Below, piece after piece: positions 1 to 64,000 of a DNA stretch of 64,000 nucleotides; positions within the stretch are counted from its first letter, which is position 1; each line of letters starts with the position of its first letter. Source of the DNA: Thermoproteota archaeon (lineage in GTDB: Archaea; Korarchaeota; JAOZGF01; JAOZFZ01); assembly GCA_027492035.1 (NCBI GenBank), contig JAOZFT010000015.1, forward strand, positions 9,540-73,539. Direction: 5' to 3'. The translations under genes were made by a program, and so were the position numbers. The notes under the pieces were generated by a model that was given only the letters and a program-made list of their open reading frames with translations, searched no databases and was not told the origin of the DNA.

Positions 1-193
1 TTTCAATATTTTCTTTGCAGTGATTTATGTGAGGGTCTATCCCCCACAATTTAGCCCTTTCATTCCTTTTAGCTATTTTTATAAGAAGTTCTCCGTCACC
101 GCATCCCACGTCTAAAATTCTCAAATGTTTCTTTCCTCTCTCCACTATATACCTTTTAATTACTTCATGCTGGTTGGGCAAGTTTAGCCTCAT
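1..193 (-). CDS. Class I SAM-dependent methyltransferase, N-terminal part
   Basis: Partial gene running off the left edge; about 64 N-terminal residues are present. It starts at an ATG at 193 read on the minus strand. The glycine-rich SAM-binding motif I reads ILDVGCGDGELL around residues 29-40, and an acidic residue at the end of the next strand (GID) would bind the ribose. This is enough to call a Rossmann-fold class I methyltransferase but not its substrate. The next gene upstream is a winged-helix regulator on the same strand, about 90 bases away. It is too short for simple long-ORF lists and easy to miss. Confidence 0.8.
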   Translation of the reverse strand, partial: MRLNLPNQHEVIKRYIVERGKKHLRILDVGCGDGELLIKIAKRNERAKLWGIDPHINHCKENIE

Positions 194-286
194 TTTTGAA
201 CACCTTGCTTTCCTTTCTATGTTTTCTTTGTTTACGTTTCTAAGTTCTTTTAAAGAGAAATTTGTGAAGAAATGTGAATTTTTGCT

Positions 287-979
287 TCAGTCCAGCAACT
301 GGAAACACTCCTGTATTTCCTTGATTATTTTCGATATTTTCTTTTCCCTTATATCCAGTTCTTCAGCTAACTCGCTAACTATATCTTCAAAGTTTCCTTT
401 ACTCCATGAACAAAAGGTTAAATAGGCAACTTTCCTTTTTAAACCGTCATGAATTTTTTCATTTATAACTGTTCGCATTTTGTCCATAATTCTTCTTTTA
501 AGTTCCAAATAAAAGGTTAAACTGTTCTCTAAGCGATTTATTTTCTCATCTATTTCGTTTAAGACTTCCCCTGCTGATTTTAGCAGTAAGGAGGGGTTTG
601 TATCGTACAGTAACTTATTTACTTTGTTCATTAATTCATCCTTTGGGAAAAGCCTCTTTTTCAGTTCTGAGAATCTCCGTAAATTCATGTTGACAAGGCT
701 CTGAGCCACACTTACTGTTAAGAAGAAAGATTTGTTTAATTTATAGTACTTTCTTGGTGGAGCCGCTAAGTCACTTTTTACGTAGTAAGAGGAAATAATG
801 CCTTGCTCCATTAACTTGTCCAGGTGTTTTAAAATAGCTTGTTGACTTACCCCTATTTCTTTAGCTAATTGAGGCAGATACATTGGTTCTTCAGCTAGCA
901 GTCTCAATATCTCTCTCCTAACTCTGTTCCCAAGTATTTTCAAGATGACGTCAAGTTCATCCTCAACATATTTAACCAT
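287..979 (-). CDS. ArsR-like winged-helix regulator, Phr-like in context
   Basis: A 230-residue protein with an N-terminal winged helix. Residues 12-60 carry the ILGNRVRREILRLL helix and a recognition helix around VSQQAILKHLDKL. A longer, charged, probably helical C-terminal part is likely used for dimerisation. The ATG at 979 is preceded by a strong GGAGGGGG ribosome site. It is transcribed away from the cdc48-hsp20 pair. In Pyrococcus the heat-shock repressor Phr is an ArsR-like protein that controls an AAA+ ATPase and Hsp20, so the arrangement suggests an equivalent role. That is inference from context; I did not recognise Phr-specific residues. The C-terminal half could sense something other than heat. 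Confidence 0.75.
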   Translation of the reverse strand: MVKYVEDELDVILKILGNRVRREILRLLAEEPMYLPQLAKEIGVSQQAILKHLDKLMEQGIISSYYVKSDLAAPPRKYYKLNKSFFLTVSVAQSLVNMNLRRFSELKKRLFPKDELMNKVNKLLYDTNPSLLLKSAGEVLNEIDEKINRLENSLTFYLELKRRIMDKMRTVINEKIHDGLKRKVAYLTFCSWSKGNFEDIVSELAEELDIREKKISKIIKEIQECFQLLD

Positions 980-1049
980 TTGTTTATTCCCCCTCCTTTT
1001 GCATCAATTTATTTAAGTGGAACCGTTAAATTTAAATATTATACTTTGG

Positions 1050-1070
1050 TTATTAACTATTAGTTAATAA
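1050..1070. promoter_or_regulatory. Palindromic operator at the cdc48 promoter
   Basis: A perfect inverted repeat with 10-base arms, TTATTAACTA and TAGTTAATAA, separated by one base. A TATA-like box (TTTAAATA, 1031-1038) lies just upstream. The expected start of transcription about 25 bases further on falls inside the palindrome. The first codon of cdc48 is 34 bases downstream. This is the geometry of an archaeal repressor site that blocks polymerase loading. The divergent winged-helix regulator is the obvious candidate ligand, but binding is inferred. Confidence 0.65.
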
Positions 1071-1089
1071 ATGAAGCTTATCCTTTTAA

Positions 1090-3330
<2,241 letters not shown>

Positions 3331-3374
3331 CCCTTTTTAAGGAAAATGTAATGAAGTGAAGAGGGTGTAGAGAA

Positions 3375-3815
3375 ATGACTTATTGGCCCTTTTTTGAGGA
3401 ACTTGAAAGGTTAAGGAATGAAATGAATAAATTCTTTTCTGAACTAATGAAAAGACCCCTCTCAAAAACCGGAACAGAATTGGCTGAAGGATTTAGGCAA
3501 CCTTTAATGGACTTGGTAGAGAAAAACGGTGAAGTAACAGTCATAACTGAAATGCCTGGGTTAAACAAAGAAGACATAGATGTGAAACTCACTGAAAACA
3601 CTTTAGAAATAAAGGCAAAAAAGAAAATAGAAAAAGAGGAAGAGAAGGGCAACTATAGAGTAAGAGAAAGAAGACATGTTGGATTTTACAGGAAAATAAC
3701 TTTACCCGAAAAAGTGGATCCTTCAACAGCGAAAGCAACTTATGAAAACGGAATCCTAAAAATAACGTTAACAAAAAAGGAAATACCGAAGAAATTCAAA
3801 ATAAAAATAGAGTAA
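3375..3815 (+). CDS. hsp20: Small heat shock protein, Hsp20/alpha-crystallin family
   Basis: A 146-residue chaperone that holds unfolding proteins in oligomers. A variable N-terminal arm (1-45) precedes an alpha-crystallin domain (about 46-136) with the EMPGLNKEDIDVKL strand pair and the characteristic ENGILKITL end. The C-terminal IKI is an I-x-I oligomerisation motif. It starts at an ATG with a purine-rich GAAGAGGGTG upstream. It follows cdc48 by 44 bases with no promoter seen between, so the two are likely coexpressed under stress. Confidence 0.95.
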   Translation: MTYWPFFEELERLRNEMNKFFSELMKRPLSKTGTELAEGFRQPLMDLVEKNGEVTVITEMPGLNKEDIDVKLTENTLEIKAKKKIEKEEEKGNYRVRERRHVGFYRKITLPEKVDPSTAKATYENGILKITLTKKEIPKKFKIKIE

Positions 3816-3968
3816 ACCTAAACTTTAAAAAAGTAAAACCAAAATTTTTTTAGAAAACTTAAAAGCTAACCTCCCTTTTTCCTTTTTCTTAAAAAGAGTG
3901 ACGGGTTAGAATTTACTCTCCCCAAAAAAATTTATCCTTTCTGAGAAGTAGTAGAGGCTTTGAGAAAG

Positions 3969-4571
3969 ATGGTAAACAAGGAAGAAACCCTTAAAAAACT
4001 TGCTGAAGAAATAAAAAACTGCAAAAAATGTGAATTATATAAAACAAGAACAAACCCTGTCCCTGGAGAGGGGAACCCAAATACATCTATCTTATTGATT
4101 GGAGAAGCCCCAGGGTACTGGGAAGACATAAGGGGCAAACCTTTCGTGGGGGCAGCAGGAAAATTCTTAAATGAGTTACTGGCAATTTCTGGATTAGAAA
4201 GAGAAGATGTTTACATTTGTAACGTTTTAAAATGCCGTCCAACCTTTGAAGGAAAGAATAGGCCGCCGAAACCTGAAGAAATAAAGGCTTGCACACCGTA
4301 TTTAGATAAACAAATCAAGATAATAGGGCCCGAAATTATTTGCACCTTAGGGAATTTCGCAACAAGTTATATCCTGCAAAAATTCGGGTTTAAGCCAGAG
4401 TCAGTTGGGGAAGTGCATGGAAAAGTTTTTGAGGTGAACAGTTTAATGGGAAAAATGAAAATAATTCCCCTCTACCACCCAGCAGCTGGTTTACATAAGC
4501 CCCCAATGAAGGAAATCATAAGGAAGGATTGGGAGAGAGTCAGGGAGGAAATAGAAACCGGGAAGAATTAA
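3969..4571 (+). CDS. Type-4 (4Fe-4S) uracil-DNA glycosylase
   Basis: A 200-residue DNA repair enzyme that removes uracil. Cysteines for the iron-sulfur cluster are seen as CKKC near the N terminus, then a Cys in ICNVLKCRP and one in IKAC. The family motifs GEAPGYWED (active-site loop) and HPAA near the C terminus are present. I chose the ATG at 3969; an in-frame TTG at 3960 would add three residues. Expression is probably from its own promoter, since a T-rich stretch (3840-3930) separates it from hsp20. Confidence 0.93.
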   Translation: MVNKEETLKKLAEEIKNCKKCELYKTRTNPVPGEGNPNTSILLIGEAPGYWEDIRGKPFVGAAGKFLNELLAISGLEREDVYICNVLKCRPTFEGKNRPPKPEEIKACTPYLDKQIKIIGPEIICTLGNFATSYILQKFGFKPESVGEVHGKVFEVNSLMGKMKIIPLYHPAAGLHKPPMKEIIRKDWERVREEIETGKN

Positions 4572-4594
4572 GTTTATTGAAGGAAGGTTTTTAA

Positions 4595-4786
4595 GTGTTG
4601 AAAGCAAAAAGGCTTTACAGAAAAATAAAAGGCGTTAGAGCCCAAATAAAAACAGCTACGAAAAAAATTGAGAAGGCTTACTCTAAAGGTGAAAATTTCC
4701 GGTTTTACGAAAACAAAGTGCAAAAACTAGTGAAAAATAAAAGTAAATGGAGGAAAAGATTCCATAAACTTAAACATGAAAGGTAA
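4595..4786 (+). CDS. Small basic hypothetical protein
   Basis: A 63-residue, very lysine-rich protein beginning with GTG, 23 bases after the glycosylase stop, with GAAGGAAGG upstream. It has no cysteine or recognisable motif; predicted structure would be helical with a strong positive charge. I do not recognise it. It may bind nucleic acid, and being in the same unit as a DNA repair gene would fit, but a chance ORF cannot be excluded. Confidence 0.5.
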   Translation: MLKAKRLYRKIKGVRAQIKTATKKIEKAYSKGENFRFYENKVQKLVKNKSKWRKRFHKLKHER

Positions 4787-4893
4787 AAAATGTTTCCAGA
4801 AGTATCTTTAAGGTTTATTTCTTAAACTTATGATTAAGTTTATAGGGGTATATAGTATACGTATATGCCAAATAATGTTTACAAGTTACTGCA

Positions 4894-6393
4894 CTAAATC
4901 GCCACTTGGAATTTTTTCTTGTCTTTTCTGCATATAACTTGAGTTAAATTCCTCCCAGATAAAGCTACAGCTGGTAAACCTCCACCTGGTTCAACCCATT
5001 GCCCAACCATATAAAAATTTTTCAGCCTGGGTAAGGTCTTTTTCATCCTTCTCATAAACATTTTTGGTGTTGGCAGCCACCCTTCAAAACTCCCTTTCCA
5101 GTTATTTGTATACCTTATGTAAGTGGCAGGTGTAGCAACATCATAAACCTCAACTTTCGAGGCTATATCTCCAAATCTTTTATCAAGAATCACTATAAGC
5201 TCCTTAGCAATTCTTTCTTTCTCTTTACGATACTTTCCCATATTTCTCTTCCTCAATTTTACCCAGTATTCATAATTGGAGGGGACGTGTACAATGATAG
5301 AGGTTTTTCCTTCTGGTGCTAATGTAGGGTCAAAGTTGTAGATTCTCACCATTACCCTCTCAACTTTGTTTTTATCGTCAATAATGAAAGGCTTATCAAG
5401 AGGGAAACTTATTGAATGTGGAATGTTATTGAATCTTTTCGATATTCCCAGTGAAATTTGAGTAATTGCAGGAAACAGCTCTGAATTATTGTAATAATCC
5501 AAGATTTCCTTATTTATGTATTTACCGTCAAGCATTTCAAAAATGGTATAATGTCCATCAGCAGCTGAGATTACAATGTCAGCACTGTAAATTTCCCCAT
5601 TTGCCAGTTTTATTCCAACAGCTTTATTATTTTCCACAATAACCTTTAACACTTTCGAGTTATAACTCACTTTGCCGCCGAGATCAACATACCTCCTTTC
5701 GATAGACTTTGAAAACTCTAGAGATCCCCCAATTGGATAACCTGCAGATTTTAGGTGCATCCAGGAGAGGGTCATAATAAGTCCAGCCATTGCGAATCGG
5801 TCATCTACCCCAAGAATCAAAGGAAATATCTCTTTTAAAAATGGATTTTGAAATTTTTCTGCGTAATCCTTAATTGTGATTTTCTTCCATTTCTTTGCAG
5901 CTTTTAAAAAACGATACATCTTAAATAAAAATTTCATTCCATCGATAGGACCATATAGTTCAGGTGCCTTCTCTATCGGTATTTCAAACCCTGTAAATTC
6001 CCTTACTGCATCTGTAAACTTCTTTATTACCTGTTTATCTTCAGGTGCAAACCTTATCATCTCCCTCTCTAATTTATCCACATTTGTATAAACTGTGAAA
6101 ACCCTTCCATTTTTCCCTTCTATCCTAATGAATTCTTCAAAGTTCACTATCTTCTTATTTTGAATCGCACCTAATTCTTGCCATATCTTGTATAAGTTAA
6201 CAAATGGACTTGAACCAACAAGCCAATGAATGCAGCCATCGAAAATATACCCTTTCCTTCTCCATGAAGTGCATACACCACCTGGAGACTGGCTCATTTC
6301 GAATATTTGAGTTTCGTACCCATTCATTTGTAAATAACAACCTGTCGATAAACCAGCTACTCCAGCGCCTATTATTGCCACTTTCTTGCTCAT
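4894..6393 (-). CDS. CrtI-like FAD/NAD(P)-binding oxidoreductase
   Basis: A 499-residue flavoprotein of the phytoene desaturase/retinol saturase-like family. The N-terminal dinucleotide motif VAIIGAGVAGLSTGCYL (residues 5-21) is followed by the family's GG(V/R)xxS-type segment SPGGVCTSWRRKG. The C-terminal FAD motif VGQWVEPGGGLPAVALSGR is present. Start is an ATG with GAGGAAAAAG upstream. It could act on carotenoid- or geranylgeranyl-type lipids, for example reducing or desaturating isoprenoid chains. No isoprenoid gene is adjacent, so the substrate is unknown. It is convergent with the 63-residue gene. Confidence 0.85.
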   Translation of the reverse strand: MSKKVAIIGAGVAGLSTGCYLQMNGYETQIFEMSQSPGGVCTSWRRKGYIFDGCIHWLVGSSPFVNLYKIWQELGAIQNKKIVNFEEFIRIEGKNGRVFTVYTNVDKLEREMIRFAPEDKQVIKKFTDAVREFTGFEIPIEKAPELYGPIDGMKFLFKMYRFLKAAKKWKKITIKDYAEKFQNPFLKEIFPLILGVDDRFAMAGLIMTLSWMHLKSAGYPIGGSLEFSKSIERRYVDLGGKVSYNSKVLKVIVENNKAVGIKLANGEIYSADIVISAADGHYTIFEMLDGKYINKEILDYYNNSELFPAITQISLGISKRFNNIPHSISFPLDKPFIIDDKNKVERVMVRIYNFDPTLAPEGKTSIIVHVPSNYEYWVKLRKRNMGKYRKEKERIAKELIVILDKRFGDIASKVEVYDVATPATYIRYTNNWKGSFEGWLPTPKMFMRRMKKTLPRLKNFYMVGQWVEPGGGLPAVALSGRNLTQVICRKDKKKFQVAI

Positions 6394-6480
6394 TTCTTTT
6401 TCCTCTTATATCCTTCTATATTCAACTATACAGGGTTTAATTTAGGTAAATGTATATAAAGTTATGTTGGGATGATGTTT

Positions 6481-6504
6481 CAAAGGGATGCGCAAAGGGA
6501 TGCG
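6481..6504. repeat. Perfect tandem 12-bp repeat
   Basis: CAAAGGGATGCG occurs twice back to back in the 290-base gap between divergent genes (4894-6393 minus and 6685 plus). It lies about 100 bases upstream of the TATA box at 6609. It could be an activator site or slippage product. Confidence 0.7.
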
Positions 6505-6600
6505 ATAAGTAATTTCTCTTTATTAAATCCCTTCAAGGTTTTCAGTGCATCTGCAATGGTTTTTCATTCTTCACCGACAATAATTTCAACATGGTTGTAA

Positions 6601-6618
6601 ACCGAAAAATTTATATAT
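6601..6618 (+). promoter_or_regulatory. BRE/TATA promoter of the Yip1-like gene
   Basis: ACCGAAAAATTTATATAT is an almost ideal archaeal BRE plus TATA box. Transcription would begin about 25 bases later, leaving a leader of roughly 45 bases before the ATG at 6685. Confidence 0.7.
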
Positions 6619-6684
6619 AAAAAAAATTACTTAGATTTCGAATTATTAATTTTCTAACTTATTTCTTGAAAGAGTGAAGTAAAA

Positions 6685-7347
6685 ATGAACTGGTACAAAG
6701 GGTTTTCAAGTAGAATTGGAGGAGTTTTGCTTCACCCGAGGGAAACTTTTGAAATGATTGTGCATGAAAAAAGAGGGCTAACAGAACCTGTTCTACTCTT
6801 TCTAATAATAACTTTGGTTGAGGGATTGCTTGCAGGTTCAGTTATTTCCCGTGTTATACAACGTATTCTAGAAATTGTGGAGGTTGGGAGCCATATTCCT
6901 TCTTGGATTGTCTCAGGTATTTTTTCCCAAGTTTTGCCTTTCAGTTTAGTGTTGGTTAGTGTAATAGGTGGCTTCGTTAACTTAATACTTTGGAGCCTGA
7001 TTAATCACTTAGTTGCTAGACATTTATTTGACAGCATGGGAAGTTATGAAGCAACACTGGGTTTGTACATGTACACCTCAGTTATTGATTTCCTAATTAT
7101 TCTTGGCTTAATTGTTTCATTATTCACTCCCGCTGCTGGTTTACTCCTAACTTCAACTTTAGCATTTGTTACTTTGATTTGGAAAGCTTGGTTGCTTGTT
7201 TTAATAACAGAGAATGTTTACGGTTTAGATTCAGGTAAAGCTTTAATTTCAGCCATCTTAATTCCTTTAGTTATTTATCTTGTGGTTTTTCCAGGTTTAT
7301 CTCTGATAAGGCTGCTTTACATGCCATGGAACCCTTGGAGGTTTTAA
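6685..7347 (+). CDS. Yip1-domain integral membrane protein
   Basis: A 220-residue membrane protein. The N-terminal motif LLHPRETFEMI is typical of prokaryotic Yip1-domain proteins, and four to five hydrophobic helices follow (about 36-55, 78-105, 125-150, 152-175, 185-210). Its biochemical role is unknown. It is followed after 26 bases by a DUF4097-like exported protein, and the pair is commonly met in archaea and Firmicutes near winged-helix regulators. ATG start with GAAAGAGTGAAG upstream. Confidence 0.8.
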   Translation: MNWYKGFSSRIGGVLLHPRETFEMIVHEKRGLTEPVLLFLIITLVEGLLAGSVISRVIQRILEIVEVGSHIPSWIVSGIFSQVLPFSLVLVSVIGGFVNLILWSLINHLVARHLFDSMGSYEATLGLYMYTSVIDFLIILGLIVSLFTPAAGLLLTSTLAFVTLIWKAWLLVLITENVYGLDSGKALISAILIPLVIYLVVFPGLSLIRLLYMPWNPWRF

Positions 7348-7373
7348 TTTTTTTAGTTTTTGGAAGGTAAGGT

Positions 7374-8270
7374 GTGGAAGGAATGGTTTCATTAAATTTG
7401 TCAAAGGAACAGTTAACCGGTTTAGGTATAATAATAATTATCGCAGCTGGTTTAATTCTTGCAGTTAGTGCTCCCCTTTTTCTAAAAGGTAAACCTGTCG
7501 AAGAAAGGGAGAAAATAAATTTAATTAACATTTTTGAAAAAATAACAAGGGAATGGGGAGAAAAAGAGAAATTATATTTCAATAGCACCGACGTGGATGT
7601 AAAGGAAGTAGTTGTGAATTTAAACGCTTCACTGGGTTCATTCAAAGTTTCTTTTGAAGACACGGGACTTCCTTTTCAAGCTGAAATTGAGCAGCAGAAG
7701 TCATCTCCAAAACCTGTTTTTGAAAAAGAGAAAAGAAACCAGGTTCTTTATTGCAGCCTTAAAGTTGAAGAGGGGAAAGTACATGTTTTCTTGGATCCCT
7801 CCTGGAAGTATAGTGTCTCAGTAAAAACAGGGACAGGAGCTGTGACTTTCACGTCCATAACCGGTGTTAGAGTGGACAATTTGTTTTTGTCAACGATTGT
7901 GGGTGCTGTAAACCTAAATTTGCAAGGTTTAATCAGGAATGTGTCAGTTAAAACCGAAACAGGCGCCATAAACCTTTCATATATTATAAGTGAACCATTA
8001 AACAGTTCAGTGGATTGTAAAACAGGAATTGGGGCGATTAAGTTCAGTGTTGCTGTACCTGAAGAAGCGGGTCTCAGCATTCACGCAGAAACAGGTGTAG
8101 GATCAGTTAAAATAAAGGGTGACGGATTAAAAGTTGTAAGTTCTTCAGAGAATGAAATTCACTATAAATCAAATAATTTCGATGCTGCCAAGTCTAGGTT
8201 AGACATAAACCTATTTACTGGTACAGGATCGATTAAAGGGGACGTTGAAACTATGTCCTCAACTGTTTAA
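7374..8270 (+). CDS. Membrane-anchored DUF4097-like beta-repeat protein
   Basis: A 298-residue protein with one N-terminal transmembrane anchor (about 15-36) and a long extracellular part. The outer domain contains repeated strands with the pattern (K)TGxGA(V/I), seen five times between about residues 140 and 290: TGTGAV, TETGAI, TGIGAI, TGVGSV and TGTGSI. This is the right-handed beta-solenoid signature of the DUF4097/putative adhesin family. The GTG start at 7374 has GGAAGGT five bases upstream; an ATG at 7383 would lose three residues. It probably lies at the cell surface. Its function is not known. Confidence 0.75.
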   Translation: MEGMVSLNLSKEQLTGLGIIIIIAAGLILAVSAPLFLKGKPVEEREKINLINIFEKITREWGEKEKLYFNSTDVDVKEVVVNLNASLGSFKVSFEDTGLPFQAEIEQQKSSPKPVFEKEKRNQVLYCSLKVEEGKVHVFLDPSWKYSVSVKTGTGAVTFTSITGVRVDNLFLSTIVGAVNLNLQGLIRNVSVKTETGAINLSYIISEPLNSSVDCKTGIGAIKFSVAVPEEAGLSIHAETGVGSVKIKGDGLKVVSSSENEIHYKSNNFDAAKSRLDINLFTGTGSIKGDVETMSSTV

Positions 8271-8334
8271 AAACTGCACTTTTTTGTTTCCTTCCACTCT
8301 TTTAAAAACTTTGAAGACAGGTGAATCGGGACGG

Positions 8335-8342
8335 TTTATATT
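8335..8342 (+). promoter_or_regulatory. TATA box of a probably leaderless gene
   Basis: TTTATATT lies about 20-25 bases before the TTG at 8358, the normal distance from an archaeal TATA box to the transcription start. No ribosome site precedes that codon. Confidence 0.5.
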
Positions 8343-8357
8343 CCTAGAAATAAACCC

Positions 8358-9014
8358 TTGCAGGGAAAAAATGTTTTGAATGTTTTAGCCAATGAAAACA
8401 GGCTTTTAATCATAAAGTTCATTACTGAAAGCAAGGAGGGAGTCAGTGCCTCAGAAATAGCTGAAAAATTAAATTTGAAAATTTCAACCGTTATGAGTCA
8501 CTTAGAACAAATGGAGTCTGTGGGATTGATCAGGTTTGACTGGAAAAGGATAGGTAGGGGTAGGCCTCTCAAAAAATATAAACTTGTAGATAACTATGTA
8601 ACAATAGACCTGGACTTAGCTGCTTTAGCCAGGATCCCAAACAAGGAGGAACTTGAAGAAAAAATTTTCACCTACATCTCCTTAAAAAGGAAAAGAGACA
8701 CTTTGCCCGTAAGCTTAACAGTTGAAGACATAATTAAAACCTTAAATGTAGACGCTAAAACCGCACTTGTATTGCTTGATTACTTAACTGAAAAGAAAAA
8801 CGAAGTAGCTAAAATGTTAGCTTCAGAAGTGCTCGAAAAATTCAAAAACAAAAAAGTTGTGGAAATAGAAAAAATAGCTAGGGAATTGAAAGTACATGAA
8901 TACTGGGCAGCGAAAACAGCTTCGTACCTGGAATCAAAAGGCCTTTACAAAGTTAGAGAAGGTAAAATTTGTAGGATTGAATACGAAAAAGGCAAGGAAA
9001 AAACAGGGAAGTGA
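8358..9014 (+). CDS. Winged-helix transcriptional regulator (ArsR-like)
   Basis: A 218-residue protein with an N-terminal winged helix: NVLANENRLLIIKFI, then SASEIAEKLNLKISTVMSHLEQMESVGLI, then a wing with GRGRPLKKYKL. The lysine-rich C-terminal half contains what may be a second winged helix (about 120-215). It begins with TTG and has no Shine-Dalgarno sequence. The promoter spacing suggests a leaderless transcript. By position it probably controls the Yip1/DUF4097 pair or the convergent catabolic operon. Effector unknown. Confidence 0.75.
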   Translation: MQGKNVLNVLANENRLLIIKFITESKEGVSASEIAEKLNLKISTVMSHLEQMESVGLIRFDWKRIGRGRPLKKYKLVDNYVTIDLDLAALARIPNKEELEEKIFTYISLKRKRDTLPVSLTVEDIIKTLNVDAKTALVLLDYLTEKKNEVAKMLASEVLEKFKNKKVVEIEKIARELKVHEYWAAKTASYLESKGLYKVREGKICRIEYEKGKEKTGK

Positions 9015-9022
9015 GGTTTCCT

Positions 9023-9376
9023 TTATTGAATAGGTGGTGAAAGGGCATAAATTATGGTGGCGCTTTCCTTCCCTTCATTTATTAACCCATGTTTCTCACC
9101 AGCTGGGAGATAAATTGCATCTCCCTCTTTTACCTTAATTTTTTTGTTGTTACAGTAAATTGTCACTTCCCCCTTTAATATGAAGTAAACTTCGTCTTCA
9201 ACCTCATACTTCCACTTCAATGGTTTATTACCTGGTTCAACAAATACTACACCAAACATTATTTTGTCAGATCCTTCCCTTCCCTTAGTTATTAACCTTC
9301 TTACACGAATACTGTCAGATAAAGTTACAGATTCAATATCTCTTACATTAACAACCTTTGCTGACTTTTTACTCAT
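9023..9376 (-). CDS. Single-domain cupin protein
   Basis: A 117-residue cupin. The first motif is partly kept (EDEVYFILKGEVTIY) and the second reads GDAIYLPAGEKHGLIN, with the metal-ligand His near residue 95. The first-motif histidines are replaced, so the metal site may be incomplete. ATG at 9376 with GGGGGGAAAG upstream. It is the last gene of a minus-strand run with a luciferase-like enzyme, a racemase-fold enzyme and an aminotransferase. A role as a small isomerase, sensor or stabiliser of that pathway is inference. Confidence 0.8.
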   Translation of the reverse strand: MSKKSAKVVNVRDIESVTLSDSIRVRRLITKGREGSDKIMFGVVFVEPGNKPLKWKYEVEDEVYFILKGEVTIYCNNKKIKVKEGDAIYLPAGEKHGLINEGKESATIIYALSPPIQ

Positions 9377-9434
9377 TGCTTTCCCCCCATTTTCTTGAAA
9401 AGGAAAAACTGTGAAGTTCTCAGCTTCTCATCCC

Positions 9435-10487
9435 TCACCCTTTAAAGTGAGGCATTATCTTTTCATTAATCTCTTTTAATGTCTCCTCAACTGTTGGTCC
9501 CCCTGAAATGGTCATTATTCTGAACCCTAGGTTTTTTGCACCGGCTTTAACGTACTCATTTATATGTTCTAAACATTCTTCAGGACTGCCTATTACAATA
9601 GTTTTTCTAACTAATTCCTCAGGCACGTCTTTAGATGCTTCAAGTAAAGCTTTTCCATTTGGGAAAGGTTTATGTGCCAATATATGGGTGTAAGCCGGGG
9701 CTGAAACCTCATAACCATGTTCCTTCAAAATACTTCTTTCAACGTAGAGGTAAGCCTTACCTACCTCCACAGCTTTCTTCTGCACTTCAGGATCGTCACA
9801 CATACAAACATAAAGCCATGTAACAATGTCTATTTCATCGAAATTCCTACCAGCTCTTTTTGCGGATTCTTCTATTGTTTTGATTAAACCTGGAAGTTTC
9901 TTTGGCAACACAATCCACGAGAACCAACCTTCAGCTTTTTCCCCTATTATTTTCAGGAGGCTTTTTGATTTTATTGCCCCCACATAAATTGGTGGATGAG
10001 GTTTCTGAACAAACTTCTGATCTATAAATGCTTCTTTTAAAGTGTAAAACTCTCCATTGTAGAAAGCCATTCTTTCTCTGTTAGAGGTCCATAAAAGCTT
10101 GGTTACGTCAATGTACTCACTTAACCTTTTAATCCTCTTTTTTGCACTTTCGAATTCTATTCCGAAAGGTATAAGGTTCATTGCTTCACCTGCACCTAAG
10201 GCTGTCACTGCTCTGCCTGCTGTTAACTCATCAAGTGTAGCCACCATTTGAGCCATTTTTGAGGGGTGAATGTGGTAAATGTCAGCTACACCTGGGCTTA
10301 ATTTAATTTTTTTAGTTTGGGCACCTATTGCACCCATAACAGTCCAACAGTCGATGCGTGCCCCATCAATGTCTACGATATGGTCAGGTATAAAAACATA
10401 GTCGAAACCGTATTTTTCAGCTAAAACTCCACATTTCACAACCCTATCTGCTGGGTACATATCTCCAAGCACTGCACTAAACTTCAT
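9435..10487 (-). CDS. Luciferase-like, probably F420-dependent oxidoreductase
   Basis: A 350-residue bacterial-luciferase-fold TIM barrel, a family using FMN or coenzyme F420. The N terminus (AEKYGFDYVFIPDH), the centre (LATLDELTAGRA-type segment) and PPIYVGAIKSKSLLKIIGE are family hallmarks. Its order of motifs resembles archaeal methylenetetrahydromethanopterin reductase (Mer), but it is longer and clearly divergent. I start at the ATG at 10487, preceded by GGAGGAGGTGG; the in-frame TTG at 10508 lies upstream of that site. It could oxidise a methylene or alcohol carbon in the operon's pathway, or act as a Mer substitute for methyl oxidation. Substrate unproven. Confidence 0.85.
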   Translation of the reverse strand: MKFSAVLGDMYPADRVVKCGVLAEKYGFDYVFIPDHIVDIDGARIDCWTVMGAIGAQTKKIKLSPGVADIYHIHPSKMAQMVATLDELTAGRAVTALGAGEAMNLIPFGIEFESAKKRIKRLSEYIDVTKLLWTSNRERMAFYNGEFYTLKEAFIDQKFVQKPHPPIYVGAIKSKSLLKIIGEKAEGWFSWIVLPKKLPGLIKTIEESAKRAGRNFDEIDIVTWLYVCMCDDPEVQKKAVEVGKAYLYVERSILKEHGYEVSAPAYTHILAHKPFPNGKALLEASKDVPEELVRKTIVIGSPEECLEHINEYVKAGAKNLGFRIMTISGGPTVEETLKEINEKIMPHFKG

Positions 10488-10519
10488 TTTTTCCCCACCT
10501 CCTCCCAAAAAGTAAAAAA

Positions 10520-11242
10520 TTACTTTGTTGCAAATAATGCTTCTCCGTAACCTTTCACTTCTTTTAACGGTGCGTTACATTTTTTTAATGCATTCCATAG
10601 TGTTGCTGAGTTGCTGCAAACAACAGGTTTGTTAAGTTTCTTCTCTAACTCATTTATGAGCCCCATTAGTTTAAGCCCTGTACAGCTTATGAATAAACCT
10701 TTAGATCTTTCGGAGTCAGCTTTTTCAGCTGCTTCACTTAATTCGCTATGTTCCAAGGCACACATTTCTTCAGTATTAGTTATGGAAAGGCCGACATCCT
10801 TCACAACTTTTATGTTGAAATTTGCCAAGTAATTTATCTCCATTTTGTTAAGGTCTTTAGTGTAAGGTGTCATTAAAGATATAGTGGATAATTTTAATTG
10901 CTTCAATGCCTCAACCACTGACTGCATAGTACTTATTGCTTTTACCCCTGTCTCATTTTCTATTTTATTAAGCAGTTTCTTTTCCCATTCCAAACCTAGA
11001 ACAAAGGTTCCGCTTGTGCAATGGTAAATTATTAAGTCTATTTTTGGGGGTAACCTTTCAATAGCGATTTCTACTTCATCCGACATCTTGAGCAAGTTTT
11101 CTCTTGTAACTGATTCCAGTTTAATTCGTGTCGCGTAAAAAGCCACACCCTCAGGTGCTGCTTTATTGAATTCATATTCTGTCGTGTAGTCCTCGTGCGG
11201 TAAAATCAACCCTATTCTAGCTTTTTCACCGTAAAGAACCAT
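10520..11242 (-). CDS. Asp/Glu racemase-fold enzyme, maleate isomerase/arylmalonate decarboxylase-like
   Basis: A 240-residue protein of the Asp/Glu/hydantoin racemase superfamily. The two catalytic cysteines of the fold are visible in YHCTSGTF (near residue 95) and FISCTGL (near 188). Length and the N-terminal IGLILPHEDYTTEYEFN resemble the maleate cis-trans isomerase and arylmalonate decarboxylase branch. It is tightly packed between the luciferase-like gene (32-base gap) and the aminotransferase (27-base gap). It may isomerise, racemise or decarboxylate a diacid made by the neighbours. ATG start, minus strand. Confidence 0.85.
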   Translation of the reverse strand: MVLYGEKARIGLILPHEDYTTEYEFNKAAPEGVAFYATRIKLESVTRENLLKMSDEVEIAIERLPPKIDLIIYHCTSGTFVLGLEWEKKLLNKIENETGVKAISTMQSVVEALKQLKLSTISLMTPYTKDLNKMEINYLANFNIKVVKDVGLSITNTEEMCALEHSELSEAAEKADSERSKGLFISCTGLKLMGLINELEKKLNKPVVCSNSATLWNALKKCNAPLKEVKGYGEALFATK

Positions 11243-11269
11243 TTTTAAACACCTTTAATAAATGCCCAA

Positions 11270-12577
11270 TTATTCTTTGTGTTCCTTAATAAACTTGTCA
11301 ACAAGTGCTAAAAACGTATCTATTTCCTCTTCAGTGTGTGCAGTTGAGAGTATGAAGTGGGCAGTTGACGGGGAGAGATAAATAACCCCATGCTCCAGCA
11401 TAAACCTGTGGAGGGCTGTTGTTAATTTTAAATTTTTAGTTCTGTAAACTGTTAATCCATCCTTGGGTCTTTCACGGGTGAAATGGATACCGAAAACAGA
11501 ACCTATTCCCGTAACGTAAGCTTGAAAACCGTATTTTTCAAAAATATCAATTAACCCCTCCCTAGCCCTTTTCCCTAGTTTATCTAGGTAAGGATAAATT
11601 TCATCTTTTCTCCTTTCCAGTTCTTTCATGACAATGTACCCTGCCTTGGCTACTAAAGCGTTTCCTGTGTATGTACCCCCGTGAAAAGACCTTTCCCAAA
11701 AATTAGGATGCTTCAAATGATCTATTTTCTCCATAACGTCAGCCCTGCCACAAATAGCTCCTGCACCCGCAAAATATTGGCCACCAACTGTTTTTCCTAA
11801 AGTGGTTAGGTCAGGTTTTACGCCATAAAACTTTTGTGCACCTCCCACAAACCTGAACCCTGTAACCACCTCATCAAATATCAACAAAATATCCTTTTCG
11901 TCGCAAAGTTCTCTAAGGCCTTTCAAGAAATCATTTTCCGGAGGTATAAAACCACCAGCCCCCATAACAGGTTCAAGAATCATACAAGCTAAATCTTCAC
12001 CCTTTATTCTTTCTCTAACTCCATCTAAATCATTGAATGGAAGTAGGATAGTGTTTTTTATTTGGTTCTCAGTTAATCCTAAGGAGGCAGGTTTGTCGAA
12101 AGGGTAACTGACAGCTTTATGTAATGCATCATAACCCCCATGCCAATGACCTTCAAACTTACCGATTTTCTTCCTGCCTGTGTAGGCCCTTGCCAATCTG
12201 ATGTTATACATATTTCCCTCTGTTCCACTATTGGTTGGCCTCACCATTTCTGCACTAGGGAACCATTTACAAACCTGTTCAGCCCATTTAACAGCTTCCT
12301 CATTTAAGTAACCAAAGAAAGGCCCATTATTTAATTGTTCTTTTACAGCTTCAATGACAGGCTCATAATTATGCCCAAGAATGGCAGCTGAATGATCCAT
12401 CCAATAATCCACATATTCATTGCCATCAATATCCCAGACTTTACTTCCTTTAGCTTTAACTATACATAGGGGATAAGGCTCAAAGTATCGAGAGCCGTAA
12501 CAAACTCCTCCAGGCAAATATTTTTTAGCTTTTTCAAAAATAACCTTAGACTTCTTAGTTCTCTCCTCAAAACCCAT
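11270..12577 (-). CDS. Class III PLP-dependent aminotransferase (HemL-like)
   Basis: A 435-residue fold-type I enzyme similar to glutamate-1-semialdehyde aminomutase and omega-amino acid aminotransferases. It shows LPGGVCYGSRYFEPYPL at the N terminus, NSGTEGNMYNIRLARA (cofactor phosphate), FDEVVTGFR (Asp for the pyridine nitrogen) and the PLP lysine in TLGKTVGG near residue 262. Being in an operon with the racemase-fold and luciferase-like enzymes and a solute-binding protein, it is more likely catabolic than a haem enzyme. It may convert a terminal amine or beta-amino acid to a semialdehyde. ATG start with AAGGTGGGGAG upstream. Confidence 0.88.
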   Translation of the reverse strand: MGFEERTKKSKVIFEKAKKYLPGGVCYGSRYFEPYPLCIVKAKGSKVWDIDGNEYVDYWMDHSAAILGHNYEPVIEAVKEQLNNGPFFGYLNEEAVKWAEQVCKWFPSAEMVRPTNSGTEGNMYNIRLARAYTGRKKIGKFEGHWHGGYDALHKAVSYPFDKPASLGLTENQIKNTILLPFNDLDGVRERIKGEDLACMILEPVMGAGGFIPPENDFLKGLRELCDEKDILLIFDEVVTGFRFVGGAQKFYGVKPDLTTLGKTVGGQYFAGAGAICGRADVMEKIDHLKHPNFWERSFHGGTYTGNALVAKAGYIVMKELERRKDEIYPYLDKLGKRAREGLIDIFEKYGFQAYVTGIGSVFGIHFTRERPKDGLTVYRTKNLKLTTALHRFMLEHGVIYLSPSTAHFILSTAHTEEEIDTFLALVDKFIKEHKE

Positions 12578-12640
12578 TTCTCCCCACCTTTGGTTAAGAA
12601 TCTACAAAAAAGGAAAAAGTTAAAAGCTGTTTTAAAGGAA

Positions 12641-12664
12641 AGAATGAAAAAATAAAAAAAGGAA
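12641..12664 (-). terminator. T-rich terminator after the solute-binding protein gene
   Basis: Read on the minus strand, the gap after the binding-protein stop holds runs of T (12646-12660). Such T tracts end transcription in archaea. It would raise expression of the binding protein over the downstream enzymes. Confidence 0.45.
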
Positions 12665-12676
12665 AGGAGGGTTCGT

Positions 12677-14068
12677 TTAGCCTTTTAAGATAGGTGGTAT
12701 TTCAAGTTTAGCTTCAGCAACATCTGCAGGCCATATTGGTTTTGATTGTCCACCTTTCCATTGAAGCAATGGGAAGTGGAAGTGCTGTGCATCAGCAACT
12801 GTTTCTTGGAAGTGGCCTATTAATCTGCCGCTGGCATCGGTACAGTTTATTTTGTCGCATATCTTTATGTTCATAAAGAGTCCTTTGTAGTCCATACTTA
12901 ACAACGCAGCTCTTATTTTGTCAGGATCCATGCTTCCAGCTTTGTTTAAAGCATCTATTAACATCGAGAATTGGTCATGTGCCCAGTAACCACACACTAC
13001 GGCTGAGGGTGTATAACCTAGCTGTGCTTTGTATTTGTTTACCCACGCCTTCTGTTCATCTGTTAAAACTGCAGTGGCATCCATGCTTAATACGTAATCT
13101 GAAGCCTCTCCTACTGCAGGGTACCACTCATCTACTGAGAACCATCCTATACCGAACGATGCAACAAATGCTTTCAGTTTCATTTCATGAACCTGTTTAA
13201 GGAACGCTGTCAAGCTTGGGAGGCCAGTAGAAACTTGGTAAACCAAACTGATGTCAGCTGACTTATATTTGCTGATTAATGGCGTAAAGTCTGTTTCTGG
13301 CGGTGACAAGGTGAAGACGTCATAGTAGACTACTTGCCACCCGGCTTTTTCGAAAGCAGCTTTTAATGCATCCCCCATTCCTCTACCGTAATCTGTGTCT
13401 TCAACAAGTAAAGCAACTTTTTTGTTTCTTGGCGTGTACCCTGCATCCTTTAATACTTCTTGGAAAGCAGGTACGAATAAGCTGGCATAAATTGGTGGAC
13501 ATGGCCAAAGTTTGAACCAGTACTTGCTCTCGTCAGGATTCTTTATTCTTTTATAGCATAGGAATTGAGTTTCCCCTACTGAACCCCAATGAATCTTATG
13601 ATACCTTGTAGAAATCTTGTATAGTGCCATTGCTACTGAACTGTGCCAGTTTCCTCCTAATATGTCAGCTCCAAGCCTTACAATCGCGTCTTCGTAGGCT
13701 TTAACAGCTTCTTCTGGGTCTGATTTCGAATCAACCCAAATAAACTGTATGTCCCTCAGTTTTCCATCCACATACACTGGAATTTTTCCTTGCGCTTTTA
13801 ATTCATTATAAGTGAAAAGAATAGCATCTTTGTATTGTTCTCCTGTTCGTGCAGCAGGTCCTGTTAAAGGGGCCACAAGTGCTATTTTGATAGGTGGCCC
13901 TGTCGGAGTTGGTGAAGCTGTTGGTGTAGCTGTAGGAGATGCTGTAGCTGTTGGTGTAGGTGTTGGAGTGGGTGAAGGAGGCTGCCCCACGCATCCAGAT
14001 AGTACCAGAATAGCAATGAGGAAGAAAGGAAGTACGTACTTACCTGAACCTATATATTTTGCCTTCAT
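12677..14068 (-). CDS. ABC transporter solute-binding lipoprotein, branched-chain amino acid/amide type (LivK-like)
   Basis: A 463-residue extracellular receptor of the type I periplasmic binding (ANF/LivJ) fold. A signal peptide (about 8-24) ends in the lipobox LSGC, and a Pro/Thr/Ser-rich linker of about 30 residues follows, as in archaeal membrane-tethered receptors. The mature part begins IKIALVAPLTGPAARTGEQ, typical for LivK. I use the ATG at 14068, with AGGTG six bases upstream, rather than the GTG at 14077. It supplies the importer encoded by livHMGF nearby. The family also takes up amides, urea and betaine-like compounds, so the ligand need not be leucine. Confidence 0.92.
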   Translation of the reverse strand: MKAKYIGSGKYVLPFFLIAILVLSGCVGQPPSPTPTPTPTATASPTATPTASPTPTGPPIKIALVAPLTGPAARTGEQYKDAILFTYNELKAQGKIPVYVDGKLRDIQFIWVDSKSDPEEAVKAYEDAIVRLGADILGGNWHSSVAMALYKISTRYHKIHWGSVGETQFLCYKRIKNPDESKYWFKLWPCPPIYASLFVPAFQEVLKDAGYTPRNKKVALLVEDTDYGRGMGDALKAAFEKAGWQVVYYDVFTLSPPETDFTPLISKYKSADISLVYQVSTGLPSLTAFLKQVHEMKLKAFVASFGIGWFSVDEWYPAVGEASDYVLSMDATAVLTDEQKAWVNKYKAQLGYTPSAVVCGYWAHDQFSMLIDALNKAGSMDPDKIRAALLSMDYKGLFMNIKICDKINCTDASGRLIGHFQETVADAQHFHFPLLQWKGGQSKPIWPADVAEAKLEIPPILKG

Positions 14069-14078
14069 GATAGGCACC

Positions 14079-14600
14079 TAGAAGTTGGAAAACTTCCATT
14101 ACTCTCTTGAATCTTTCACTCTCATGATTATTTTTTAAGACTAAACTTTAAGTAAAATTTATAAATCTTACCCTTTTTCCCCCTGACGTTCATCTTAATA
14201 ATCCATATTTAAATTCTTTTACAACTCTGCAATTAAGTTTCCTGACAAATTTAGTAAGATACACGTATAAAACAGCTGTTTTTCAAGCGTAAATTAGGTA
14301 AAGTGTTGTATACTCTTTAAGTTCATGGTTTAAAATCGTTAAAATAATAATGATACCCTGATAGAAATACTATAAAGGCTCTTTTCTAGTATTATTGTTT
14401 ATGGAAAAATTGGAAGATGGGTTACGTATATTCAAAAATTGTTCTATGAAAATGCAAGAAATAAAAATAAAAGATAAAATTTTTAAAGGAAAAATTAAGT
14501 ATAAGATGCTTCAATTAATTCCTTACAAAAACCTTTTCTCACTTAATTAGATAAGAGAAAGGGAGTCTTTTTCCTTCAGGAGGATACGGGGGGAATTGAT
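14079..14600. other. Divergent intergenic region between the binding protein and livH
   Basis: About 520 bases without a long gene. A minus-strand TATA-like box (14155-14166) serves the binding-protein gene. On the plus strand an ACTATAAA box (around 14369-14376) precedes by about 25 bases an ATG at 14401 that opens a 49-codon ORF ending at 14550. That ORF is lysine-rich and its coding status is doubtful. GGAGG and GGGGGG just before 14601 form the livH ribosome site. Nothing else was recognised. Confidence 0.4.
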
Positions 14601-15491
14601 TTGATTTCGCCGGTTGAATTGTTGATAGTAAGCTTGTTAAGGGGATCTTTATACGTTTTAATTTCAGCAAGCCTTGCTATGCTCTTCGGTATAATCTCTG
14701 TAGCTAGTTTTTGCCATGGCGACTTTGCTATGCTAGGAGGATATCTTTCGTACTTTCTACTGGTTTCATTGGGACTTAACCCTATCCTGGCACTGGTGTT
14801 AACTGCTGCTGTAATGTTCCTTTTCGGATGCTTAATCGAGAAATCACTACTTTTCCCACTCCGCAAAACTAGTGGAAAACTTTGGATGTTCTATACATTT
14901 GTTTTAACGCTTGGTATATCCCAAGTTTTGGAGAATGGTGCATTAGCTGCTTTTGGAGCGGCCTTTCTGGGCATTAAAAGCTTATGGCCTGGAAACATTA
15001 ATTTACTGGGTACAGCAACTTCTTTAGATAGGTTTGCTATACTTGGAATAAGTGTAGGCATAGTTGTGGTTTTCTGGTTTTTCTTAAAATACACCAAAAT
15101 TGGTCGAGCTATTAGGGCTGTAGGTATAAATGAGGAAGCTGCTTCGATTTTTGGGGTAAACGTAAACTTCATTTATACATTAACCTTTGGTTTGTCTGCA
15201 TTATTAGCAGGGATAGGTGGCCTTTTTTACATGGTGCTTTTCACAACGTATCCCTTAATGGGAGTTACTGCGAACTTAAAAGCTTGGATAGTTGTGGTAA
15301 CAGCGGGTCTCGGTAACATAAAGGGAGCTATTTACTGTAGTTTTCTATTATCCTTTGCAGAGACACTAGCTTACACTTTCCTTTCTGCTGGGTGGCAAAA
15401 CGTTATTTCCATAATCATTGTAGCTTTAATTCTCCTGTTCAAACCCACAGGTCTTTTCGGTACGGAGGTTAAAGGGATATGGGAGAGATAA
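14601..15491 (+). CDS. livH: Branched-chain amino acid-type ABC permease LivH
   Basis: A 296-residue inner-membrane permease with about eight hydrophobic helices. It has the family's early segment SLAMLFGIISVASFCHGDFAMLGGY and the EAA-like cytoplasmic loop around YTKIGRAIRAVGINEEAASIFGVNV. It begins with TTG, preceded by GGGGGAATTGA. It overlaps livM by 13 bases, so translation is coupled. It pairs with LivM to form the channel for the solute delivered by the lipoprotein at 12677-14068. Confidence 0.93.
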   Translation: MISPVELLIVSLLRGSLYVLISASLAMLFGIISVASFCHGDFAMLGGYLSYFLLVSLGLNPILALVLTAAVMFLFGCLIEKSLLFPLRKTSGKLWMFYTFVLTLGISQVLENGALAAFGAAFLGIKSLWPGNINLLGTATSLDRFAILGISVGIVVVFWFFLKYTKIGRAIRAVGINEEAASIFGVNVNFIYTLTFGLSALLAGIGGLFYMVLFTTYPLMGVTANLKAWIVVVTAGLGNIKGAIYCSFLLSFAETLAYTFLSAGWQNVISIIIVALILLFKPTGLFGTEVKGIWER

Positions 15492-16435
15492 ACCTTCCGA
15501 AGCTAAAAACATTCAAAATACTCCCATACTTACTATTTGTGGTTGCACTTGTACCACCTTTGTTTAAAAACGAATACCTTAACAGCGTACTTATTTCAAT
15601 TTTCCTGTGGGCAGCCATAGGGGCCTCCTTTGACCTCACTGCTGGCTTTATAAGAGTGACAAACTTTGGATATGCAGGCTTTTTTGCTATAGGAGCTTAC
15701 ACTTCAGGGTTATTAGCTTTATATTTCAATATATCTCCATGGATAGGAGTATTTCCTGCTGTGGCATTTGCTGCTGCTCTCGGTGCTCTTGTAGGTTTGT
15801 TGACTCTGAGGCTGCATGGAATCTATGCTGCAGTTTTCAGTTGGTTCCTTGCAGAAACAATTAAGTACATACTTGCAGCAGCTTCAGATATAACAAGGGG
15901 ATATCAGGGTTTAATGAATCCGCCTCTCTTCCCAGGAATTAGTAGGTTTCCATATTATTACTTCATACTTGGCATCTTAGCCTTTGAAATAATAATCCTT
16001 ACAAAAATAGCTAGGGGTAAAATGGGTTTTGCCTTTAGGGTAATAGGAGAAGATGAAACAGCAGCAAAGTCCATAGGGGTCAATGTGCTCTATTACAAAG
16101 TTTCCGCCTTTACAATTTCGACCGCGTTTGCAGGTTTACTAGGAGTTTTTTATGCACATTACATTGGAGTCATAACACCTGACGTAAGCAGTTTAGTAAT
16201 AACTGTGCCTGCACTAGCAATTTGTTACGTAGGCGGAGTAGGTTCAATATGGGGATCAATACCTTCTTCTTTTGTAATCATCACAATATTTGAGGCATTT
16301 AGAGAAATAGGAGCTTACAGATTCATAATCTACGGTGTGCTTTTAATAGTAGTCATGATATGGGCAAGGACTGGACTTGTGGGTTTAATAAGAAAAGCAG
16401 CAGAAAAAATGAAAGTTACAGAAAAAGAAAAGTGA
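15479..16435 (+). CDS. livM: Branched-chain amino acid-type ABC permease LivM
   Basis: A 318-residue permease with about nine hydrophobic helices. It carries the LivM hallmarks ASFDLTAGFIRVTNFGYAGF and the cytoplasmic loop GFAFRVIGEDETAAKSIGVNV. The ATG at 15479 lies inside livH. The C-terminal tail is lysine-rich. It is convergent with livF; the ATPases are therefore on another transcript from the permeases. Confidence 0.93.
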   Translation: MGEINLPKLKTFKILPYLLFVVALVPPLFKNEYLNSVLISIFLWAAIGASFDLTAGFIRVTNFGYAGFFAIGAYTSGLLALYFNISPWIGVFPAVAFAAALGALVGLLTLRLHGIYAAVFSWFLAETIKYILAAASDITRGYQGLMNPPLFPGISRFPYYYFILGILAFEIIILTKIARGKMGFAFRVIGEDETAAKSIGVNVLYYKVSAFTISTAFAGLLGVFYAHYIGVITPDVSSLVITVPALAICYVGGVGSIWGSIPSSFVIITIFEAFREIGAYRFIIYGVLLIVVMIWARTGLVGLIRKAAEKMKVTEKEK

Positions 16436-16543
16436 CTAGCTTTCCCCTCTTTCATTTTTTGCTTTTTCTAGCAATGTTTCCTGGCCTTTAAAAGGTATTA
16501 TTTAAGGTATCTGGGAAAAAATAGAGGAAGGGTTTGTAGGGGA

Positions 16544-17245
16544 TTAAAGTCCTAAGTATGCCTTTTTCACATGCTCAGACTCTAATAGTTCATTACCTGC
16601 TCCCTCCATGACTACCCTACCCTGCTCCATGAGATAACCCCTATTTGCCATCTTAAGTGCACTTTCTACGTGTTGTTCAACCATTAATACAGTTATTCCC
16701 TCATCCCTCACCTTCTCAACCACTTTAAAAAGCTCTGCAACTAAGGTAGGCATTAAACCTAGGGACATTTCATCTATCATTAGAAATGAGGGTTTAAGCA
16801 TTAATGCTCTTGCAACAGCAAGCATTTGTTGCTCTCCACCACTGAGGGTTCCAGCTAGTTGTCTCTTTCTTTCCTTTAACCTGGGGAACAGTTGATAAAC
16901 AAACTCTAATGAATCCTTTATTTCTTCTTCATTTTTTAGGTATGCTCCCATGAGAAGATTTTCGAAAACAGTCATTTTTTCGAAAAGCTGCCGTCCCTCA
17001 GGCACCATCGCAACTCCAAGCTTAGCAATCCTGTGGGATGGAAGTTTACTTATCTCTGTTCCGTTAAAGAAAATTTTTCCCCTAGCCGGTTTAAGTAAAC
17101 CTGCTACTGTTCTTAAAGTCGTTGTCTTCCCTGCTCCGTTAGGACCTATCAACGCAACAATTTCTCCTTTTTCAACATGGAGCGAAAGCCCCCATAAGGC
17201 CTGAAACTTCCCGTAAAAAACATCTATTGTTTCAATCTTTAACAT
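16544..17245 (-). CDS. livF: ABC transporter ATPase LivF
   Basis: A 233-residue nucleotide-binding subunit with Walker A GPNGAGKTT, ABC signature LSGGEQQMLAVARAL, Walker B SFLMIDE and H-loop VEQH. I start at the ATG at 17245, with AAGGTGA upstream, which gives the usual LivF beginning MLKIETIDVFYG; an in-frame TTG at 17281 would overlap livG. It follows livG by 13 bases on the same strand. Confidence 0.93.
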   Translation of the reverse strand: MLKIETIDVFYGKFQALWGLSLHVEKGEIVALIGPNGAGKTTTLRTVAGLLKPARGKIFFNGTEISKLPSHRIAKLGVAMVPEGRQLFEKMTVFENLLMGAYLKNEEEIKDSLEFVYQLFPRLKERKRQLAGTLSGGEQQMLAVARALMLKPSFLMIDEMSLGLMPTLVAELFKVVEKVRDEGITVLMVEQHVESALKMANRGYLMEQGRVVMEGAGNELLESEHVKKAYLGL

Positions 17246-17258
17246 TCCTATATTCACC

Positions 17259-17999
17259 TTAGAAAATGTATTTCTTTCCAAGATAAGCTTTAATTACTGC
17301 TTCATTACTAGCTATTTCTTTGGGGGTTCCTTCAGCGATTTTTTCACCATAGTGGAGTACAACTAACCTTTGTGCCACATTCATTATGAATCTCATGTTG
17401 TGATCTACAACTAAGGTTGTAACTCCTTTCTCATGAAGTTTATTTATTAAGTTAATCATTATTGGTAATTCTGAAGGTGTTAAACCTGTTGCTGGTTCAT
17501 CTAGTAGTATAAGGCTTGGGTCGGTTAATAACGCCCTAGCTAATTCTATCCTTTTCATTTCTACAACATTTAAACTTCCAGCTACTACATCCCTCTTCTC
17601 CACTGGAAACTCTACAAACTGCATAGTTTCTAAAGCAGATTTCTTTGCTTCTTTGAAATCTGACAATTCCTTTCTACCAAACATTATTCCACTCATAACA
17701 TTTTCAAGTGCTGTCATGTTCACAAAAAGACGTGTAATTTGGAAAGTTCTAGCCACTCCTTTCTTGCAAATGTATTCAGGTTTCTTACCTGTGATATCTT
17801 CGTCTTCAAAGTACACTTTACCTTCCTCAGGTTTATAAATTCCATTTATTACATTTAGAAGTGTTGTCTTCCCTGCTCCGTTAGGACCAACTAAACCCAA
17901 AATCTCGCCTTTAAAAACATTCAAATTTACTTTGTTTACGGCTACAAGGCCGCGGAATCTTTTAACCACATTATCGGTCCTTAAAATTGTTTCTTCCAT
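17259..17999 (-). CDS. livG: ABC transporter ATPase LivG with degenerate signature motif
   Basis: A 246-residue nucleotide-binding subunit. Walker A GPNGAGKTT, Walker B LILLDEP and the H-loop DHNM are intact. Where the ABC signature (LSxGQ) is expected the sequence reads SLNVVEMKRIELARAL, so the signature glycine is missing. LivF keeps a normal signature, so one of the two ATP sites would be altered. Start at the ATG at 17999 with GAGGAGTG upstream; the in-frame ORF to 18062 has no such site. Confidence 0.9.
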   Translation of the reverse strand: MEETILRTDNVVKRFRGLVAVNKVNLNVFKGEILGLVGPNGAGKTTLLNVINGIYKPEEGKVYFEDEDITGKKPEYICKKGVARTFQITRLFVNMTALENVMSGIMFGRKELSDFKEAKKSALETMQFVEFPVEKRDVVAGSLNVVEMKRIELARALLTDPSLILLDEPATGLTPSELPIMINLINKLHEKGVTTLVVDHNMRFIMNVAQRLVVLHYGEKIAEGTPKEIASNEAVIKAYLGKKYIF

Positions 18000-18104
18000 A
18001 AAAACACTCCTCACACCTGTCATTGCATATTTTTGGGGGATGAATTTAAAAAAAATGGGCATCTGAATTTTATTTATTTTTTTCTCTCCATATTTGGTTG
18101 ATGT

Positions 18105-18122
18105 TATATAAATATTTATATA
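18105..18122. promoter_or_regulatory. Palindromic TATA element, bidirectional promoter
   Basis: An 18-base perfect palindrome TATATAAATATTTATATA sits between livG (minus) and the mttB-like gene (plus). As a TATA box it reads the same both ways and could drive both. The distance to each start (about 105 and 94 bases) implies leaders of about 70 bases. Confidence 0.45.
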
Positions 18123-18215
18123 TTATGCACTAGGTTTTAATTAAAGCTGAATATTCCCTTTCTTTATTGAATTTTTAAAGGGTTTAAAAAAATAACTTAT
18201 GGAGTGGTTTCGGAA

Positions 18216-19670
18216 TTGCGAGAAGGAGTTAAAGGGGGGCAATTAAGGATTTTAAGTAACGAAGATTTGCGGCAAATTTATGTAGCAACCCTTCATCTAC
18301 TTGAAAAGCAAGGTGTAAAGGTGGAAAATGAAAAAGCCTTAAACATACTGGCTAAATCTGGCGCCATGGTGGATAAAAGGAGGAAAATTGCTAAAATTCC
18401 AGGCTACATGGTTGAGGAAGCAATTAAAAAGGCACCGAAAAGTATAAGGCTTTGCGGCAGAAACAGAAACCAAGATTTTATTCTTGAAGGAAAAAGAGCT
18501 TACTTTGGAAGTGGGGTGGGGACCACCCATATTTACGACCTTTATACTGGGGAATACAGAAAAACAAGGAAGAGAGACGTGGAGGACGCATTCAAGCTTT
18601 CAGATGCTCTTCCAAATATTGATCATGCCTGGGGGTTGTTCAGTTGTACAGACGTACCTTCCAGCGTTGTTGGGCTCCATGAGCTTGAAGCAGGTTTAAC
18701 AAACACCACTAAACACATTTGCATCTACACTTGGCATGGCAAACCCCAAATAAATAAACAAATTGAAATGGCTAAGTTAGTAGCTGGAGGTGAAGAAGAA
18801 CTCAGGAAAAGGCCTCTTGTCACCCTCTACAATGAGCCCCATTCACCTCTAACCTACGGAAAAGATTATTTAGATTCCTTAATGGAGTGGGCTAAAGCTG
18901 GGTTGCCTCAAATTTGGTACCCAGCCCCTATGTCAGGGGCTACTTCACCTGTAACAATGGCTGGGACACTGGTTCAAGGCTGGGCTGAGTCATTAGGAGG
19001 ATTGGTGATAGCTGAACTCATTAACCCAGGAACCCCTTTCATTGTAGGTACAGGTACTTTCCTCATGGATATGAAGACTTCCTCTATAGTTTATGCTTCA
19101 GCTGAATGTATGCTTTTAGCCGTTGCAATAGCCCAGATTGCCCATTATCTAGATATCCCTCTATTTGGATTGGCAGGAGCCTCAGATTCGCAAGTATTGG
19201 ACGGGCAGGCATTAGCAGAATCAGCTATGTATCTTGCTATTTCAGCTTTAGCAGGTCAAAACCTTATTCACGACTTAGGGTACCTAGCTTCAGGTTTAAC
19301 GGGGAGTTTAGAACTTTTAACAATTTGTGATGAAATAGTGGCGATGGTTAAAAGGATAGCTAAAGGAATAAAAGTTAATGATGAAACATTAGCTTTGGGC
19401 GTAATAGAGAAAGTAGGTTTTGGAGGGAATTACTTAAAGGAGAAACATACAAGGAAACATTTCTGGACTGAACACTTAGTTCCAGATTTAATGAATAGAG
19501 ACTTTCACTCTGGATGGGTGAAAAAGGGAGGCAAAACTTTGGAGGAGAGGGCTAGAGAAAAAACAAAGAAATTACTTAAAGAACATGAGGTTGAGCCTTT
19601 AGATAAAGAAGTAAAAAAGAAAATTGAAGAAATAATTAAGGAAACGACGAAAGAAACAACGAAAATATGA
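18216..19670 (+). CDS. MttB-family corrinoid methyltransferase, pyrrolysine-free (copy 1)
   Basis: A 484-residue member of the trimethylamine methyltransferase superfamily. Characterised pyrrolysine-free members (MtgB, MtpB and others) demethylate quaternary amines such as glycine betaine and proline betaine onto a corrinoid protein. The GVKGGQLRIL start and the GASDSQVLDGQALAESAMYLAISALAGQNLIHDLGYL region match its two paralogues at 37364 and 45422. There is no in-frame amber codon. I prefer the TTG at 18216, which aligns with the paralogue starts and has GGAGTGG upstream, over the GTG at 18204. It is followed after 17 bases by a proline racemase-family gene, which suggests a proline-type betaine substrate. 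The corrinoid partner would be encoded elsewhere in the window. Confidence 0.9.
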   Translation: MREGVKGGQLRILSNEDLRQIYVATLHLLEKQGVKVENEKALNILAKSGAMVDKRRKIAKIPGYMVEEAIKKAPKSIRLCGRNRNQDFILEGKRAYFGSGVGTTHIYDLYTGEYRKTRKRDVEDAFKLSDALPNIDHAWGLFSCTDVPSSVVGLHELEAGLTNTTKHICIYTWHGKPQINKQIEMAKLVAGGEEELRKRPLVTLYNEPHSPLTYGKDYLDSLMEWAKAGLPQIWYPAPMSGATSPVTMAGTLVQGWAESLGGLVIAELINPGTPFIVGTGTFLMDMKTSSIVYASAECMLLAVAIAQIAHYLDIPLFGLAGASDSQVLDGQALAESAMYLAISALAGQNLIHDLGYLASGLTGSLELLTICDEIVAMVKRIAKGIKVNDETLALGVIEKVGFGGNYLKEKHTRKHFWTEHLVPDLMNRDFHSGWVKKGGKTLEERAREKTKKLLKEHEVEPLDKEVKKKIEEIIKETTKETTKI

Positions 19671-19687
19671 GTTTTGGAGGTGTTTAA

Positions 19688-20692
19688 ATGAAGTTTTCTC
19701 ATTTTATCACATGTGTAGATTCCCACACAGCAGGTGAACCAACAAGAATAGTTACTTCAGGCGTACCTAAATTAAGAGGTAAAACTGTAGCTGAAAAAAG
19801 GGATTATTTCAAGGAAAATCTCGACTATTTACGAACCTTTCTCATGCATGAACCACGAGGCCATAACGACATGTTCGGGGCTGTAGTTGTTGAACCTTCT
19901 GACGAAAAGGCAGATTTAGGAATAATTTTTATTGACTGCGGGGGATACCTTGACGGCTGCGGCCACGGCACAATAGGTGTAGCTACGGTAGCTGTTAAAA
20001 CAGGATTAATTGAAGCAAGAGAACCTGAAACAAAAATAACCATAGAAACCCCTTCAGGCCTTGTTGAAACAATATGTGAAATTAAGGATGGCCACGTTGA
20101 GGAAGTCAAGTTAAGGAATGTACCCTCATTCCTTTATGATACTAAGGAAGTGGATGTGCCTGGTTTCGGTAAAGTAGAGATTGACATAGCTTTTGGAGGA
20201 AACTTTTTCGCTATAGTTGACGTGAAACAAGTTAAACTTAAAATAAACCCCAAAAACTCCTTGAAACTGATAGATGCAGGGCTAAAAATAAGAGATGCAA
20301 TTAATAAACAAGTGGAAGTTATACACCCAATGAAGAAATACATAAACAAAGTAAATTTGGTGGAGTTTTATGACGACCCGGATATCCCTGAAGCCCACTG
20401 CAAAAACGTCGTTGTTTTCGGTAATGGTCAAATAGATAGGTCCCCTTGCGGCACAGGCACAAGTGCAAAAATTGCAACCCTGTATGCGAAGGGGAAATTA
20501 AAACTTGGAGAAGAGTTCATCCATGAAAGCATATTGAAAACTGTTTTCCGTGGAAAAGCTTTGAAAGAAACAAAAATAGGGAAATTTAAGGGGATCATCC
20601 CGGAAATAAAGGGTAAAGCATACATCACTGGCTTCAATCAATTAGTGATGGACCCAAAAGACCCTTTGAAACATGGGTTCCAATTAAAATGA
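19688..20692 (+). CDS. Proline racemase/4-hydroxyproline 2-epimerase family
   Basis: A 334-residue diaminopimelate-epimerase-fold enzyme. Both catalytic cysteines are present: Cys91 in DGCGHGTIG and Cys254 in DRSPCGTGTSA. Trans-3-hydroxyproline dehydratases of this family have Thr at the second place, so the pair favours a racemase or epimerase. The N-terminal DSHTAGEPTR is standard. It starts at an ATG with GGAGGTG upstream and lies directly after an MttB-family gene and before a DAO-type flavoprotein. The likely role is making the D-imino acid that a flavin dehydrogenase can oxidise. Proline and 4-hydroxyproline cannot be told apart by eye. Confidence 0.9.
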   Translation: MKFSHFITCVDSHTAGEPTRIVTSGVPKLRGKTVAEKRDYFKENLDYLRTFLMHEPRGHNDMFGAVVVEPSDEKADLGIIFIDCGGYLDGCGHGTIGVATVAVKTGLIEAREPETKITIETPSGLVETICEIKDGHVEEVKLRNVPSFLYDTKEVDVPGFGKVEIDIAFGGNFFAIVDVKQVKLKINPKNSLKLIDAGLKIRDAINKQVEVIHPMKKYINKVNLVEFYDDPDIPEAHCKNVVVFGNGQIDRSPCGTGTSAKIATLYAKGKLKLGEEFIHESILKTVFRGKALKETKIGKFKGIIPEIKGKAYITGFNQLVMDPKDPLKHGFQLK

Positions 20693-20826
20693 AAAAGGGT
20701 ATCACCAGGGAAAAATTTTTGAAAAAAGTTTAAAAAAATGCTGCTTCATTCCTTCCTAAAAATATCCTATAATTTTCTCACTCCCTATCTTTTAAGAAGG
20801 ACCCTTTAAAGAGCGAGGCTTTTAAA

Positions 20827-22113
20827 GTGCCGAGATATGATGTAGTAGTGGTTGGGGCTGGAATTCTAGGTTTAACTTCAGCATATTACATAAAGAAGTG
20901 GAACCCGGACAAATCCGTCTTAGTTATTGATAAGTTCGCTTCAGCTGGCCAAGGGAACACTGCAAAAAGTGAAGCTTCATTCAGAAACGTTTTCTCCTCC
21001 AAGACAAATTTCTTTTTGGCTGACAGCTCTGTTGATTTTTATTTCCACCTCCAAAATGATCTAGGTTACAATCTTGGCTTGCATAAGATAGGATACTTAT
21101 TTCTTTTAGGTGAAACAAGTTACAGAAAAGAAATAAATGTATTCAGAGAAGTTGAGAAGAAAGGGGTGGAAGTCGAGTACTTTGAAAAAGATGACTTGGA
21201 AAAAATGATTCCAGGCGTTGTTTTAGAATTCAGTAGCGAAGATGAGGAAGCTAAAAGACTTAACTTAGAAAACGTTGTGATGGGTGTTTTAGGTAAGAAA
21301 TGCGGTTATTTAGACGCTGATTCGCTGGTGAAGTTTTACGAAGAAAGTTTTAAAAAAGAAGGAGGCCTTATTCAGTATAAAACATTGGTTACTGAATTAA
21401 TTCTTGAACCCTTAGAAAAATACTGCATACCTGGTGAACCTTTTACGTGGCAAGAAGCAAAAATAATGGGAGTAAAAACAAATAGGGGGGAAATAAGGGC
21501 TGACACTGTGGTAGTGGCAGCAGGTGCTTGGTCAAACATCCTCCTTGACCCTGTAGGAATAGATGCAAGGGTGAAACCTAAGAAAAGACAAATTTTTGTG
21601 TTGAAAGGGGAAAGCCTTGAGCCATTATTTAACATTAAAGGGTTCAACAAGGAGAGGGTTCTTCCATTTGTGGCTATGCCTACAGCAGAGATTTACCTCA
21701 GGCCATGTATAGAGGAGAAAACTTTCTGGGTTGGTTGCACAGATGAGTTGGGGAGGAAATTTGAGCTCGAAGAAGACCCTCAACCAGAAAAATACTTTTA
21801 CATTTACGGGATCAGGCTTGTACTGGAAAAGTACTTTCCCCATTTCAGGAACCTTAAACCGCTTAATGCATGGGCTGGTCAATACACACAAAACTCTTTA
21901 GATGCAAACCCTTACATTTTTGAGGAGGCTGGTGTAATAACTGTTACAGGAGCAAGTGGAAGCGGAATACTTAAAGGAGATGCAATCGGCAGAGTAGCAG
22001 CTGCTTTATATATGGGTGAAGACTACGCCGAACTTTATGGCGGAAGGAAATTTAAAGTAAGTGACCTTGGAGTGGATGAAAGAAAGGCTGAAAAGGAAGA
22101 GTTAGTGCTCTAA
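20827..22113 (+). CDS. DAO-type FAD-dependent amine/imino acid oxidoreductase (copy 1)
   Basis: A 428-residue flavoprotein of the D-amino acid oxidase/sarcosine oxidase-beta family. The FAD motif is VVVGAGILGLTSAYYI; a second nucleotide segment VVVAAGAWSN and a C-terminal VTGASGSGILKGDAIGRVAA follow. It is clearly paralogous to 44125-45393: both share GQGN, FRN and FGGRKFKVSD-type ends. Substrate could be a D-imino acid from the adjacent racemase or an N-methylated amine left after MttB demethylation. Start is GTG with GCGAGGC upstream; about 134 bases separate it from the racemase gene. Confidence 0.87.
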   Translation: MPRYDVVVVGAGILGLTSAYYIKKWNPDKSVLVIDKFASAGQGNTAKSEASFRNVFSSKTNFFLADSSVDFYFHLQNDLGYNLGLHKIGYLFLLGETSYRKEINVFREVEKKGVEVEYFEKDDLEKMIPGVVLEFSSEDEEAKRLNLENVVMGVLGKKCGYLDADSLVKFYEESFKKEGGLIQYKTLVTELILEPLEKYCIPGEPFTWQEAKIMGVKTNRGEIRADTVVVAAGAWSNILLDPVGIDARVKPKKRQIFVLKGESLEPLFNIKGFNKERVLPFVAMPTAEIYLRPCIEEKTFWVGCTDELGRKFELEEDPQPEKYFYIYGIRLVLEKYFPHFRNLKPLNAWAGQYTQNSLDANPYIFEEAGVITVTGASGSGILKGDAIGRVAAALYMGEDYAELYGGRKFKVSDLGVDERKAEKEELVL

Positions 22114-22205
22114 TAAAAAAATTATTTATTTTCAAAAAGTTTGTTTACGAAGTTTTTTTGTAACCTACTCCTTTAAATTTTAACTTTTTAAGGAGTTAAT
22201 TAGTT

Positions 22206-23495
22206 ATGAAAAAGACACTGATTAAAAATTTAGAGGGTGTACCCCAAACCAAACTTCTTTATTTTAAAGACCCTTACAAATTCAAGTTTAAGGCAGAAAT
22301 TTTGAAAAAATGGGAAGTAAATGGGAAAATGTATATAGTACTGGACAAAACCTATTTCTATCCAGAAGGTGGAGGCCAGCCATCAGACAAAGGTTATGTC
22401 TCAGTTGAGGATAAAAAGTACTCGGTTGTGGATGTGCAGAAAATTAAGGGCGTCATTGTTCATGAGTGTGTCCCTTCAACTACTAAATCCTTAGAGGGAA
22501 AAGAGGCTTTAGGTGAGATTGATTCTAAAAGAAGAGTTTCTAATATGCGTTGCCACACAGCCTCACACATAGTGATGTCTGCTATCGAAAAAGTTAAGGG
22601 AAAGGCACAGTACGCAGGTTTTGGAATAGAGGAAGGTAAAGTTAGGTTAGATGTTCAAACTGAGAAAATAACACCCGAAGACTTAGAGGAAATAGAAAGG
22701 CGTTCAAACAAAGTTATTTACCAAGCCATACCTGTAAAAACATACTTTGTTTCAAGGAGTGAACTGGAAAAGATTCTGACCGGTCTCCACTGGGCAAAGG
22801 AAATACCCCTAGAGGAAAAAGTGAGGATAGTAGAGATTGAGGGTTTCGACAAAAGTATCTGCAGCGGAACACATTGTTTAAACACTATTGAAATAGGGAT
22901 GATCAAAGTAATTAACAAGTTTAGGCTACAGAAGGGGGTTGAAAGGATAGAGTTCTTAGTTGGGGAGGAAGCAGTTAATGAAACCCTGGACTACATGAAC
23001 AAATTAAGTTCTTTAGCTAGGAAACTGAATATTTCAGCAGAAGAAATACCTAATGTCCTTATGAAGTTAAGGAATGAGAAAAAGAGAATGGAAAAAGAAA
23101 TTGAAGAAATGAAGCAAGAGTTAACTGAATCAAAATTCAGAAACTTGATAAGTAAAAAAGAGCTGATAGGAACTGTGGAGGTAGTAACTGGGCTCTTAAG
23201 GGAAGCAAACGCCAAAACCCTGGGGAGACTGGTGAAAAAGGAGATAGAGGAAAACGAAAATTTATTCATTGCTGTGGGGGGATTAAGTGGAAAACCAGCA
23301 TTAGTTGCTGGAGGTGGGTCTCAACTTATTAAGAAAGGATTAAACGTAAGTCAGGTAGTCAGTGAAGTATGTCAAACATTGGGTGGGAGAGGTGGAGGGT
23401 CGAAAAACATAGGTTTTGGTGGAGGTTTAACAAGTGAAAACATTGCGAAAGCCGTTGAAAAAGTGAAAGAAAGAATTGTGTCATTCATTAAATGA
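22206..23495 (+). CDS. alaX: AlaX-L type alanyl-tRNA editing protein
   Basis: A 429-residue trans-editing enzyme that hydrolyses mischarged Ser- or Gly-tRNA(Ala). The domains are an N-terminal beta domain (YFYPEGGGQPSDKG), the editing core with zinc ligands CHTASH (near 117-122) and CSGTHC (near 219-224), a coiled coil (about 270-310) and a C-terminal DHHA1 domain ending GGRGGGSKNIGFGGG. Length fits AlaX-L. It is a translation-fidelity gene lying among catabolic genes; ATG start with AAGGAG upstream. Confidence 0.92.
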   Translation: MKKTLIKNLEGVPQTKLLYFKDPYKFKFKAEILKKWEVNGKMYIVLDKTYFYPEGGGQPSDKGYVSVEDKKYSVVDVQKIKGVIVHECVPSTTKSLEGKEALGEIDSKRRVSNMRCHTASHIVMSAIEKVKGKAQYAGFGIEEGKVRLDVQTEKITPEDLEEIERRSNKVIYQAIPVKTYFVSRSELEKILTGLHWAKEIPLEEKVRIVEIEGFDKSICSGTHCLNTIEIGMIKVINKFRLQKGVERIEFLVGEEAVNETLDYMNKLSSLARKLNISAEEIPNVLMKLRNEKKRMEKEIEEMKQELTESKFRNLISKKELIGTVEVVTGLLREANAKTLGRLVKKEIEENENLFIAVGGLSGKPALVAGGGSQLIKKGLNVSQVVSEVCQTLGGRGGGSKNIGFGGGLTSENIAKAVEKVKERIVSFIK

Positions 23496-23529
23496 ACGAG
23501 ATTTGTTTCCTTACCCCAAAGTTCTCATT

Positions 23530-24513
23530 TTAAAGGGGGAAGTGTTTGCCTACCCCCTCTTGCAGAGACTTGGTGTAAGCATGTTTTGCTGTAACGGCAT
23601 CTTGAACAGCTAACCCTACAGATTTCCAAAGGGTCACTTCATCCCTTGAAACTCTACCCTTTTTTAAACCAGTAACTACCTCCCCTAGTTCTGCGTAGAC
23701 ATGGCCTTCAGTTATTGCCCCCTCTTTTATGGGAATTATTATGTCTCCAGATTCCGCTAACACTGCCTCTTTTGAATCAACAAAAACTTTTGATTTCTTA
23801 ACAGTTTCCGTATCCAACTCTCTTGCGTCTTTCCCCATCCAACCAATTGAGTTAACATGTGTTCCAGGTTTAATCCATTCCCCCTTTAAAACAGGTTTAA
23901 CCGAGGTTGTGGCCACTATTAAAACATCACTTGGTTCAACTGCTTTTTCTGCAGTTTCCACGCTTCTGCCTTCAATCCTAAACCTTTCATTAATTTTTTC
24001 AGCTAACTCTTCAGCTTTGTCTTTCACAACATCATAAACTAAAACTGTTTCTATTTCCCTTACTTCTTTCACAGCCCACACTTGGGTAAATGCTTGTTTT
24101 CCAGCCCCTATTACCCCCAAAACCTTAGAGTCTTTGCGAGATAAATACTTAGTTGCTAAACCAGTTGCAGCACCTGTTCTTAAAGCAGTTATGTAACTTC
24201 CATCCATAAAAGCTAAAGGTTCACCTGTTTCCGGGTTGTTAAGCTGGATAGTTGCATATATTGTAGGTAACTTATGTTTAACAATGTTATCGGGGTATAC
24301 TGAAACAATTTTGACAGCTAAAGAGTTAAGGGGTTCAACGTAAGCCGGCATGTAAAGCATTGTGCCTCTATATTTTTTAATATTTATTATCGGCCTTAAT
24401 GGAACTTCCGTTTCTCCCTTAACAAATGCTGAAAAGGCCTTCTCCATTAAATCAATAACTTCTTTCATATCCAGAACTTTCTTTAAGTCTTTTTCAGTTA
24501 AAAGTAAAACCAA
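23530..24513 (-). CDS. Ornithine cyclodeaminase/mu-crystallin family dehydrogenase
   Basis: A 327-residue NAD(P)-binding protein. The family includes ornithine cyclodeaminase, delta1-pyrroline-2-carboxylate reductase and alanine dehydrogenase. Visible hallmarks are LRTGAATGLATKYLSRKDSK before the nucleotide-binding GVIGAGKQAFTQ, and DVLIVATTSVKPVL. The upstream GTG at 24522 touches the ribosome site GGTGAGG, so I prefer the TTG at 24513. Nearness to a proline racemase-family enzyme and a flavin oxidase fits reduction of pyrroline-2-carboxylate to L-proline, or ornithine to proline. It is convergent with alaX. Confidence 0.87.
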   Translation of the reverse strand: MVLLLTEKDLKKVLDMKEVIDLMEKAFSAFVKGETEVPLRPIINIKKYRGTMLYMPAYVEPLNSLAVKIVSVYPDNIVKHKLPTIYATIQLNNPETGEPLAFMDGSYITALRTGAATGLATKYLSRKDSKVLGVIGAGKQAFTQVWAVKEVREIETVLVYDVVKDKAEELAEKINERFRIEGRSVETAEKAVEPSDVLIVATTSVKPVLKGEWIKPGTHVNSIGWMGKDARELDTETVKKSKVFVDSKEAVLAESGDIIIPIKEGAITEGHVYAELGEVVTGLKKGRVSRDEVTLWKSVGLAVQDAVTAKHAYTKSLQEGVGKHFPL

Positions 24514-24730
24514 ATATTTCACACCTCACCTAACTAAGGGTATTCTCACTAAAATTTTTTGTTAACTCAGTTTCAAATACCTTCTTGTTTAGGATTTTTT
24601 TACCAAGAATTACTGCCTTTTTTTTAAGGTGTTGTAAAAAGTTAATGTTGCAAAAAAGAATTATTGGAAAAAAACTTAAACTTTTAAAAAAATTTTGAAA
24701 GGGAAGTATTATAACCTGTAGCTTTTGGTG

Positions 24731-26572
24731 ATGAAGTTGCATGGTTGGAATGGTAAAATCTTAAGGGTGAATCTATCTAGCTCGAAAGTATCTGTTCAAA
24801 AGTATGGGGCAGATTTTGCTTTGAAATTCATTGGAGGCAGGGGATTCGCAGTTAAGATTTTATGGGATGAACTTAAATCTGGGGTGGATGCTCTCTCTCC
24901 ATTGAATAAACTTGTTATAGCTGCTGGTCCGTTAACAGGTCTACCTGGGCCAAGTACAGGTAAACTTGTGCTTGCAGCTAAAAGCCCTTTAACGAATGGG
25001 TATGGAGACGGGAACATAGGTGGGTTAGCAGCTGTGCATTTAAGAAAAGCAGGTTATGATGCTTTAGTAATTGAAGGAAAAGCTGAAAAACCTTCCTACT
25101 TATATGTAGAAAACGAAAATGTAAGTTTGTTAAGTGCTGACGGTATATGGGGGGAGACAACATTTAAGGCTGAAAATAAATTGAGAGAGGTTCATGGGAG
25201 GAATATAGGGGTTTTAGTAATTGGACCAGCAGGAGAGAACCTGGTTAAATACGCAACTGTAATTTCTCAAGAGGGAAGGGCTGGTGGAAGGCCGGGTATA
25301 GGTGCAGTTATGGGTTCAAAGAATCTAAAAGCCATTGTGCTTAAAGGAACAAAGGAAATTTCTTTAGCAGACCCAAAAAAACATAAAGAAACAGTGAAGG
25401 AATGTTACAAATCTATACAGGAAAACGAGAATTATTCTTTCTGGGTGAGACAGGGAACCATGGGTGTAGTGGAGTGGTGTCAAGAAAACAGTACACTGCC
25501 CACTTTTAATTTCAGAGAAGGAGTTTTTGAGTTTTCAAGGATGATTGACGGTTACACTATGGAAGCCATGAAAATAAGTAGAAGGGGGTGCCCTAACTGT
25601 AACATGATGTGTGGAAATGTGGTTGTTGATTTGGAGAGAAAAGATTCTGAGTTAGATTACGAAAACGTAGCAATGCTTGGTTCAAACATTGGTTTAGGTC
25701 ACCTGGGAAAAGTTTCGGTTTTAAATAGGTTAGCTGACGAATACGGAATAGATACGATTTCATTGGGTTCAAACTTAGCTTTTGCAATGGAGGCTACAGA
25801 GAAAGGTTTATGGAAGGATGGAATTGAGTGGGGAGACTTCGAAGCTGCAAAAGCACTCGTTGAAGACATTACATATCGCAAAGGTCAAGGTAACCTGTTA
25901 GCTGAAGGAGTAAAAAGGGCTTCTGAAGAACTGGGTGGTGGATCTGAACAATGGGCTATTCACGTTAAAGGACTTGAAGTTTCTGCTTATGACTGTCATA
26001 CAGCCCCTGGAATGGCTCTAGCTTACGGCACTTCACCAATAGGTGCCCACCATAAAGATGCATGGGTTATTTCATGGGAAGTAAGCACAAACAGGTTAGG
26101 ATATGGAAAAGAAAAAGTTGATAAAGTAATAGAATTCCAAAGGATCCGTGGAGGAATGTTTGAAACGTTAGTCGCCTGCAGACTCCCATGGATAGAGCTT
26201 AATTTCAGTCTTGAGTGGTACGTGAAGTTGTTTAAAACAGTTACGGGTATAAGTTTAACATTGAATGAACTGGCTGGAACCGTTGCAGACAGGATTTATT
26301 GTTTAATGAGAGCTTTCTGGGTTAGAGAGTATGGTGAAAAGTGGAACAAAGAAATGGACTATCCACCATCCAGATGGTTCAATGAACCATTAACTAAAGG
26401 GCCTTTTAAAGGAGGAAAGCTGGACATGAAAAAGTATGAAGAAACACTTTTGCTGTACTACCGAGAGAGGGGGTGGGATGAACGAGGCATCCCCAAAAAA
26501 AGTACCTTTGATAAATTGGGTCTCCAAAAGGAAGCAGTTGAACTTGGTAAACATGTCTCTTTAATCCCCTGA
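24731..26572 (+). CDS. Aldehyde:ferredoxin oxidoreductase family (tungsten)
   Basis: A 613-residue AOR-family enzyme that oxidises aldehydes to acids with ferredoxin, using tungsten-bispterin and one 4Fe-4S cluster. The N-terminal [16 protein letters not shown], the pterin segment GDGNIGG, and the cluster motif CPNCNMMC (CxxCxxxC) are all present. The last Cys ligand is probably in the ACRLPW region. ATG at 24731 has no clear ribosome site, and a TATA-like box near 24707 suggests a nearly leaderless transcript. In a methylotrophic or amino acid fermenting setting it may remove aldehydes made by demethylation or transamination. Substrate unknown. Confidence 0.92.
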
Positions 26573-26705
26573 GAAAAACAGAGTTTGAGGTATCAATTAC
26601 TTATAATGCTCCACACATAAAAAGATAAGCCCCCTCCCCTTTTTTCAGAGTCCTTCTGAAACAGGCGTCCTTTGACCTTTACTTTGCTTCTTTAAAACAA
26701 CTCTT

Positions 26706-27221
26706 TTACTCCTTTTTAATCTTGAAAATCGCTATTTCGTCGGTGGTTTGGATTTGTTCTAAACTCACACCCAAAGCTTCTTCTAAATACCCTTGTAGCA
26801 GTTCCTTTGGAAAGAAGGGGTATTGAACAATAATTTTTCCATTTTCAAGTTTAAAATGTCCCCATCCTATTTGCGACAGAATTTTAAAAGCTATTCCCCA
26901 GTTCTCTTTCTTTCTTGGGTCAACACCAAAATTGGCGAGACATGAATCAACCATTGTTTTACCCATTTCTCTTCCCCCTTTAACCAATTGTTTTTTGGAA
27001 AGATTACTCAAGAGATTGTTTATGCTTCTTTGGTTTACAATTGCTCTTCTAAACCCCCTTATGAAAATTAAAGGTTCTTTCCATTCAAAAATTGAAAGCT
27101 CAAACGCTTTCTTAAGGGCTTTAATAACTATTTCTCTCTTGCTTTTAGCAGTTCCTTTCTTGATTAACTCCTCCATGGTGCTGTAAATGTCTTCAGGCAA
27201 ATTAATAGTTAAGACAGGCAT
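26706..27221 (-). CDS. Ribbon-helix-helix protein with a C-terminal ligand-like domain
   Basis: A 171-residue protein. Residues 1-45 form a ribbon-helix-helix DNA-binding segment (PVLTINLPEDIYSTMEELIKKG). The rest (about 75-171) contains GWGHFKLENGKIIVQYPFF and a carboxy-terminal alpha/beta part that recalls V4R-like small-molecule domains, but I am not sure of that. The ATG at 27221 has AAGGTG six bases upstream; a GTG at 27230 overlaps that site. It may be a ligand-responsive regulator of nearby transport or catabolic genes. Confidence 0.7.
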   Translation of the reverse strand: MPVLTINLPEDIYSTMEELIKKGTAKSKREIVIKALKKAFELSIFEWKEPLIFIRGFRRAIVNQRSINNLLSNLSKKQLVKGGREMGKTMVDSCLANFGVDPRKKENWGIAFKILSQIGWGHFKLENGKIIVQYPFFPKELLQGYLEEALGVSLEQIQTTDEIAIFKIKKE

Positions 27222-27314
27222 GGAAGACACCTTTTTCGTTGAATAAGAATAATTCCTTGTTTAAAGTATAACGTTTACATTCGTTTTCAAAGTATTTATT
27301 TTTAAGTTGTTTTT

Positions 27315-28187
27315 TCAGAATGCGAGAGCTACTAAACCCACTAAAACAACTGTTACTCCTATTTTTTGATGTGTTAGAACCCTTTCTCCCAAAAACAAAT
27401 GCGCAAGTACAAGTGTTAATGCCGGGTAACTTGTAGCTATCGGGGACATCAAAGAAACCATCACTCCACTTCCAAGCCCAAACATAAAGGTTAAGTTTCC
27501 AGCCATACTTGAAACTCCACTCGCAAGCGAAAAAGAAAAATGTTTCTGCGACTTCACTTCTCTCAATTTCAGTTTAGCCATGATTGAGAAGAGGAGTAAA
27601 TAAAAAGTTGTTAATGATCTTACACCTAAGAAGGCTAAAAGTTCAGTTGCTTCTTTAACAAGGGGTTTATAAAGGCACCAGGTGAAACCGAAACATAAAA
27701 CCGATACTAAAGCGAAATTTAAACCTATAATTAGTTTTAAACTTTTTTTCACTCCCTTTATTTCTTCAAAATCAATTGAAGCAAGGGACACACCTAAAAA
27801 AACTATCAAAATACCTATTGTTTCTATTAAACTTAGCCTTTCGTTCAAGAAAAAGTACGATAAAACAATTGCAAATGCTGCTCCTCCGGAGTTGGCTATG
27901 GGAGCCATCAAGGAAATTTTACCGTATTTCAAAGATTTAATGTACATGTAGTAGCCAAGAGTGTAAAATAAACTTGTTGAAATGAAAAGGAGGAAAATTT
28001 CTTTAGTAGGGGCGGGGAAACTTGACTGGAATGGAAGGAAGAGTAAGCCGGCAATTAAACCCGTTAATTGGATGTAAAAAGTTGTTTTTAACTCATTTAT
28101 TCTTTCAAGTGCTAATTTGGCAAGGAAATCCCCTGTGCCGAAGAAAAGGAGGGTGAGAATGCCGTAAACAGGCCCAGGGATTAGCAT
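27315..28187 (-). CDS. EamA/DMT-family transporter
   Basis: A 290-residue protein with ten hydrophobic helices arranged as two EamA repeats. Each half ends with the typical FFLNERLSLIETIGILIVFLGV and LFLGERVLTHQKIGVTVVLVGL segments. Members export amino acids or metabolites. It ends just upstream of the ribbon-helix-helix gene on the same strand and follows the LarA-like gene by 17 bases. ATG start. Confidence 0.88.
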   Translation of the reverse strand: MLIPGPVYGILTLLFFGTGDFLAKLALERINELKTTFYIQLTGLIAGLLFLPFQSSFPAPTKEIFLLFISTSLFYTLGYYMYIKSLKYGKISLMAPIANSGGAAFAIVLSYFFLNERLSLIETIGILIVFLGVSLASIDFEEIKGVKKSLKLIIGLNFALVSVLCFGFTWCLYKPLVKEATELLAFLGVRSLTTFYLLLFSIMAKLKLREVKSQKHFSFSLASGVSSMAGNLTFMFGLGSGVMVSLMSPIATSYPALTLVLAHLFLGERVLTHQKIGVTVVLVGLVALAF

Positions 28188-28204
28188 TCAACCATCTGCC
28201 TTTT

Positions 28205-29488
28205 TTAAAGTGTAGGGATAGTTATTGAACCATAGGGAACAACTAACACTTCAGCGTCTCTACCTTGTAGTTGAAAAGCCTTGTTTAACGCCTCCTCTAC
28301 TGTATCTTCTCTTTTGAAACCGAATACTGAAAGATCCTCATTTGAAAGGTTACCGGAAACAACAGACACGTTAACTTTCTCTCTTAAAAATGAAAGTTCA
28401 TAAACCATGCATCCTAACACACTTGAAAGCCTCCCCTCCTCAACTAAATTCAGGATATCTTCAGGTTTCAGGGAGAAAATCTCCTTTTCATGTTTAATAA
28501 TGTGCTCGGAAACTCCTTCATAGCATGGTGAAACATAAATTAAGGAACCGTTATCCTTAATGATTGGTTCAACTGATGCAAGAGCTCTTGTACCTCCCTG
28601 TAGAAAACTTACGTCATGTTCTTTGAATCCGCTGCTGCACACAACAATATCTGCTTTTCCTGGAGATTTTATCCTTGCAAATTCATCAAGTTTCTTTACT
28701 CCTTCCCGATGAGCCTTTACTATGTCTCCAGAAACAACTTCCACTATTTTTTTCTTATGGTTCAGGACAGTGTTCACAACCATGTCCACGTTTGTTTTTG
28801 AACCTGCTTCTTCTATATCTTCCCTGACTAAGTTCCCTTTCAATACCCCAAATAAACTTGACCTTTTAATTTTGGCTAAAACCTTTGTAAATAATGAATG
28901 ATTTTTCTCTATTGTTTCTCGGCTTGAAACACCTGGCAGAACAGTTTTAGCTCCCCCTGAATAACCTGCAAGCATACATGGAGTTATATTACCTGTAATT
29001 ATCTTTATTTCCGCTTCAGCAAAGTCCTTATTAACTTTTAAAGGAGTCAAGTTAGCTGTAACCCCTAAATAAACATTTGTTTCGCTATCCGGGTCATGAT
29101 TAAACACCTTTACCTTCCCAATAACTTCCTCTCCCACATTTCTCTTTATTAGCTCCATCGAATCAGGTCGATGGAGACCTGTAGCAATAATCACTTTCAG
29201 ATTTTCATACTTAACTCCCCTACCGTGAAGTTCTTTTAGGAGCACCGATAAAATTTCTTTATTAGGTGTGGGCCTTGTACTATCTGTTACAGCTATGGCT
29301 ACATCCTTCCCCTTTAAATTTTGTGAAAAAAGTGAATTTTTGCCTACTGGGTTATTTAACGCCTTCTTCACTAATTCCTTCACTTTTACATCTTTAACTG
29401 TGTCCTTAGGTGTTAGAACCCCCTTAACATTTCCCCTATCTACAGTAAACTTTAAGAACGTTTCTCCATAGGGCACCTCCACTTCCAT
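28205..29488 (-). CDS. LarA-like nickel-pincer racemase family (DUF2088)
   Basis: A 427-residue protein of the lactate racemase (LarA)/DUF2088 family. It shows DSTRPTP (substrate and cofactor loop), ATGLHRP, FNHDP and the conserved GYSGGAKTVLPG segment with the lysine that anchors the nickel-pincer cofactor in LarA. Known members racemise or epimerise alpha-hydroxyacids. LarB/C/E, needed to make the cofactor, are not in the window. Divergent from the DapB-fold/iorAB/abfD operon, it may handle a hydroxyacid of that pathway. Confidence 0.85.
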   Translation of the reverse strand: MEVEVPYGETFLKFTVDRGNVKGVLTPKDTVKDVKVKELVKKALNNPVGKNSLFSQNLKGKDVAIAVTDSTRPTPNKEILSVLLKELHGRGVKYENLKVIIATGLHRPDSMELIKRNVGEEVIGKVKVFNHDPDSETNVYLGVTANLTPLKVNKDFAEAEIKIITGNITPCMLAGYSGGAKTVLPGVSSRETIEKNHSLFTKVLAKIKRSSLFGVLKGNLVREDIEEAGSKTNVDMVVNTVLNHKKKIVEVVSGDIVKAHREGVKKLDEFARIKSPGKADIVVCSSGFKEHDVSFLQGGTRALASVEPIIKDNGSLIYVSPCYEGVSEHIIKHEKEIFSLKPEDILNLVEEGRLSSVLGCMVYELSFLREKVNVSVVSGNLSNEDLSVFGFKREDTVEEALNKAFQLQGRDAEVLVVPYGSITIPTL

Positions 29489-29682
29489 CCATTACACCTA
29501 TACTTCCTGGTACTTATTTTCGATTCATATTTAATTTTCCCAAGCATTCTTCGGCCAATGTATTAATATGGATTTAAAAAGATGGATATATTTAAAAATC
29601 TGTTGAATTTTATTTCGTTAAGGGCAGATTGGAAAACATTTTCCTCCTTATATGAAAGGCTAAGGGCGGAAAGGTGAGTAAA
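29489..29682. promoter_or_regulatory. Divergent promoter region
   Basis: A TATA-like GATATATTTAAAAA (about 29586-29599) would serve the plus-strand amino acid operon, with an expected start near 29625. AT-rich sequence closer to 29520 could serve the LarA-like gene. No palindrome was seen. Confidence 0.35.
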
Positions 29683-30726
29683 GTGAGTAATAGAGTAAAA
29701 ATAATAATGTATGGGCTTGGCTACATGGGAAAAGAAATTGCTAAACTGTTACTGAAAAAGAAAGGGGTTGAAATAGTTGGTGCCATAGATATCTCTAAAG
29801 ACATTGTTGGAAAGGATTTAGGAGAAGTTTTAGGGGTAAAAAAAGATTTAGGTGTAACTGTGACTGACGACTCCAAATCTCTTCTTTCAAAAGTTGAGTC
29901 AGACATAGTTGCGCATGCAACAACTTCCTATTTAACTCAAACATTTTCGCAAATATCTGAATGCGTAATGGAGGGTTTTAATGTCATATCTACATGTGAA
30001 GAACTCTCTTACCCTTTCAAAAAACATCCTGAACTTGCAAATAAGCTTGACAGGTTAGCTAAAGAAAACGGTGTAACAGTTTTAGGTACAGGGATAAACC
30101 CCGGTTTCTTAATGGACACTTTACCAATAGTGTTAACTGGGCTTTGTCAAGACGTTAAAAAGGTGAAAGTGACCAGGATGATGTATTCAGGTAACCGTAG
30201 AATACCTTTCCAGAAAAAGATAGGTACAGGGCTTTCCCCTAACGAATTTAAGCAAAAAATTGAGAAGAAAGAAATAACTGGACATGTTGGTTTAAACGAA
30301 TCAATTGCACACATTGCCGCTGCTCTAGGATGGGAACTGGAAAAAATAGTGGAAGAACCTCCTGAACCTATAATTGCAGAAAAAGAACTTAAAACAAGCT
30401 ATACTACAGTAAAAAGGGGCCAAGTTGCAGGGTTAAAAAGTGTAGGTAGAGGATTAATTCAAGGGAGGGAAGTCATAACTTTGGAGTTTATTTCCCATGC
30501 AAGCGTCGAGGAACCATATGATGAGGTAATAATTGAAGGTACTCCTTCAATACATGAAAAGATAATTGGTGGAGTTCATGGAGACCTAGGTACAGTGGCA
30601 ATGGTGGTTAATATGATACCTAAAGTGATTAACGCAAGGCCTGGATTGTTAACAATGAGAGATATGCCTCTACCCTCAGCTGTGCTAGAAGATATGAGAA
30701 TTTACTTAGAATGGGAAACTCCTTAA
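29683..30726 (+). CDS. DapB-fold NAD(P)-dependent dehydrogenase, 2,4-diaminopentanoate dehydrogenase-like
   Basis: A 347-residue protein with an N-terminal Rossmann domain (VKIIMYGLGYMGKEIAKLL) and the catalytic/dimerisation domain of the dihydrodipicolinate reductase-like group. GTGINPGFLMDTLPIVL is typical of 2,4-diaminopentanoate dehydrogenase and native amine dehydrogenases. GTG at 29683 has AAGGTGAG upstream; GTG at 29674 is an alternative. It heads the operon with iorAB, abfD and an aminotransferase. The ornithine aminomutase that normally supplies diaminopentanoate is not seen, so a different amine or keto acid substrate is possible. Confidence 0.8.
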   Translation: MSNRVKIIMYGLGYMGKEIAKLLLKKKGVEIVGAIDISKDIVGKDLGEVLGVKKDLGVTVTDDSKSLLSKVESDIVAHATTSYLTQTFSQISECVMEGFNVISTCEELSYPFKKHPELANKLDRLAKENGVTVLGTGINPGFLMDTLPIVLTGLCQDVKKVKVTRMMYSGNRRIPFQKKIGTGLSPNEFKQKIEKKEITGHVGLNESIAHIAAALGWELEKIVEEPPEPIIAEKELKTSYTTVKRGQVAGLKSVGRGLIQGREVITLEFISHASVEEPYDEVIIEGTPSIHEKIIGGVHGDLGTVAMVVNMIPKVINARPGLLTMRDMPLPSAVLEDMRIYLEWETP

Positions 30727-30755
30727 CTTTTAAACTAAACAGGGGCTTGTAGGAG

Positions 30756-32660
30756 TTGAGGAAAGCTGAAATAATAGCTAAAAATAATCCAGGGGAAAAA
30801 GTTTTATTGCTCGGTAACGAAGCAGTTGCTAGGGGCGCTATTGAAGCAGGGATTCAAGTCGCTACATCTTACCCAGGAACACCTGCATCCGAGATCCTTT
30901 CAACCATAGCATCTGTAGCTAATAAATTTAATATTCACGCAGAGTGGTCAACAAACGAAATGGTTGCTTTTGAAACAGCTGCAGGGGCTGCAATGGCTGG
31001 GTTAAGATCAATGGTTTCACTGAAACATGTAGGGTTAAACTGGTGCGCTGACCCCTTAATGGCTATTAATCAATCAGGTATAAGTGGCGGTTTTGTAATA
31101 GCTGTAGCTGATGACCCTGGAGCCTATAGTTCACAAAATGAGCAAGACAGCAGGTATTACTCTAAAATGTCTGAATTATTGATGTTGGAACCTTGTGACG
31201 CAGCTGAAGCTAAAGAAGCTGTCAAGGAGGCATTTAATCTTTCAGAGAAACTTGAGTTACCTGTTTTCGTCAGACTTGTGAATCGGATATGTCACTCAAG
31301 GGCAGACATTACTTTAGGTCCCATAAAAACGGAGAAAAGGAAGGCTTCATTCAAAAGAGGGAGACGCTGGGTAATGATCGCTGGTAGCTCACCTGAAAGA
31401 CACAAATGGCTCCATCAGAAACAAAGGGAAATAGAGGAAGTGGTTGGAAACCTCTGGCTTAATAAACTTGAACTCAAAAAAGGTGAGTTAGGTATAGTTT
31501 CAGCAGGCGTCACTTACACATACGTTAAGGATGCACTTAACAAGTTAGGGTTAGATGGAGAAGTTAGTGTGTTAAAAATTGGGACATATCCTTCGCCGAG
31601 AAAACTTATAGAGCAATTACTAAAAAATGTCAAAAAAGTACTTGTTTTCGAGGAAGTGGAGCCTTTGGTTGAGAAGGAAATCAAAGAAATATGTTTCGAT
31701 TTAGGTGTAAAACCGGTAGTTAGGGGGAAACTAACAAATGATGTGCAGAGAGAAAAGGACTTAAATGTGGATTCCGTATCTAAATCAATAGTTGAGGTTT
31801 TAAATATCAAACACAAGCATCTAAACCCTGTCAGAGATTCAGCTCTTAAAAAAGCTCAAGAAATCACTCCTCCAAGAAGACTTCTCATGTGCCCAGGATG
31901 TCCCCACACAGCAACTTTCTACATCATTAGGAAAGCAGGTTTTAAAGCCGCTAAGGGAAAAATAATTTACTCCGGAGACATAGGTTGTTACTCTTTGGGA
32001 TTTTATGCTTTTGAACCACCAAGACAGGACACTCAATTCTGCATGGGAGCAAGTATAGGTGTAGGTTGCGGATTAGCGCAAAGTGGTATAGAGGATGTGG
32101 TGGTGGCCACGATAGGTGACTCCACCATTATCCACGCTGGAATACCTGGCTTGATCAACGCCTCCTACAACAAAGCTAAACTTCTAATAGTGGTCTTTGA
32201 CAACGGTGCAACTGCAATGACGGGCTTCCAGCCTCATCCAGGTACAGGTGTAACTGCTACAGGTGAAAAAACAAAGAAGGTGAATATAGAAGACATTGCA
32301 AAGGCTTGCGGAGTAGAATATGTAAAAGTAATAGACCCTTACAGCGTTGATGAATCAGTTAAAGTTGTAACTGAAGCCATGAAACAACCAGGTGTATCTG
32401 TTATTATTTCACGTAGACTTTGCATGCTTGAATGGCTTAGGAAAGCCAGAAGGGAAGGAATGAAGAAAAAGCTCTACGAAGTTGATGTTGAGAAATGTAC
32501 AGGCTGTAAAATTTGCGTAAATGAATTAGGGTGTCCAGCAATAGTTTTCGATCAGAGAAACAATGTAGCAGCTATAGATGAAGTATTGTGCAACGGTTGT
32601 GGCGTATGCGCACAGGTCTGCCCTGTGGATGCAATTCACAAAATTAAAGAGGTGACTTAA
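30756..32660 (+). CDS. iorA: Indolepyruvate:ferredoxin oxidoreductase alpha subunit
   Basis: A 634-residue subunit that decarboxylates aromatic 2-oxoacids to acyl-CoA and reduces ferredoxin. It has the pyrimidine-binding domain (YPGTPASEILSTI), the TPP-binding core (GDIGCYSLGF, GDSTIIHAGIPGLINASYN) and a C-terminal bacterial ferredoxin domain with CTGCKICVNELGCP and CNGCGVCAQVCP for two 4Fe-4S clusters. Length is normal. It begins with TTG right after GGAG, so the exact start is uncertain. iorB follows after one base. Confidence 0.95.
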   Translation: MRKAEIIAKNNPGEKVLLLGNEAVARGAIEAGIQVATSYPGTPASEILSTIASVANKFNIHAEWSTNEMVAFETAAGAAMAGLRSMVSLKHVGLNWCADPLMAINQSGISGGFVIAVADDPGAYSSQNEQDSRYYSKMSELLMLEPCDAAEAKEAVKEAFNLSEKLELPVFVRLVNRICHSRADITLGPIKTEKRKASFKRGRRWVMIAGSSPERHKWLHQKQREIEEVVGNLWLNKLELKKGELGIVSAGVTYTYVKDALNKLGLDGEVSVLKIGTYPSPRKLIEQLLKNVKKVLVFEEVEPLVEKEIKEICFDLGVKPVVRGKLTNDVQREKDLNVDSVSKSIVEVLNIKHKHLNPVRDSALKKAQEITPPRRLLMCPGCPHTATFYIIRKAGFKAAKGKIIYSGDIGCYSLGFYAFEPPRQDTQFCMGASIGVGCGLAQSGIEDVVVATIGDSTIIHAGIPGLINASYNKAKLLIVVFDNGATAMTGFQPHPGTGVTATGEKTKKVNIEDIAKACGVEYVKVIDPYSVDESVKVVTEAMKQPGVSVIISRRLCMLEWLRKARREGMKKKLYEVDVEKCTGCKICVNELGCPAIVFDQRNNVAAIDEVLCNGCGVCAQVCPVDAIHKIKEVT

Positions 32661-32661
32661 T

Positions 32662-33282
32662 ATGGTTAAAAGAGAAATTGAAGAGTTCAATATTCTAATT
32701 GCAGGTGTAGGGGGGCAGGGTAACCTTTTATCTTCAGAAATAATAGCCACAGCTGCTGTGAAATCAGGTTTCAAAGTAAGAGTTGCTGATGTTTTCGGCG
32801 CTGCCCAGAGGGGAGGAAGTGTATTGAGCCATATCAGAATAGGTGAAAAAATCTTTAGCCCCGTTATTCCTGAACAAAACGCTAATGTACTTCTCGGTTT
32901 TGAACCTGTAGAATGCTTGAGGGCCGCAAAGTTTCTTTCACCCACTTGCGTAGCCATCGTTAACTTAAGGCCTATATATCCAAGGGATGTAGCCTTAGGG
33001 AAATTTAAGTACCCGAGTATCGAGGAAATAATTAATTTATTGAGGGAATTAGCCAATAAAGTTTTATCTAAAGACTTTATCTCCGTAGCAGAGAAGGCAG
33101 GGGACCCCATGACATTAAATGTCACAATGGTTGGGGCTTTAGCCAGTTTAAAAACTTTACCGATTGAGAAAGAAACTTTGCTGGAAGCTGTTAAAGAAGT
33201 TGTTCCTCCAAAAACCAAAGAAATGAACATTAGGGCCTTCAAAATGGGTTATGATGAAACACTTAAAATCTTAAAGCCTTAA
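32662..33282 (+). CDS. iorB: Indolepyruvate:ferredoxin oxidoreductase beta subunit
   Basis: A 206-residue gamma-domain subunit of the 2-oxoacid oxidoreductase. The N-terminal FNILIAGVGGQGNLLSSEII and RGGSVLSHIRIG are diagnostic. The ATG is preceded by AGAGGTGA inside the end of iorA. The pair forms the usual archaeal IOR. A link to the following abfD suggests general amino acid fermentation. Confidence 0.95.
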   Translation: MVKREIEEFNILIAGVGGQGNLLSSEIIATAAVKSGFKVRVADVFGAAQRGGSVLSHIRIGEKIFSPVIPEQNANVLLGFEPVECLRAAKFLSPTCVAIVNLRPIYPRDVALGKFKYPSIEEIINLLRELANKVLSKDFISVAEKAGDPMTLNVTMVGALASLKTLPIEKETLLEAVKEVVPPKTKEMNIRAFKMGYDETLKILKP

Positions 33283-33313
33283 GCCCTTTTTCGATTTTTT
33301 GGAGGCGCCTGAA

Positions 33314-34834
33314 TTGCTCATGAATGGAAGAGAATATATAGAAAGTTTAAAGAAACTAAAACCCAAAATTTACTGTTTCGGTAAAAGGGTAGAAAGCGTA
33401 GTTAACCATCCAATGTTTAAACCTCACATAACCGCAGCTGCAATGACTTACGAGTTGGCACATGACCCAGAGTACAAAGAAATAATGACAGCTAAATCTC
33501 CTTTCATAAAAGACGTGGTTAATCGTTTCACTCACATACATCAATCAACTGATGATTTAGTTAAGAAAGTTAAAATGATGCGTCTCCTCGGCCAAAGAAC
33601 AGGGACATGTTTCCAGAGATGCGTAGGGTTAGATGCATTAAATGCTCTTTATGTAGTAACTTATGAAATTGATAAGAAGCATGGAACAAACTACCATAAA
33701 AGATTTATTGAATATCTTAAACATGTACAAAGGAAAGATTTAATGCCTGCCGGTGCAATGACGGACCCTAGAGGAGTAAGAAGCTTAACTCCGCATGAAC
33801 AACCTGATCCAGACTTATATGTTCATGTTGTTGAAAAAAATAAAGACGGAATAATAGTAAGAGGAGCGAAATGCCAAATAACAGGTACCGTGAACTCGCA
33901 TGAAATAATTGCTTTACCAACTAGAACTATGAGAAAAGAAGATTCAGACTATTCAGTTGCATTCGCTGTTCCAGTGGATGAAAAAGGAATTACTTTAGTG
34001 TTTGCGAGGCAAACAAACGATACAAGGAGATTAGAAACTGAAATCGATGTAGGAAATGCTAAATATGGTGTAGTAGGAGGGGAAACCCTAATAATTTTCG
34101 ATGATGTTTTTGTTCCATGGGAAAGGGTTTTTATGTGCGGCGAGCACGAACACAGCTTAGAACTTGTTGAGGCCTTCAGCAGCCACCACAGATCAAACTA
34201 CGGAGGCTGCAAAGTTGGAGTGGCTGACGTAGCTATAGGAGCCTGTAAATGGTTGGCTGATGCATACGGGTTAAGTAAAGTGTACCATATAAGAGACAAG
34301 TTAAGTGAAATGGTTCATTTAGCTGAAACATGTTGGAGCTGTTCTCTTGCATGTGCCTATGAGGGATATAAAACCAACTCCGGAGCCTACATGGTTAACA
34401 CCTTGCTGGCGAACGTTGTCAAATTAAACATTACAAGAATGGTTTATGAATGGATGAGACTTGCTCAAGATATTACAGGTGGAACGGTGATAACTCTACC
34501 TTCTGAATTAGACTATAACCATCCTGAAATAGGGAAGTATATAGATAAGTTTTATCAAGTTAAAGAAGGGATTCCCACTGAGTACAGGCTTAGAATGACA
34601 AGGCTTGTTGAAAACATAGCTGTGGGTGCTGGTTTACCTGAGTCACTTCACGGCGCAGGATCTCCCGGGGCGCAAAAAGTCATGATTGAAAGAAGAACAA
34701 ATTTAGAAGAAAAAAAATCCTTTGCAGAAGTGATTGCAGGCATAAAGGGTGATAAGTACTTCAGAAAGATATGGGGAGTTTCTGAAGATGAATTTTTCGC
34801 TAAATTCCGTAAGAAAAGGAAGGAAAAGACGTAA
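33314..34834 (+). CDS. abfD: 4-Hydroxybutyryl-CoA dehydratase
   Basis: A 506-residue 4Fe-4S/FAD enzyme of the HpaB fold that turns 4-hydroxybutyryl-CoA into crotonyl-CoA. Starting at the TTG at 33314 (GGAGG eight bases upstream), the cluster ligands fall at Cys99 and Cys103 (TCFQRCVG), His292 and Cys299 (SHHRSNYGGCK). These are the positions known for the Clostridium aminobutyricum enzyme. This supports both function and start; an ATG at 33320 is also possible. The role could be GABA fermentation or a carbon cycle; here a class III aminotransferase follows after 27 bases, which favours GABA or a GABA-betaine. Confidence 0.95.
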   Translation: MLMNGREYIESLKKLKPKIYCFGKRVESVVNHPMFKPHITAAAMTYELAHDPEYKEIMTAKSPFIKDVVNRFTHIHQSTDDLVKKVKMMRLLGQRTGTCFQRCVGLDALNALYVVTYEIDKKHGTNYHKRFIEYLKHVQRKDLMPAGAMTDPRGVRSLTPHEQPDPDLYVHVVEKNKDGIIVRGAKCQITGTVNSHEIIALPTRTMRKEDSDYSVAFAVPVDEKGITLVFARQTNDTRRLETEIDVGNAKYGVVGGETLIIFDDVFVPWERVFMCGEHEHSLELVEAFSSHHRSNYGGCKVGVADVAIGACKWLADAYGLSKVYHIRDKLSEMVHLAETCWSCSLACAYEGYKTNSGAYMVNTLLANVVKLNITRMVYEWMRLAQDITGGTVITLPSELDYNHPEIGKYIDKFYQVKEGIPTEYRLRMTRLVENIAVGAGLPESLHGAGSPGAQKVMIERRTNLEEKKSFAEVIAGIKGDKYFRKIWGVSEDEFFAKFRKKRKEKT

Positions 34835-34861
34835 CTTTCTCCTAAAAAATGTGATCGTAAA

Positions 34862-36247
34862 GTGACGCATTACAACCAGTTACTGCAGCAAGAAATAAGG
34901 AAATATAGGGAGAAAACAAGGAAATCAAGGAATCTTAATAACTTAGCACGGAGTCTCCTCCCGGGAGGAGACACAAGAACCGTAACTTACTTTAAACCTT
35001 ATCCTCTTTATGTGAGAGAGGGATCAGGATACTTGGTTTGTGATGTTGACGGTAACAAATACATTGATTTCCTTAACAACTACACTTCACTGGTGCACGG
35101 CCACCGTCACCCTAAAATTGTTGAGGCAATCAATAACCAACTTACCCATTTACAAGCAGTTCATGCCCCCACAGAAAAACAAATCGAGCTTGCTAAATTG
35201 ATTTGTGAAAGATTTCCTTCAGTTGAAATGGTTAGGTTTATGAATTCAGGTACTGAAGCTACAATGAACGCTATAAGACTTGCAAGAGCTTATACAGGGA
35301 AAAAGAAAATAATGAAAGCTGAGGGGGGTTACCATGGAACCCATGACTTTGCAATGATAAGTGTGCATCCTCCTTCGGAGAAGTATGGCTCTCTAAACAA
35401 CCCTGAATCTGTTCCAGAGGATAAAGGGATACCTAAAGCTGTACTCAAAAACGTTATAGTCTTCCCCTTCAACAATTTCGAAGTCACTGAGAAATTAATA
35501 AAGAGAAACAAGGAAGAGTTGGCAGCTTTAATAGTTGAACCTATAATGGGAACAGCAGGCATAATACCACCTGTAAAAGATTATTTAAAATTTCTCAGAG
35601 AAATAACAATTGACAATGACGTTTTATTGGTTTTCGATGAAGTAATTACTGCCAGACTAAGTAAGGGAGGTGCTCAGGAATATTTTAAGGTAGAACCTGA
35701 CTTAACAGCCTCAGGGAAAATGTTCGGTGGCGGAACCCCTATTGGCTTAGTTGGAGGAAAGGAAGAAATTATGCAACTTTACTCCCCTGAGAGGAAAGAA
35801 TTCTTATCTCAATCAGGAACTTTTAACGCAAACCCTGTAACCATGGCCGCAGGTGTTGCAACACTTAAACTGTTAACAACCCAAGCTATAAAGAAAATAA
35901 ACTCTTTAGGAGGATTCTTAAAGAAAAGAATTTCCAACTTATTTAGTGAATTTAGTGTTCAAATTAAGGTTACAGGTGTAGGCTCCCTCTTAAATATTCA
36001 TTTCACAAATAAAGAAGTTTTAGATTACAGGAGTTCCTTAACAGCTGACAAGGATCTCCACTTCCTACTTTACTTATCTTTACTCAACAGGGGAATCTGG
36101 ATAGCCCCAAGATTAATGGCTAACATTTCCACTCCCATGTCTAACAGGGAAACTGAAAAATTCCTTAAAACTTTAGGGGAAGTCTTAGTTTCTATTAAAC
36201 CTGCAATTGAAGAGAAAGCTCCCCACTTAATAAACAAAGAAATGTAG
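34862..36247 (+). CDS. Class III PLP-dependent aminotransferase (HemL-like, copy 2)
   Basis: A 461-residue fold-type I aminotransferase. LPGGDTRTVTYFKPYPL near the N terminus, MNSGTEATMNAIRLARA, FDEVITARLSKGG and the PLP lysine in ASGKMFGGGTPIGL are visible. It begins with GTG 27 bases after abfD and ends the operon. By position it may convert 4-aminobutyrate to succinate semialdehyde ahead of 4-hydroxybutyryl-CoA, though HemL-like members also act on beta-amino acids. It is convergent with the mtrH-like gene. Confidence 0.87.
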   Translation: MTHYNQLLQQEIRKYREKTRKSRNLNNLARSLLPGGDTRTVTYFKPYPLYVREGSGYLVCDVDGNKYIDFLNNYTSLVHGHRHPKIVEAINNQLTHLQAVHAPTEKQIELAKLICERFPSVEMVRFMNSGTEATMNAIRLARAYTGKKKIMKAEGGYHGTHDFAMISVHPPSEKYGSLNNPESVPEDKGIPKAVLKNVIVFPFNNFEVTEKLIKRNKEELAALIVEPIMGTAGIIPPVKDYLKFLREITIDNDVLLVFDEVITARLSKGGAQEYFKVEPDLTASGKMFGGGTPIGLVGGKEEIMQLYSPERKEFLSQSGTFNANPVTMAAGVATLKLLTTQAIKKINSLGGFLKKRISNLFSEFSVQIKVTGVGSLLNIHFTNKEVLDYRSSLTADKDLHFLLYLSLLNRGIWIAPRLMANISTPMSNRETEKFLKTLGEVLVSIKPAIEEKAPHLINKEM

Positions 36248-36320
36248 AACGGAATTTTTAACTAATTTATTTTCTTTTCTCAACGTCTTACTTGCTTTTT
36301 AATTCCTTCCCTTCCTATTT

Positions 36321-37223
36321 TTAGGATATTCTGTATCTGGGATGGCTTTTTGGAAGTTTAATCTTTTCCTCTATTAACAATTGGCCGAAGGAAGCATCTA
36401 CCAAACTTATTGCTGGGAACATGTATTCTGCGTCTCTTAATGGGCCGTACAATATGAAATCAGCTCCTAAAGCTGTGGGAAGTATACATGAAGAAGCTGT
36501 AGAAGCTATTACTCCTTCTTGGCTTATTTTCTTCTTCAACCCTTTCCACTGACTTACTGCATTATGGGCTCCGCAGCCGGCTGGAACACCGAATTTATCC
36601 TTTATTTCAAATAAAGCCTTTGTAGCCATTCCAAGAGTTGGTATGTCCAGTACTGTTGTGTCTACCAGAATGTTTTCTAATCCAAGTTCCTCAGCCTTCT
36701 TTATTAATTCCCCAGCTACTTCAACTCTTCCTTTTGAGGAAATTATTGCTTTCATTCCGTAAGTTAGTAACACTGCACTTTTTAAACCAACCTCTTTCAC
36801 TTTGTTTAAAACAACTTCTTTTGTTTCTGGAGTTATTGAGTTCAGAATTATTCTAGACAACAAACCTGTTTCGTTTGAATACTCTAACCCTTCAACCATT
36901 GTTTCATTACTTAATCCATCTAAAAGCAAAGGAACATCTGAATTGTTAGCTGTGAAATCTAAAAATTTTTTCATAGCCTCAGGAGTTGTCCCTACAACAT
37001 CCAGCATTAAAGGTAAACCTGTTAAATCAGACATTTCCAAGGCTTTACTTAACTCTTCCCCGGCTTCTTCTTCATTAAACACTCCCTTGTCAGGGTCATT
37101 AACTACCCTATGTCCTCTGTAAAAGATACTTCCTATTAACACTGTCGGATTCTCCCCAGGATTTCCCCCCAACTTGATGCCTCCTATTTCAACAATTTTT
37201 TGTTTAGCTTTAAATTTCCACAT
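36321..37223 (-). CDS. MtrH-like methyltransferase (corrinoid to tetrahydropterin)
   Basis: A 300-residue homologue of tetrahydromethanopterin S-methyltransferase subunit H. It starts with the family block KAKQKIVEIGGIKLGGNPGE, then PTVLIGSIFYRGH and DVVGTTPEAM. MtrH moves the methyl group between the corrinoid and the pterin. No other Mtr subunits are present, so it is likely a soluble, free-standing enzyme. It is the third gene of an operon with a corrinoid protein and an MttB homologue, which completes a methylamine-to-tetrahydropterin route without coenzyme M. It starts at the ATG at 37223. Confidence 0.92.
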   Translation of the reverse strand: MWKFKAKQKIVEIGGIKLGGNPGENPTVLIGSIFYRGHRVVNDPDKGVFNEEEAGEELSKALEMSDLTGLPLMLDVVGTTPEAMKKFLDFTANNSDVPLLLDGLSNETMVEGLEYSNETGLLSRIILNSITPETKEVVLNKVKEVGLKSAVLLTYGMKAIISSKGRVEVAGELIKKAEELGLENILVDTTVLDIPTLGMATKALFEIKDKFGVPAGCGAHNAVSQWKGLKKKISQEGVIASTASSCILPTALGADFILYGPLRDAEYMFPAISLVDASFGQLLIEEKIKLPKSHPRYRIS

Positions 37224-37363
37224 CCAAAAACCCCTCTTCTACTCTTTCACTAAGTGAAGGAGAAAGTAAAGATTGAACCTAAAAAAACAAATACAGTTCT
37301 TTTTTTAGAAAAACTTTAGGAAGGTGCTGTTGCGAAAAAAGGTAAAAAAGCTAAAGAATTAAT

Positions 37364-38821
37364 TTAGTGAACAACTTCTTTAGCTGCACTTTTGATCACT
37401 TTGTCTATTTCATCTACTACATCCTTGGGTAAAGGTGTAACTTCGTGTTCCTTCAATATTTTTCTGGCTTTCTCTCTAGCCTTCTTCGTCAAGTCTTTGC
37501 CTCCTTCACTTATCCACTTCCTCCAAGAGGATTTGCTTAATAGATCAGTTAGGTAATGTTCCTGTTTAAAAAGTTTCCTTGTGTGTTTAAGGCTTAAATA
37601 ACTTCCTGCATGACCTGCTTCCTTTATAGCTTCAACTGCTAAAGTTTCTTCATTTACTTCAACTCCCTGCAACAATCTTTTAATCATCCCTATTAATTCA
37701 TCACAAATCACAATGAAATCAGCGCTGCACAGCAAACCTGAGTCCATGTAGCCTATATCATGGATAAGGTTTTGGCCACTTAAAGCAGCTGCTGCTATAT
37801 AAAGCGCCGCTTCAGCAGCTGCTTGTGCATCAGTTAATTTAGAATCTGTACACCCTGTAGTTCCCCAAAGGGGAATATCGTAGTAGTGAGACATCTGGGC
37901 GAGCATGACAGCCATCAATAAAGTTGACGCTGTTGTATAAGAAGTTACAGCGTATTTCATATCTAGAACCAAAGGCACCCCACCGTAAATGAAGGGGGTA
38001 CCTGGGTTTAACAATTGAATTATAACGTTTCCTCCCAAGGATTCGGCGCTTGTTTGAACCACTGAACCTGCAAGAGTGACAGGGGCAGTTGCCCCGCTTT
38101 GTGTGCAAGGGGCCCAAACAATTGGCAATCCCTTCTTAACCCATTCAAATAATGCCTCAATGTAATCCCTGCCGAAAATTAATGGGGATTGTGGTTCATC
38201 GTATAAGGTAACTATTGGTTTCCTTCTCAGTTCTTCTTCACCCCCGGCTACGAGTTCAGCTATTTTTATTTGCAGTTTCGTTAACTCTGCACCATGGTAA
38301 CTGTACATTACAAAATGTTTTTCGGTATTAAGCAGTACAGCTTTTTCTTCATATAACCCCATTAAGCCAGAAGGAGCGTCGCTAGCTGTACCTGAACCCA
38401 TTGCAAAGTCAATATTTTCTAATGCATCCCCTAACCTAGTTAGTTCCTCCATGTCCTTGAATGTGCACCTTCTCCTTTCACCTGTTTCAAGGTCTAAAAC
38501 ATAGGTTTGACCGCTTCCTGTACCAAAATATGTCCTTAACCCTTCAAGAACAAAGTCGTATTTTGGGTTCCTACCGTATAACCTAATTGTTTTGGGGGCC
38601 TTTTTAATTGATTCTTCAACTAAGTACTGAGGTATCTTAGCGATTTTAGTTTTAAAATCAACGTCAGCTCCTGCATCCTTAAGGAGTTTTAAAGCCCCTT
38701 CATGTTCAATTTTTATTCCGTGCTGTTCCAGAACTTTCAACACTGCCAAATGTATATCGTATATTTGGTCATTAGTTAAAATTTTGAGCTGCCCCCCCTT
38801 TAATCCACCCCTCATTCTCAT
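37364..38821 (-). CDS. MttB-family corrinoid methyltransferase, pyrrolysine-free (copy 2)
   Basis: A 485-residue MttB superfamily protein, with GGLKGGQLKIL at the start and GTTGCTDSKLTDAQAAAEAALYIAAAALSG-type sequence in the barrel. No in-frame amber codon, so it is a quaternary-amine rather than a Pyl-dependent trimethylamine enzyme. The ATG overlaps the stop of the corrinoid gene by four bases (ATGA), so the two proteins are translationally coupled and very likely partners. mtrH follows after 140 bases. Substrate candidates are betaines. Confidence 0.92.
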   Translation of the reverse strand: MRMRGGLKGGQLKILTNDQIYDIHLAVLKVLEQHGIKIEHEGALKLLKDAGADVDFKTKIAKIPQYLVEESIKKAPKTIRLYGRNPKYDFVLEGLRTYFGTGSGQTYVLDLETGERRRCTFKDMEELTRLGDALENIDFAMGSGTASDAPSGLMGLYEEKAVLLNTEKHFVMYSYHGAELTKLQIKIAELVAGGEEELRRKPIVTLYDEPQSPLIFGRDYIEALFEWVKKGLPIVWAPCTQSGATAPVTLAGSVVQTSAESLGGNVIIQLLNPGTPFIYGGVPLVLDMKYAVTSYTTASTLLMAVMLAQMSHYYDIPLWGTTGCTDSKLTDAQAAAEAALYIAAAALSGQNLIHDIGYMDSGLLCSADFIVICDELIGMIKRLLQGVEVNEETLAVEAIKEAGHAGSYLSLKHTRKLFKQEHYLTDLLSKSSWRKWISEGGKDLTKKAREKARKILKEHEVTPLPKDVVDEIDKVIKSAAKEVVH

Positions 38822-39474
38822 CCCTTCCCAATTAACCTTTTAGCTACTTCAACTGCTTCTGTAGCATCTGCTCCATGTCCATCAGCCCCTATTTCCTCAG
38901 CCCATTCAGGACTTGTAGGGGCTCCTCCAACTATAACTTTGTACTTATCCCTTAACCCCCTCTTTTTAAGTTCCTCGATGAGTTTCTTCTGGACAGGCAT
39001 TGTAGTGGTTAATAATGCAGAGGCACCTATTATGTCAGCACCGTTTTCTTCAGCTGCTTTAATGAAGTTTTCAGGAGGTTGGTCGTTGCCTATCTGAATC
39101 ACCCTGAAACCTGCTGCCTGAAGCATTGAAGCAACTATCCTCTGCCCTATATCATGTATATCCCCCTCAACTGTACCTATCACAATTGTTCCTACGTATT
39201 CAGCTTTCTCCTTTGATTTCTCCAATGCAGGCCTCAAAACAGTCATAACACTGTTCATAACCTCAGCTGACCCAACTAAATCCATCAAAAATATTTCTCC
39301 CCTCCCAAACTTATCCCCTATCTCTTTCAATTTTTTTGATAATGCATTCACAAGTTCAACAGGGCTCATGCCACGTTTTTCAAGTAATTCCTTAGCTAAC
39401 TCGTCAGCACCCTCCGGTTCAGCTTCATCAAGTCTCTTCAACAACTCGTTAAGCACATCTTCTTTAGTGGACAC
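38818..39474 (-). CDS. Methylamine-type corrinoid protein (MttC/MtbC family)
   Basis: A 218-residue cobalamin carrier. An N-terminal helical cap domain (1-90) precedes the B12-binding Rossmann domain with the axial-ligand motif DIHDIG at Asp105-His107-Gly110, then SALLTTTMPVQKKLIE and VGGAPTSPEWAEEIGADGHG. It starts with GTG preceded by GGGAGGTG. First gene of the corrinoid-MttB-MtrH operon. It receives the methyl group on Co(I) and hands it to MtrH. A TATA-like AAATTTATAATA lies just upstream. Confidence 0.95.
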   Translation of the reverse strand: MSTKEDVLNELLKRLDEAEPEGADELAKELLEKRGMSPVELVNALSKKLKEIGDKFGRGEIFLMDLVGSAEVMNSVMTVLRPALEKSKEKAEYVGTIVIGTVEGDIHDIGQRIVASMLQAAGFRVIQIGNDQPPENFIKAAEENGADIIGASALLTTTMPVQKKLIEELKKRGLRDKYKVIVGGAPTSPEWAEEIGADGHGADATEAVEVAKRLIGKG

Positions 39475-39608
39475 AAGTTTACACCTCCCAGTATTTTTAA
39501 AACAAAAGGAAGCTTTTTCTATTATAAATTTTTCTATTTTATTGATTTATTTAGAAAAATTGTAAGGAAAAATAAGGAATATTTTGAAAAATGAAACACA
39601 AATAACCC

Positions 39609-39669
39609 TAATCTAACCTTGCTTTCCATATGATAAAACTTTTAAACTTGAAAAATTTGGGTTAGATTA
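39609..39669. repeat. 10-bp inverted repeat with 41-base spacer
   Basis: TAATCTAACC at 39609-39618 pairs perfectly with GGTTAGATTA at 39660-39669. It sits between the end of the CoA-transferase operon and the promoter of the corrinoid operon, both on the minus strand. It may be a transcript-end structure of the first or an operator pair of the second. Confidence 0.45.
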
Positions 39670-39670
39670 T

Positions 39671-40426
39671 TCATAAATAAATTCTTGTCGGGTCCAGTTC
39701 CCTTAAAACCCTAATTTCAGCTTTTTTTGGTTCAGGAGTTGTCTTAAGCTCCTCTGAAACTTTTAGCTTCCACCCTGTATTTTCTTGCACTTCTTCAAGT
39801 GTCACTTTCGGATGAAGTTTTTCTACAACCAATTCCCCGTATCTATTGTGAAGAGATAACACGCATAAATCAGTTATTACTTTTATTTCTCTCACTTCTT
39901 TATTTGTCTCTAAACTTTCCTCTTCTTTTTTCAGCTGTTTCCCTGGACTCGTTAAGAAATCAAGCTTGTTAACAAATCTCCTTTTTTGATGAGGCGTAAT
40001 TATTAATATTTTCTTCACCAAATGAGCTATGTCGCAGGCTCCTCCACTTCCAGGCAATCTAACTTTTGGTTTCCTGTAATCCCCTATCACAGTTGTGTTT
40101 ATGTTTCCAAACTTATCAATTTGTGCCCCTCCTAAAAAACCAACATCCACACGTCCAGGTTGAAGGTAGTAACCGAAGACTTCAAACATGGAACAGACAC
40201 TTTCTGAATTGGTCACTATGCAAGGGTCTCCTATTGAAAGAGGAAGTCTTGAAGGCTTAGCCCCTACTACTCCTGATTCATAGATCATTACCAACTTAGG
40301 GGCGTGAAGCCTTTTAGCTAAGTTACATGCAAGGTTGGGTAAACCCACCCCCACCAAAACTGTTTCTCCGTTTCTAAGTTCTCTTGCGGCTGTAACAACC
40401 ATTAATTCGTTTCTGCCGTAATCCAT
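39671..40426 (-). CDS. CoA-transferase subunit B (glutaconate CoA-transferase-like)
   Basis: A 251-residue subunit of a family I CoA-transferase. GVGLPNLACNLAKRLHAPKLVMIYESGVVGAKP includes the ESG segment where the catalytic Glu of GctB lies, and GGAQIDKFGNINTT is conserved. It overlaps none of its neighbours but follows subunit A by 13 bases. Alternative assignment: an IpdB-like ring hydrolase, which is related. Could activate 4-hydroxybutyrate or a keto acid with CoA. Confidence 0.87.
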   Translation of the reverse strand: MDYGRNELMVVTAARELRNGETVLVGVGLPNLACNLAKRLHAPKLVMIYESGVVGAKPSRLPLSIGDPCIVTNSESVCSMFEVFGYYLQPGRVDVGFLGGAQIDKFGNINTTVIGDYRKPKVRLPGSGGACDIAHLVKKILIITPHQKRRFVNKLDFLTSPGKQLKKEEESLETNKEVREIKVITDLCVLSLHNRYGELVVEKLHPKVTLEEVQENTGWKLKVSEELKTTPEPKKAEIRVLRELDPTRIYL

Positions 40427-40439
40427 TTTTCCTTCACCT

Positions 40440-41354
40440 TTAGAGATAGAGCCCGTAATCGACCGGTAAACTATAGAATCTCTTAGGTTGAAGTTTCATT
40501 ATTTTTTCAACACCTAACTTTTTCACGTATTCCCTCCTATCATTCACACTGTAAACCCATTCCTCCAGATATTTTTCCACTAATTCAGGTTCTCTTGAAA
40601 TCTTATCCCATTCTAGATAGAAGTCATTGTCTCTGTCGTAGTACCCTTGGACATAGGATGGATGAGCTGCCCATGGTTCCTCCACAACCGCATCAACCAC
40701 TAAATTGTGTATTAGTGTCCTGTTAGGGTCTCTCCTAATAACAGCTTCATCAACTATTTCTTCAACACTTAAAATTACCTTTTTCGCTGCGTATGCTGCT
40801 TCTTTTTGGTCACCTATTATGCCCCAAATTTGAGCATTCCCCTCCTTATCTGATCTCTGGGCATGAACGATTGCAACATCCGGTTTTAAAGCAGGTACGA
40901 CACTTACTTTTTCATGCGTAAACGGACACTTAATAAACTTAATGTTTGGGTTGACTTTCGGTAAATCTGAGTAAATGTTTGACCTTAAAGGGATGAAAGG
41001 TAAATTCAGAGCTCCAGCATGGATTCTTGCCACCATACCAAAGTGGGTGTACTCCTCAATTTCTATTTTGTTAGGTACACCCTGCTCAACTGCTCTTCTG
41101 AAACATCTTAAAGAACCTACTCCAGGGTTTCCAGCCCAGCTGAAAACAACCTTTTGTGCACAGCCGGCTGCGATCATTTGGTCAAGGATCAAGTCTGGAG
41201 TCGGTCTGCAAAGTGTTAATCTCTTCTTTTTTTGCCTAATTATTTCATGGCCTGCTGAAAAGTTTATGAGGTGGGTAAAACCTGCAATGTAGACAACGTC
41301 TCCGTCTTTAACAAACTTCTTTATTGCTTCCTTCATGTCCATGACTTTATCCAT
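40440..41354 (-). CDS. CoA-transferase subunit A (glutaconate CoA-transferase-like)
   Basis: A 304-residue partner subunit. It has the family's early GDVVYIAGFTHLINFSAGHEIIR, a central SWAGNPGVGSLRCFRRAVEQG and a NIKFIKCPFTHEKVSVVPALKPDVAIVHAQRSDKEGNAQ-type block. The ATG at 41354 overlaps the end of the DUF35 gene by eight bases. Together with subunit B it probably transfers CoA between carboxylic acids in the thiolase operon. Confidence 0.88.
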   Translation of the reverse strand: MDKVMDMKEAIKKFVKDGDVVYIAGFTHLINFSAGHEIIRQKKKRLTLCRPTPDLILDQMIAAGCAQKVVFSWAGNPGVGSLRCFRRAVEQGVPNKIEIEEYTHFGMVARIHAGALNLPFIPLRSNIYSDLPKVNPNIKFIKCPFTHEKVSVVPALKPDVAIVHAQRSDKEGNAQIWGIIGDQKEAAYAAKKVILSVEEIVDEAVIRRDPNRTLIHNLVVDAVVEEPWAAHPSYVQGYYDRDNDFYLEWDKISREPELVEKYLEEWVYSVNDRREYVKKLGVEKIMKLQPKRFYSLPVDYGLYL

Positions 41355-41778
41355 TCAAATCTTCCTCTTGAGGCTTAAACTTGAAACCGTATCTAATGAC
41401 CCCTTCGTCTTCATAGATTCTTCTAAGTACTGCCTTAACCCTCATTCCTATTTTTACTTCTCCAGGCTTACAATCCGTTAATTGAGCAACTATCCTAGGT
41501 CCTTCATCTAAGTCAACCAATGCAACAACGTATGTGCCCCCATATTTTTCTTGTTTAGAGAATTCAGGGGGGGCAGCTGCAGCTGATATTACAGTGTAAG
41601 AGTATATTGTTCCTTTCCCACTTAACTTAACTTTTTCAAAATCAAGGGATTCCTTACAGTTCTTACATACTCCTTTAGGGGGAAAATTTATCCATCCACA
41701 CTTTTTACATCTTAATCCTACTAGCCCATACCTTTGAGGAATTGTTCTTTTATAGAGCGGAACCGAAACATAGGCCAA
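41347..41778 (-). CDS. DUF35 zinc-ribbon/OB-fold acyl-CoA-binding protein
   Basis: A 143-residue protein with a zinc ribbon CKKCGWINFPPKGVCKNC (about 24-41) and an OB fold behind it (IYSYTVISAAAAPPEF). In archaea DUF35 proteins bridge thiolase and HMG-CoA synthase and channel acetoacetyl-CoA. I start at the TTG at 41778, with GGAGGTG six bases upstream; the GTG at 41787 lies in that site. It sits in the expected place after thiolase and the HMG-CoA-synthase-like gene. Confidence 0.9.
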   Translation of the reverse strand: MAYVSVPLYKRTIPQRYGLVGLRCKKCGWINFPPKGVCKNCKESLDFEKVKLSGKGTIYSYTVISAAAAPPEFSKQEKYGGTYVVALVDLDEGPRIVAQLTDCKPGEVKIGMRVKAVLRRIYEDEGVIRYGFKFKPQEEDLNG

Positions 41779-41809
41779 AAAAGACACCTCCCTAAATTTC
41801 TTGAATACC

Positions 41810-42820
41810 CTAAACTATTGCTTCCTTAAGTTTCAAATACGTCAAGTAATCTATATACTCCTTATTGTTTAAAGCAGAAGAGACTTTTCCCTTATTCACC
41901 GGTTCTTGGGTCACTTTGAAACTTAAAGCGTCACTTCCTGCACCGGACCCATACGAAACTATAAGTATCTTTTCTTCAGGTTTAGCCTCCTCCAAAACTT
42001 TTGAAAAACTTATTAAAGTGGAACAAGTCCCTACATCCCCAAGTAATGGAGCAAGTAAACCTGCTGTTAACTGGTCTTTTGCGAAACCTAGTTTCAATGC
42101 AGCCCTTAACGGATCCCTGCCATTAAACTGTTGAACAATGAAATGGTTGTAATCTGAAGGCATCCTACCTAATTTATCAAGTAAAACTTTCAAGCTTCCA
42201 TTTACGTTTTCCATGAATGAAGTGAAGCAGTATCCCTTCAACCCTAAATCTTCAACTTTTGACGAATTTTTTGGTTTAAACCTTTCACCTGGAACCTCAG
42301 AAACATAGGTCGAAGCCCCTTCAAATTCTGCAATTACATTTTGGAAACCTAACAGTAGAGAAGTTGCGGAAGAACCGAATCCATGCTCCAAGTCATTTTG
42401 CATATTTGTTGAAGGAGAATCGGAAGCAACCACTAAACCTAAACCTTCACCCATTGACTTTAAGTAACTTAAACATGAAATTAAAGCTTCAGTACCTGAA
42501 CGTGTTGAGGATAAATGTTCAGAAACAAAAATGTTTTTGTTCAAGCCAAGTCCCTCAATTAAAAAACTTGATAGCAGTTTTTCAGTGTATGGGGGGGTGG
42601 TGGAGGCGAAACTTAACACTTTTATGTCCCTTAAATCAACTCCTTCAATTGCTTGCTCAGCTGACCCTAAACCCATGGACATCACATCTTCATCTAAGTC
42701 TGCAACTGCTTTCTCCTTAACCCCTCTTGCTGAAAACCTCCCCCAAACCTTGATGTATTCTTCTGCCTTTATCCTATACTTAGGGACATAAACTCCATAG
42801 TTAACTACACCTAAAACCAT
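41810..42820 (-). CDS. HMG-CoA synthase homologue without recognisable catalytic residues
   Basis: A 336-residue thiolase-fold protein of the archaeal HMG-CoA synthase group (N-terminal VVNYGVYVPKYRIKAEEY). The expected catalytic Glu, Cys and His appear replaced: Thr74 in FASTTPPY where SE(S/x)xPY is usual, Thr106 in STRSGTEAL where CKAGT is usual, and Gln230 in IVQQFNGRDP where FHQPNG is usual. It is shorter than or equal to the normal ~345-350 residues and otherwise well kept. It may be a structural partner that joins thiolase and DUF35, or have a new acyl chemistry. The alignment is by eye. Confidence 0.85.
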   Translation of the reverse strand: MVLGVVNYGVYVPKYRIKAEEYIKVWGRFSARGVKEKAVADLDEDVMSMGLGSAEQAIEGVDLRDIKVLSFASTTPPYTEKLLSSFLIEGLGLNKNIFVSEHLSSTRSGTEALISCLSYLKSMGEGLGLVVASDSPSTNMQNDLEHGFGSSATSLLLGFQNVIAEFEGASTYVSEVPGERFKPKNSSKVEDLGLKGYCFTSFMENVNGSLKVLLDKLGRMPSDYNHFIVQQFNGRDPLRAALKLGFAKDQLTAGLLAPLLGDVGTCSTLISFSKVLEEAKPEEKILIVSYGSGAGSDALSFKVTQEPVNKGKVSSALNNKEYIDYLTYLKLKEAIV

Positions 42821-42835
42821 CCCTTTCCACCTTTC

Positions 42836-44005
42836 TCAAACCTTGAAAACAGTAACTGCTGCTGTTCCACCTGACCCCCCCACGTTATGAGTTAAGCCTA
42901 TTTCAGCGTCTTTAACCTGTCTAGCTGGCTTCTGAACAGTTTTTCGGAGTTGGTTAAATATTTCATAAACTTGGCCTGTTCCAGTTGCCCCAATAGGATG
43001 TCCTTTAGCCTTCAATCCTCCACTTAGATTGACAGGTATTTCTCCTTCCATTGAAGATAAGCCCTCTTCAATAAATTTTCCTCCTTCCCCCCTTTCACAG
43101 AACCCAAGATCTTCATATGCAATTATTTCAGCTATTGTAAAACAGTCATGGACTTCAGCTACATCTACATCTTTGGGTTTGATTCCTGCTTTTTTGTATG
43201 CCTCTCTAGCAGCCAGTACTGCCGCTTTTAAAGAAGTTATTGTCTCTCTATCATGTAGGGCGAGGTAATCTGTACCTGTACCGAACCCAGCCACGTAAAC
43301 AGGTGAATCAGTGAATTTTTTGGCTATTTCGGCTTTACACAGCAGGACTGCTGATGCTCCATCGGTAGTGGGGCAACAGTCGAAAAGATTTAATGGATAA
43401 GCTACCATTGGAGAATTCATTGCTTTTTCTAGGGTTATTTTATTCTGGAACTGAGCTTTTGGGTTAAGAAATGCATTTTTATGGTTTTTCACAGCCACCA
43501 TAGACAGTTGCTCTCTGGTTGTGCCGTAGTCATGCATGTGACGGTTAGCCATTATTGCATAAAGCCCTGCAAAAGTCATACCTGCAAGTCTTTCGTACTC
43601 TGTATCCCCAGAAACTCCAAGCCAATACTTAGCCTTAAGAGATGAAACATCCCGCATCTTCTCAACCCCTCCTGCAATTACAACGTCATACATACCGGAC
43701 ATTATTGCTAAACATGCTTCTATGAAGGCAAAACCAGACGAGGAACATGCGTTCTCAATTCTTACTGCATGAACCCCTGGTAAACCTACATATTCAGCCA
43801 TTAAAGCGGAAAGGTTGCCAAGCTGGAAACCTCCACTACCTAAACTACCAATGTAAACAGCATTTATTTCTCTAGGTTCTAACCCGTTATCTACACTGTT
43901 TATTAATTCTATATAAGCATCTAAAAAAAGCTCTTTCACACTTTTATCGACTGATTCACCATATTTGCTTTGACCAGCTCCAACAACAGCTACTTTACTC
44001 TCCAT
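42836..44005 (-). CDS. Thiolase (archaeal acetyl-CoA acetyltransferase/SCP2-like)
   Basis: A 389-residue thiolase with nucleophile Cys87 in ENACSSSG, the VHDCF segment, GLKAKGHPIGATGTGQ (catalytic His) and LTHNVGGSGGTAAVTV at the C terminus. It is the first gene of the minus-strand operon thiolase, HMG-CoA-synthase-like, DUF35, CoA-transferase A and B. Because the partner synthase appears inactive and a CoA-transferase follows, a catabolic role (cleaving a 3-oxoacyl-CoA) is more likely than mevalonate synthesis. Confidence 0.92.
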   Translation of the reverse strand: MESKVAVVGAGQSKYGESVDKSVKELFLDAYIELINSVDNGLEPREINAVYIGSLGSGGFQLGNLSALMAEYVGLPGVHAVRIENACSSSGFAFIEACLAIMSGMYDVVIAGGVEKMRDVSSLKAKYWLGVSGDTEYERLAGMTFAGLYAIMANRHMHDYGTTREQLSMVAVKNHKNAFLNPKAQFQNKITLEKAMNSPMVAYPLNLFDCCPTTDGASAVLLCKAEIAKKFTDSPVYVAGFGTGTDYLALHDRETITSLKAAVLAAREAYKKAGIKPKDVDVAEVHDCFTIAEIIAYEDLGFCERGEGGKFIEEGLSSMEGEIPVNLSGGLKAKGHPIGATGTGQVYEIFNQLRKTVQKPARQVKDAEIGLTHNVGGSGGTAAVTVFKV

Positions 44006-44124
44006 ACTGCTCCCTTACCCTTACTCCTTCTGTTTCTTAATTAAAAAATTAAAGATAATCATTTATATATTGAAATAATTATTTAAAATTTTTTGACAGC
44101 CTGAACTTTCCGGATGTGTAAAAT

Positions 44125-45393
44125 ATGAATTACGACGCCGTAGTGGTTGGGGCAGGTGTCCTCGGTTTATCTACAGCTTACCACATCAAATTAGAAAATC
44201 CAGCTGAAAAAGTTTTGTTAATTGATAAGAACCCTGGGCCTGGACAAGGAAATTCAGGTAAATCAGCTGAATGTTTCCGAAACATTTTCTACTCTGAAAT
44301 TAATACTTTGTTAGCAGATACATCTATTGATTTCTTTTTCCATGTTCAGTATGAAAAGGGGTTTGACTTGGGTATACGCAAGGTGGGTTATCTTTTCCTG
44401 ACAGCTGAAGAGGAACTGAAGCTTTTCAAAAAGGAGCACATAAAGAAAGGCCAGGTTAAGGTTTATGAAAGAGAAGACCTCAAGAAACTTCTTAAATTAA
44501 ACCTAAACGTTGAAAAAGATAAAGAAGCCCAAATGCTTAATCTTAAAAACATCCAGAAAGGGTTTCAAATAATCAAAGCAGGTTACTTAAGTGTAAGCAA
44601 ATTAATTGAGTTCTATGAATCAGAATTCAAGAGACTTGGAGGTGAAACACTTTACCGTACAAAAGTTAAAAAGTTGCTTATGAAACCTAAAGAAGAACTC
44701 AATATCATAGGTGAACCCCACATTTGGCAGGATGCAGAAGTAGTTGGTGTTGAAACTGAAAAAGGGAAAATTTACGCAAAAAAGACAATAGTAGCTACTG
44801 GTGCTTGGAGCAACACTTTACTTCACCCAGTAGGTCTAGAAACATATATGAACCCTAAGAAAAGGCAACTTTTTGTTTTGAAAGCTAAAACAAAAGAATT
44901 AAAAGATTTACTTTACTCGAAAGGGTTCAATAAAGAAGGAATACTTCCTTTCACCATTTTACCAAAACCTCTAATTTGGATGAGGGCAACAATGGAGGAG
45001 AACACCTTCTGGATAGGGTGTGCAGATGAAATAGGTAGAAGTTTCAAACTTGAAGACGACCCTAAACCGGAAAAATACTTCTATATTTACGGAATAAGGC
45101 CTGTGCTTGAAAAATACTTTCCCCAATTCACAAACCAGGAACCTTTAAACATGTGGGCTGGTCAGTACGCAGTGAATTCCTATGACGGATGCCCAATAGT
45201 GTATGAAGAGAGTGGTGTTATTTATTTAACAAGTGCAACTGATAGGGGGATACAGATTTCTCCTTCCCTGGGAAAAATTGCTTCAGCTGTTTACTTCGGT
45301 GAAGAGTATGCTGAACTGTTTGGGGGCAGGAAATTTAAAGTAAGTGATGTAGGTATCAGAAAAAGGAAAATTGAGTATGAGCTAGTGCTTTGA
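44125..45393 (+). CDS. DAO-type FAD-dependent amine oxidoreductase (copy 2)
   Basis: A 422-residue paralogue of 20827-22113 with the same plan: VVVGAGVLGLSTAYHI at the N terminus, GQGNSGKSAECFRN, VATGAWSNTLLHPVG and a shared C-terminal FGGRKFKVSDVG. Relatives include sarcosine, dimethylglycine and D-amino acid dehydrogenases. It is convergent with an MttB gene, 28 bases away, and has its own TATA-like CATTTATATATTG near 44061. It is likely the step that acts on the partly demethylated amine. Confidence 0.87.
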   Translation: MNYDAVVVGAGVLGLSTAYHIKLENPAEKVLLIDKNPGPGQGNSGKSAECFRNIFYSEINTLLADTSIDFFFHVQYEKGFDLGIRKVGYLFLTAEEELKLFKKEHIKKGQVKVYEREDLKKLLKLNLNVEKDKEAQMLNLKNIQKGFQIIKAGYLSVSKLIEFYESEFKRLGGETLYRTKVKKLLMKPKEELNIIGEPHIWQDAEVVGVETEKGKIYAKKTIVATGAWSNTLLHPVGLETYMNPKKRQLFVLKAKTKELKDLLYSKGFNKEGILPFTILPKPLIWMRATMEENTFWIGCADEIGRSFKLEDDPKPEKYFYIYGIRPVLEKYFPQFTNQEPLNMWAGQYAVNSYDGCPIVYEESGVIYLTSATDRGIQISPSLGKIASAVYFGEEYAELFGGRKFKVSDVGIRKRKIEYELVL

Positions 45394-45421
45394 AACCCTT
45401 TCCTCATGAATCAGTAAAGTT

Positions 45422-46888
45422 TTAGTTTTTGGATGTAACTTTGGCTATTTCTCTGGCCTGCTTTAGTATTTCTTCAACTCTTTCCCTTGTTTCAGCCGGT
45501 AAAGGTTCTATTTCATGTTCCTTCAATATTTTTAAGGCTTTCTCCCTTGTTCTTTTAACTATATCTTTAGCTCCAAGTTTCATCCACATACTGTATGAAA
45601 AACTTCTATCCAACAATTCATTAATGAAATGTTCCTCCTTAAAGTATTTCCTTGTATGTTTAAGCTTTAAGAAGTTTCCAGCATGTCCAGCTTCCATTAT
45701 TTCGTTTACAGCAAGTCTTTCCTCATCCACCTTTATTCCTTTCATGAAAAGCTTAGTTTCACCTATTACCTCATCCGCAAAAACCAGTATCTCATGGGAA
45801 GTTGTAATTGCTGAGTCAATATAGCCTATGTCATGAATGAGGTTTTGGCCTCCGAGAGCCGCAACCATTAAGTTCCTTGTTGCCTCAGCAAAAGCTTGTC
45901 CGTCAAGCACCCGTGAATCTGAACATCCACCAGTACCCCACATCGGGATTCTTAAATAATGACAAAGCTGAGCTTGTGCTGTTCCAAGCATCAAATCCTC
46001 AATTGCTCCATAAGAGGTAACTGTCGTCCTCATATCCATAACCATAGGTACAAAACCGAAAATGAAAGGGGTGCCAGGGTTTATAAGTTGAGCTAAAACG
46101 TTTCCACCTATGGATTCCGCCATTCCTTGAACAATTGAACCAGCTAAAGTTACAGGGGCTGTTGCACCAGTGATTGGGCAAGGGGCGAAAACAACAGGTA
46201 ACCCCCTCTTAACCCATTCAATCAAAGCTTCTACATAGATTTCGCCGTAAACTAACGGGGATTGCGGTTCATCATACATGGAAACTATGGCTCTCCTTTT
46301 TAACTCCTCTTCACCACCCGCCACTTCTTCAGCTATTTTAATCATTAGTTTAGTCAATTCTGCACCATGGTAAGCGAAAACAATTGAGTGCTTCACTGTA
46401 TTGGACATTATTGCATATTGTTCATAGAGGCCTTGAACCTCTGTCGGAACATCAAAAGGAGTAGCTAAACCCATTGCGTAATCAATGTTCGGTAACGCAT
46501 CTGATAATTTAGCTGTGTTCGCTACGTCTTGAAGGTTGGTTTTTCTTCTTTCACCTGTTTCAAGGTCTATTATATGGGTTGTTCCACTGCTTGTGCCAAA
46601 AAAAACTTTCCTGCCTTCAATAATAAAATCTTGCTCTTTACTTCTTCCACAAAGCCTAACTCTCCTCGGTGCCTTCCTTAATGACTCCTTAACCAAATAC
46701 TCTGGGAATTTAACTACTTTACTTTTATAATCAACTATTGCACCTGCATCTTCAAGTAGTTTAAGAGCTTTGTCATGCTCTATTTTAACTCCATGCATTT
46801 CTAAAACGTTAAGGATAGCGTAATAAATGTCTTCTATTTGTTCCTTGGATAAAATTTTCAACTGTCCCCCCTTTAATCCTTTCCTCAT
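45422..46888 (-). CDS. MttB-family corrinoid methyltransferase, pyrrolysine-free (copy 3)
   Basis: A 488-residue MttB superfamily protein (MRKGLKGGQLKIL start; GTGGCSDSRVLDGQAFAEATRNLMVAALGGQNLIHDIGYI-type barrel segment). It is closest by eye to copy 2. There is no in-frame amber codon and it ends in TAA. It stands alone with its own promoter and a palindrome upstream, and convergent with a DAO flavoprotein. It presumably shares one of the two corrinoid proteins of the window. Confidence 0.92.
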   Translation of the reverse strand: MRKGLKGGQLKILSKEQIEDIYYAILNVLEMHGVKIEHDKALKLLEDAGAIVDYKSKVVKFPEYLVKESLRKAPRRVRLCGRSKEQDFIIEGRKVFFGTSSGTTHIIDLETGERRKTNLQDVANTAKLSDALPNIDYAMGLATPFDVPTEVQGLYEQYAIMSNTVKHSIVFAYHGAELTKLMIKIAEEVAGGEEELKRRAIVSMYDEPQSPLVYGEIYVEALIEWVKRGLPVVFAPCPITGATAPVTLAGSIVQGMAESIGGNVLAQLINPGTPFIFGFVPMVMDMRTTVTSYGAIEDLMLGTAQAQLCHYLRIPMWGTGGCSDSRVLDGQAFAEATRNLMVAALGGQNLIHDIGYIDSAITTSHEILVFADEVIGETKLFMKGIKVDEERLAVNEIMEAGHAGNFLKLKHTRKYFKEEHFINELLDRSFSYSMWMKLGAKDIVKRTREKALKILKEHEIEPLPAETRERVEEILKQAREIAKVTSKN

Positions 46889-46917
46889 TTAACTCATCAC
46901 CTTACGTTTTACACGTA

Positions 46918-46933
46918 TTGAAACCTGTTTCAA
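46918..46933. promoter_or_regulatory. Palindromic operator candidate upstream of the third MttB gene
   Basis: TTGAAAC and GTTTCAA form 7-base arms around a 2-base centre. A minus-strand TATA-like AAATTTAAAAA lies just upstream (about 46935-46946), so the palindrome spans the likely transcription start, 30 bases before the ATG at 46888. A substrate-responsive repressor site is plausible. Confidence 0.45.
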
Positions 46934-47061
46934 GTTTTTAAATTTTTTATTGATAATGTTTTACTTTTACCCTGTTTTAAAATAAATATTTTTGAAGAAT
47001 GATTTCTTAGTTTTGGGTTCCTTAGTTATGTAGGGCTGAAAGTGAAACTCTTTTCGAAAAA

Positions 47062-47682
47062 TTAACAGAGCAAAACTAACCCAACTCTGACGATTTTGTC
47101 CTTAGTTGGAAAACTAATAGGTGCCCCTGCTCTTTTGCATGTTTCTACGACATCTATTCCTAGAGCCTCCATTGAGGGCCTAGCCATGAAAGGTTTTGAA
47201 CAGAAGGGGGTCCCTTTCTTGAGGTTGCATTCCTTACATAATCTACACTGCCCTGAAGTTAATCCTGCAGCAAATCTGTAACCCATTTGGAAAGCTAAAG
47301 CCTCAACTTTAGAAACTACTTCATAAAGCTTCATTGCACTTGGTGCAACTACTGCTTCATAACCCTTTTCAGAATACGCTTCTGCCAGGTTGCTTTTACC
47401 TTCTATAACTTTGTTTTTCGGGATCTTATCAGTAAGTTTTATAAGAATAGCAACTCGATATTTTTTCAAAACCTTTTTGAACTCTGGTAAAGAGGGTACA
47501 TAGGGTGGACACATTAAATTGGTGTTGTAGTTTGGGCAAAGTGGAACTATACACTTAAATTTTACCCTTTCATCTAACACTATATCCTTTGTTGGTATTA
47601 TTTTACAGAAGGAAGCACCTGACTCTTTAGCTTTTTCGCATAACCTGTTAAAAGCTGCATCCTCAGCTTTCTTTTCAATCAT
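47062..47682 (-). CDS. DUF2284 cysteine-rich predicted metal-binding protein
   Basis: A 206-residue protein with many cysteines: CIVPLCPNYNTNLMCPPYVPSL (near 49-70), then CRLCKECNLKKGTPFC (about 147-162) and the C-terminal ETCKRAGAPISFP that is typical of DUF2284. The arrangement suggests an iron-sulfur or other metal site. It follows the MoxR-VWA gene by 11 bases at the end of the MtmB operon. The function of DUF2284 is not known to me; helping to supply electrons or metal for corrinoid activation is a guess from context. Confidence 0.85.
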   Translation of the reverse strand: MIEKKAEDAAFNRLCEKAKESGASFCKIIPTKDIVLDERVKFKCIVPLCPNYNTNLMCPPYVPSLPEFKKVLKKYRVAILIKLTDKIPKNKVIEGKSNLAEAYSEKGYEAVVAPSAMKLYEVVSKVEALAFQMGYRFAAGLTSGQCRLCKECNLKKGTPFCSKPFMARPSMEALGIDVVETCKRAGAPISFPTKDKIVRVGLVLLC

Positions 47683-47693
47683 AGAAACACTTT

Positions 47694-49571
47694 CTAAATT
47701 ATTTCGGCTACTTTATATGGTAACTCATTGAAATTGTCAAGGAAAGTGTAGTTTCCATTTGTGGCCTTTGACAAGTCTTTACAAAGATCTACACTTTCTT
47801 TTCTTCCACCTCCAATTCCTACCTGTACAACATTTAGTTTATCAAATTTTTTAGCCACATGTCTTGGATCTTCCCCTCTCGTAACCCAACCATCCGTTAT
47901 GAGGATTCCTAATTTTTCACTTATATCTGCTCTTATGTTGGCTTCATCTAACTCATCTAAACCCTTCTTTAAAGCCGTTTCTATGTTTGTCAACCCGCCT
48001 GTTTTTAAATTCAAAATTTTCCTTATCACTTCAGTTAGTTCTTCCTGTTCAAACACAGATTTTACCACTTCAGGTTTATCCTTAAAAGATATAACTGAGC
48101 AGTAATCATCTTTAAATTTAATAAGTAACGTAGCTGCTGCAATAGCTGTCAAAACTATTTTTTCCCTTTGCATGGAATTGCTTGTATCCAGCATCACAGC
48201 CACTCCAACTTTCCTCGGAATTTTCTGCATACACACTATGTCTTGGTAATCAATCACTTTTTTACCTATTAAGTTTTCAAAGGTTAAATCTTCATCTATT
48301 TCTTCCAATCCAGGAACAAATTCACTTCTTTCTTTACGTACTCTTCTAATCCTTTTTCCAGCTATTCTATGAGCAATCTCTAAAACCATTTTTATAATTA
48401 AATCCTCGATTTTCCTTTTTGTTACCGCATCTAAAGCTCTTTCACTAAGTAAAGAATAAATTTTTATAACTGGCCATTCATAACCTTCTTTTTCAGCTTT
48501 CAAAACCAAATTTAAAACTTCATCATCACTTAATTTCTCAATAAAACCCGGTTTTTCAATTGCTTCCTTAACAGCTTCAATTATTTTTGTGTTCCGTTCC
48601 CGGAAAGAAACCCCTTGTTTTTTCCTATTTTCCACAATGTTTTGTCCTTGTTTAAGTTTATTGCTATTGACTCCCCAGTTTTCATTTTTAGGTGTGAAGG
48701 GGTTACTACCCCAGTTAAGTTCTTTAAGAACAGAATAGACTATTTCTTTTATTATCTCGCTCAATTTCTTTTCCGTCTTACCTATTAAAGCAACTTTTGT
48801 GTACATTGCTGAAACAGCTAAGTTTACGATTAGTTCAGGGTTTAAGTCAGGGTTTCTTCTATTTTTCACTAGTTCGACAAAATCTACAGCTCCCCTAATT
48901 GAGGCTCCATGTCTAAATTCAGGATGGACCCTTGTTTTTCTCATAATCTTGACAGCAAGTGTAAGTACTTTTCGGTCTTCGAACCCTGTTTCCTTCCTGA
49001 CAATATCTATTTCCTCTTCTTCGCTTTGGTAACTTAACCCTATCCACACGAATCGGTCTCTAAGTGCTTCACTTAACCTGCTTGTGCCAACGTACTCTTG
49101 GGGATTTTGTGTAGCTATAACCAGAAAACCTTCCTTAGCCTTTATTACACCTATTTTTGGAATGATAATTTGTTTTTCATCCATTGCAGGAAGCAAAACA
49201 TTCTGTGTTCCCTCAGGCATTCTGTTAAGTTCATTTATGAAAAGAACACCACCCTCTATCATTGCTTGAGTCAAGGGGCCTGGTATGAAGGACTTCCAGC
49301 TGTACCCTTTAGATAAGACAATTGGAGGATCAAACCAACCTGTTAATTTGTGTTCAGTGTACCTTTCATCGCCATCCACCCGGTAAATTTTTCTCCCTAA
49401 GAAATTGGCTACAGCTGCAGCTAAAGTTGTTTTCCCTATACCTACAGGGCCTTCAAGTAAAACATGTTTATTTGAAAGTGCAGCATTTAAGATGTTTTTC
49501 AGTTCCTCTTCTCTACCAATAATCCTATATTTCCTCTTTATCTTCTTTATGGCTTCCTCTAAATTGAACAT
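47694..49571 (-). CDS. Fused MoxR AAA+ ATPase-VWA domain protein
   Basis: A 625-residue protein. Residues about 15-260 are a MoxR-type AAA+ domain with Walker A GPVGIGKTT, Walker B GGVLFINELNRMP and ATQNP sensor. A linker follows, and from about 445 a von Willebrand A domain with MIDAS motif DTSNS and a later ITDG. MoxR/VWA pairs insert metals or rebuild enzymes (chelatases, CbbQ/CbbO, NorQ/NorD). Here both are on one chain with an intact ATP site. I start at the ATG at 49571 with CAGGGAAG upstream. Its position after an MtmB-like gene suggests it activates the methyltransferase or its corrinoid protein; a cobalt chelatase role is the main alternative. Confidence 0.88.
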   Translation of the reverse strand: MFNLEEAIKKIKRKYRIIGREEELKNILNAALSNKHVLLEGPVGIGKTTLAAAVANFLGRKIYRVDGDERYTEHKLTGWFDPPIVLSKGYSWKSFIPGPLTQAMIEGGVLFINELNRMPEGTQNVLLPAMDEKQIIIPKIGVIKAKEGFLVIATQNPQEYVGTSRLSEALRDRFVWIGLSYQSEEEEIDIVRKETGFEDRKVLTLAVKIMRKTRVHPEFRHGASIRGAVDFVELVKNRRNPDLNPELIVNLAVSAMYTKVALIGKTEKKLSEIIKEIVYSVLKELNWGSNPFTPKNENWGVNSNKLKQGQNIVENRKKQGVSFRERNTKIIEAVKEAIEKPGFIEKLSDDEVLNLVLKAEKEGYEWPVIKIYSLLSERALDAVTKRKIEDLIIKMVLEIAHRIAGKRIRRVRKERSEFVPGLEEIDEDLTFENLIGKKVIDYQDIVCMQKIPRKVGVAVMLDTSNSMQREKIVLTAIAAATLLIKFKDDYCSVISFKDKPEVVKSVFEQEELTEVIRKILNLKTGGLTNIETALKKGLDELDEANIRADISEKLGILITDGWVTRGEDPRHVAKKFDKLNVVQVGIGGGRKESVDLCKDLSKATNGNYTFLDNFNELPYKVAEII

Positions 49572-49641
49572 TAGACTTCCCTGCAAAAATGATTAGTAAG
49601 TACTAAGTTGCTAATGCTTCTTTAAAAAAAGAGGAAGGTAT

Positions 49642-51027
49642 TTATTTGTACCACTCTATTCCGATATCACTTAACTCCCTTTTAACTGATTCATATATTT
49701 TAATGTAACTTTTTGCGGGTTTCACCCTCTTTATGTCATAGCATTCTTGGAATTTTTTACCTAAGGGGGCGTTCTTGATTTTGTCACTATATTTCTTCAA
49801 AATCTCTTTCACGATAACGTTTGCATCTGTTCTTTTCATTCCCAATACTGAATACGCTATTTCAGCCGCAAATTTAGGTTCTAAAGGTGTGAAATAATCT
49901 TCATGCTTGTTTTTAGCCACCCCTACTGCCTCTATGTGGCCGCCGGAAACAATTGGTGAAATTACTGACGCAGCGGTTTCGTAGAGAACCATGTCAGTAT
50001 GAGGCCCTGCAGCCACATACACCAAAGGAATGGTTAAAAAGTTTGTGTTAAGGCTTACAGCTTGGGTGTAGACCGAATTTACCCAGATCAAGTCAGGGGT
50101 TGTGTTACAGACGTGCCATATGTGTAGAGGGAAGGGGCTGAAATAAACAGCTTTAAAAACAAGGCTTCCTAAAAAGTGATGTGCAACTGTTGAAACAGCT
50201 GACCCTTCAGGTCCTCCAGCGTATCCACCAACCATTGGGGAGAAGTCGATGTCAATGGGTGCACCAAAGGACATTATGGTACATGCTTTGTTTAATCTGT
50301 CAAAATCAACTTTCATAGGATCAAGAACCCCTATCATGAACCCATCTGACTGCCTTAGTCCATATTTTGGATGTAAAGCAGCTGCGAGAGAAACAGCTGA
50401 TTCAGCTGTCGAAAGGGTGTTCATGATAGGTATACCAGGTCTTCCAACTCTTCTCATTCCTTCTCTAGCTAAAACAGCATTTCTTATAGCTCCCAAAACC
50501 TCTAAAGGTGACCTGGGTCTAATTCTCATTCCATTCACATTAGTTAAAGCAGGGGTGGTGATAGAGTTTGTTTCAGGTATAGAGGCATACCCTTCCATCA
50601 ATGCTAGAAATATAGCTTCAGAAGATACTGGCCCACCTGCTGCACCTAAGAAGCACCATGGAGACTGTTTATCTTCAGGTTTTCTAGGCATCAATGCTTT
50701 TCTATCGTTTCCTTCTCCGAAATAAACCTTTTTTGGGGCTTTTCTCAATTCTTCCTTAACTTCCTCCTCACTAAACTTTATTACTCTACCAGTGTCAACA
50801 CAATAGGCACCTGTTTCAACAAAGAATTCAAAAGCTGCATTAAAAACGTCTTTAGCCAAGCCGTTATCAGCTGGAACCAGTTCTTCACCGTCATACTTTA
50901 TGTCATACTCCTTTACCTTCTCTCTTAAGTTTTTTGAATAAATTCTTAGTTCATAATCTCTTGGAAGTACAGGTTTACCTGTTAAAGCTTTCTCCATCAC
51001 ATCTAAAAACGTAACCAATTCTATCAC
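49642..51027 (-). CDS. MtmB-like methyltransferase with Met in place of pyrrolysine
   Basis: A 461-residue homologue of monomethylamine methyltransferase. GAYCVDTGRVIKF, the GRPG turn (195-198), VGGYAGGPEGSAV, GPHTDMVLYETAAS and the C-terminal GKKFQECYDIKRVKP all match the family. In methanogens codon 202 is amber for pyrrolysine; here the aligned residue is Met202 (codon at 50422-50424, ATG). It therefore belongs to a pyrrolysine-free branch and may use a different substrate than monomethylamine. It follows a corrinoid protein gene by four bases. Start is GTG at 51027; a TTG at 51018 is possible. Confidence 0.92.
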   Translation of the reverse strand: MIELVTFLDVMEKALTGKPVLPRDYELRIYSKNLREKVKEYDIKYDGEELVPADNGLAKDVFNAAFEFFVETGAYCVDTGRVIKFSEEEVKEELRKAPKKVYFGEGNDRKALMPRKPEDKQSPWCFLGAAGGPVSSEAIFLALMEGYASIPETNSITTPALTNVNGMRIRPRSPLEVLGAIRNAVLAREGMRRVGRPGIPIMNTLSTAESAVSLAAALHPKYGLRQSDGFMIGVLDPMKVDFDRLNKACTIMSFGAPIDIDFSPMVGGYAGGPEGSAVSTVAHHFLGSLVFKAVYFSPFPLHIWHVCNTTPDLIWVNSVYTQAVSLNTNFLTIPLVYVAAGPHTDMVLYETAASVISPIVSGGHIEAVGVAKNKHEDYFTPLEPKFAAEIAYSVLGMKRTDANVIVKEILKKYSDKIKNAPLGKKFQECYDIKRVKPAKSYIKIYESVKRELSDIGIEWYK

Positions 51028-51031
51028 TTCC

Positions 51032-51697
51032 TCACTTCTTCTTTTTTTCTAAAAGAGTAGCCGCCACTTTAACTGCATCCGTTGCAGTTTCTCCATACCC
51101 ATCCGCGCCTATTTGTTCAGCCCATTCTGGAGTTGTTGGTCCTCCTCCAACTAAGACTATATATTTCTCTCTTACTCCTTGGGCCTTTAAGTATTCAATA
51201 ACATCTTTTTGTCCGCCAATGGTTGAGGACATTAAAGCTGAAACAGCTATTATATTTGCCCCGAATTTCTCTGCTTCTGTGTAAAATTTAGCTGCTGGAA
51301 CATCCACCCCTAAATCCAAAACATCGAAACCGTTAACTTTCAGCATTGTTGCCACTACATTTTTTCCTAATTCATGAATATCTCCCATCACTGTACCAAT
51401 TACGACTTTACCCTTCTTCTCCTCAAGTTTTGCAGTTTTAGGTATATGGGGAAGCAATATTTTCAAGGCCTTATCCATAGCTTCACCAGCCATCATCAAA
51501 TCTGTTAAGAATATTTCCATTTTTTCAAATTTTTCCCCTACAATTTTCATTCCTTCAGCCAGTCCCTTCTCTATTGCTTCTAAAGGATTAATGTTTGCTT
51601 TAATTATTTCCTTGGATAAATTAACTACCTCATCTTCATCTATTTCAATAATAGCCTTCTTTAACTTGTCAATTAGCTCAGCGCCCTTATTACTCAT
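51032..51697 (-). CDS. Methylamine-type corrinoid protein (MtmC/MttC family, copy 2)
   Basis: A 221-residue cobalamin carrier with an N-terminal helical cap and the axial histidine in GDIHELG (Asp106, His108, Gly111), followed by SALMSSTIGGQKDVIE and VGGGPTTPEWAEQIGADGYG. Start at the ATG at 51697 with GAGAGGTGA upstream. It heads the operon corrinoid protein, MtmB-like, MoxR-VWA, DUF2284. It is clearly paralogous to 38818-39474. Confidence 0.95.
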   Translation of the reverse strand: MSNKGAELIDKLKKAIIEIDEDEVVNLSKEIIKANINPLEAIEKGLAEGMKIVGEKFEKMEIFLTDLMMAGEAMDKALKILLPHIPKTAKLEEKKGKVVIGTVMGDIHELGKNVVATMLKVNGFDVLDLGVDVPAAKFYTEAEKFGANIIAVSALMSSTIGGQKDVIEYLKAQGVREKYIVLVGGGPTTPEWAEQIGADGYGETATDAVKVAATLLEKKKK

Positions 51698-51941
51698 TTA
51701 CTCTTTCACCTCTCGGGTTCCCCCCTCCTGTAAAAATTTTAAATAATTGATGTTATTTTAGGAATAAGTGCCAAAAAATATTTTTAAATTTAACTTTTTT
51801 CTCTCTCCTAAGGATCAGTTAAGAAGATTTCTGGAAGAATCTTAATTGGAGGGTAGCCGTGAAAATTAAAGAATAGAAATTGAAGGGAAAAACTTAATTA
51901 AGACAACTTCTGCATTTCCCCCAATTTTTTGCTTTTTGTTT

Positions 51942-52830
51942 TTAAACTATGTTTTCCATGCCTTTAAGGTCATAGAGAATTAAGTTCAGGTTTTCAATTT
52001 TTATTTTTTCTTTTCCTTGGATTTCTCTTGTTATTAAGCAATAGGTTTTCTCTTTTATTTCAATTTCTTCAGCTTTGGCTTTAAGTTTTTTCAGGATTCT
52101 TATTGTTTCTAACGGTTTCAGGACCCCTCATTTTACCTCTGCCAATATTGCTTTATCTTTGGATTTGTTAATGGCTAACAAATTTATTTCAGCAGGATTT
52201 CCTCTTTTTGTTTTCCACCATTACCCCCAATCTTGGTTATTGTGAAAGATAGATTCCTGTTCTCTAAAAGAAACTTTTTTAGCTACTTCCTTGAAAATCT
52301 GTCTCATATAATGCGAGTATCCCCTCTTAATATTCTTTAAAAGGCCCCCTCCCCTATTAAGTCCTTATTTGGATAATGTAACGGAACCAGAAATTGAAGT
52401 AATTATCTTTGAGTTTGTAGAGCCTTTTCTTAGCGACTGGTTTTTCTAGAACAGGGGTTTCATAAGAAACTATCTCTAAGGTTCGGAGTGTTTCTAGATA
52501 ACGTGTAACAGCAGCTCTGTCCAGGCCTGTTGTTTCAGCTATTTCATTCACTTTTCTTCAGCCTTCAGCCACAGCCTTAAATATCAACTTGTAATTCCTT
52601 GTTTCCCTTAACTCTTGTCTGAGAAGATTTTCAGCTTCTTCATACGGCTCCCCTCAAGAGAAGCCTATCTACATTCTCCCAAAATGTGAGATTTGGTTTT
52701 AACTTAACTAAATATGCAGATATTCCCCCCATGGAACCGTATACACGCAAAAACATCTGAGTAACTATATCCAAGCACAAATTCCCTTGTAGCTTACGTT
52801 GTTCTTGTCTTGATTTTCTTCTTCATCCAC
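51942..52830 (-). pseudogene. Decayed archaeal ATPase (PF01637/DUF234 type)
   Basis: Fragments of one gene can be followed on the minus strand across frames: VYGSMGGISAYLVKLKPN, TFWENVDRLLL, EEAENLLRQELRETRNYKL, a winged-helix part NEIAETTGLDRAAVTRYLETL, FNFWFRYI then NKDLIGEGAF in another frame, then GNPAEINLLAINKSKDKA, and a tail to 51942. I count in-frame stops at 52558-52560 and 52128-52130, another in the DWG-stop-WW segment, and at least three frameshifts. The order matches the C-terminal half of archaeal AAA ATPases with a DUF234 domain. The N-terminal ATP-binding part is missing or unrecognisable. Confidence 0.88.
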
Positions 52831-53043
52831 CAATTTACGTAACATGTGTCACGATAATTATTTTAAACTATTTTACTAAATTATTAACAGTATTAGCGAG
52901 AAAAGGTAAGTAAAAGAAATGAAAAGGTTTGATAGAGGATGGGTCGTAATTATTTAAAGGATTTTTTTAAAATAAATTTTTTAAATCTAAATGGAGGATT
53001 GCGTCCTTAATTTTTCAGAAAAAGTGTTGTAGAGGTTTTTAAA

Positions 53044-53574
53044 TTGAAAAAGTTGAAAGGGAGAAGGATGGTTTTTCTCGTTGCAGACCTAACCTATGAT
53101 GATGAATTATTTTTTCCTTATTACTGGCTGAAATGGGAAGGAGCGGAAACTGAAATTTCTGGACTTTCAGAAACCCACATCTCAAGGTTTGGCCGTGAAA
53201 TAAAAACAGATTTGTTAGTTAACCAGTTAAAACCTGAAAATTATGATGCAGTAATCATTCCAGGTGGTTTCGGCCCTGATAAACTAAGAACAAACAAATT
53301 TGTGCTTCGATTCGTTAAGTCAATGTTTGAAATGAGGAAGCTGGTGGCTGCAATTTGCCACGGTCCACAAGTTCTTATTTCTGCAGGAATAATTAAAAAC
53401 AAAACCTTGACTTGCCTAGATAGAATTGCAGTGGATGTGGTGAATGCAGGAGGAAAATACGTTAATAAAGAAGTTGTTAGAGACGGAAATTTAATTACTT
53501 CAAGAAATCCTTACGACTTACCAGCTTTCACAACGGCTATAATTGAGTTTTTTATAAGGGAAAAGGAACCTTAA
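53044..53574 (+). CDS. DJ-1/PfpI family protein
   Basis: A 176-residue protein of the PfpI/PH1704 group (deglycase or intracellular peptidase activity has been reported for relatives). The nucleophilic Cys is in AAICHGPQ and the supporting Glu in YDDELFFPYYWLKW; GGFGPDKLR is the glycine-rich turn. TTG at 53044 fits the family N terminus LKGRRMVFLVAD; an ATG at 53068 with GGGAG upstream is the alternative. It likely protects proteins against glyoxal-type damage. Confidence 0.88.
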   Translation: MKKLKGRRMVFLVADLTYDDELFFPYYWLKWEGAETEISGLSETHISRFGREIKTDLLVNQLKPENYDAVIIPGGFGPDKLRTNKFVLRFVKSMFEMRKLVAAICHGPQVLISAGIIKNKTLTCLDRIAVDVVNAGGKYVNKEVVRDGNLITSRNPYDLPAFTTAIIEFFIREKEP

Positions 53575-53597
53575 AAGTTTAATTTTGGGGACTTTCC

Positions 53598-55271
53598 TTG
53601 TTTATTGAATTTAAAAAAATCAAAATCTACTCTGACTCAGTTAAAACACTCTACTTTACAGTGGAGAGCTTAACTAGGTTAATGAGGAAAGTGCCTGAAC
53701 TGAAAAAACTTGAAAACCTGATCCTGTACGTTGGAAACCCAAGAAACATGCTTCATGATTTAAGGAAAGAATTGTCGAGTAAGGGTTTAAATCTGCTGCA
53801 GCAAGAGCTGGAAATTAGAGGGCTAAGTTTAAGTTTTAGAGATAAGGAAAATGAAATTGTGTTGGTAAACCTTGAAGATGCAACATTAACTGGTGCAGAA
53901 GGTTCAAAAGAATCATGGATGAAATCCTTCACCGGAGTTTTAGCCCATGAAATAATTCATTCAATCCAAAGAGAACTGGGTTTTGAAGAACTTATGAACA
54001 AGGCTTTAGAGGAGACGTATTACATTCTTGAAGAAATAATGGAAAGTGAAAAATTGAAAACTCCTGAGTTTAAAAAATCTTTTCTAGAGTTCGTTAAAAC
54101 AGCTTTGCTTTCACTTAAAGATTTAGCAGTAAACACTTACATGATTGACTGCAGTTTAAAGGATGAATGCTTAGCTTATCAATTTGAAGATTTCAAAAAG
54201 GGGAAAGGTGAACTAAAACCACAATTTTACGACTTTAAACCTGGAAAGAAACCTAAAAAGGAGGAAATACTGAAAATCCTGGAGGCTCTTGAATTCGAAA
54301 TAATGCTTTTACCCTCTTGGCTTCCCTTCTCTATAGAAGCATCATCCTACGCTGAAAAACTACTTCAAACCCTAAATCTATACTACAGATCATCAACAAA
54401 AAACATAGCTTTACAGATGGGTTTCATAGAGCCATTTTACCTCTATAGTTTCTCTTATAGTGAAAATTTCTACAAAAAATATTTCTACTTCCTTTACTCA
54501 CTACTCTACGAAATAATTACTGGTAAACCATTCTTTGTCCTACATATAGCTGACGCGTTTAAAGTGTTTGAAGAGGAACCATTCGAAAATAAAGAAACAG
54601 TTGAGAGTACTCTACTGAAATCAGCATATTTAGGGCTTCAAAACGATGCCAGACACAGCGAAGAATTTAAAATAGTTGAGGAAGAACTTAAACAGAAACT
54701 GTCAGCTGCAGAATGGGAAGAGTGGATTGAAATAAAAAATAAGTATACTCCATCTGACTTAATTAAACTACCTGTGTTAATTTTGATAAATGAAGGAATG
54801 AAAAAACTGTTAAGCAACAAAAAGACACATTTAATCCAAGCAGCTTTAAGCTTAAGTTTAACAGGTGCCTTTATCTACAACAACGAAGTTTTTAAGAAAG
54901 TAGCTGAGCATTTAAAATTTAAGGAAGTGCCTAAAAATATCTGGGATGTAGTAACCAACCTCCTTCTAGCCTACACCTTCTTGTCAACAAATATTCATGG
55001 GGAAAAATTCAGGAAGAGACATGTAGTACAGCTTGTTGAATCATTGAGGAAATTTAAGGTTCCACCAAGTTACCCAAATTTAAAATTTGCATTTGAAGTT
55101 TTCTGGGAAGCTAAGAAACCAAAAAAATCAATTGAAAAATTCACTCAAGTAATAATTCACTTAGCTCAAGTGTACGGCGTGAAAGTTGAACTTCACCCCA
55201 CCGTATTCGCTGCTTTACTGGCTGCCAACTGGGAAACGGATGACATTAAAAAGGTAATTTTAGGGATTTAA
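53598..55271 (+). CDS. Unrecognised protein with an HExxH motif
   Basis: A 557-residue protein, mostly helical by composition, with one zincin-like motif LAHEIIHSIQRE near residues 116-127. A possible third metal ligand (Glu in CLAYQFEDF) lies near 194. There is no signal peptide. I do not recognise the family. It is followed by a second, small HExxH protein on the same strand after 10 bases, so they may work together in proteolysis or stress response. TTG start after a 23-base gap from the PfpI gene. Confidence 0.7.
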   Translation: MFIEFKKIKIYSDSVKTLYFTVESLTRLMRKVPELKKLENLILYVGNPRNMLHDLRKELSSKGLNLLQQELEIRGLSLSFRDKENEIVLVNLEDATLTGAEGSKESWMKSFTGVLAHEIIHSIQRELGFEELMNKALEETYYILEEIMESEKLKTPEFKKSFLEFVKTALLSLKDLAVNTYMIDCSLKDECLAYQFEDFKKGKGELKPQFYDFKPGKKPKKEEILKILEALEFEIMLLPSWLPFSIEASSYAEKLLQTLNLYYRSSTKNIALQMGFIEPFYLYSFSYSENFYKKYFYFLYSLLYEIITGKPFFVLHIADAFKVFEEEPFENKETVESTLLKSAYLGLQNDARHSEEFKIVEEELKQKLSAAEWEEWIEIKNKYTPSDLIKLPVLILINEGMKKLLSNKKTHLIQAALSLSLTGAFIYNNEVFKKVAEHLKFKEVPKNIWDVVTNLLLAYTFLSTNIHGEKFRKRHVVQLVESLRKFKVPPSYPNLKFAFEVFWEAKKPKKSIEKFTQVIIHLAQVYGVKVELHPTVFAALLAANWETDDIKKVILGI

Positions 55272-55281
55272 CATTGAGAAA

Positions 55282-55704
55282 ATGTTTCTCAAACATTCAC
55301 CAACTGAATTTTTCAAAAAGGGAGATGCAGTGAACGAGAAAGATAAAAGCAAAGTTGTTCAACTTATTCTTGACGGTGAAGTGGAAAAAGCATTAAAAAT
55401 TGTTTGTGACAGTTACGGAAGAAAAATTCCTAAATTGAAAGTTGGAAAAGTGAAAAGACACAGCAAGGCTTTAGCTGTTTATGTCCCTAGAAAAGCGACG
55501 ATATTCCTTTCTAAAGGATCCTTGGCAAGAAATCCTTTCATTATTTTGCATGAACTTTACCATCACCTTAGGTTCTCTAATGGAAAACATAAAGGTACAG
55601 AAAAGTATGCTAACGAATTCGCTTTATCATTCATAAAATCCTACGTTTTAAACTTTTTAAAAAAGAAAGGAGCTACTGGAAAAAAAAGTAACCAGTTTCT
55701 GTAA
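55282..55704 (+). CDS. Small HExxH protein, putative zinc metallopeptidase
   Basis: A 140-residue protein with ILHELYHHLRF near residues 92-102, an HExxH motif with one more His directly after it, and a later GTEKYANEFALSF that could supply the third ligand (Glu or Asn region). The length and motif resemble ImmA/DUF-type mini-zincins. It forms a tandem with 53598-55271. ATG start. Substrate unknown. Confidence 0.75.
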   Translation: MFLKHSPTEFFKKGDAVNEKDKSKVVQLILDGEVEKALKIVCDSYGRKIPKLKVGKVKRHSKALAVYVPRKATIFLSKGSLARNPFIILHELYHHLRFSNGKHKGTEKYANEFALSFIKSYVLNFLKKKGATGKKSNQFL

Positions 55705-55748
55705 AAGTTAAGTAAGAAATCTAGCGCTGTCGATTATTGTTAACGTAA

Positions 55749-55767
55749 TCTTTCCTGAACGGAAAGA
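55749..55767. terminator. Hairpin between convergent genes
   Basis: TCTTTCC and GGAAAGA form a 7-base stem with a five-base loop in the gap between the convergent genes ending at 55704 and 55833. It may end or protect either transcript; archaeal termination does not need a hairpin. Confidence 0.4.
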
Positions 55768-55832
55768 GTTGCATAAAGTAACTTAATAGGAAAGGAACCT
55801 TATCTATTTTGAACAAAACTAAGGAACATAAC

Positions 55833-56891
55833 TTATTTTGTAATTGTTTCAATTTTACAAACATCACTTGATTTTTCAAGCACTCTATTTATAACTATTT
55901 CCACAATAACTTTACAGAGGTAAGGGATCTGTTCCAAGTTCGACTTAAAGTTTTCTAGATTAGCAACCACCTTTGTCTTTTTTTCGTTCTTAATTATTTC
56001 TTCACTTACTTTTGAACTCAAGCTTTTTATTAAGTCAGCTTCCTCTATTGCTTCACTAGCTAAATATATATCCATTTTATAAAGTGCCTCCATTGTTTTA
56101 TCCAACACTTTTCCCACGAATCCGCTGAAATTTAATAGTTCTTTAATGAGTTCTTTGTTGCAACTGCATTTTAAAGGTTCAAGGGATAGAATTGCTTTCG
56201 CCATTTTTTCAATGTTATCAGCTATAAGCTCCAAGTTCTTAGCTATTGTTCTGTTACCTATTATATGGTCAATAGACTCTATCCCAACCTCCTTTCTGAT
56301 TTCCTTGTTGTGAAGCGAAATTATGAGTTGCCTAACAACGAACCAGTAAATCCGGTCTACTTCATCTTCTAAATGGAAAACTTCATCTAACAAATCTGGT
56401 TTTGATTCACTAAACGCAGTCATTACCTTTTCAAACATCACTGAAATTATTGAATGCATTCTTTTAAATAAACCGTAAATCGGGAATTTGGAAGGGTCAA
56501 CAAAACACTGAATAACAACTTTTTTAGGGGTTTGTTCAATAACCCCTATCCCTGACAATCTATTAATTAACTTCTGAATTTCTTTAAGATATTCTTGCTT
56601 AAGTTTATGTTTAGAAACAATACTTATTGTGTCATGGCCGGTGACGTAACAACCAGTAAGAAGCCTTGTTACAAGTTTAGGTTTCTTACATGAATCAGAG
56701 AATATTGTACATTTTGTCACTTTATTTTTCCTTTGGTTTTTAAAACCCGGGTAAATCTTTAGCGATCCATCTTCTCTTCTTTCGATTGTTACTATTTCCC
56801 CAGGCTTTAGCCCTGTTTCTTCCACCCAACTTTTAGGTAAGGAAACAACGAGAGTTGAGCGTCCTAACTTCTGGGTTTTACGTACCTCCAA
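55833..56891 (-). CDS. AbrB-PhoU domain regulator
   Basis: A 352-residue protein. Residues 1-50 are a SpoVT/AbrB-like swapped-hairpin domain (KLGRSTLVVSLPKSWVEETGLKPGEIVTIE). From about 130 on are two PhoU-type helical bundles with paired acidic residues (LEDEVDRIYWFVVRQ, EEADLIKSLSSKV). Archaeal proteins of this build are linked to phosphate uptake control. No phosphate transporter is next to it. I use the TTG at 56891 with GGAGGTA upstream; the longer start at 56906 overlaps that site. Confidence 0.85.
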   Translation of the reverse strand: MEVRKTQKLGRSTLVVSLPKSWVEETGLKPGEIVTIERREDGSLKIYPGFKNQRKNKVTKCTIFSDSCKKPKLVTRLLTGCYVTGHDTISIVSKHKLKQEYLKEIQKLINRLSGIGVIEQTPKKVVIQCFVDPSKFPIYGLFKRMHSIISVMFEKVMTAFSESKPDLLDEVFHLEDEVDRIYWFVVRQLIISLHNKEIRKEVGIESIDHIIGNRTIAKNLELIADNIEKMAKAILSLEPLKCSCNKELIKELLNFSGFVGKVLDKTMEALYKMDIYLASEAIEEADLIKSLSSKVSEEIIKNEKKTKVVANLENFKSNLEQIPYLCKVIVEIVINRVLEKSSDVCKIETITK

Positions 56892-56940
56892 GCAGCATAC
56901 CTCCAATTTCCTCTAAATTTTAACTTTTTAAATTCGAGGT

Positions 56941-57372
56941 TTACTGTTTATTTTCAAAATGAAATACCGCAGTTAATTTTTCTGCCTTTCTCTGTTTTAA
57001 ATTCTTTACTGGTTTTAGTTGATTTAAGTTGTTAGTTTCCCTAAAGGAGTGATCAGCCTTAAATTTGCTGCTTTCTCTCTCTTGTTCAAGCAAGGGTTCT
57101 TTTTCTAAATTACTTCTAGAATGTTCCCCCATAGGAAAACCAAGCAAGAGATATAGGGACGTAGAAAAAGTTTTTGGTAAAATATCTAACATTGAAAATT
57201 TCGAGAAGAGGACAGAAAACACAACCGCGAAAGAGAAAAACAAGGATTCATTTAAATAATACCTAAAATGCAGTGTAAAGAATAATTTCAAATAGTAAAT
57301 GGCTATTATGAATGAAATTGAAGTAAAGGAAGTAAAAATCGCGAAATAAAAACCTTTAACTTTTCTAACCAT
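56941..57372 (-). CDS. Hypothetical membrane protein with charged tail
   Basis: A 143-residue protein. Two to three hydrophobic helices lie in residues 8-80 and a hydrophilic, Lys/Glu-rich tail follows (about 85-143). ATG at 57372 has AAGGGTGG upstream; a GTG at 57381 is in that site. I do not recognise it. It lies upstream of the AbrB-PhoU gene in the same direction. Confidence 0.55.
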   Translation of the reverse strand: MVRKVKGFYFAIFTSFTSISFIIAIYYLKLFFTLHFRYYLNESLFFSFAVVFSVLFSKFSMLDILPKTFSTSLYLLLGFPMGEHSRSNLEKEPLLEQERESSKFKADHSFRETNNLNQLKPVKNLKQRKAEKLTAVFHFENKQ

Positions 57373-57863
57373 TTTTTCCACCCTTTCTAAATTGACAAGG
57401 AAGCTTATTTATTTATTTCGTTTATAAACGTCTATAAACGTTTGTAAACGTAAAGAAAAGTTTCTAGGCGTTTAATTCGGCAAGAAAAGACGAGTAATTA
57501 GTCAAATAAAGAAGAAGTTTATTATAGAGTTCCCTTCAAAAGAAAGTTTGACAATTAAGAAAAAAGGTAAAAAATTAAATTTTTTACGTAATAAGTAACT
57601 TAAACTTCTATTTTTTACAAAAAAATTCTTTTATGGCAGTAATTTATTCGAAAAATACATAACTGCATCGCCACTTAACATTTTTCTTTTTTTTAATTTT
57701 AAAAAATAGTAAATGGGAGGTGAAAATATCAAACTGTGTTAATTTTATTTAGTCAGGAACTTCCTCTTTGATCAAGAAAGAATTAATTTGAAATGTTCTG
57801 GAACAACTTAACAAGCCCATACTACCCTTATCAACTATTTTTTAAACAGAAGCCGTGGATTAA
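57373..57863. other. AT-rich divergent intergenic region upstream of lhr
   Basis: About 490 bases without a supported gene, between a minus-strand membrane protein gene and lhr. It begins with the 10-base phased repeats at 57421-57480. A good ribosome-site-like GGGAGGTGAAAAT at 57716-57728 has no ORF behind it. TATTTTTTAAA near 57836 may be the lhr TATA element. Confidence 0.5.
57421..57480. repeat. Helically phased 10-bp repeats with palindromic units
   Basis: Six successive 10-base units each begin with GT: GTTTATAAAC, GTCTATAAAC, GTTTGTAAAC, GTAAAGAAAA, GTTTCTAGGC, GTTTAATTCG. The first is a perfect palindrome and the first three share (T)ATAAAC-type ends. One period per helical turn is what a cooperative DNA-binding protein or curved DNA would need. 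Confidence 0.6.
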
Positions 57864-60512
57864 ATGCTGAACGAAAAAAGTTTAACAATTGTTGAGGAAG
57901 CCTGTGAAAAAAAGGAAATTCTCAGTTTACTTAATCCTTATGTTGCTCAATGGTTTAGTTCAAAATTTAAAGAGTTGGCGCCGCCTCAAAAGTACGGGAT
58001 AAAGCCCATAATTAATGGATGGAACACTTTAATTTGTAGTCCAACAGGCTCTGGAAAAACCCTAACTTCCTTCATTTATATAATAAGTGAATTGTTTAAT
58101 ATGGCTCTGGAGAATAAACTGGAAAATAAAGTCTACTGTGTATATATAAGTCCTTTAAGGGCTCTATCTAATGACATCCGCCGTAACCTAGAGGAACCAT
58201 TGAAAGAAATAAAGGAACTGATGGAAGCTGACGGCAAAAAAATCCAAGAAATTAGACATTCAGTGAGGACAGGAGATACTTCCCCCTATGAAAAATCAAA
58301 AATGCTGCGTTACACTCCCCATATATTAATCACTACTCCTGAATCCCTAGCTATAATACTTAACGCTAAGAGGTTTAGAGAGAAACTTAAGGGTGTGAAA
58401 TGGGTTATTGTTGATGAACTTCACAGTTTAGCTGATAATAAACGGGGTGTGCATTTAAGTTTGAGTTTGGAGCGTTTACAGTACTGGGTTGAACAATCAA
58501 TTGTGAGGATTGGTTTATCAGCCACTATAGCTCCACTTGATGAAGTGGCTAAGTTTCTGGTGGGTTATGGAAACAACGGTTTGAGAAAATGTTGCATAGT
58601 TGATGTCAGTTTCATAAAACAAAAGGATATTCGTGTAATTACTCCAGTAAAAGACATTGTACATTCTTCTGCAGCCTTGATAAATGATAAAATGTATGAA
58701 ACATTGGTTAAATTCATAGAAAGGCACAAGACCACACTTATCTTCACCAACACACGTAGCGGTACAGAGAGGGTGGTTTTCCACTTGAAACGTTTACTTC
58801 CAGAAAAAGTTAATGGGGTTGAAGTTGAAGATGTAGCGGCTCATCATGGTTCCTTAAGCAGGGGGATACGCTTTGATGTTGAAGAAAAAATGAAAAGGGG
58901 AAAGTTAAAAGCTTGTGTAAGTTCTACTAGTCTAGAATTGGGAATAGACATTGGTTACATTGATTTGGTTGTTCAGCTTGGCTCACCTAAATCTGTCACC
59001 CGTTGTCTTCAGCGTATAGGGAGGAGTGGGCATCGTTTACATGCCGTCACTAAAGGCGTAATGCTTGAAATGGACTTAGATGATTTAGTTGAAGTTGCTG
59101 TAATGGTGAAGGAGGCATACAAAAACCATTTAGATAAAATAAGAGTGCCTAAAAACTGTTTAGATGTTTTGGTGCAGCACTTGTTGGGGATGGCTATCAA
59201 CAAAAAATGGAGAGTTGATGAAGCTTTAGAATTAATAAGGAAATCCTATTGTTACCACACTTTCCCAAAGAAGGAATTAGTTAACCTCTTAAAGTTTCTT
59301 TCAGGGGGATACTCCAAACTTGAAACATACAAAGTCTATGGTAAAATTTGGTTCGACCCAGATGAAGAAACCTTTGGACGTAGAGGAAAATACGCCAGGG
59401 TGATCTACTCCCTAAACATAGGAACAATACCTGATGAAGTAATGGTCAAGGTTTACACTTCTGGTGGAAAGTATGTGGGAAATATTGAAGAGGAATTTCT
59501 TCAAAGGCTTGTTAAGGGGGACAGGTTTGTTTTGGGAGGAAAAGTTTATGAGTTTATTTCATCTAAGGGAGTTAAGGCTAAAGTGAAACCAGCCTTTGAA
59601 AATAAGCCAACAGTACCAAGATGGTTTTCAGAACAATTACCTTTAACCTTTGATTTAGCTATTGAAGTAGGTAAATTTAGGGAAGAAATGTTTCATTTCC
59701 TTGAAAAAGGGAGTAAGAAGCAAGAAATAATTAATTACTTAATAAAGAATTGTCACACAGACTATTACGCTGCAAACTCAATTTATAATTACTTCATGGA
59801 AGAATACCTTTTCTTGAAATCGTTAGGAGTTAATTCTTTCCCTTCTCATCGAAATGTTTTGATTGAAGAATTCCTTGATGAATTTGGAAGAAAAAATATT
59901 GTTTACCACACCCTCTATGGAAGAAAAGTGAATGATGCCTTGTCTAGGGCTTGCGGTTACTTGGCAAGTAAAAAAATTAAGAGAAACATAGGGGTAGCAG
60001 TGCATGACAATGGATTCTCTTTAATTTACCCTGTAAACGTGGATTACAACCCCTTAGATGAACTACTGAATCTTGACTTGAAAATGGTTTTAGAGGAGGC
60101 TTTAGAAAAAACTGAACTTGTTAAAAGGAAGTTCAGACACTGCGGAGTAAGGAGTTTAATGATTCTCCGAAACTATAAGGGACATGAAATAAAAGTGAGA
60201 AAACAACAACTTAACGCTGAAAAAATAATAAAATTAGCGAAAGAAATACCTGAATTCCCGGTTCTTAAAGAAACATACAGAGAAATACTTGAAGACTCTA
60301 TGGCGCTCTTCCATGCAAAAGAGATTCTTAAGAAATTGAAAAAAGGGGAAATAAAAACATTCAGGATAGAAACAAATATTCCTTCCCCCTTCGCTCACGG
60401 TATTGTTTTAGTTGGTATGTCAGATATTATTTTGATGGAAGACAGGAAAGCATTACTTAAAAGGCTTCATGAAATGGTTATGGAGAAAATACATGAACTA
60501 GAAAGGGAGTAA
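57864..60512 (+). CDS. lhr: Lhr-type ATP-dependent DNA helicase
   Basis: An 882-residue superfamily 2 helicase. Motif I CSPTGSGKT (near 53-61), motif II VDELH, motif III GLSATIAP, then domain 2 with TRSGTERVVFHLKRLL, STSLELGIDIG and motif VI QRIGRSGHR. A winged-helix and the Lhr-specific beta-barrel follow in the C-terminal half. The family acts in DNA repair or replication restart. Length agrees with archaeal Lhr. Start at the ATG at 57864. Confidence 0.93.
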   Translation: MLNEKSLTIVEEACEKKEILSLLNPYVAQWFSSKFKELAPPQKYGIKPIINGWNTLICSPTGSGKTLTSFIYIISELFNMALENKLENKVYCVYISPLRALSNDIRRNLEEPLKEIKELMEADGKKIQEIRHSVRTGDTSPYEKSKMLRYTPHILITTPESLAIILNAKRFREKLKGVKWVIVDELHSLADNKRGVHLSLSLERLQYWVEQSIVRIGLSATIAPLDEVAKFLVGYGNNGLRKCCIVDVSFIKQKDIRVITPVKDIVHSSAALINDKMYETLVKFIERHKTTLIFTNTRSGTERVVFHLKRLLPEKVNGVEVEDVAAHHGSLSRGIRFDVEEKMKRGKLKACVSSTSLELGIDIGYIDLVVQLGSPKSVTRCLQRIGRSGHRLHAVTKGVMLEMDLDDLVEVAVMVKEAYKNHLDKIRVPKNCLDVLVQHLLGMAINKKWRVDEALELIRKSYCYHTFPKKELVNLLKFLSGGYSKLETYKVYGKIWFDPDEETFGRRGKYARVIYSLNIGTIPDEVMVKVYTSGGKYVGNIEEEFLQRLVKGDRFVLGGKVYEFISSKGVKAKVKPAFENKPTVPRWFSEQLPLTFDLAIEVGKFREEMFHFLEKGSKKQEIINYLIKNCHTDYYAANSIYNYFMEEYLFLKSLGVNSFPSHRNVLIEEFLDEFGRKNIVYHTLYGRKVNDALSRACGYLASKKIKRNIGVAVHDNGFSLIYPVNVDYNPLDELLNLDLKMVLEEALEKTELVKRKFRHCGVRSLMILRNYKGHEIKVRKQQLNAEKIIKLAKEIPEFPVLKETYREILEDSMALFHAKEILKKLKKGEIKTFRIETNIPSPFAHGIVLVGMSDIILMEDRKALLKRLHEMVMEKIHELERE

Positions 60513-60741
60513 ATTACCTTAATTTTCCCTGCGTTAATTCAATTAATGCCTTAAGGTTTTTACTATTTTTTCAGCTAAACCTCTCCAAAAAACCCCTTAA
60601 CTAGCTAGATATATTCTTCTTTATTTATCATGTTGTGTTCAGAATGAACTGTCTAGGTTACTTAAAGGGTTTTTCGTTAATAGAGTTAATAAAATTAAGA
60701 TATTCCAGGCCCATTTTCTTCTTTATTCACCCTGAAAAATT

Positions 60742-61848
60742 TCAGTTTCCCCCTCCTTCCTTCTGCAAACCCATTTTCTCAATTATTTCCTCTACATTTA
60801 TTCTCTTCTCCACTTCATTAATTATTCTCTGAAGTTTTGCTTCACTTAAGAACTTTATAGTGTACCCTGTTTCTTCTATTTTTTTCATTGTAAGGTAAGT
60901 GTCGTACGGGGTCAAAAGTAAGGGTATATTTCTTTCTTCAGCCTTTAACAAAACGTGATGATCTGGCTGTAAATTGCCTGTGAGAATTATAGCTGATGTG
61001 GGCGTTTCTAAAGCTGCAAGCAAAATATCTGTTCTATCTCCACCGGTTATCAACGCTTTATTTGTGGTGACTCTTAAGTAGCGTAATGCACTTTCAGGTG
61101 TCATCGCCCCTATCAGGAACTCCTCGATAGGTTTATCTAATGCATCCTCTCCAACCAGAATCTTTGCATCTATCGCCTCAACAAGTTCTTTGGGTGTAAT
61201 AGGTATTATTTCCCTGACCCCCGGCATTACCCCCAATATCTTGTATTTCCCAGATTCTAAAATTGTAAAGTAATATTCTCTAAACCTTTCATCTTTTTCA
61301 GGGGTTACACCCATTATTACAGCCCCTAAATACTCAGTTTTGAATTTCTCAGCTGCTTCTCTGATCAACACTACATTGTCAAAAACCTTCAATGGAGTAT
61401 AGTGGGTTAAACTTATTAATGGTGAATTAAACATGTTTGCAAGATGCCAAATCGATAAATCAATAGCTAAACCTGTCCACAGGACATCTAATCCCTCTGC
61501 TATCACTAAATCTTTGCCTTCAGCTATTTCCTTCCCAGTCTCCAAAATCTTTTTCTTTAAAGCATCAACCACATCTGACGTCAATGTTTTATGAAGCAAT
61601 TCTACGTGGTAGAAAATAGGTGAAATAGTTTCAAGTTTATCCTTTAGGCCTAAGATTCTTTTTATGGAGTAAGCATCCTCTTCAACTATTTCCCCATTTT
61701 CTAAAGTCATTAGTCTTTGACCTAATGGTTTAAAGTAACCTACTTTGTATCCTCTTTTCTTCAATGCCCCCGCTAAACCTACAGCAAGGAAAGTTTTCCC
61801 TATTTGTTTATCTGTCGACCCTATAAAAAGAAATTTTCCTTCATTCAA
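60742..61848 (-). CDS. BioD-like P-loop/DRTGG domain protein (phosphotransacetylase-related)
   Basis: A 368-residue protein. The N-terminal dethiobiotin synthetase-like P-loop reads FIGSTDKQIGKTFLAVGLA; the C-terminal part (about 215-320) contains the DRTGG-type segment (ITGGDRTDILLAALETPTSAIILTGN). Such proteins resemble the N-terminal part of long Pta. TTG start with GGAGG six bases upstream. It follows the ADP-forming acyl-CoA synthetase by 17 bases; a regulatory role on acyl-CoA/acyl phosphate metabolism is inferred. Confidence 0.82.
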   Translation of the reverse strand: MNEGKFLFIGSTDKQIGKTFLAVGLAGALKKRGYKVGYFKPLGQRLMTLENGEIVEEDAYSIKRILGLKDKLETISPIFYHVELLHKTLTSDVVDALKKKILETGKEIAEGKDLVIAEGLDVLWTGLAIDLSIWHLANMFNSPLISLTHYTPLKVFDNVVLIREAAEKFKTEYLGAVIMGVTPEKDERFREYYFTILESGKYKILGVMPGVREIIPITPKELVEAIDAKILVGEDALDKPIEEFLIGAMTPESALRYLRVTTNKALITGGDRTDILLAALETPTSAIILTGNLQPDHHVLLKAEERNIPLLLTPYDTYLTMKKIEETGYTIKFLSEAKLQRIINEVEKRINVEEIIEKMGLQKEGGGN

Positions 61849-61865
61849 AGAAATCCTCCCTCCTT

Positions 61866-63971
61866 TTAAGCAGAAAACAATATTCTCGCATCAACCGCAA
61901 AACCCAGCTTCGGGTAAACAATTATCGGGTTAACATCTAACTCAATTATTTCTGGGAAGTCTGAGAGAAGTTGAGAAATCCTCAAAATGTTCTCTTTTAT
62001 GAAATCTATATCAACACCCTCCTTTCCCCTAACTCCCCTCAACAAGTCATAACCTTTTATCTCTGTAATCATTTTTGAAGCTTCCCAGTCAGTTACTGGA
62101 ACTACTCTAAAGGAAACATCCTTAAACACTTCAACATAAATTCCTCCTAAACCGAACATCACCAGAGATCCGAATTGAGGATCCATCGTTCCCCCAATTA
62201 TAACTTCTGTCCCTGAAGGAACCATTTCTTGTACACTTACTCCCTTAATAGTTGAACCAGGTGCATACTTACGTACATTCATAACTATTTGTAAATAAGC
62301 GTTTCTCAATTCTTTTTCGTCAGTAATATTTACTTTAACCGCTCCTATATCTGTTTTGTGAAGTATCTCTGGCGAAACAATTTTCAGAACTACAGGATAC
62401 CCTATTTCATTAGCGGCCTCTAAAGCTTGCTCCACAGTTTTAACTACTTTATATTTCGGAATAGGTATACCGTAACTTTTCAAAATTTCTTTAGCTTCTA
62501 TTTCAGTTAACCTTGTCCTTCCTTCACCCCTAGCCTTTTTTAGTATCACTTGAACCCTTTCTTTGTTCACATTAAATTTCACAATTTTCCCCTTTCCGGT
62601 TTCTTCAAGTAAGGATTTATATTTTATAAGAGTTGAAAGGGCTTTTGCAGCTCTTTCTGGTTCTGTAAAATTAGGTATACCATATTCTCTCAATACATCC
62701 TCTATTTCCTCTACTTCTCCACCGCCCATGAAGCACCCTATTACTGTTTTACTTGTCTCTTTTAAACCCTTACCCAACATTTCAGCTAATTTCTTGGCGT
62801 CAAGTATTTGAATAGGTAAAACTGCTGTGATTAAAGAGCTGATGTTACGGTCTGAAAGCAAAGTTTTAAAGGCTGAAAAATAAATTTGCTCATTGGCGTT
62901 ACCTGTCACATCTAACGGATTCCTGAAACTTGCAAACGGTGGAAGGAATTTATTGAGTTCCTTGATTGTTCTCTTTTCAAAACTTGTCAGTTTCATTCCT
63001 AAACTTGCAACTGCATCTGTTAAAAGGACACCCACTCCTCCGCCGTTCGTTAAAATCCCTATCTTGTCGTCTTTGGGTAAAGGTTGAGTGGCGAAGGCTT
63101 CAGCTGCATCAAACAATTCATCGATCCTGTAAACCCTTATAACTCCGCACTGTTTAAAAGCTGTTTCATACGATCTGTCTAAACCAGCTAAACTCCCTGT
63201 ATGAGATGATACAGCTCTTCCACCTTCCTCTGTTCTTCCAGATTTAATTGCTAAAATAGGTTTATTCTTAATAACCTCTGAAGCTTTCTCCATAAATCTC
63301 TTTCCATTCCTTACATCTTCAAGGTAAAAAGTTATGACTTTTGTTTTTGGGTCATTGTTTAAGTACTCCAATAAATCAGCTTCGTCAATGTCTCCCTTGT
63401 TTCCAAGGTTTATAAACTTTGAAAAACCTATTTTCTCAGTTATTCCCTTGTTTAAAATCGATATGCATAAGGCTCCACTTTGTGAAATGAAGGAAATATA
63501 CCCCCTATAAGGATTCTGGTTGCCGAAAGTTGTGTTTAAGTTATTCCATGTATCAATTACTCCGAAACAGTTAGGGCCTAGAAACCTTATTCCGTGTTTT
63601 TTAGCTATGCGAACTACTTCTCTCTCAAGTTCAACTCCTTTACCGCCTGTTTCTTTGAATCCTGCAGAAATTATTATTGCAGTAGGCACCTTCTTTTCTC
63701 CAAGTTGCTCCATTACACCAGGAACTAATTTGTTAGGCACAGTAATTACGGCTAAGTCTACTGGGTTGTTGATGTCCTTTATTGAAGAATAACTCCTCAA
63801 ACCAAGTATTTCTGTTGCTTTAGGGTTCACAGGGTAAATTTTCCCTTTATATCCTCCCCTCAAAAGATTTTTCACTACTGCATTACCTACTTTGCCGGGA
63901 TGCCTTGAAGCACCTATCACTGCCACACTTGATGGATTAAAGAGTTTTTGTACAGCATCCTCTGAAGCCAT
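61866..63971 (-). CDS. ADP-forming acyl-CoA (acetyl-CoA) synthetase, fused alpha-beta
   Basis: A 701-residue enzyme that makes ATP from acyl-CoA, ADP and phosphate, the main substrate-level phosphorylation step of fermentative archaea. The CoA-binding domain (SSVAVIGASRHPGKVGNAV), ligase domain with the phospho-histidine in AVSSHTGSLAG (near residue 254) and an ATP-grasp domain from about 480 (LTEIEAKEILKSYGIPIPKYKVVKT) are in order. Both subunits of the two-chain enzymes are joined. ATG start. It would collect energy from acyl-CoAs made by IorAB and the thiolase. Confidence 0.95.
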   Translation of the reverse strand: MASEDAVQKLFNPSSVAVIGASRHPGKVGNAVVKNLLRGGYKGKIYPVNPKATEILGLRSYSSIKDINNPVDLAVITVPNKLVPGVMEQLGEKKVPTAIIISAGFKETGGKGVELEREVVRIAKKHGIRFLGPNCFGVIDTWNNLNTTFGNQNPYRGYISFISQSGALCISILNKGITEKIGFSKFINLGNKGDIDEADLLEYLNNDPKTKVITFYLEDVRNGKRFMEKASEVIKNKPILAIKSGRTEEGGRAVSSHTGSLAGLDRSYETAFKQCGVIRVYRIDELFDAAEAFATQPLPKDDKIGILTNGGGVGVLLTDAVASLGMKLTSFEKRTIKELNKFLPPFASFRNPLDVTGNANEQIYFSAFKTLLSDRNISSLITAVLPIQILDAKKLAEMLGKGLKETSKTVIGCFMGGGEVEEIEDVLREYGIPNFTEPERAAKALSTLIKYKSLLEETGKGKIVKFNVNKERVQVILKKARGEGRTRLTEIEAKEILKSYGIPIPKYKVVKTVEQALEAANEIGYPVVLKIVSPEILHKTDIGAVKVNITDEKELRNAYLQIVMNVRKYAPGSTIKGVSVQEMVPSGTEVIIGGTMDPQFGSLVMFGLGGIYVEVFKDVSFRVVPVTDWEASKMITEIKGYDLLRGVRGKEGVDIDFIKENILRISQLLSDFPEIIELDVNPIIVYPKLGFAVDARILFSA

Positions 63972-64000
63972 GTTTCCAACCCTTCTTTTTTGTAAGTGAA

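Follow-up and report, generated by a model that had tools for sequence, protein, structure and literature searches.

MtmB is the enzyme whose structure first revealed pyrrolysine (Pyl). A clade of the family that has the same barrel, and an invariant, ordinary residue at the Pyl site, opens the purpose of pyrrolysine to direct test. The sole characterized pyl-free MtmB homolog, MtqB of Methanococcoides methylutens Q3c, was described in March 2026 by Kashyap and colleagues (PMC13044021). MtqB demethylates tetramethylammonium (37 nmol/min/mg) and choline (42 nmol/min/mg) and, weakly, monomethylamine (11 nmol/min/mg). It is called the first demonstrated function of a pyl-free MtmB, and the accompanying tree of 1,061 MtmBs includes numerous other pyl-free proteins without an assigned function (PMC13044021). 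Thus, the statement in an earlier note on the DNA examined here, that no pyrrolysine-free MtmB had been characterized, was true until recently and is now out of date. Pyl-free enzymes also exist in the MttB superfamily (MtgB and others; PF06253). The characterized pyl-free MttBs cited in PMC13044021 and PMC11291895 act on quaternary amines. Here, we analyze a pyl-free MtmB-family protein encoded within a methyl-group island of a non-methanogenic archaeon. By “the window,” we mean the whole 64-kb stretch of DNA that was analyzed.

A Full-Length MtmB Homolog with Methionine at Residue 202

The features discussed below are collected in Table 1. The earlier note gave the correct coordinates for the mtmB gene, which lies on the minus strand; the plus-strand frame is riddled with stops. 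Its product matches the MtmB profile PF05369 from position 2 to position 450 of 450 (327.5 bits, 1.7e-97; curated cut-off, 25 bits). PF05369 is the sole Pfam match: the MttB superfamily profile PF06253 is not matched, nor is any NCBIfam model. A phmmer alignment joins the protein to Methanosarcina barkeri MtmB1 (1L2Q) with an E value of 9.8e-63. An AlphaFold2 model built from a 34-row alignment (pLDDT 95.8) superposes on the MtmB structure 1NTH with a Z score of 59.2 and 1.4 Å over 455 residues, and the next-ranked structures are MtgB and MttB (Z 24). The full-length profile match, the 1L2Q alignment, and the predicted fold bear out the earlier identification of the protein as an MtmB homolog. 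The GRPG turn and the C-terminal block, here PLGKKFQECYD, are conserved, as the earlier note stated.

Table 1. Features of the window and sites of the MoxR-VWA/DUF2284 module
Feature	Position	Strand	Evidence and remarks
Pyl-free MtmB-family methyltransferase, 461 aa, GTG start	49642..51027	-	PF05369; 1L2Q; fold match 1NTH
ATG codon of Met202, aligned with Pyl202 of M. barkeri MtmB1	50422..50424	-	Alignment to 1L2Q
Corrinoid protein, GDIHELG motif, likely methyl acceptor	51032..51697	-	TIGR02370, 220 bits (cut-off 215); PF02310; PF02607
Fused MoxR-type AAA ATPase and VWA, directly downstream of mtmB	47694..49586	-	AAA_5; VWA; neighbors conserved at L058, L049, L105
DUF2284 predicted metal-binding protein, sole genome copy	47062..47682	-	PF10050, 147 bits
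Pyl-free MttB-family methyltransferase, ends same-strand run	45422..46888	-	PF06253, 304 bits
Second corrinoid protein	38818..39474	-	PF02310, 105 bits
Second pyl-free MttB, same run as MtrH and corrinoid protein	37364..38821	-	PF06253, 328 bits
MtrH family, the genome's only one; likely methyl-corrinoid:H4MPT methyltransferase	36321..37223	-	PF02007, 255 bits; NF002142 over cut-off
Third pyl-free MttB, beside Liv-type transporter (by eye) and proline racemase-family gene (PF05544)	18204..19670	+	PF06253, 323 bits
MoxR-VWA/DUF2284 module, window	47062-49586		
MoxR-VWA/DUF2284 module, L058	2183-4697		
MoxR-VWA/DUF2284 module, L049	559-4997		
MoxR-VWA/DUF2284 module, L105	6347-9361		

Compared with M. 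barkeri MtmB1 (1L2Q, 1NTH), the window protein shares the full-length fold, the GRPG turn, the GGYAGG and C-terminal blocks, and a corrinoid partner gene. The two proteins differ in that they are 29% identical (structural alignment), Met replaces Pyl202, E259 and Q333 are replaced, one residue is inserted after 202, and the host genome, G000, has no PylS. Specifically, GRPGIPIM of the window protein pairs with GRPGMGV-Pyl of 1L2Q, gap-free from the GRPG turn to the Pyl site, which is also residue 202 in the window protein's own numbering. The earlier reading of the codon as ATG, not amber, is correct, with the codon on the minus strand, and the frame contains neither TAG nor any other in-frame stop. 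E229, E259, Q333, and Y335 correspond to M, D, L, and Y, respectively, in the window protein. The inserted residue, Asn203, follows residue 202 directly and is a second, less likely, candidate for the structural equivalent of Pyl202; its codon is not amber either.

Could the methionine lie beside the true site, with the insertion shifting the alignment, or could the gene be decaying, so that Met202 would be meaningless? The insertion does sit right after residue 202, and Asn203 could structurally match Pyl202. The frame, however, is full length, the alignments are gap-free from GRPG to 202, the model places residue 202 within a barrel strand (201-203), and both Met202 and Asn203 are retained across the clade described below. 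Moreover, relative to the ortholog in the sister genus (L006 in G001; 86% identity), purifying selection is strong, with dN 0.08 and dS ~2.7, a saturated value. We regard displacement or decay as very improbable. The earlier note had considered that an alignment might move Met202 off the site: Met202 holds its place, and a shift is rejected apart from the N203 insertion that directly follows.

The Met202-Asn203 Clade and the Ancestry of Pyrrolysine

MtmB-family proteins were gathered from three sources: 394 genomes sampled as relatives, a set of named public genomes, and 389 Thermoplasmatota genomes. Met202-Asn203 occurs in 12 proteins from several archaeal groups and one Spirochaete. These are the window protein; its G001 ortholog; four proteins of two Thermoplasmatota genomes (L072 and L141 in G394, L139 and L140 in G658); two further Thermoplasmatota proteins (L075, L076); two copies on one Bathyarchaeota contig (L073, L074); L031 of G209; and the Spirochaete protein L080. 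Nine of them are rows in the tree, where the clade has support of 100/99, or 99/92 without the Spirochaete; L139-L141 are outside the tree and were assigned by motif. A second Spirochaete copy adjoins the first and groups with it, and has Leu202-Asn203. Scores across the 389 Thermoplasmatota genomes fall into two clearly separate sets: four stop-free proteins at 734-807 bits, and all others at ≤350 bits, with an in-frame TAG. No PylS above the cut-off was found in any of the eight Met-clade genomes tested (G000, G001, G209, and G394-G398). Given Met202-Asn203 in all 12 scorable members, together with strong purifying selection, Met202 reflects more than chance. The window protein is a pyl-free MtmB-family member and a predicted demethylase, in a well-supported clade; its most likely substrate is a quaternary ammonium compound. 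A literature search found no paper describing the Met202 clade, a possibility that the earlier note had entertained.

Other residues also mark the clade. W124 and M202-N203 are invariant in it and rare elsewhere, T157 and E366 are invariant in its eleven archaeal members, and F299 is common to the Met clade and to a clade with Lys202, at a position where Pyl enzymes have Gly. Met202-Asn203, Trp124, Thr157, Phe299, and Glu366 may line a cation pocket, in roles that we infer. The E259 position varies among D, I, E, and C within the clade, so members may differ in substrate. A further notion is that Met202-Asn203 participates directly in catalysis where Pyl would sit: the thioether of Met would touch the cationic methyl or even accept it transiently as a sulfonium before cobalt does. 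We give this notion very little credence; if it were true, a canonical amino acid at pyrrolysine's position would be doing a job related to pyrrolysine's.

The likeliest MtqB candidates in our set are L049 and L050, from a methanogen family (f31) taken to be Methanosarcinaceae; the choice rests on an immediately upstream corrinoid gene and on a CMCP motif consistent with the Met and Cys reported as conserved. Like MtqB, the window protein belongs to PF05369, is pyl-free, and has a corrinoid gene directly upstream. In contrast to the candidates, which have Val or Ile at 202 and the CMCP motif, it has DFSP at the motif's place and lies on a separate branch (L049 is 33% identical). Orthology to MtqB, which is represented here by candidates only, is not supported. 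The nearest deep clade on the tree is the Lys202 clade, which comprises a G000 paralog (L001) and proteins of Heimdall- and Hodarchaeota. It shares with the window protein an adjacent corrinoid gene (in L001 and L079) and Phe at 299; it differs in having Lys at 202 with no insertion after it, and identity is ~40%. G000 has both types.

The tree, built without residue 202's own column and with no root inferred, places all TAG-bearing MtmBs in one clade (16 rows, 100/100). The Pyl versus non-Pyl state changes once, while residue 202 overall changes at least 17 times. E229, E259, Q333, and Y335 are kept in every TAG-bearing member examined; the Met clade does not keep them as a set. Since Pyl sits in a single clade and needs one change only, against the many at residue 202, it is, on these sequences, more probably derived than ancestral, and the breadth of the non-Pyl branches favors a single late gain on this unrooted tree. 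Loss of Pyl from a Pyl-MtmB ancestor is, by the same distribution, not favored. The earlier phrase “methionine at the pyrrolysine position” is therefore misleading insofar as it implies substitution. The Met clade makes it directly testable whether an older pyl-free enzyme acquired pyrrolysine or whether pyrrolysine was lost.

Several other homologs were observed. In Candidatus Hecatella orcuttiae and an Aerophobetes bacterium (L083 in G407, L086 in G402), PylS is over the cut-off, and the MtmB homologs seen have Val at 202. A Bathyarchaeota homolog (L088:5642-7084) has TAG in place of the Tyr of GGYAGG in a genome with no PylS match; this TAG could be a sequencing error, decay, or unusual decoding. 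Finally, Methanosarcinaceae-like genomes harbor a further pyl-free paralog (L039-L048) with GREG for GRPG, Met, Val, or Phe at 202, E229 retained, and no adjoining corrinoid gene.

Predicted Function

The host genome, G000, comprises 42 contigs totaling 1.87 Mb and is 93% complete. It encodes three MtmB-family proteins, none with TAG, with Met (window), Lys (L001), and Leu (L003) at 202. The best PylS match in this 93% complete genome scores 24.7 bits against a cut-off of 178, leading us to reject a hidden Pyl system, and a tRNA gene search within the window found none. McrA was not found in G000. Present are CdhC, one RACo-type activator, one MtrH (in the window), and a CdhE-like gene, named by eye, that adjoins the Leu202 paralog. 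All three MttB genes of the genome lie within the window. The window is a methyl-group island of a non-methanogen.

We propose, with moderate confidence, that the window protein is a B12-dependent demethylase that probably acts on a quaternary ammonium compound. The proposal draws on family, fold, residue, clade, gene context, and the presence or absence of partner genes, and it predicts substrate, direction, and partner pairing. Specifically, the methyl donor would be an N-methylated compound, most likely a quaternary one (for example, a betaine or a choline-like molecule), and the acceptor would be Co(I) in the corrinoid protein whose gene ends 4 bases upstream of mtmB. Quaternary ammonium compounds carry their positive charge from the outset, so covalent activation of the kind that Pyl provides for monomethylamine would be unneeded. 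The single MtrH would demethylate the methyl-corrinoid to yield methyl-tetrahydromethanopterin, which would enter the acetyl-CoA (Wood-Ljungdahl) pathway, rather than methanogenesis, given that McrA is absent. The single RACo-type activator would re-reduce Co(II). Such a system would resemble pyl-free MttBs in lacking Pyl, in its proposed use of a quaternary amine, in having a corrinoid protein and an acceptor enzyme of MtrH/MtgA type, and in its related barrel, but MttBs form a separate protein family (~10-13% identity in structural alignment). The Met clade also points to methylated-amine use by archaea unable to make methane.

Support for a quaternary amine comes from the substrates of MtqB (PMC13044021) and from the three pyl-free MttBs in the same window. 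In the other direction, the mtmB run has no transporter or catabolic gene that names a substrate, and MtqB, represented in our set by inference only, sits in another clade and has some monomethylamine activity (PMC13044021). The last point, together with a fold the same as that of MtmB, could suggest that monomethylamine is still demethylated, by a Pyl-independent mechanism. We consider this improbable: Pyl is regarded as essential to methylamine activation (PMC9842639), and the window protein has other residues in place of E259 and Q333, which are constant among Pyl enzymes. The earlier expectation that the substrate chemistry should differ agrees with the incomplete E229/E259/Q333/Y335 set and with the lack of a PylS over the cut-off in the genome.

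Two other substrates deserve more weight, although both are unlikely. The enzyme could act on a tertiary or secondary N-methyl compound produced by the neighboring MttB, the two enzymes stripping methyls successively. Indeed, an MttB gene lies within ~4 kb of the Met-clade gene in the window, L074, L139, and L140, which makes paired or sequential demethylation possible, and in the window MttB closes the same-strand run 51697-45422. On the other hand, neutral amines leave poorly without Pyl, MtqB is inactive with trimethylamine (PMC13044021), and MttB is on the opposite strand in L074 and L139. Slightly less likely again is a non-amine donor, such as a methylated sulfur compound, a sulfonium, or a methoxy compound. 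The pocket residues are unlike those of Pyl-MtmB, and related B12 methyltransferase barrels accept many donors; yet the PF05369 members characterized so far use amines, and MttB-family genes are abundant in the context.

Gene Context and a Recurrent MoxR-VWA/DUF2284 Module

Most relatives of the window mtmB have a corrinoid gene beside them. At L073, in Bathyarchaeota, tightly packed, overlapping genes encode, in turn, a saccharopine-dehydrogenase-like protein, a corrinoid protein, MtmB, and MtrH, and RACo is encoded on the opposite strand. This gene order is the strongest hint of a route from substrate to corrinoid to MtrH to tetrahydromethanopterin.

A less expected result concerns the genes downstream of mtmB. 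A MoxR-type AAA ATPase, VWA, and DUF2284 adjoin mtmB genes in three distant archaeal groups, whether or not the enzymes bear Pyl. Within the window's own class, the module occurs in G000 and G001. In the Methanosarcinaceae-like genome G155, it adjoins a pyl-free MtmB, and in G131, at a locus with Pyl enzymes, it lies between mtbB and RamA-mtmB-mtmC. Each of the four genomes has one DUF2284 gene. A literature search on DUF2284 or MoxR with corrinoid methyltransferases found nothing on this gene module. It appears to be a previously undescribed module for maturing or activating corrinoid methyltransferases, with the MoxR-VWA fusion as a possible maturation or activation factor.

Genes farther from mtmB were also noted, several of them by eye. 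The MttB genes are surrounded, over window positions 11270-36247, by a Liv-type ABC transporter, a proline racemase-family gene, aminotransferases, a 2,4-diaminopentanoate dehydrogenase-like gene, an HpaB-family gene, and FAD oxidases, a cluster that suggests use of a betaine-type amino acid derivative. Elsewhere in G000, the Lys202 paralog (L069:9671-11065) adjoins a corrinoid gene and a Liv-type ABC transporter-like run. On the minus strand at 51700-53040, which has no listed open reading frame of ≥80 aa, there are fragments similar to an archaeal AAA ATPase that carries a winged-helix C terminus (DUF234 type), by eye a decayed gene.
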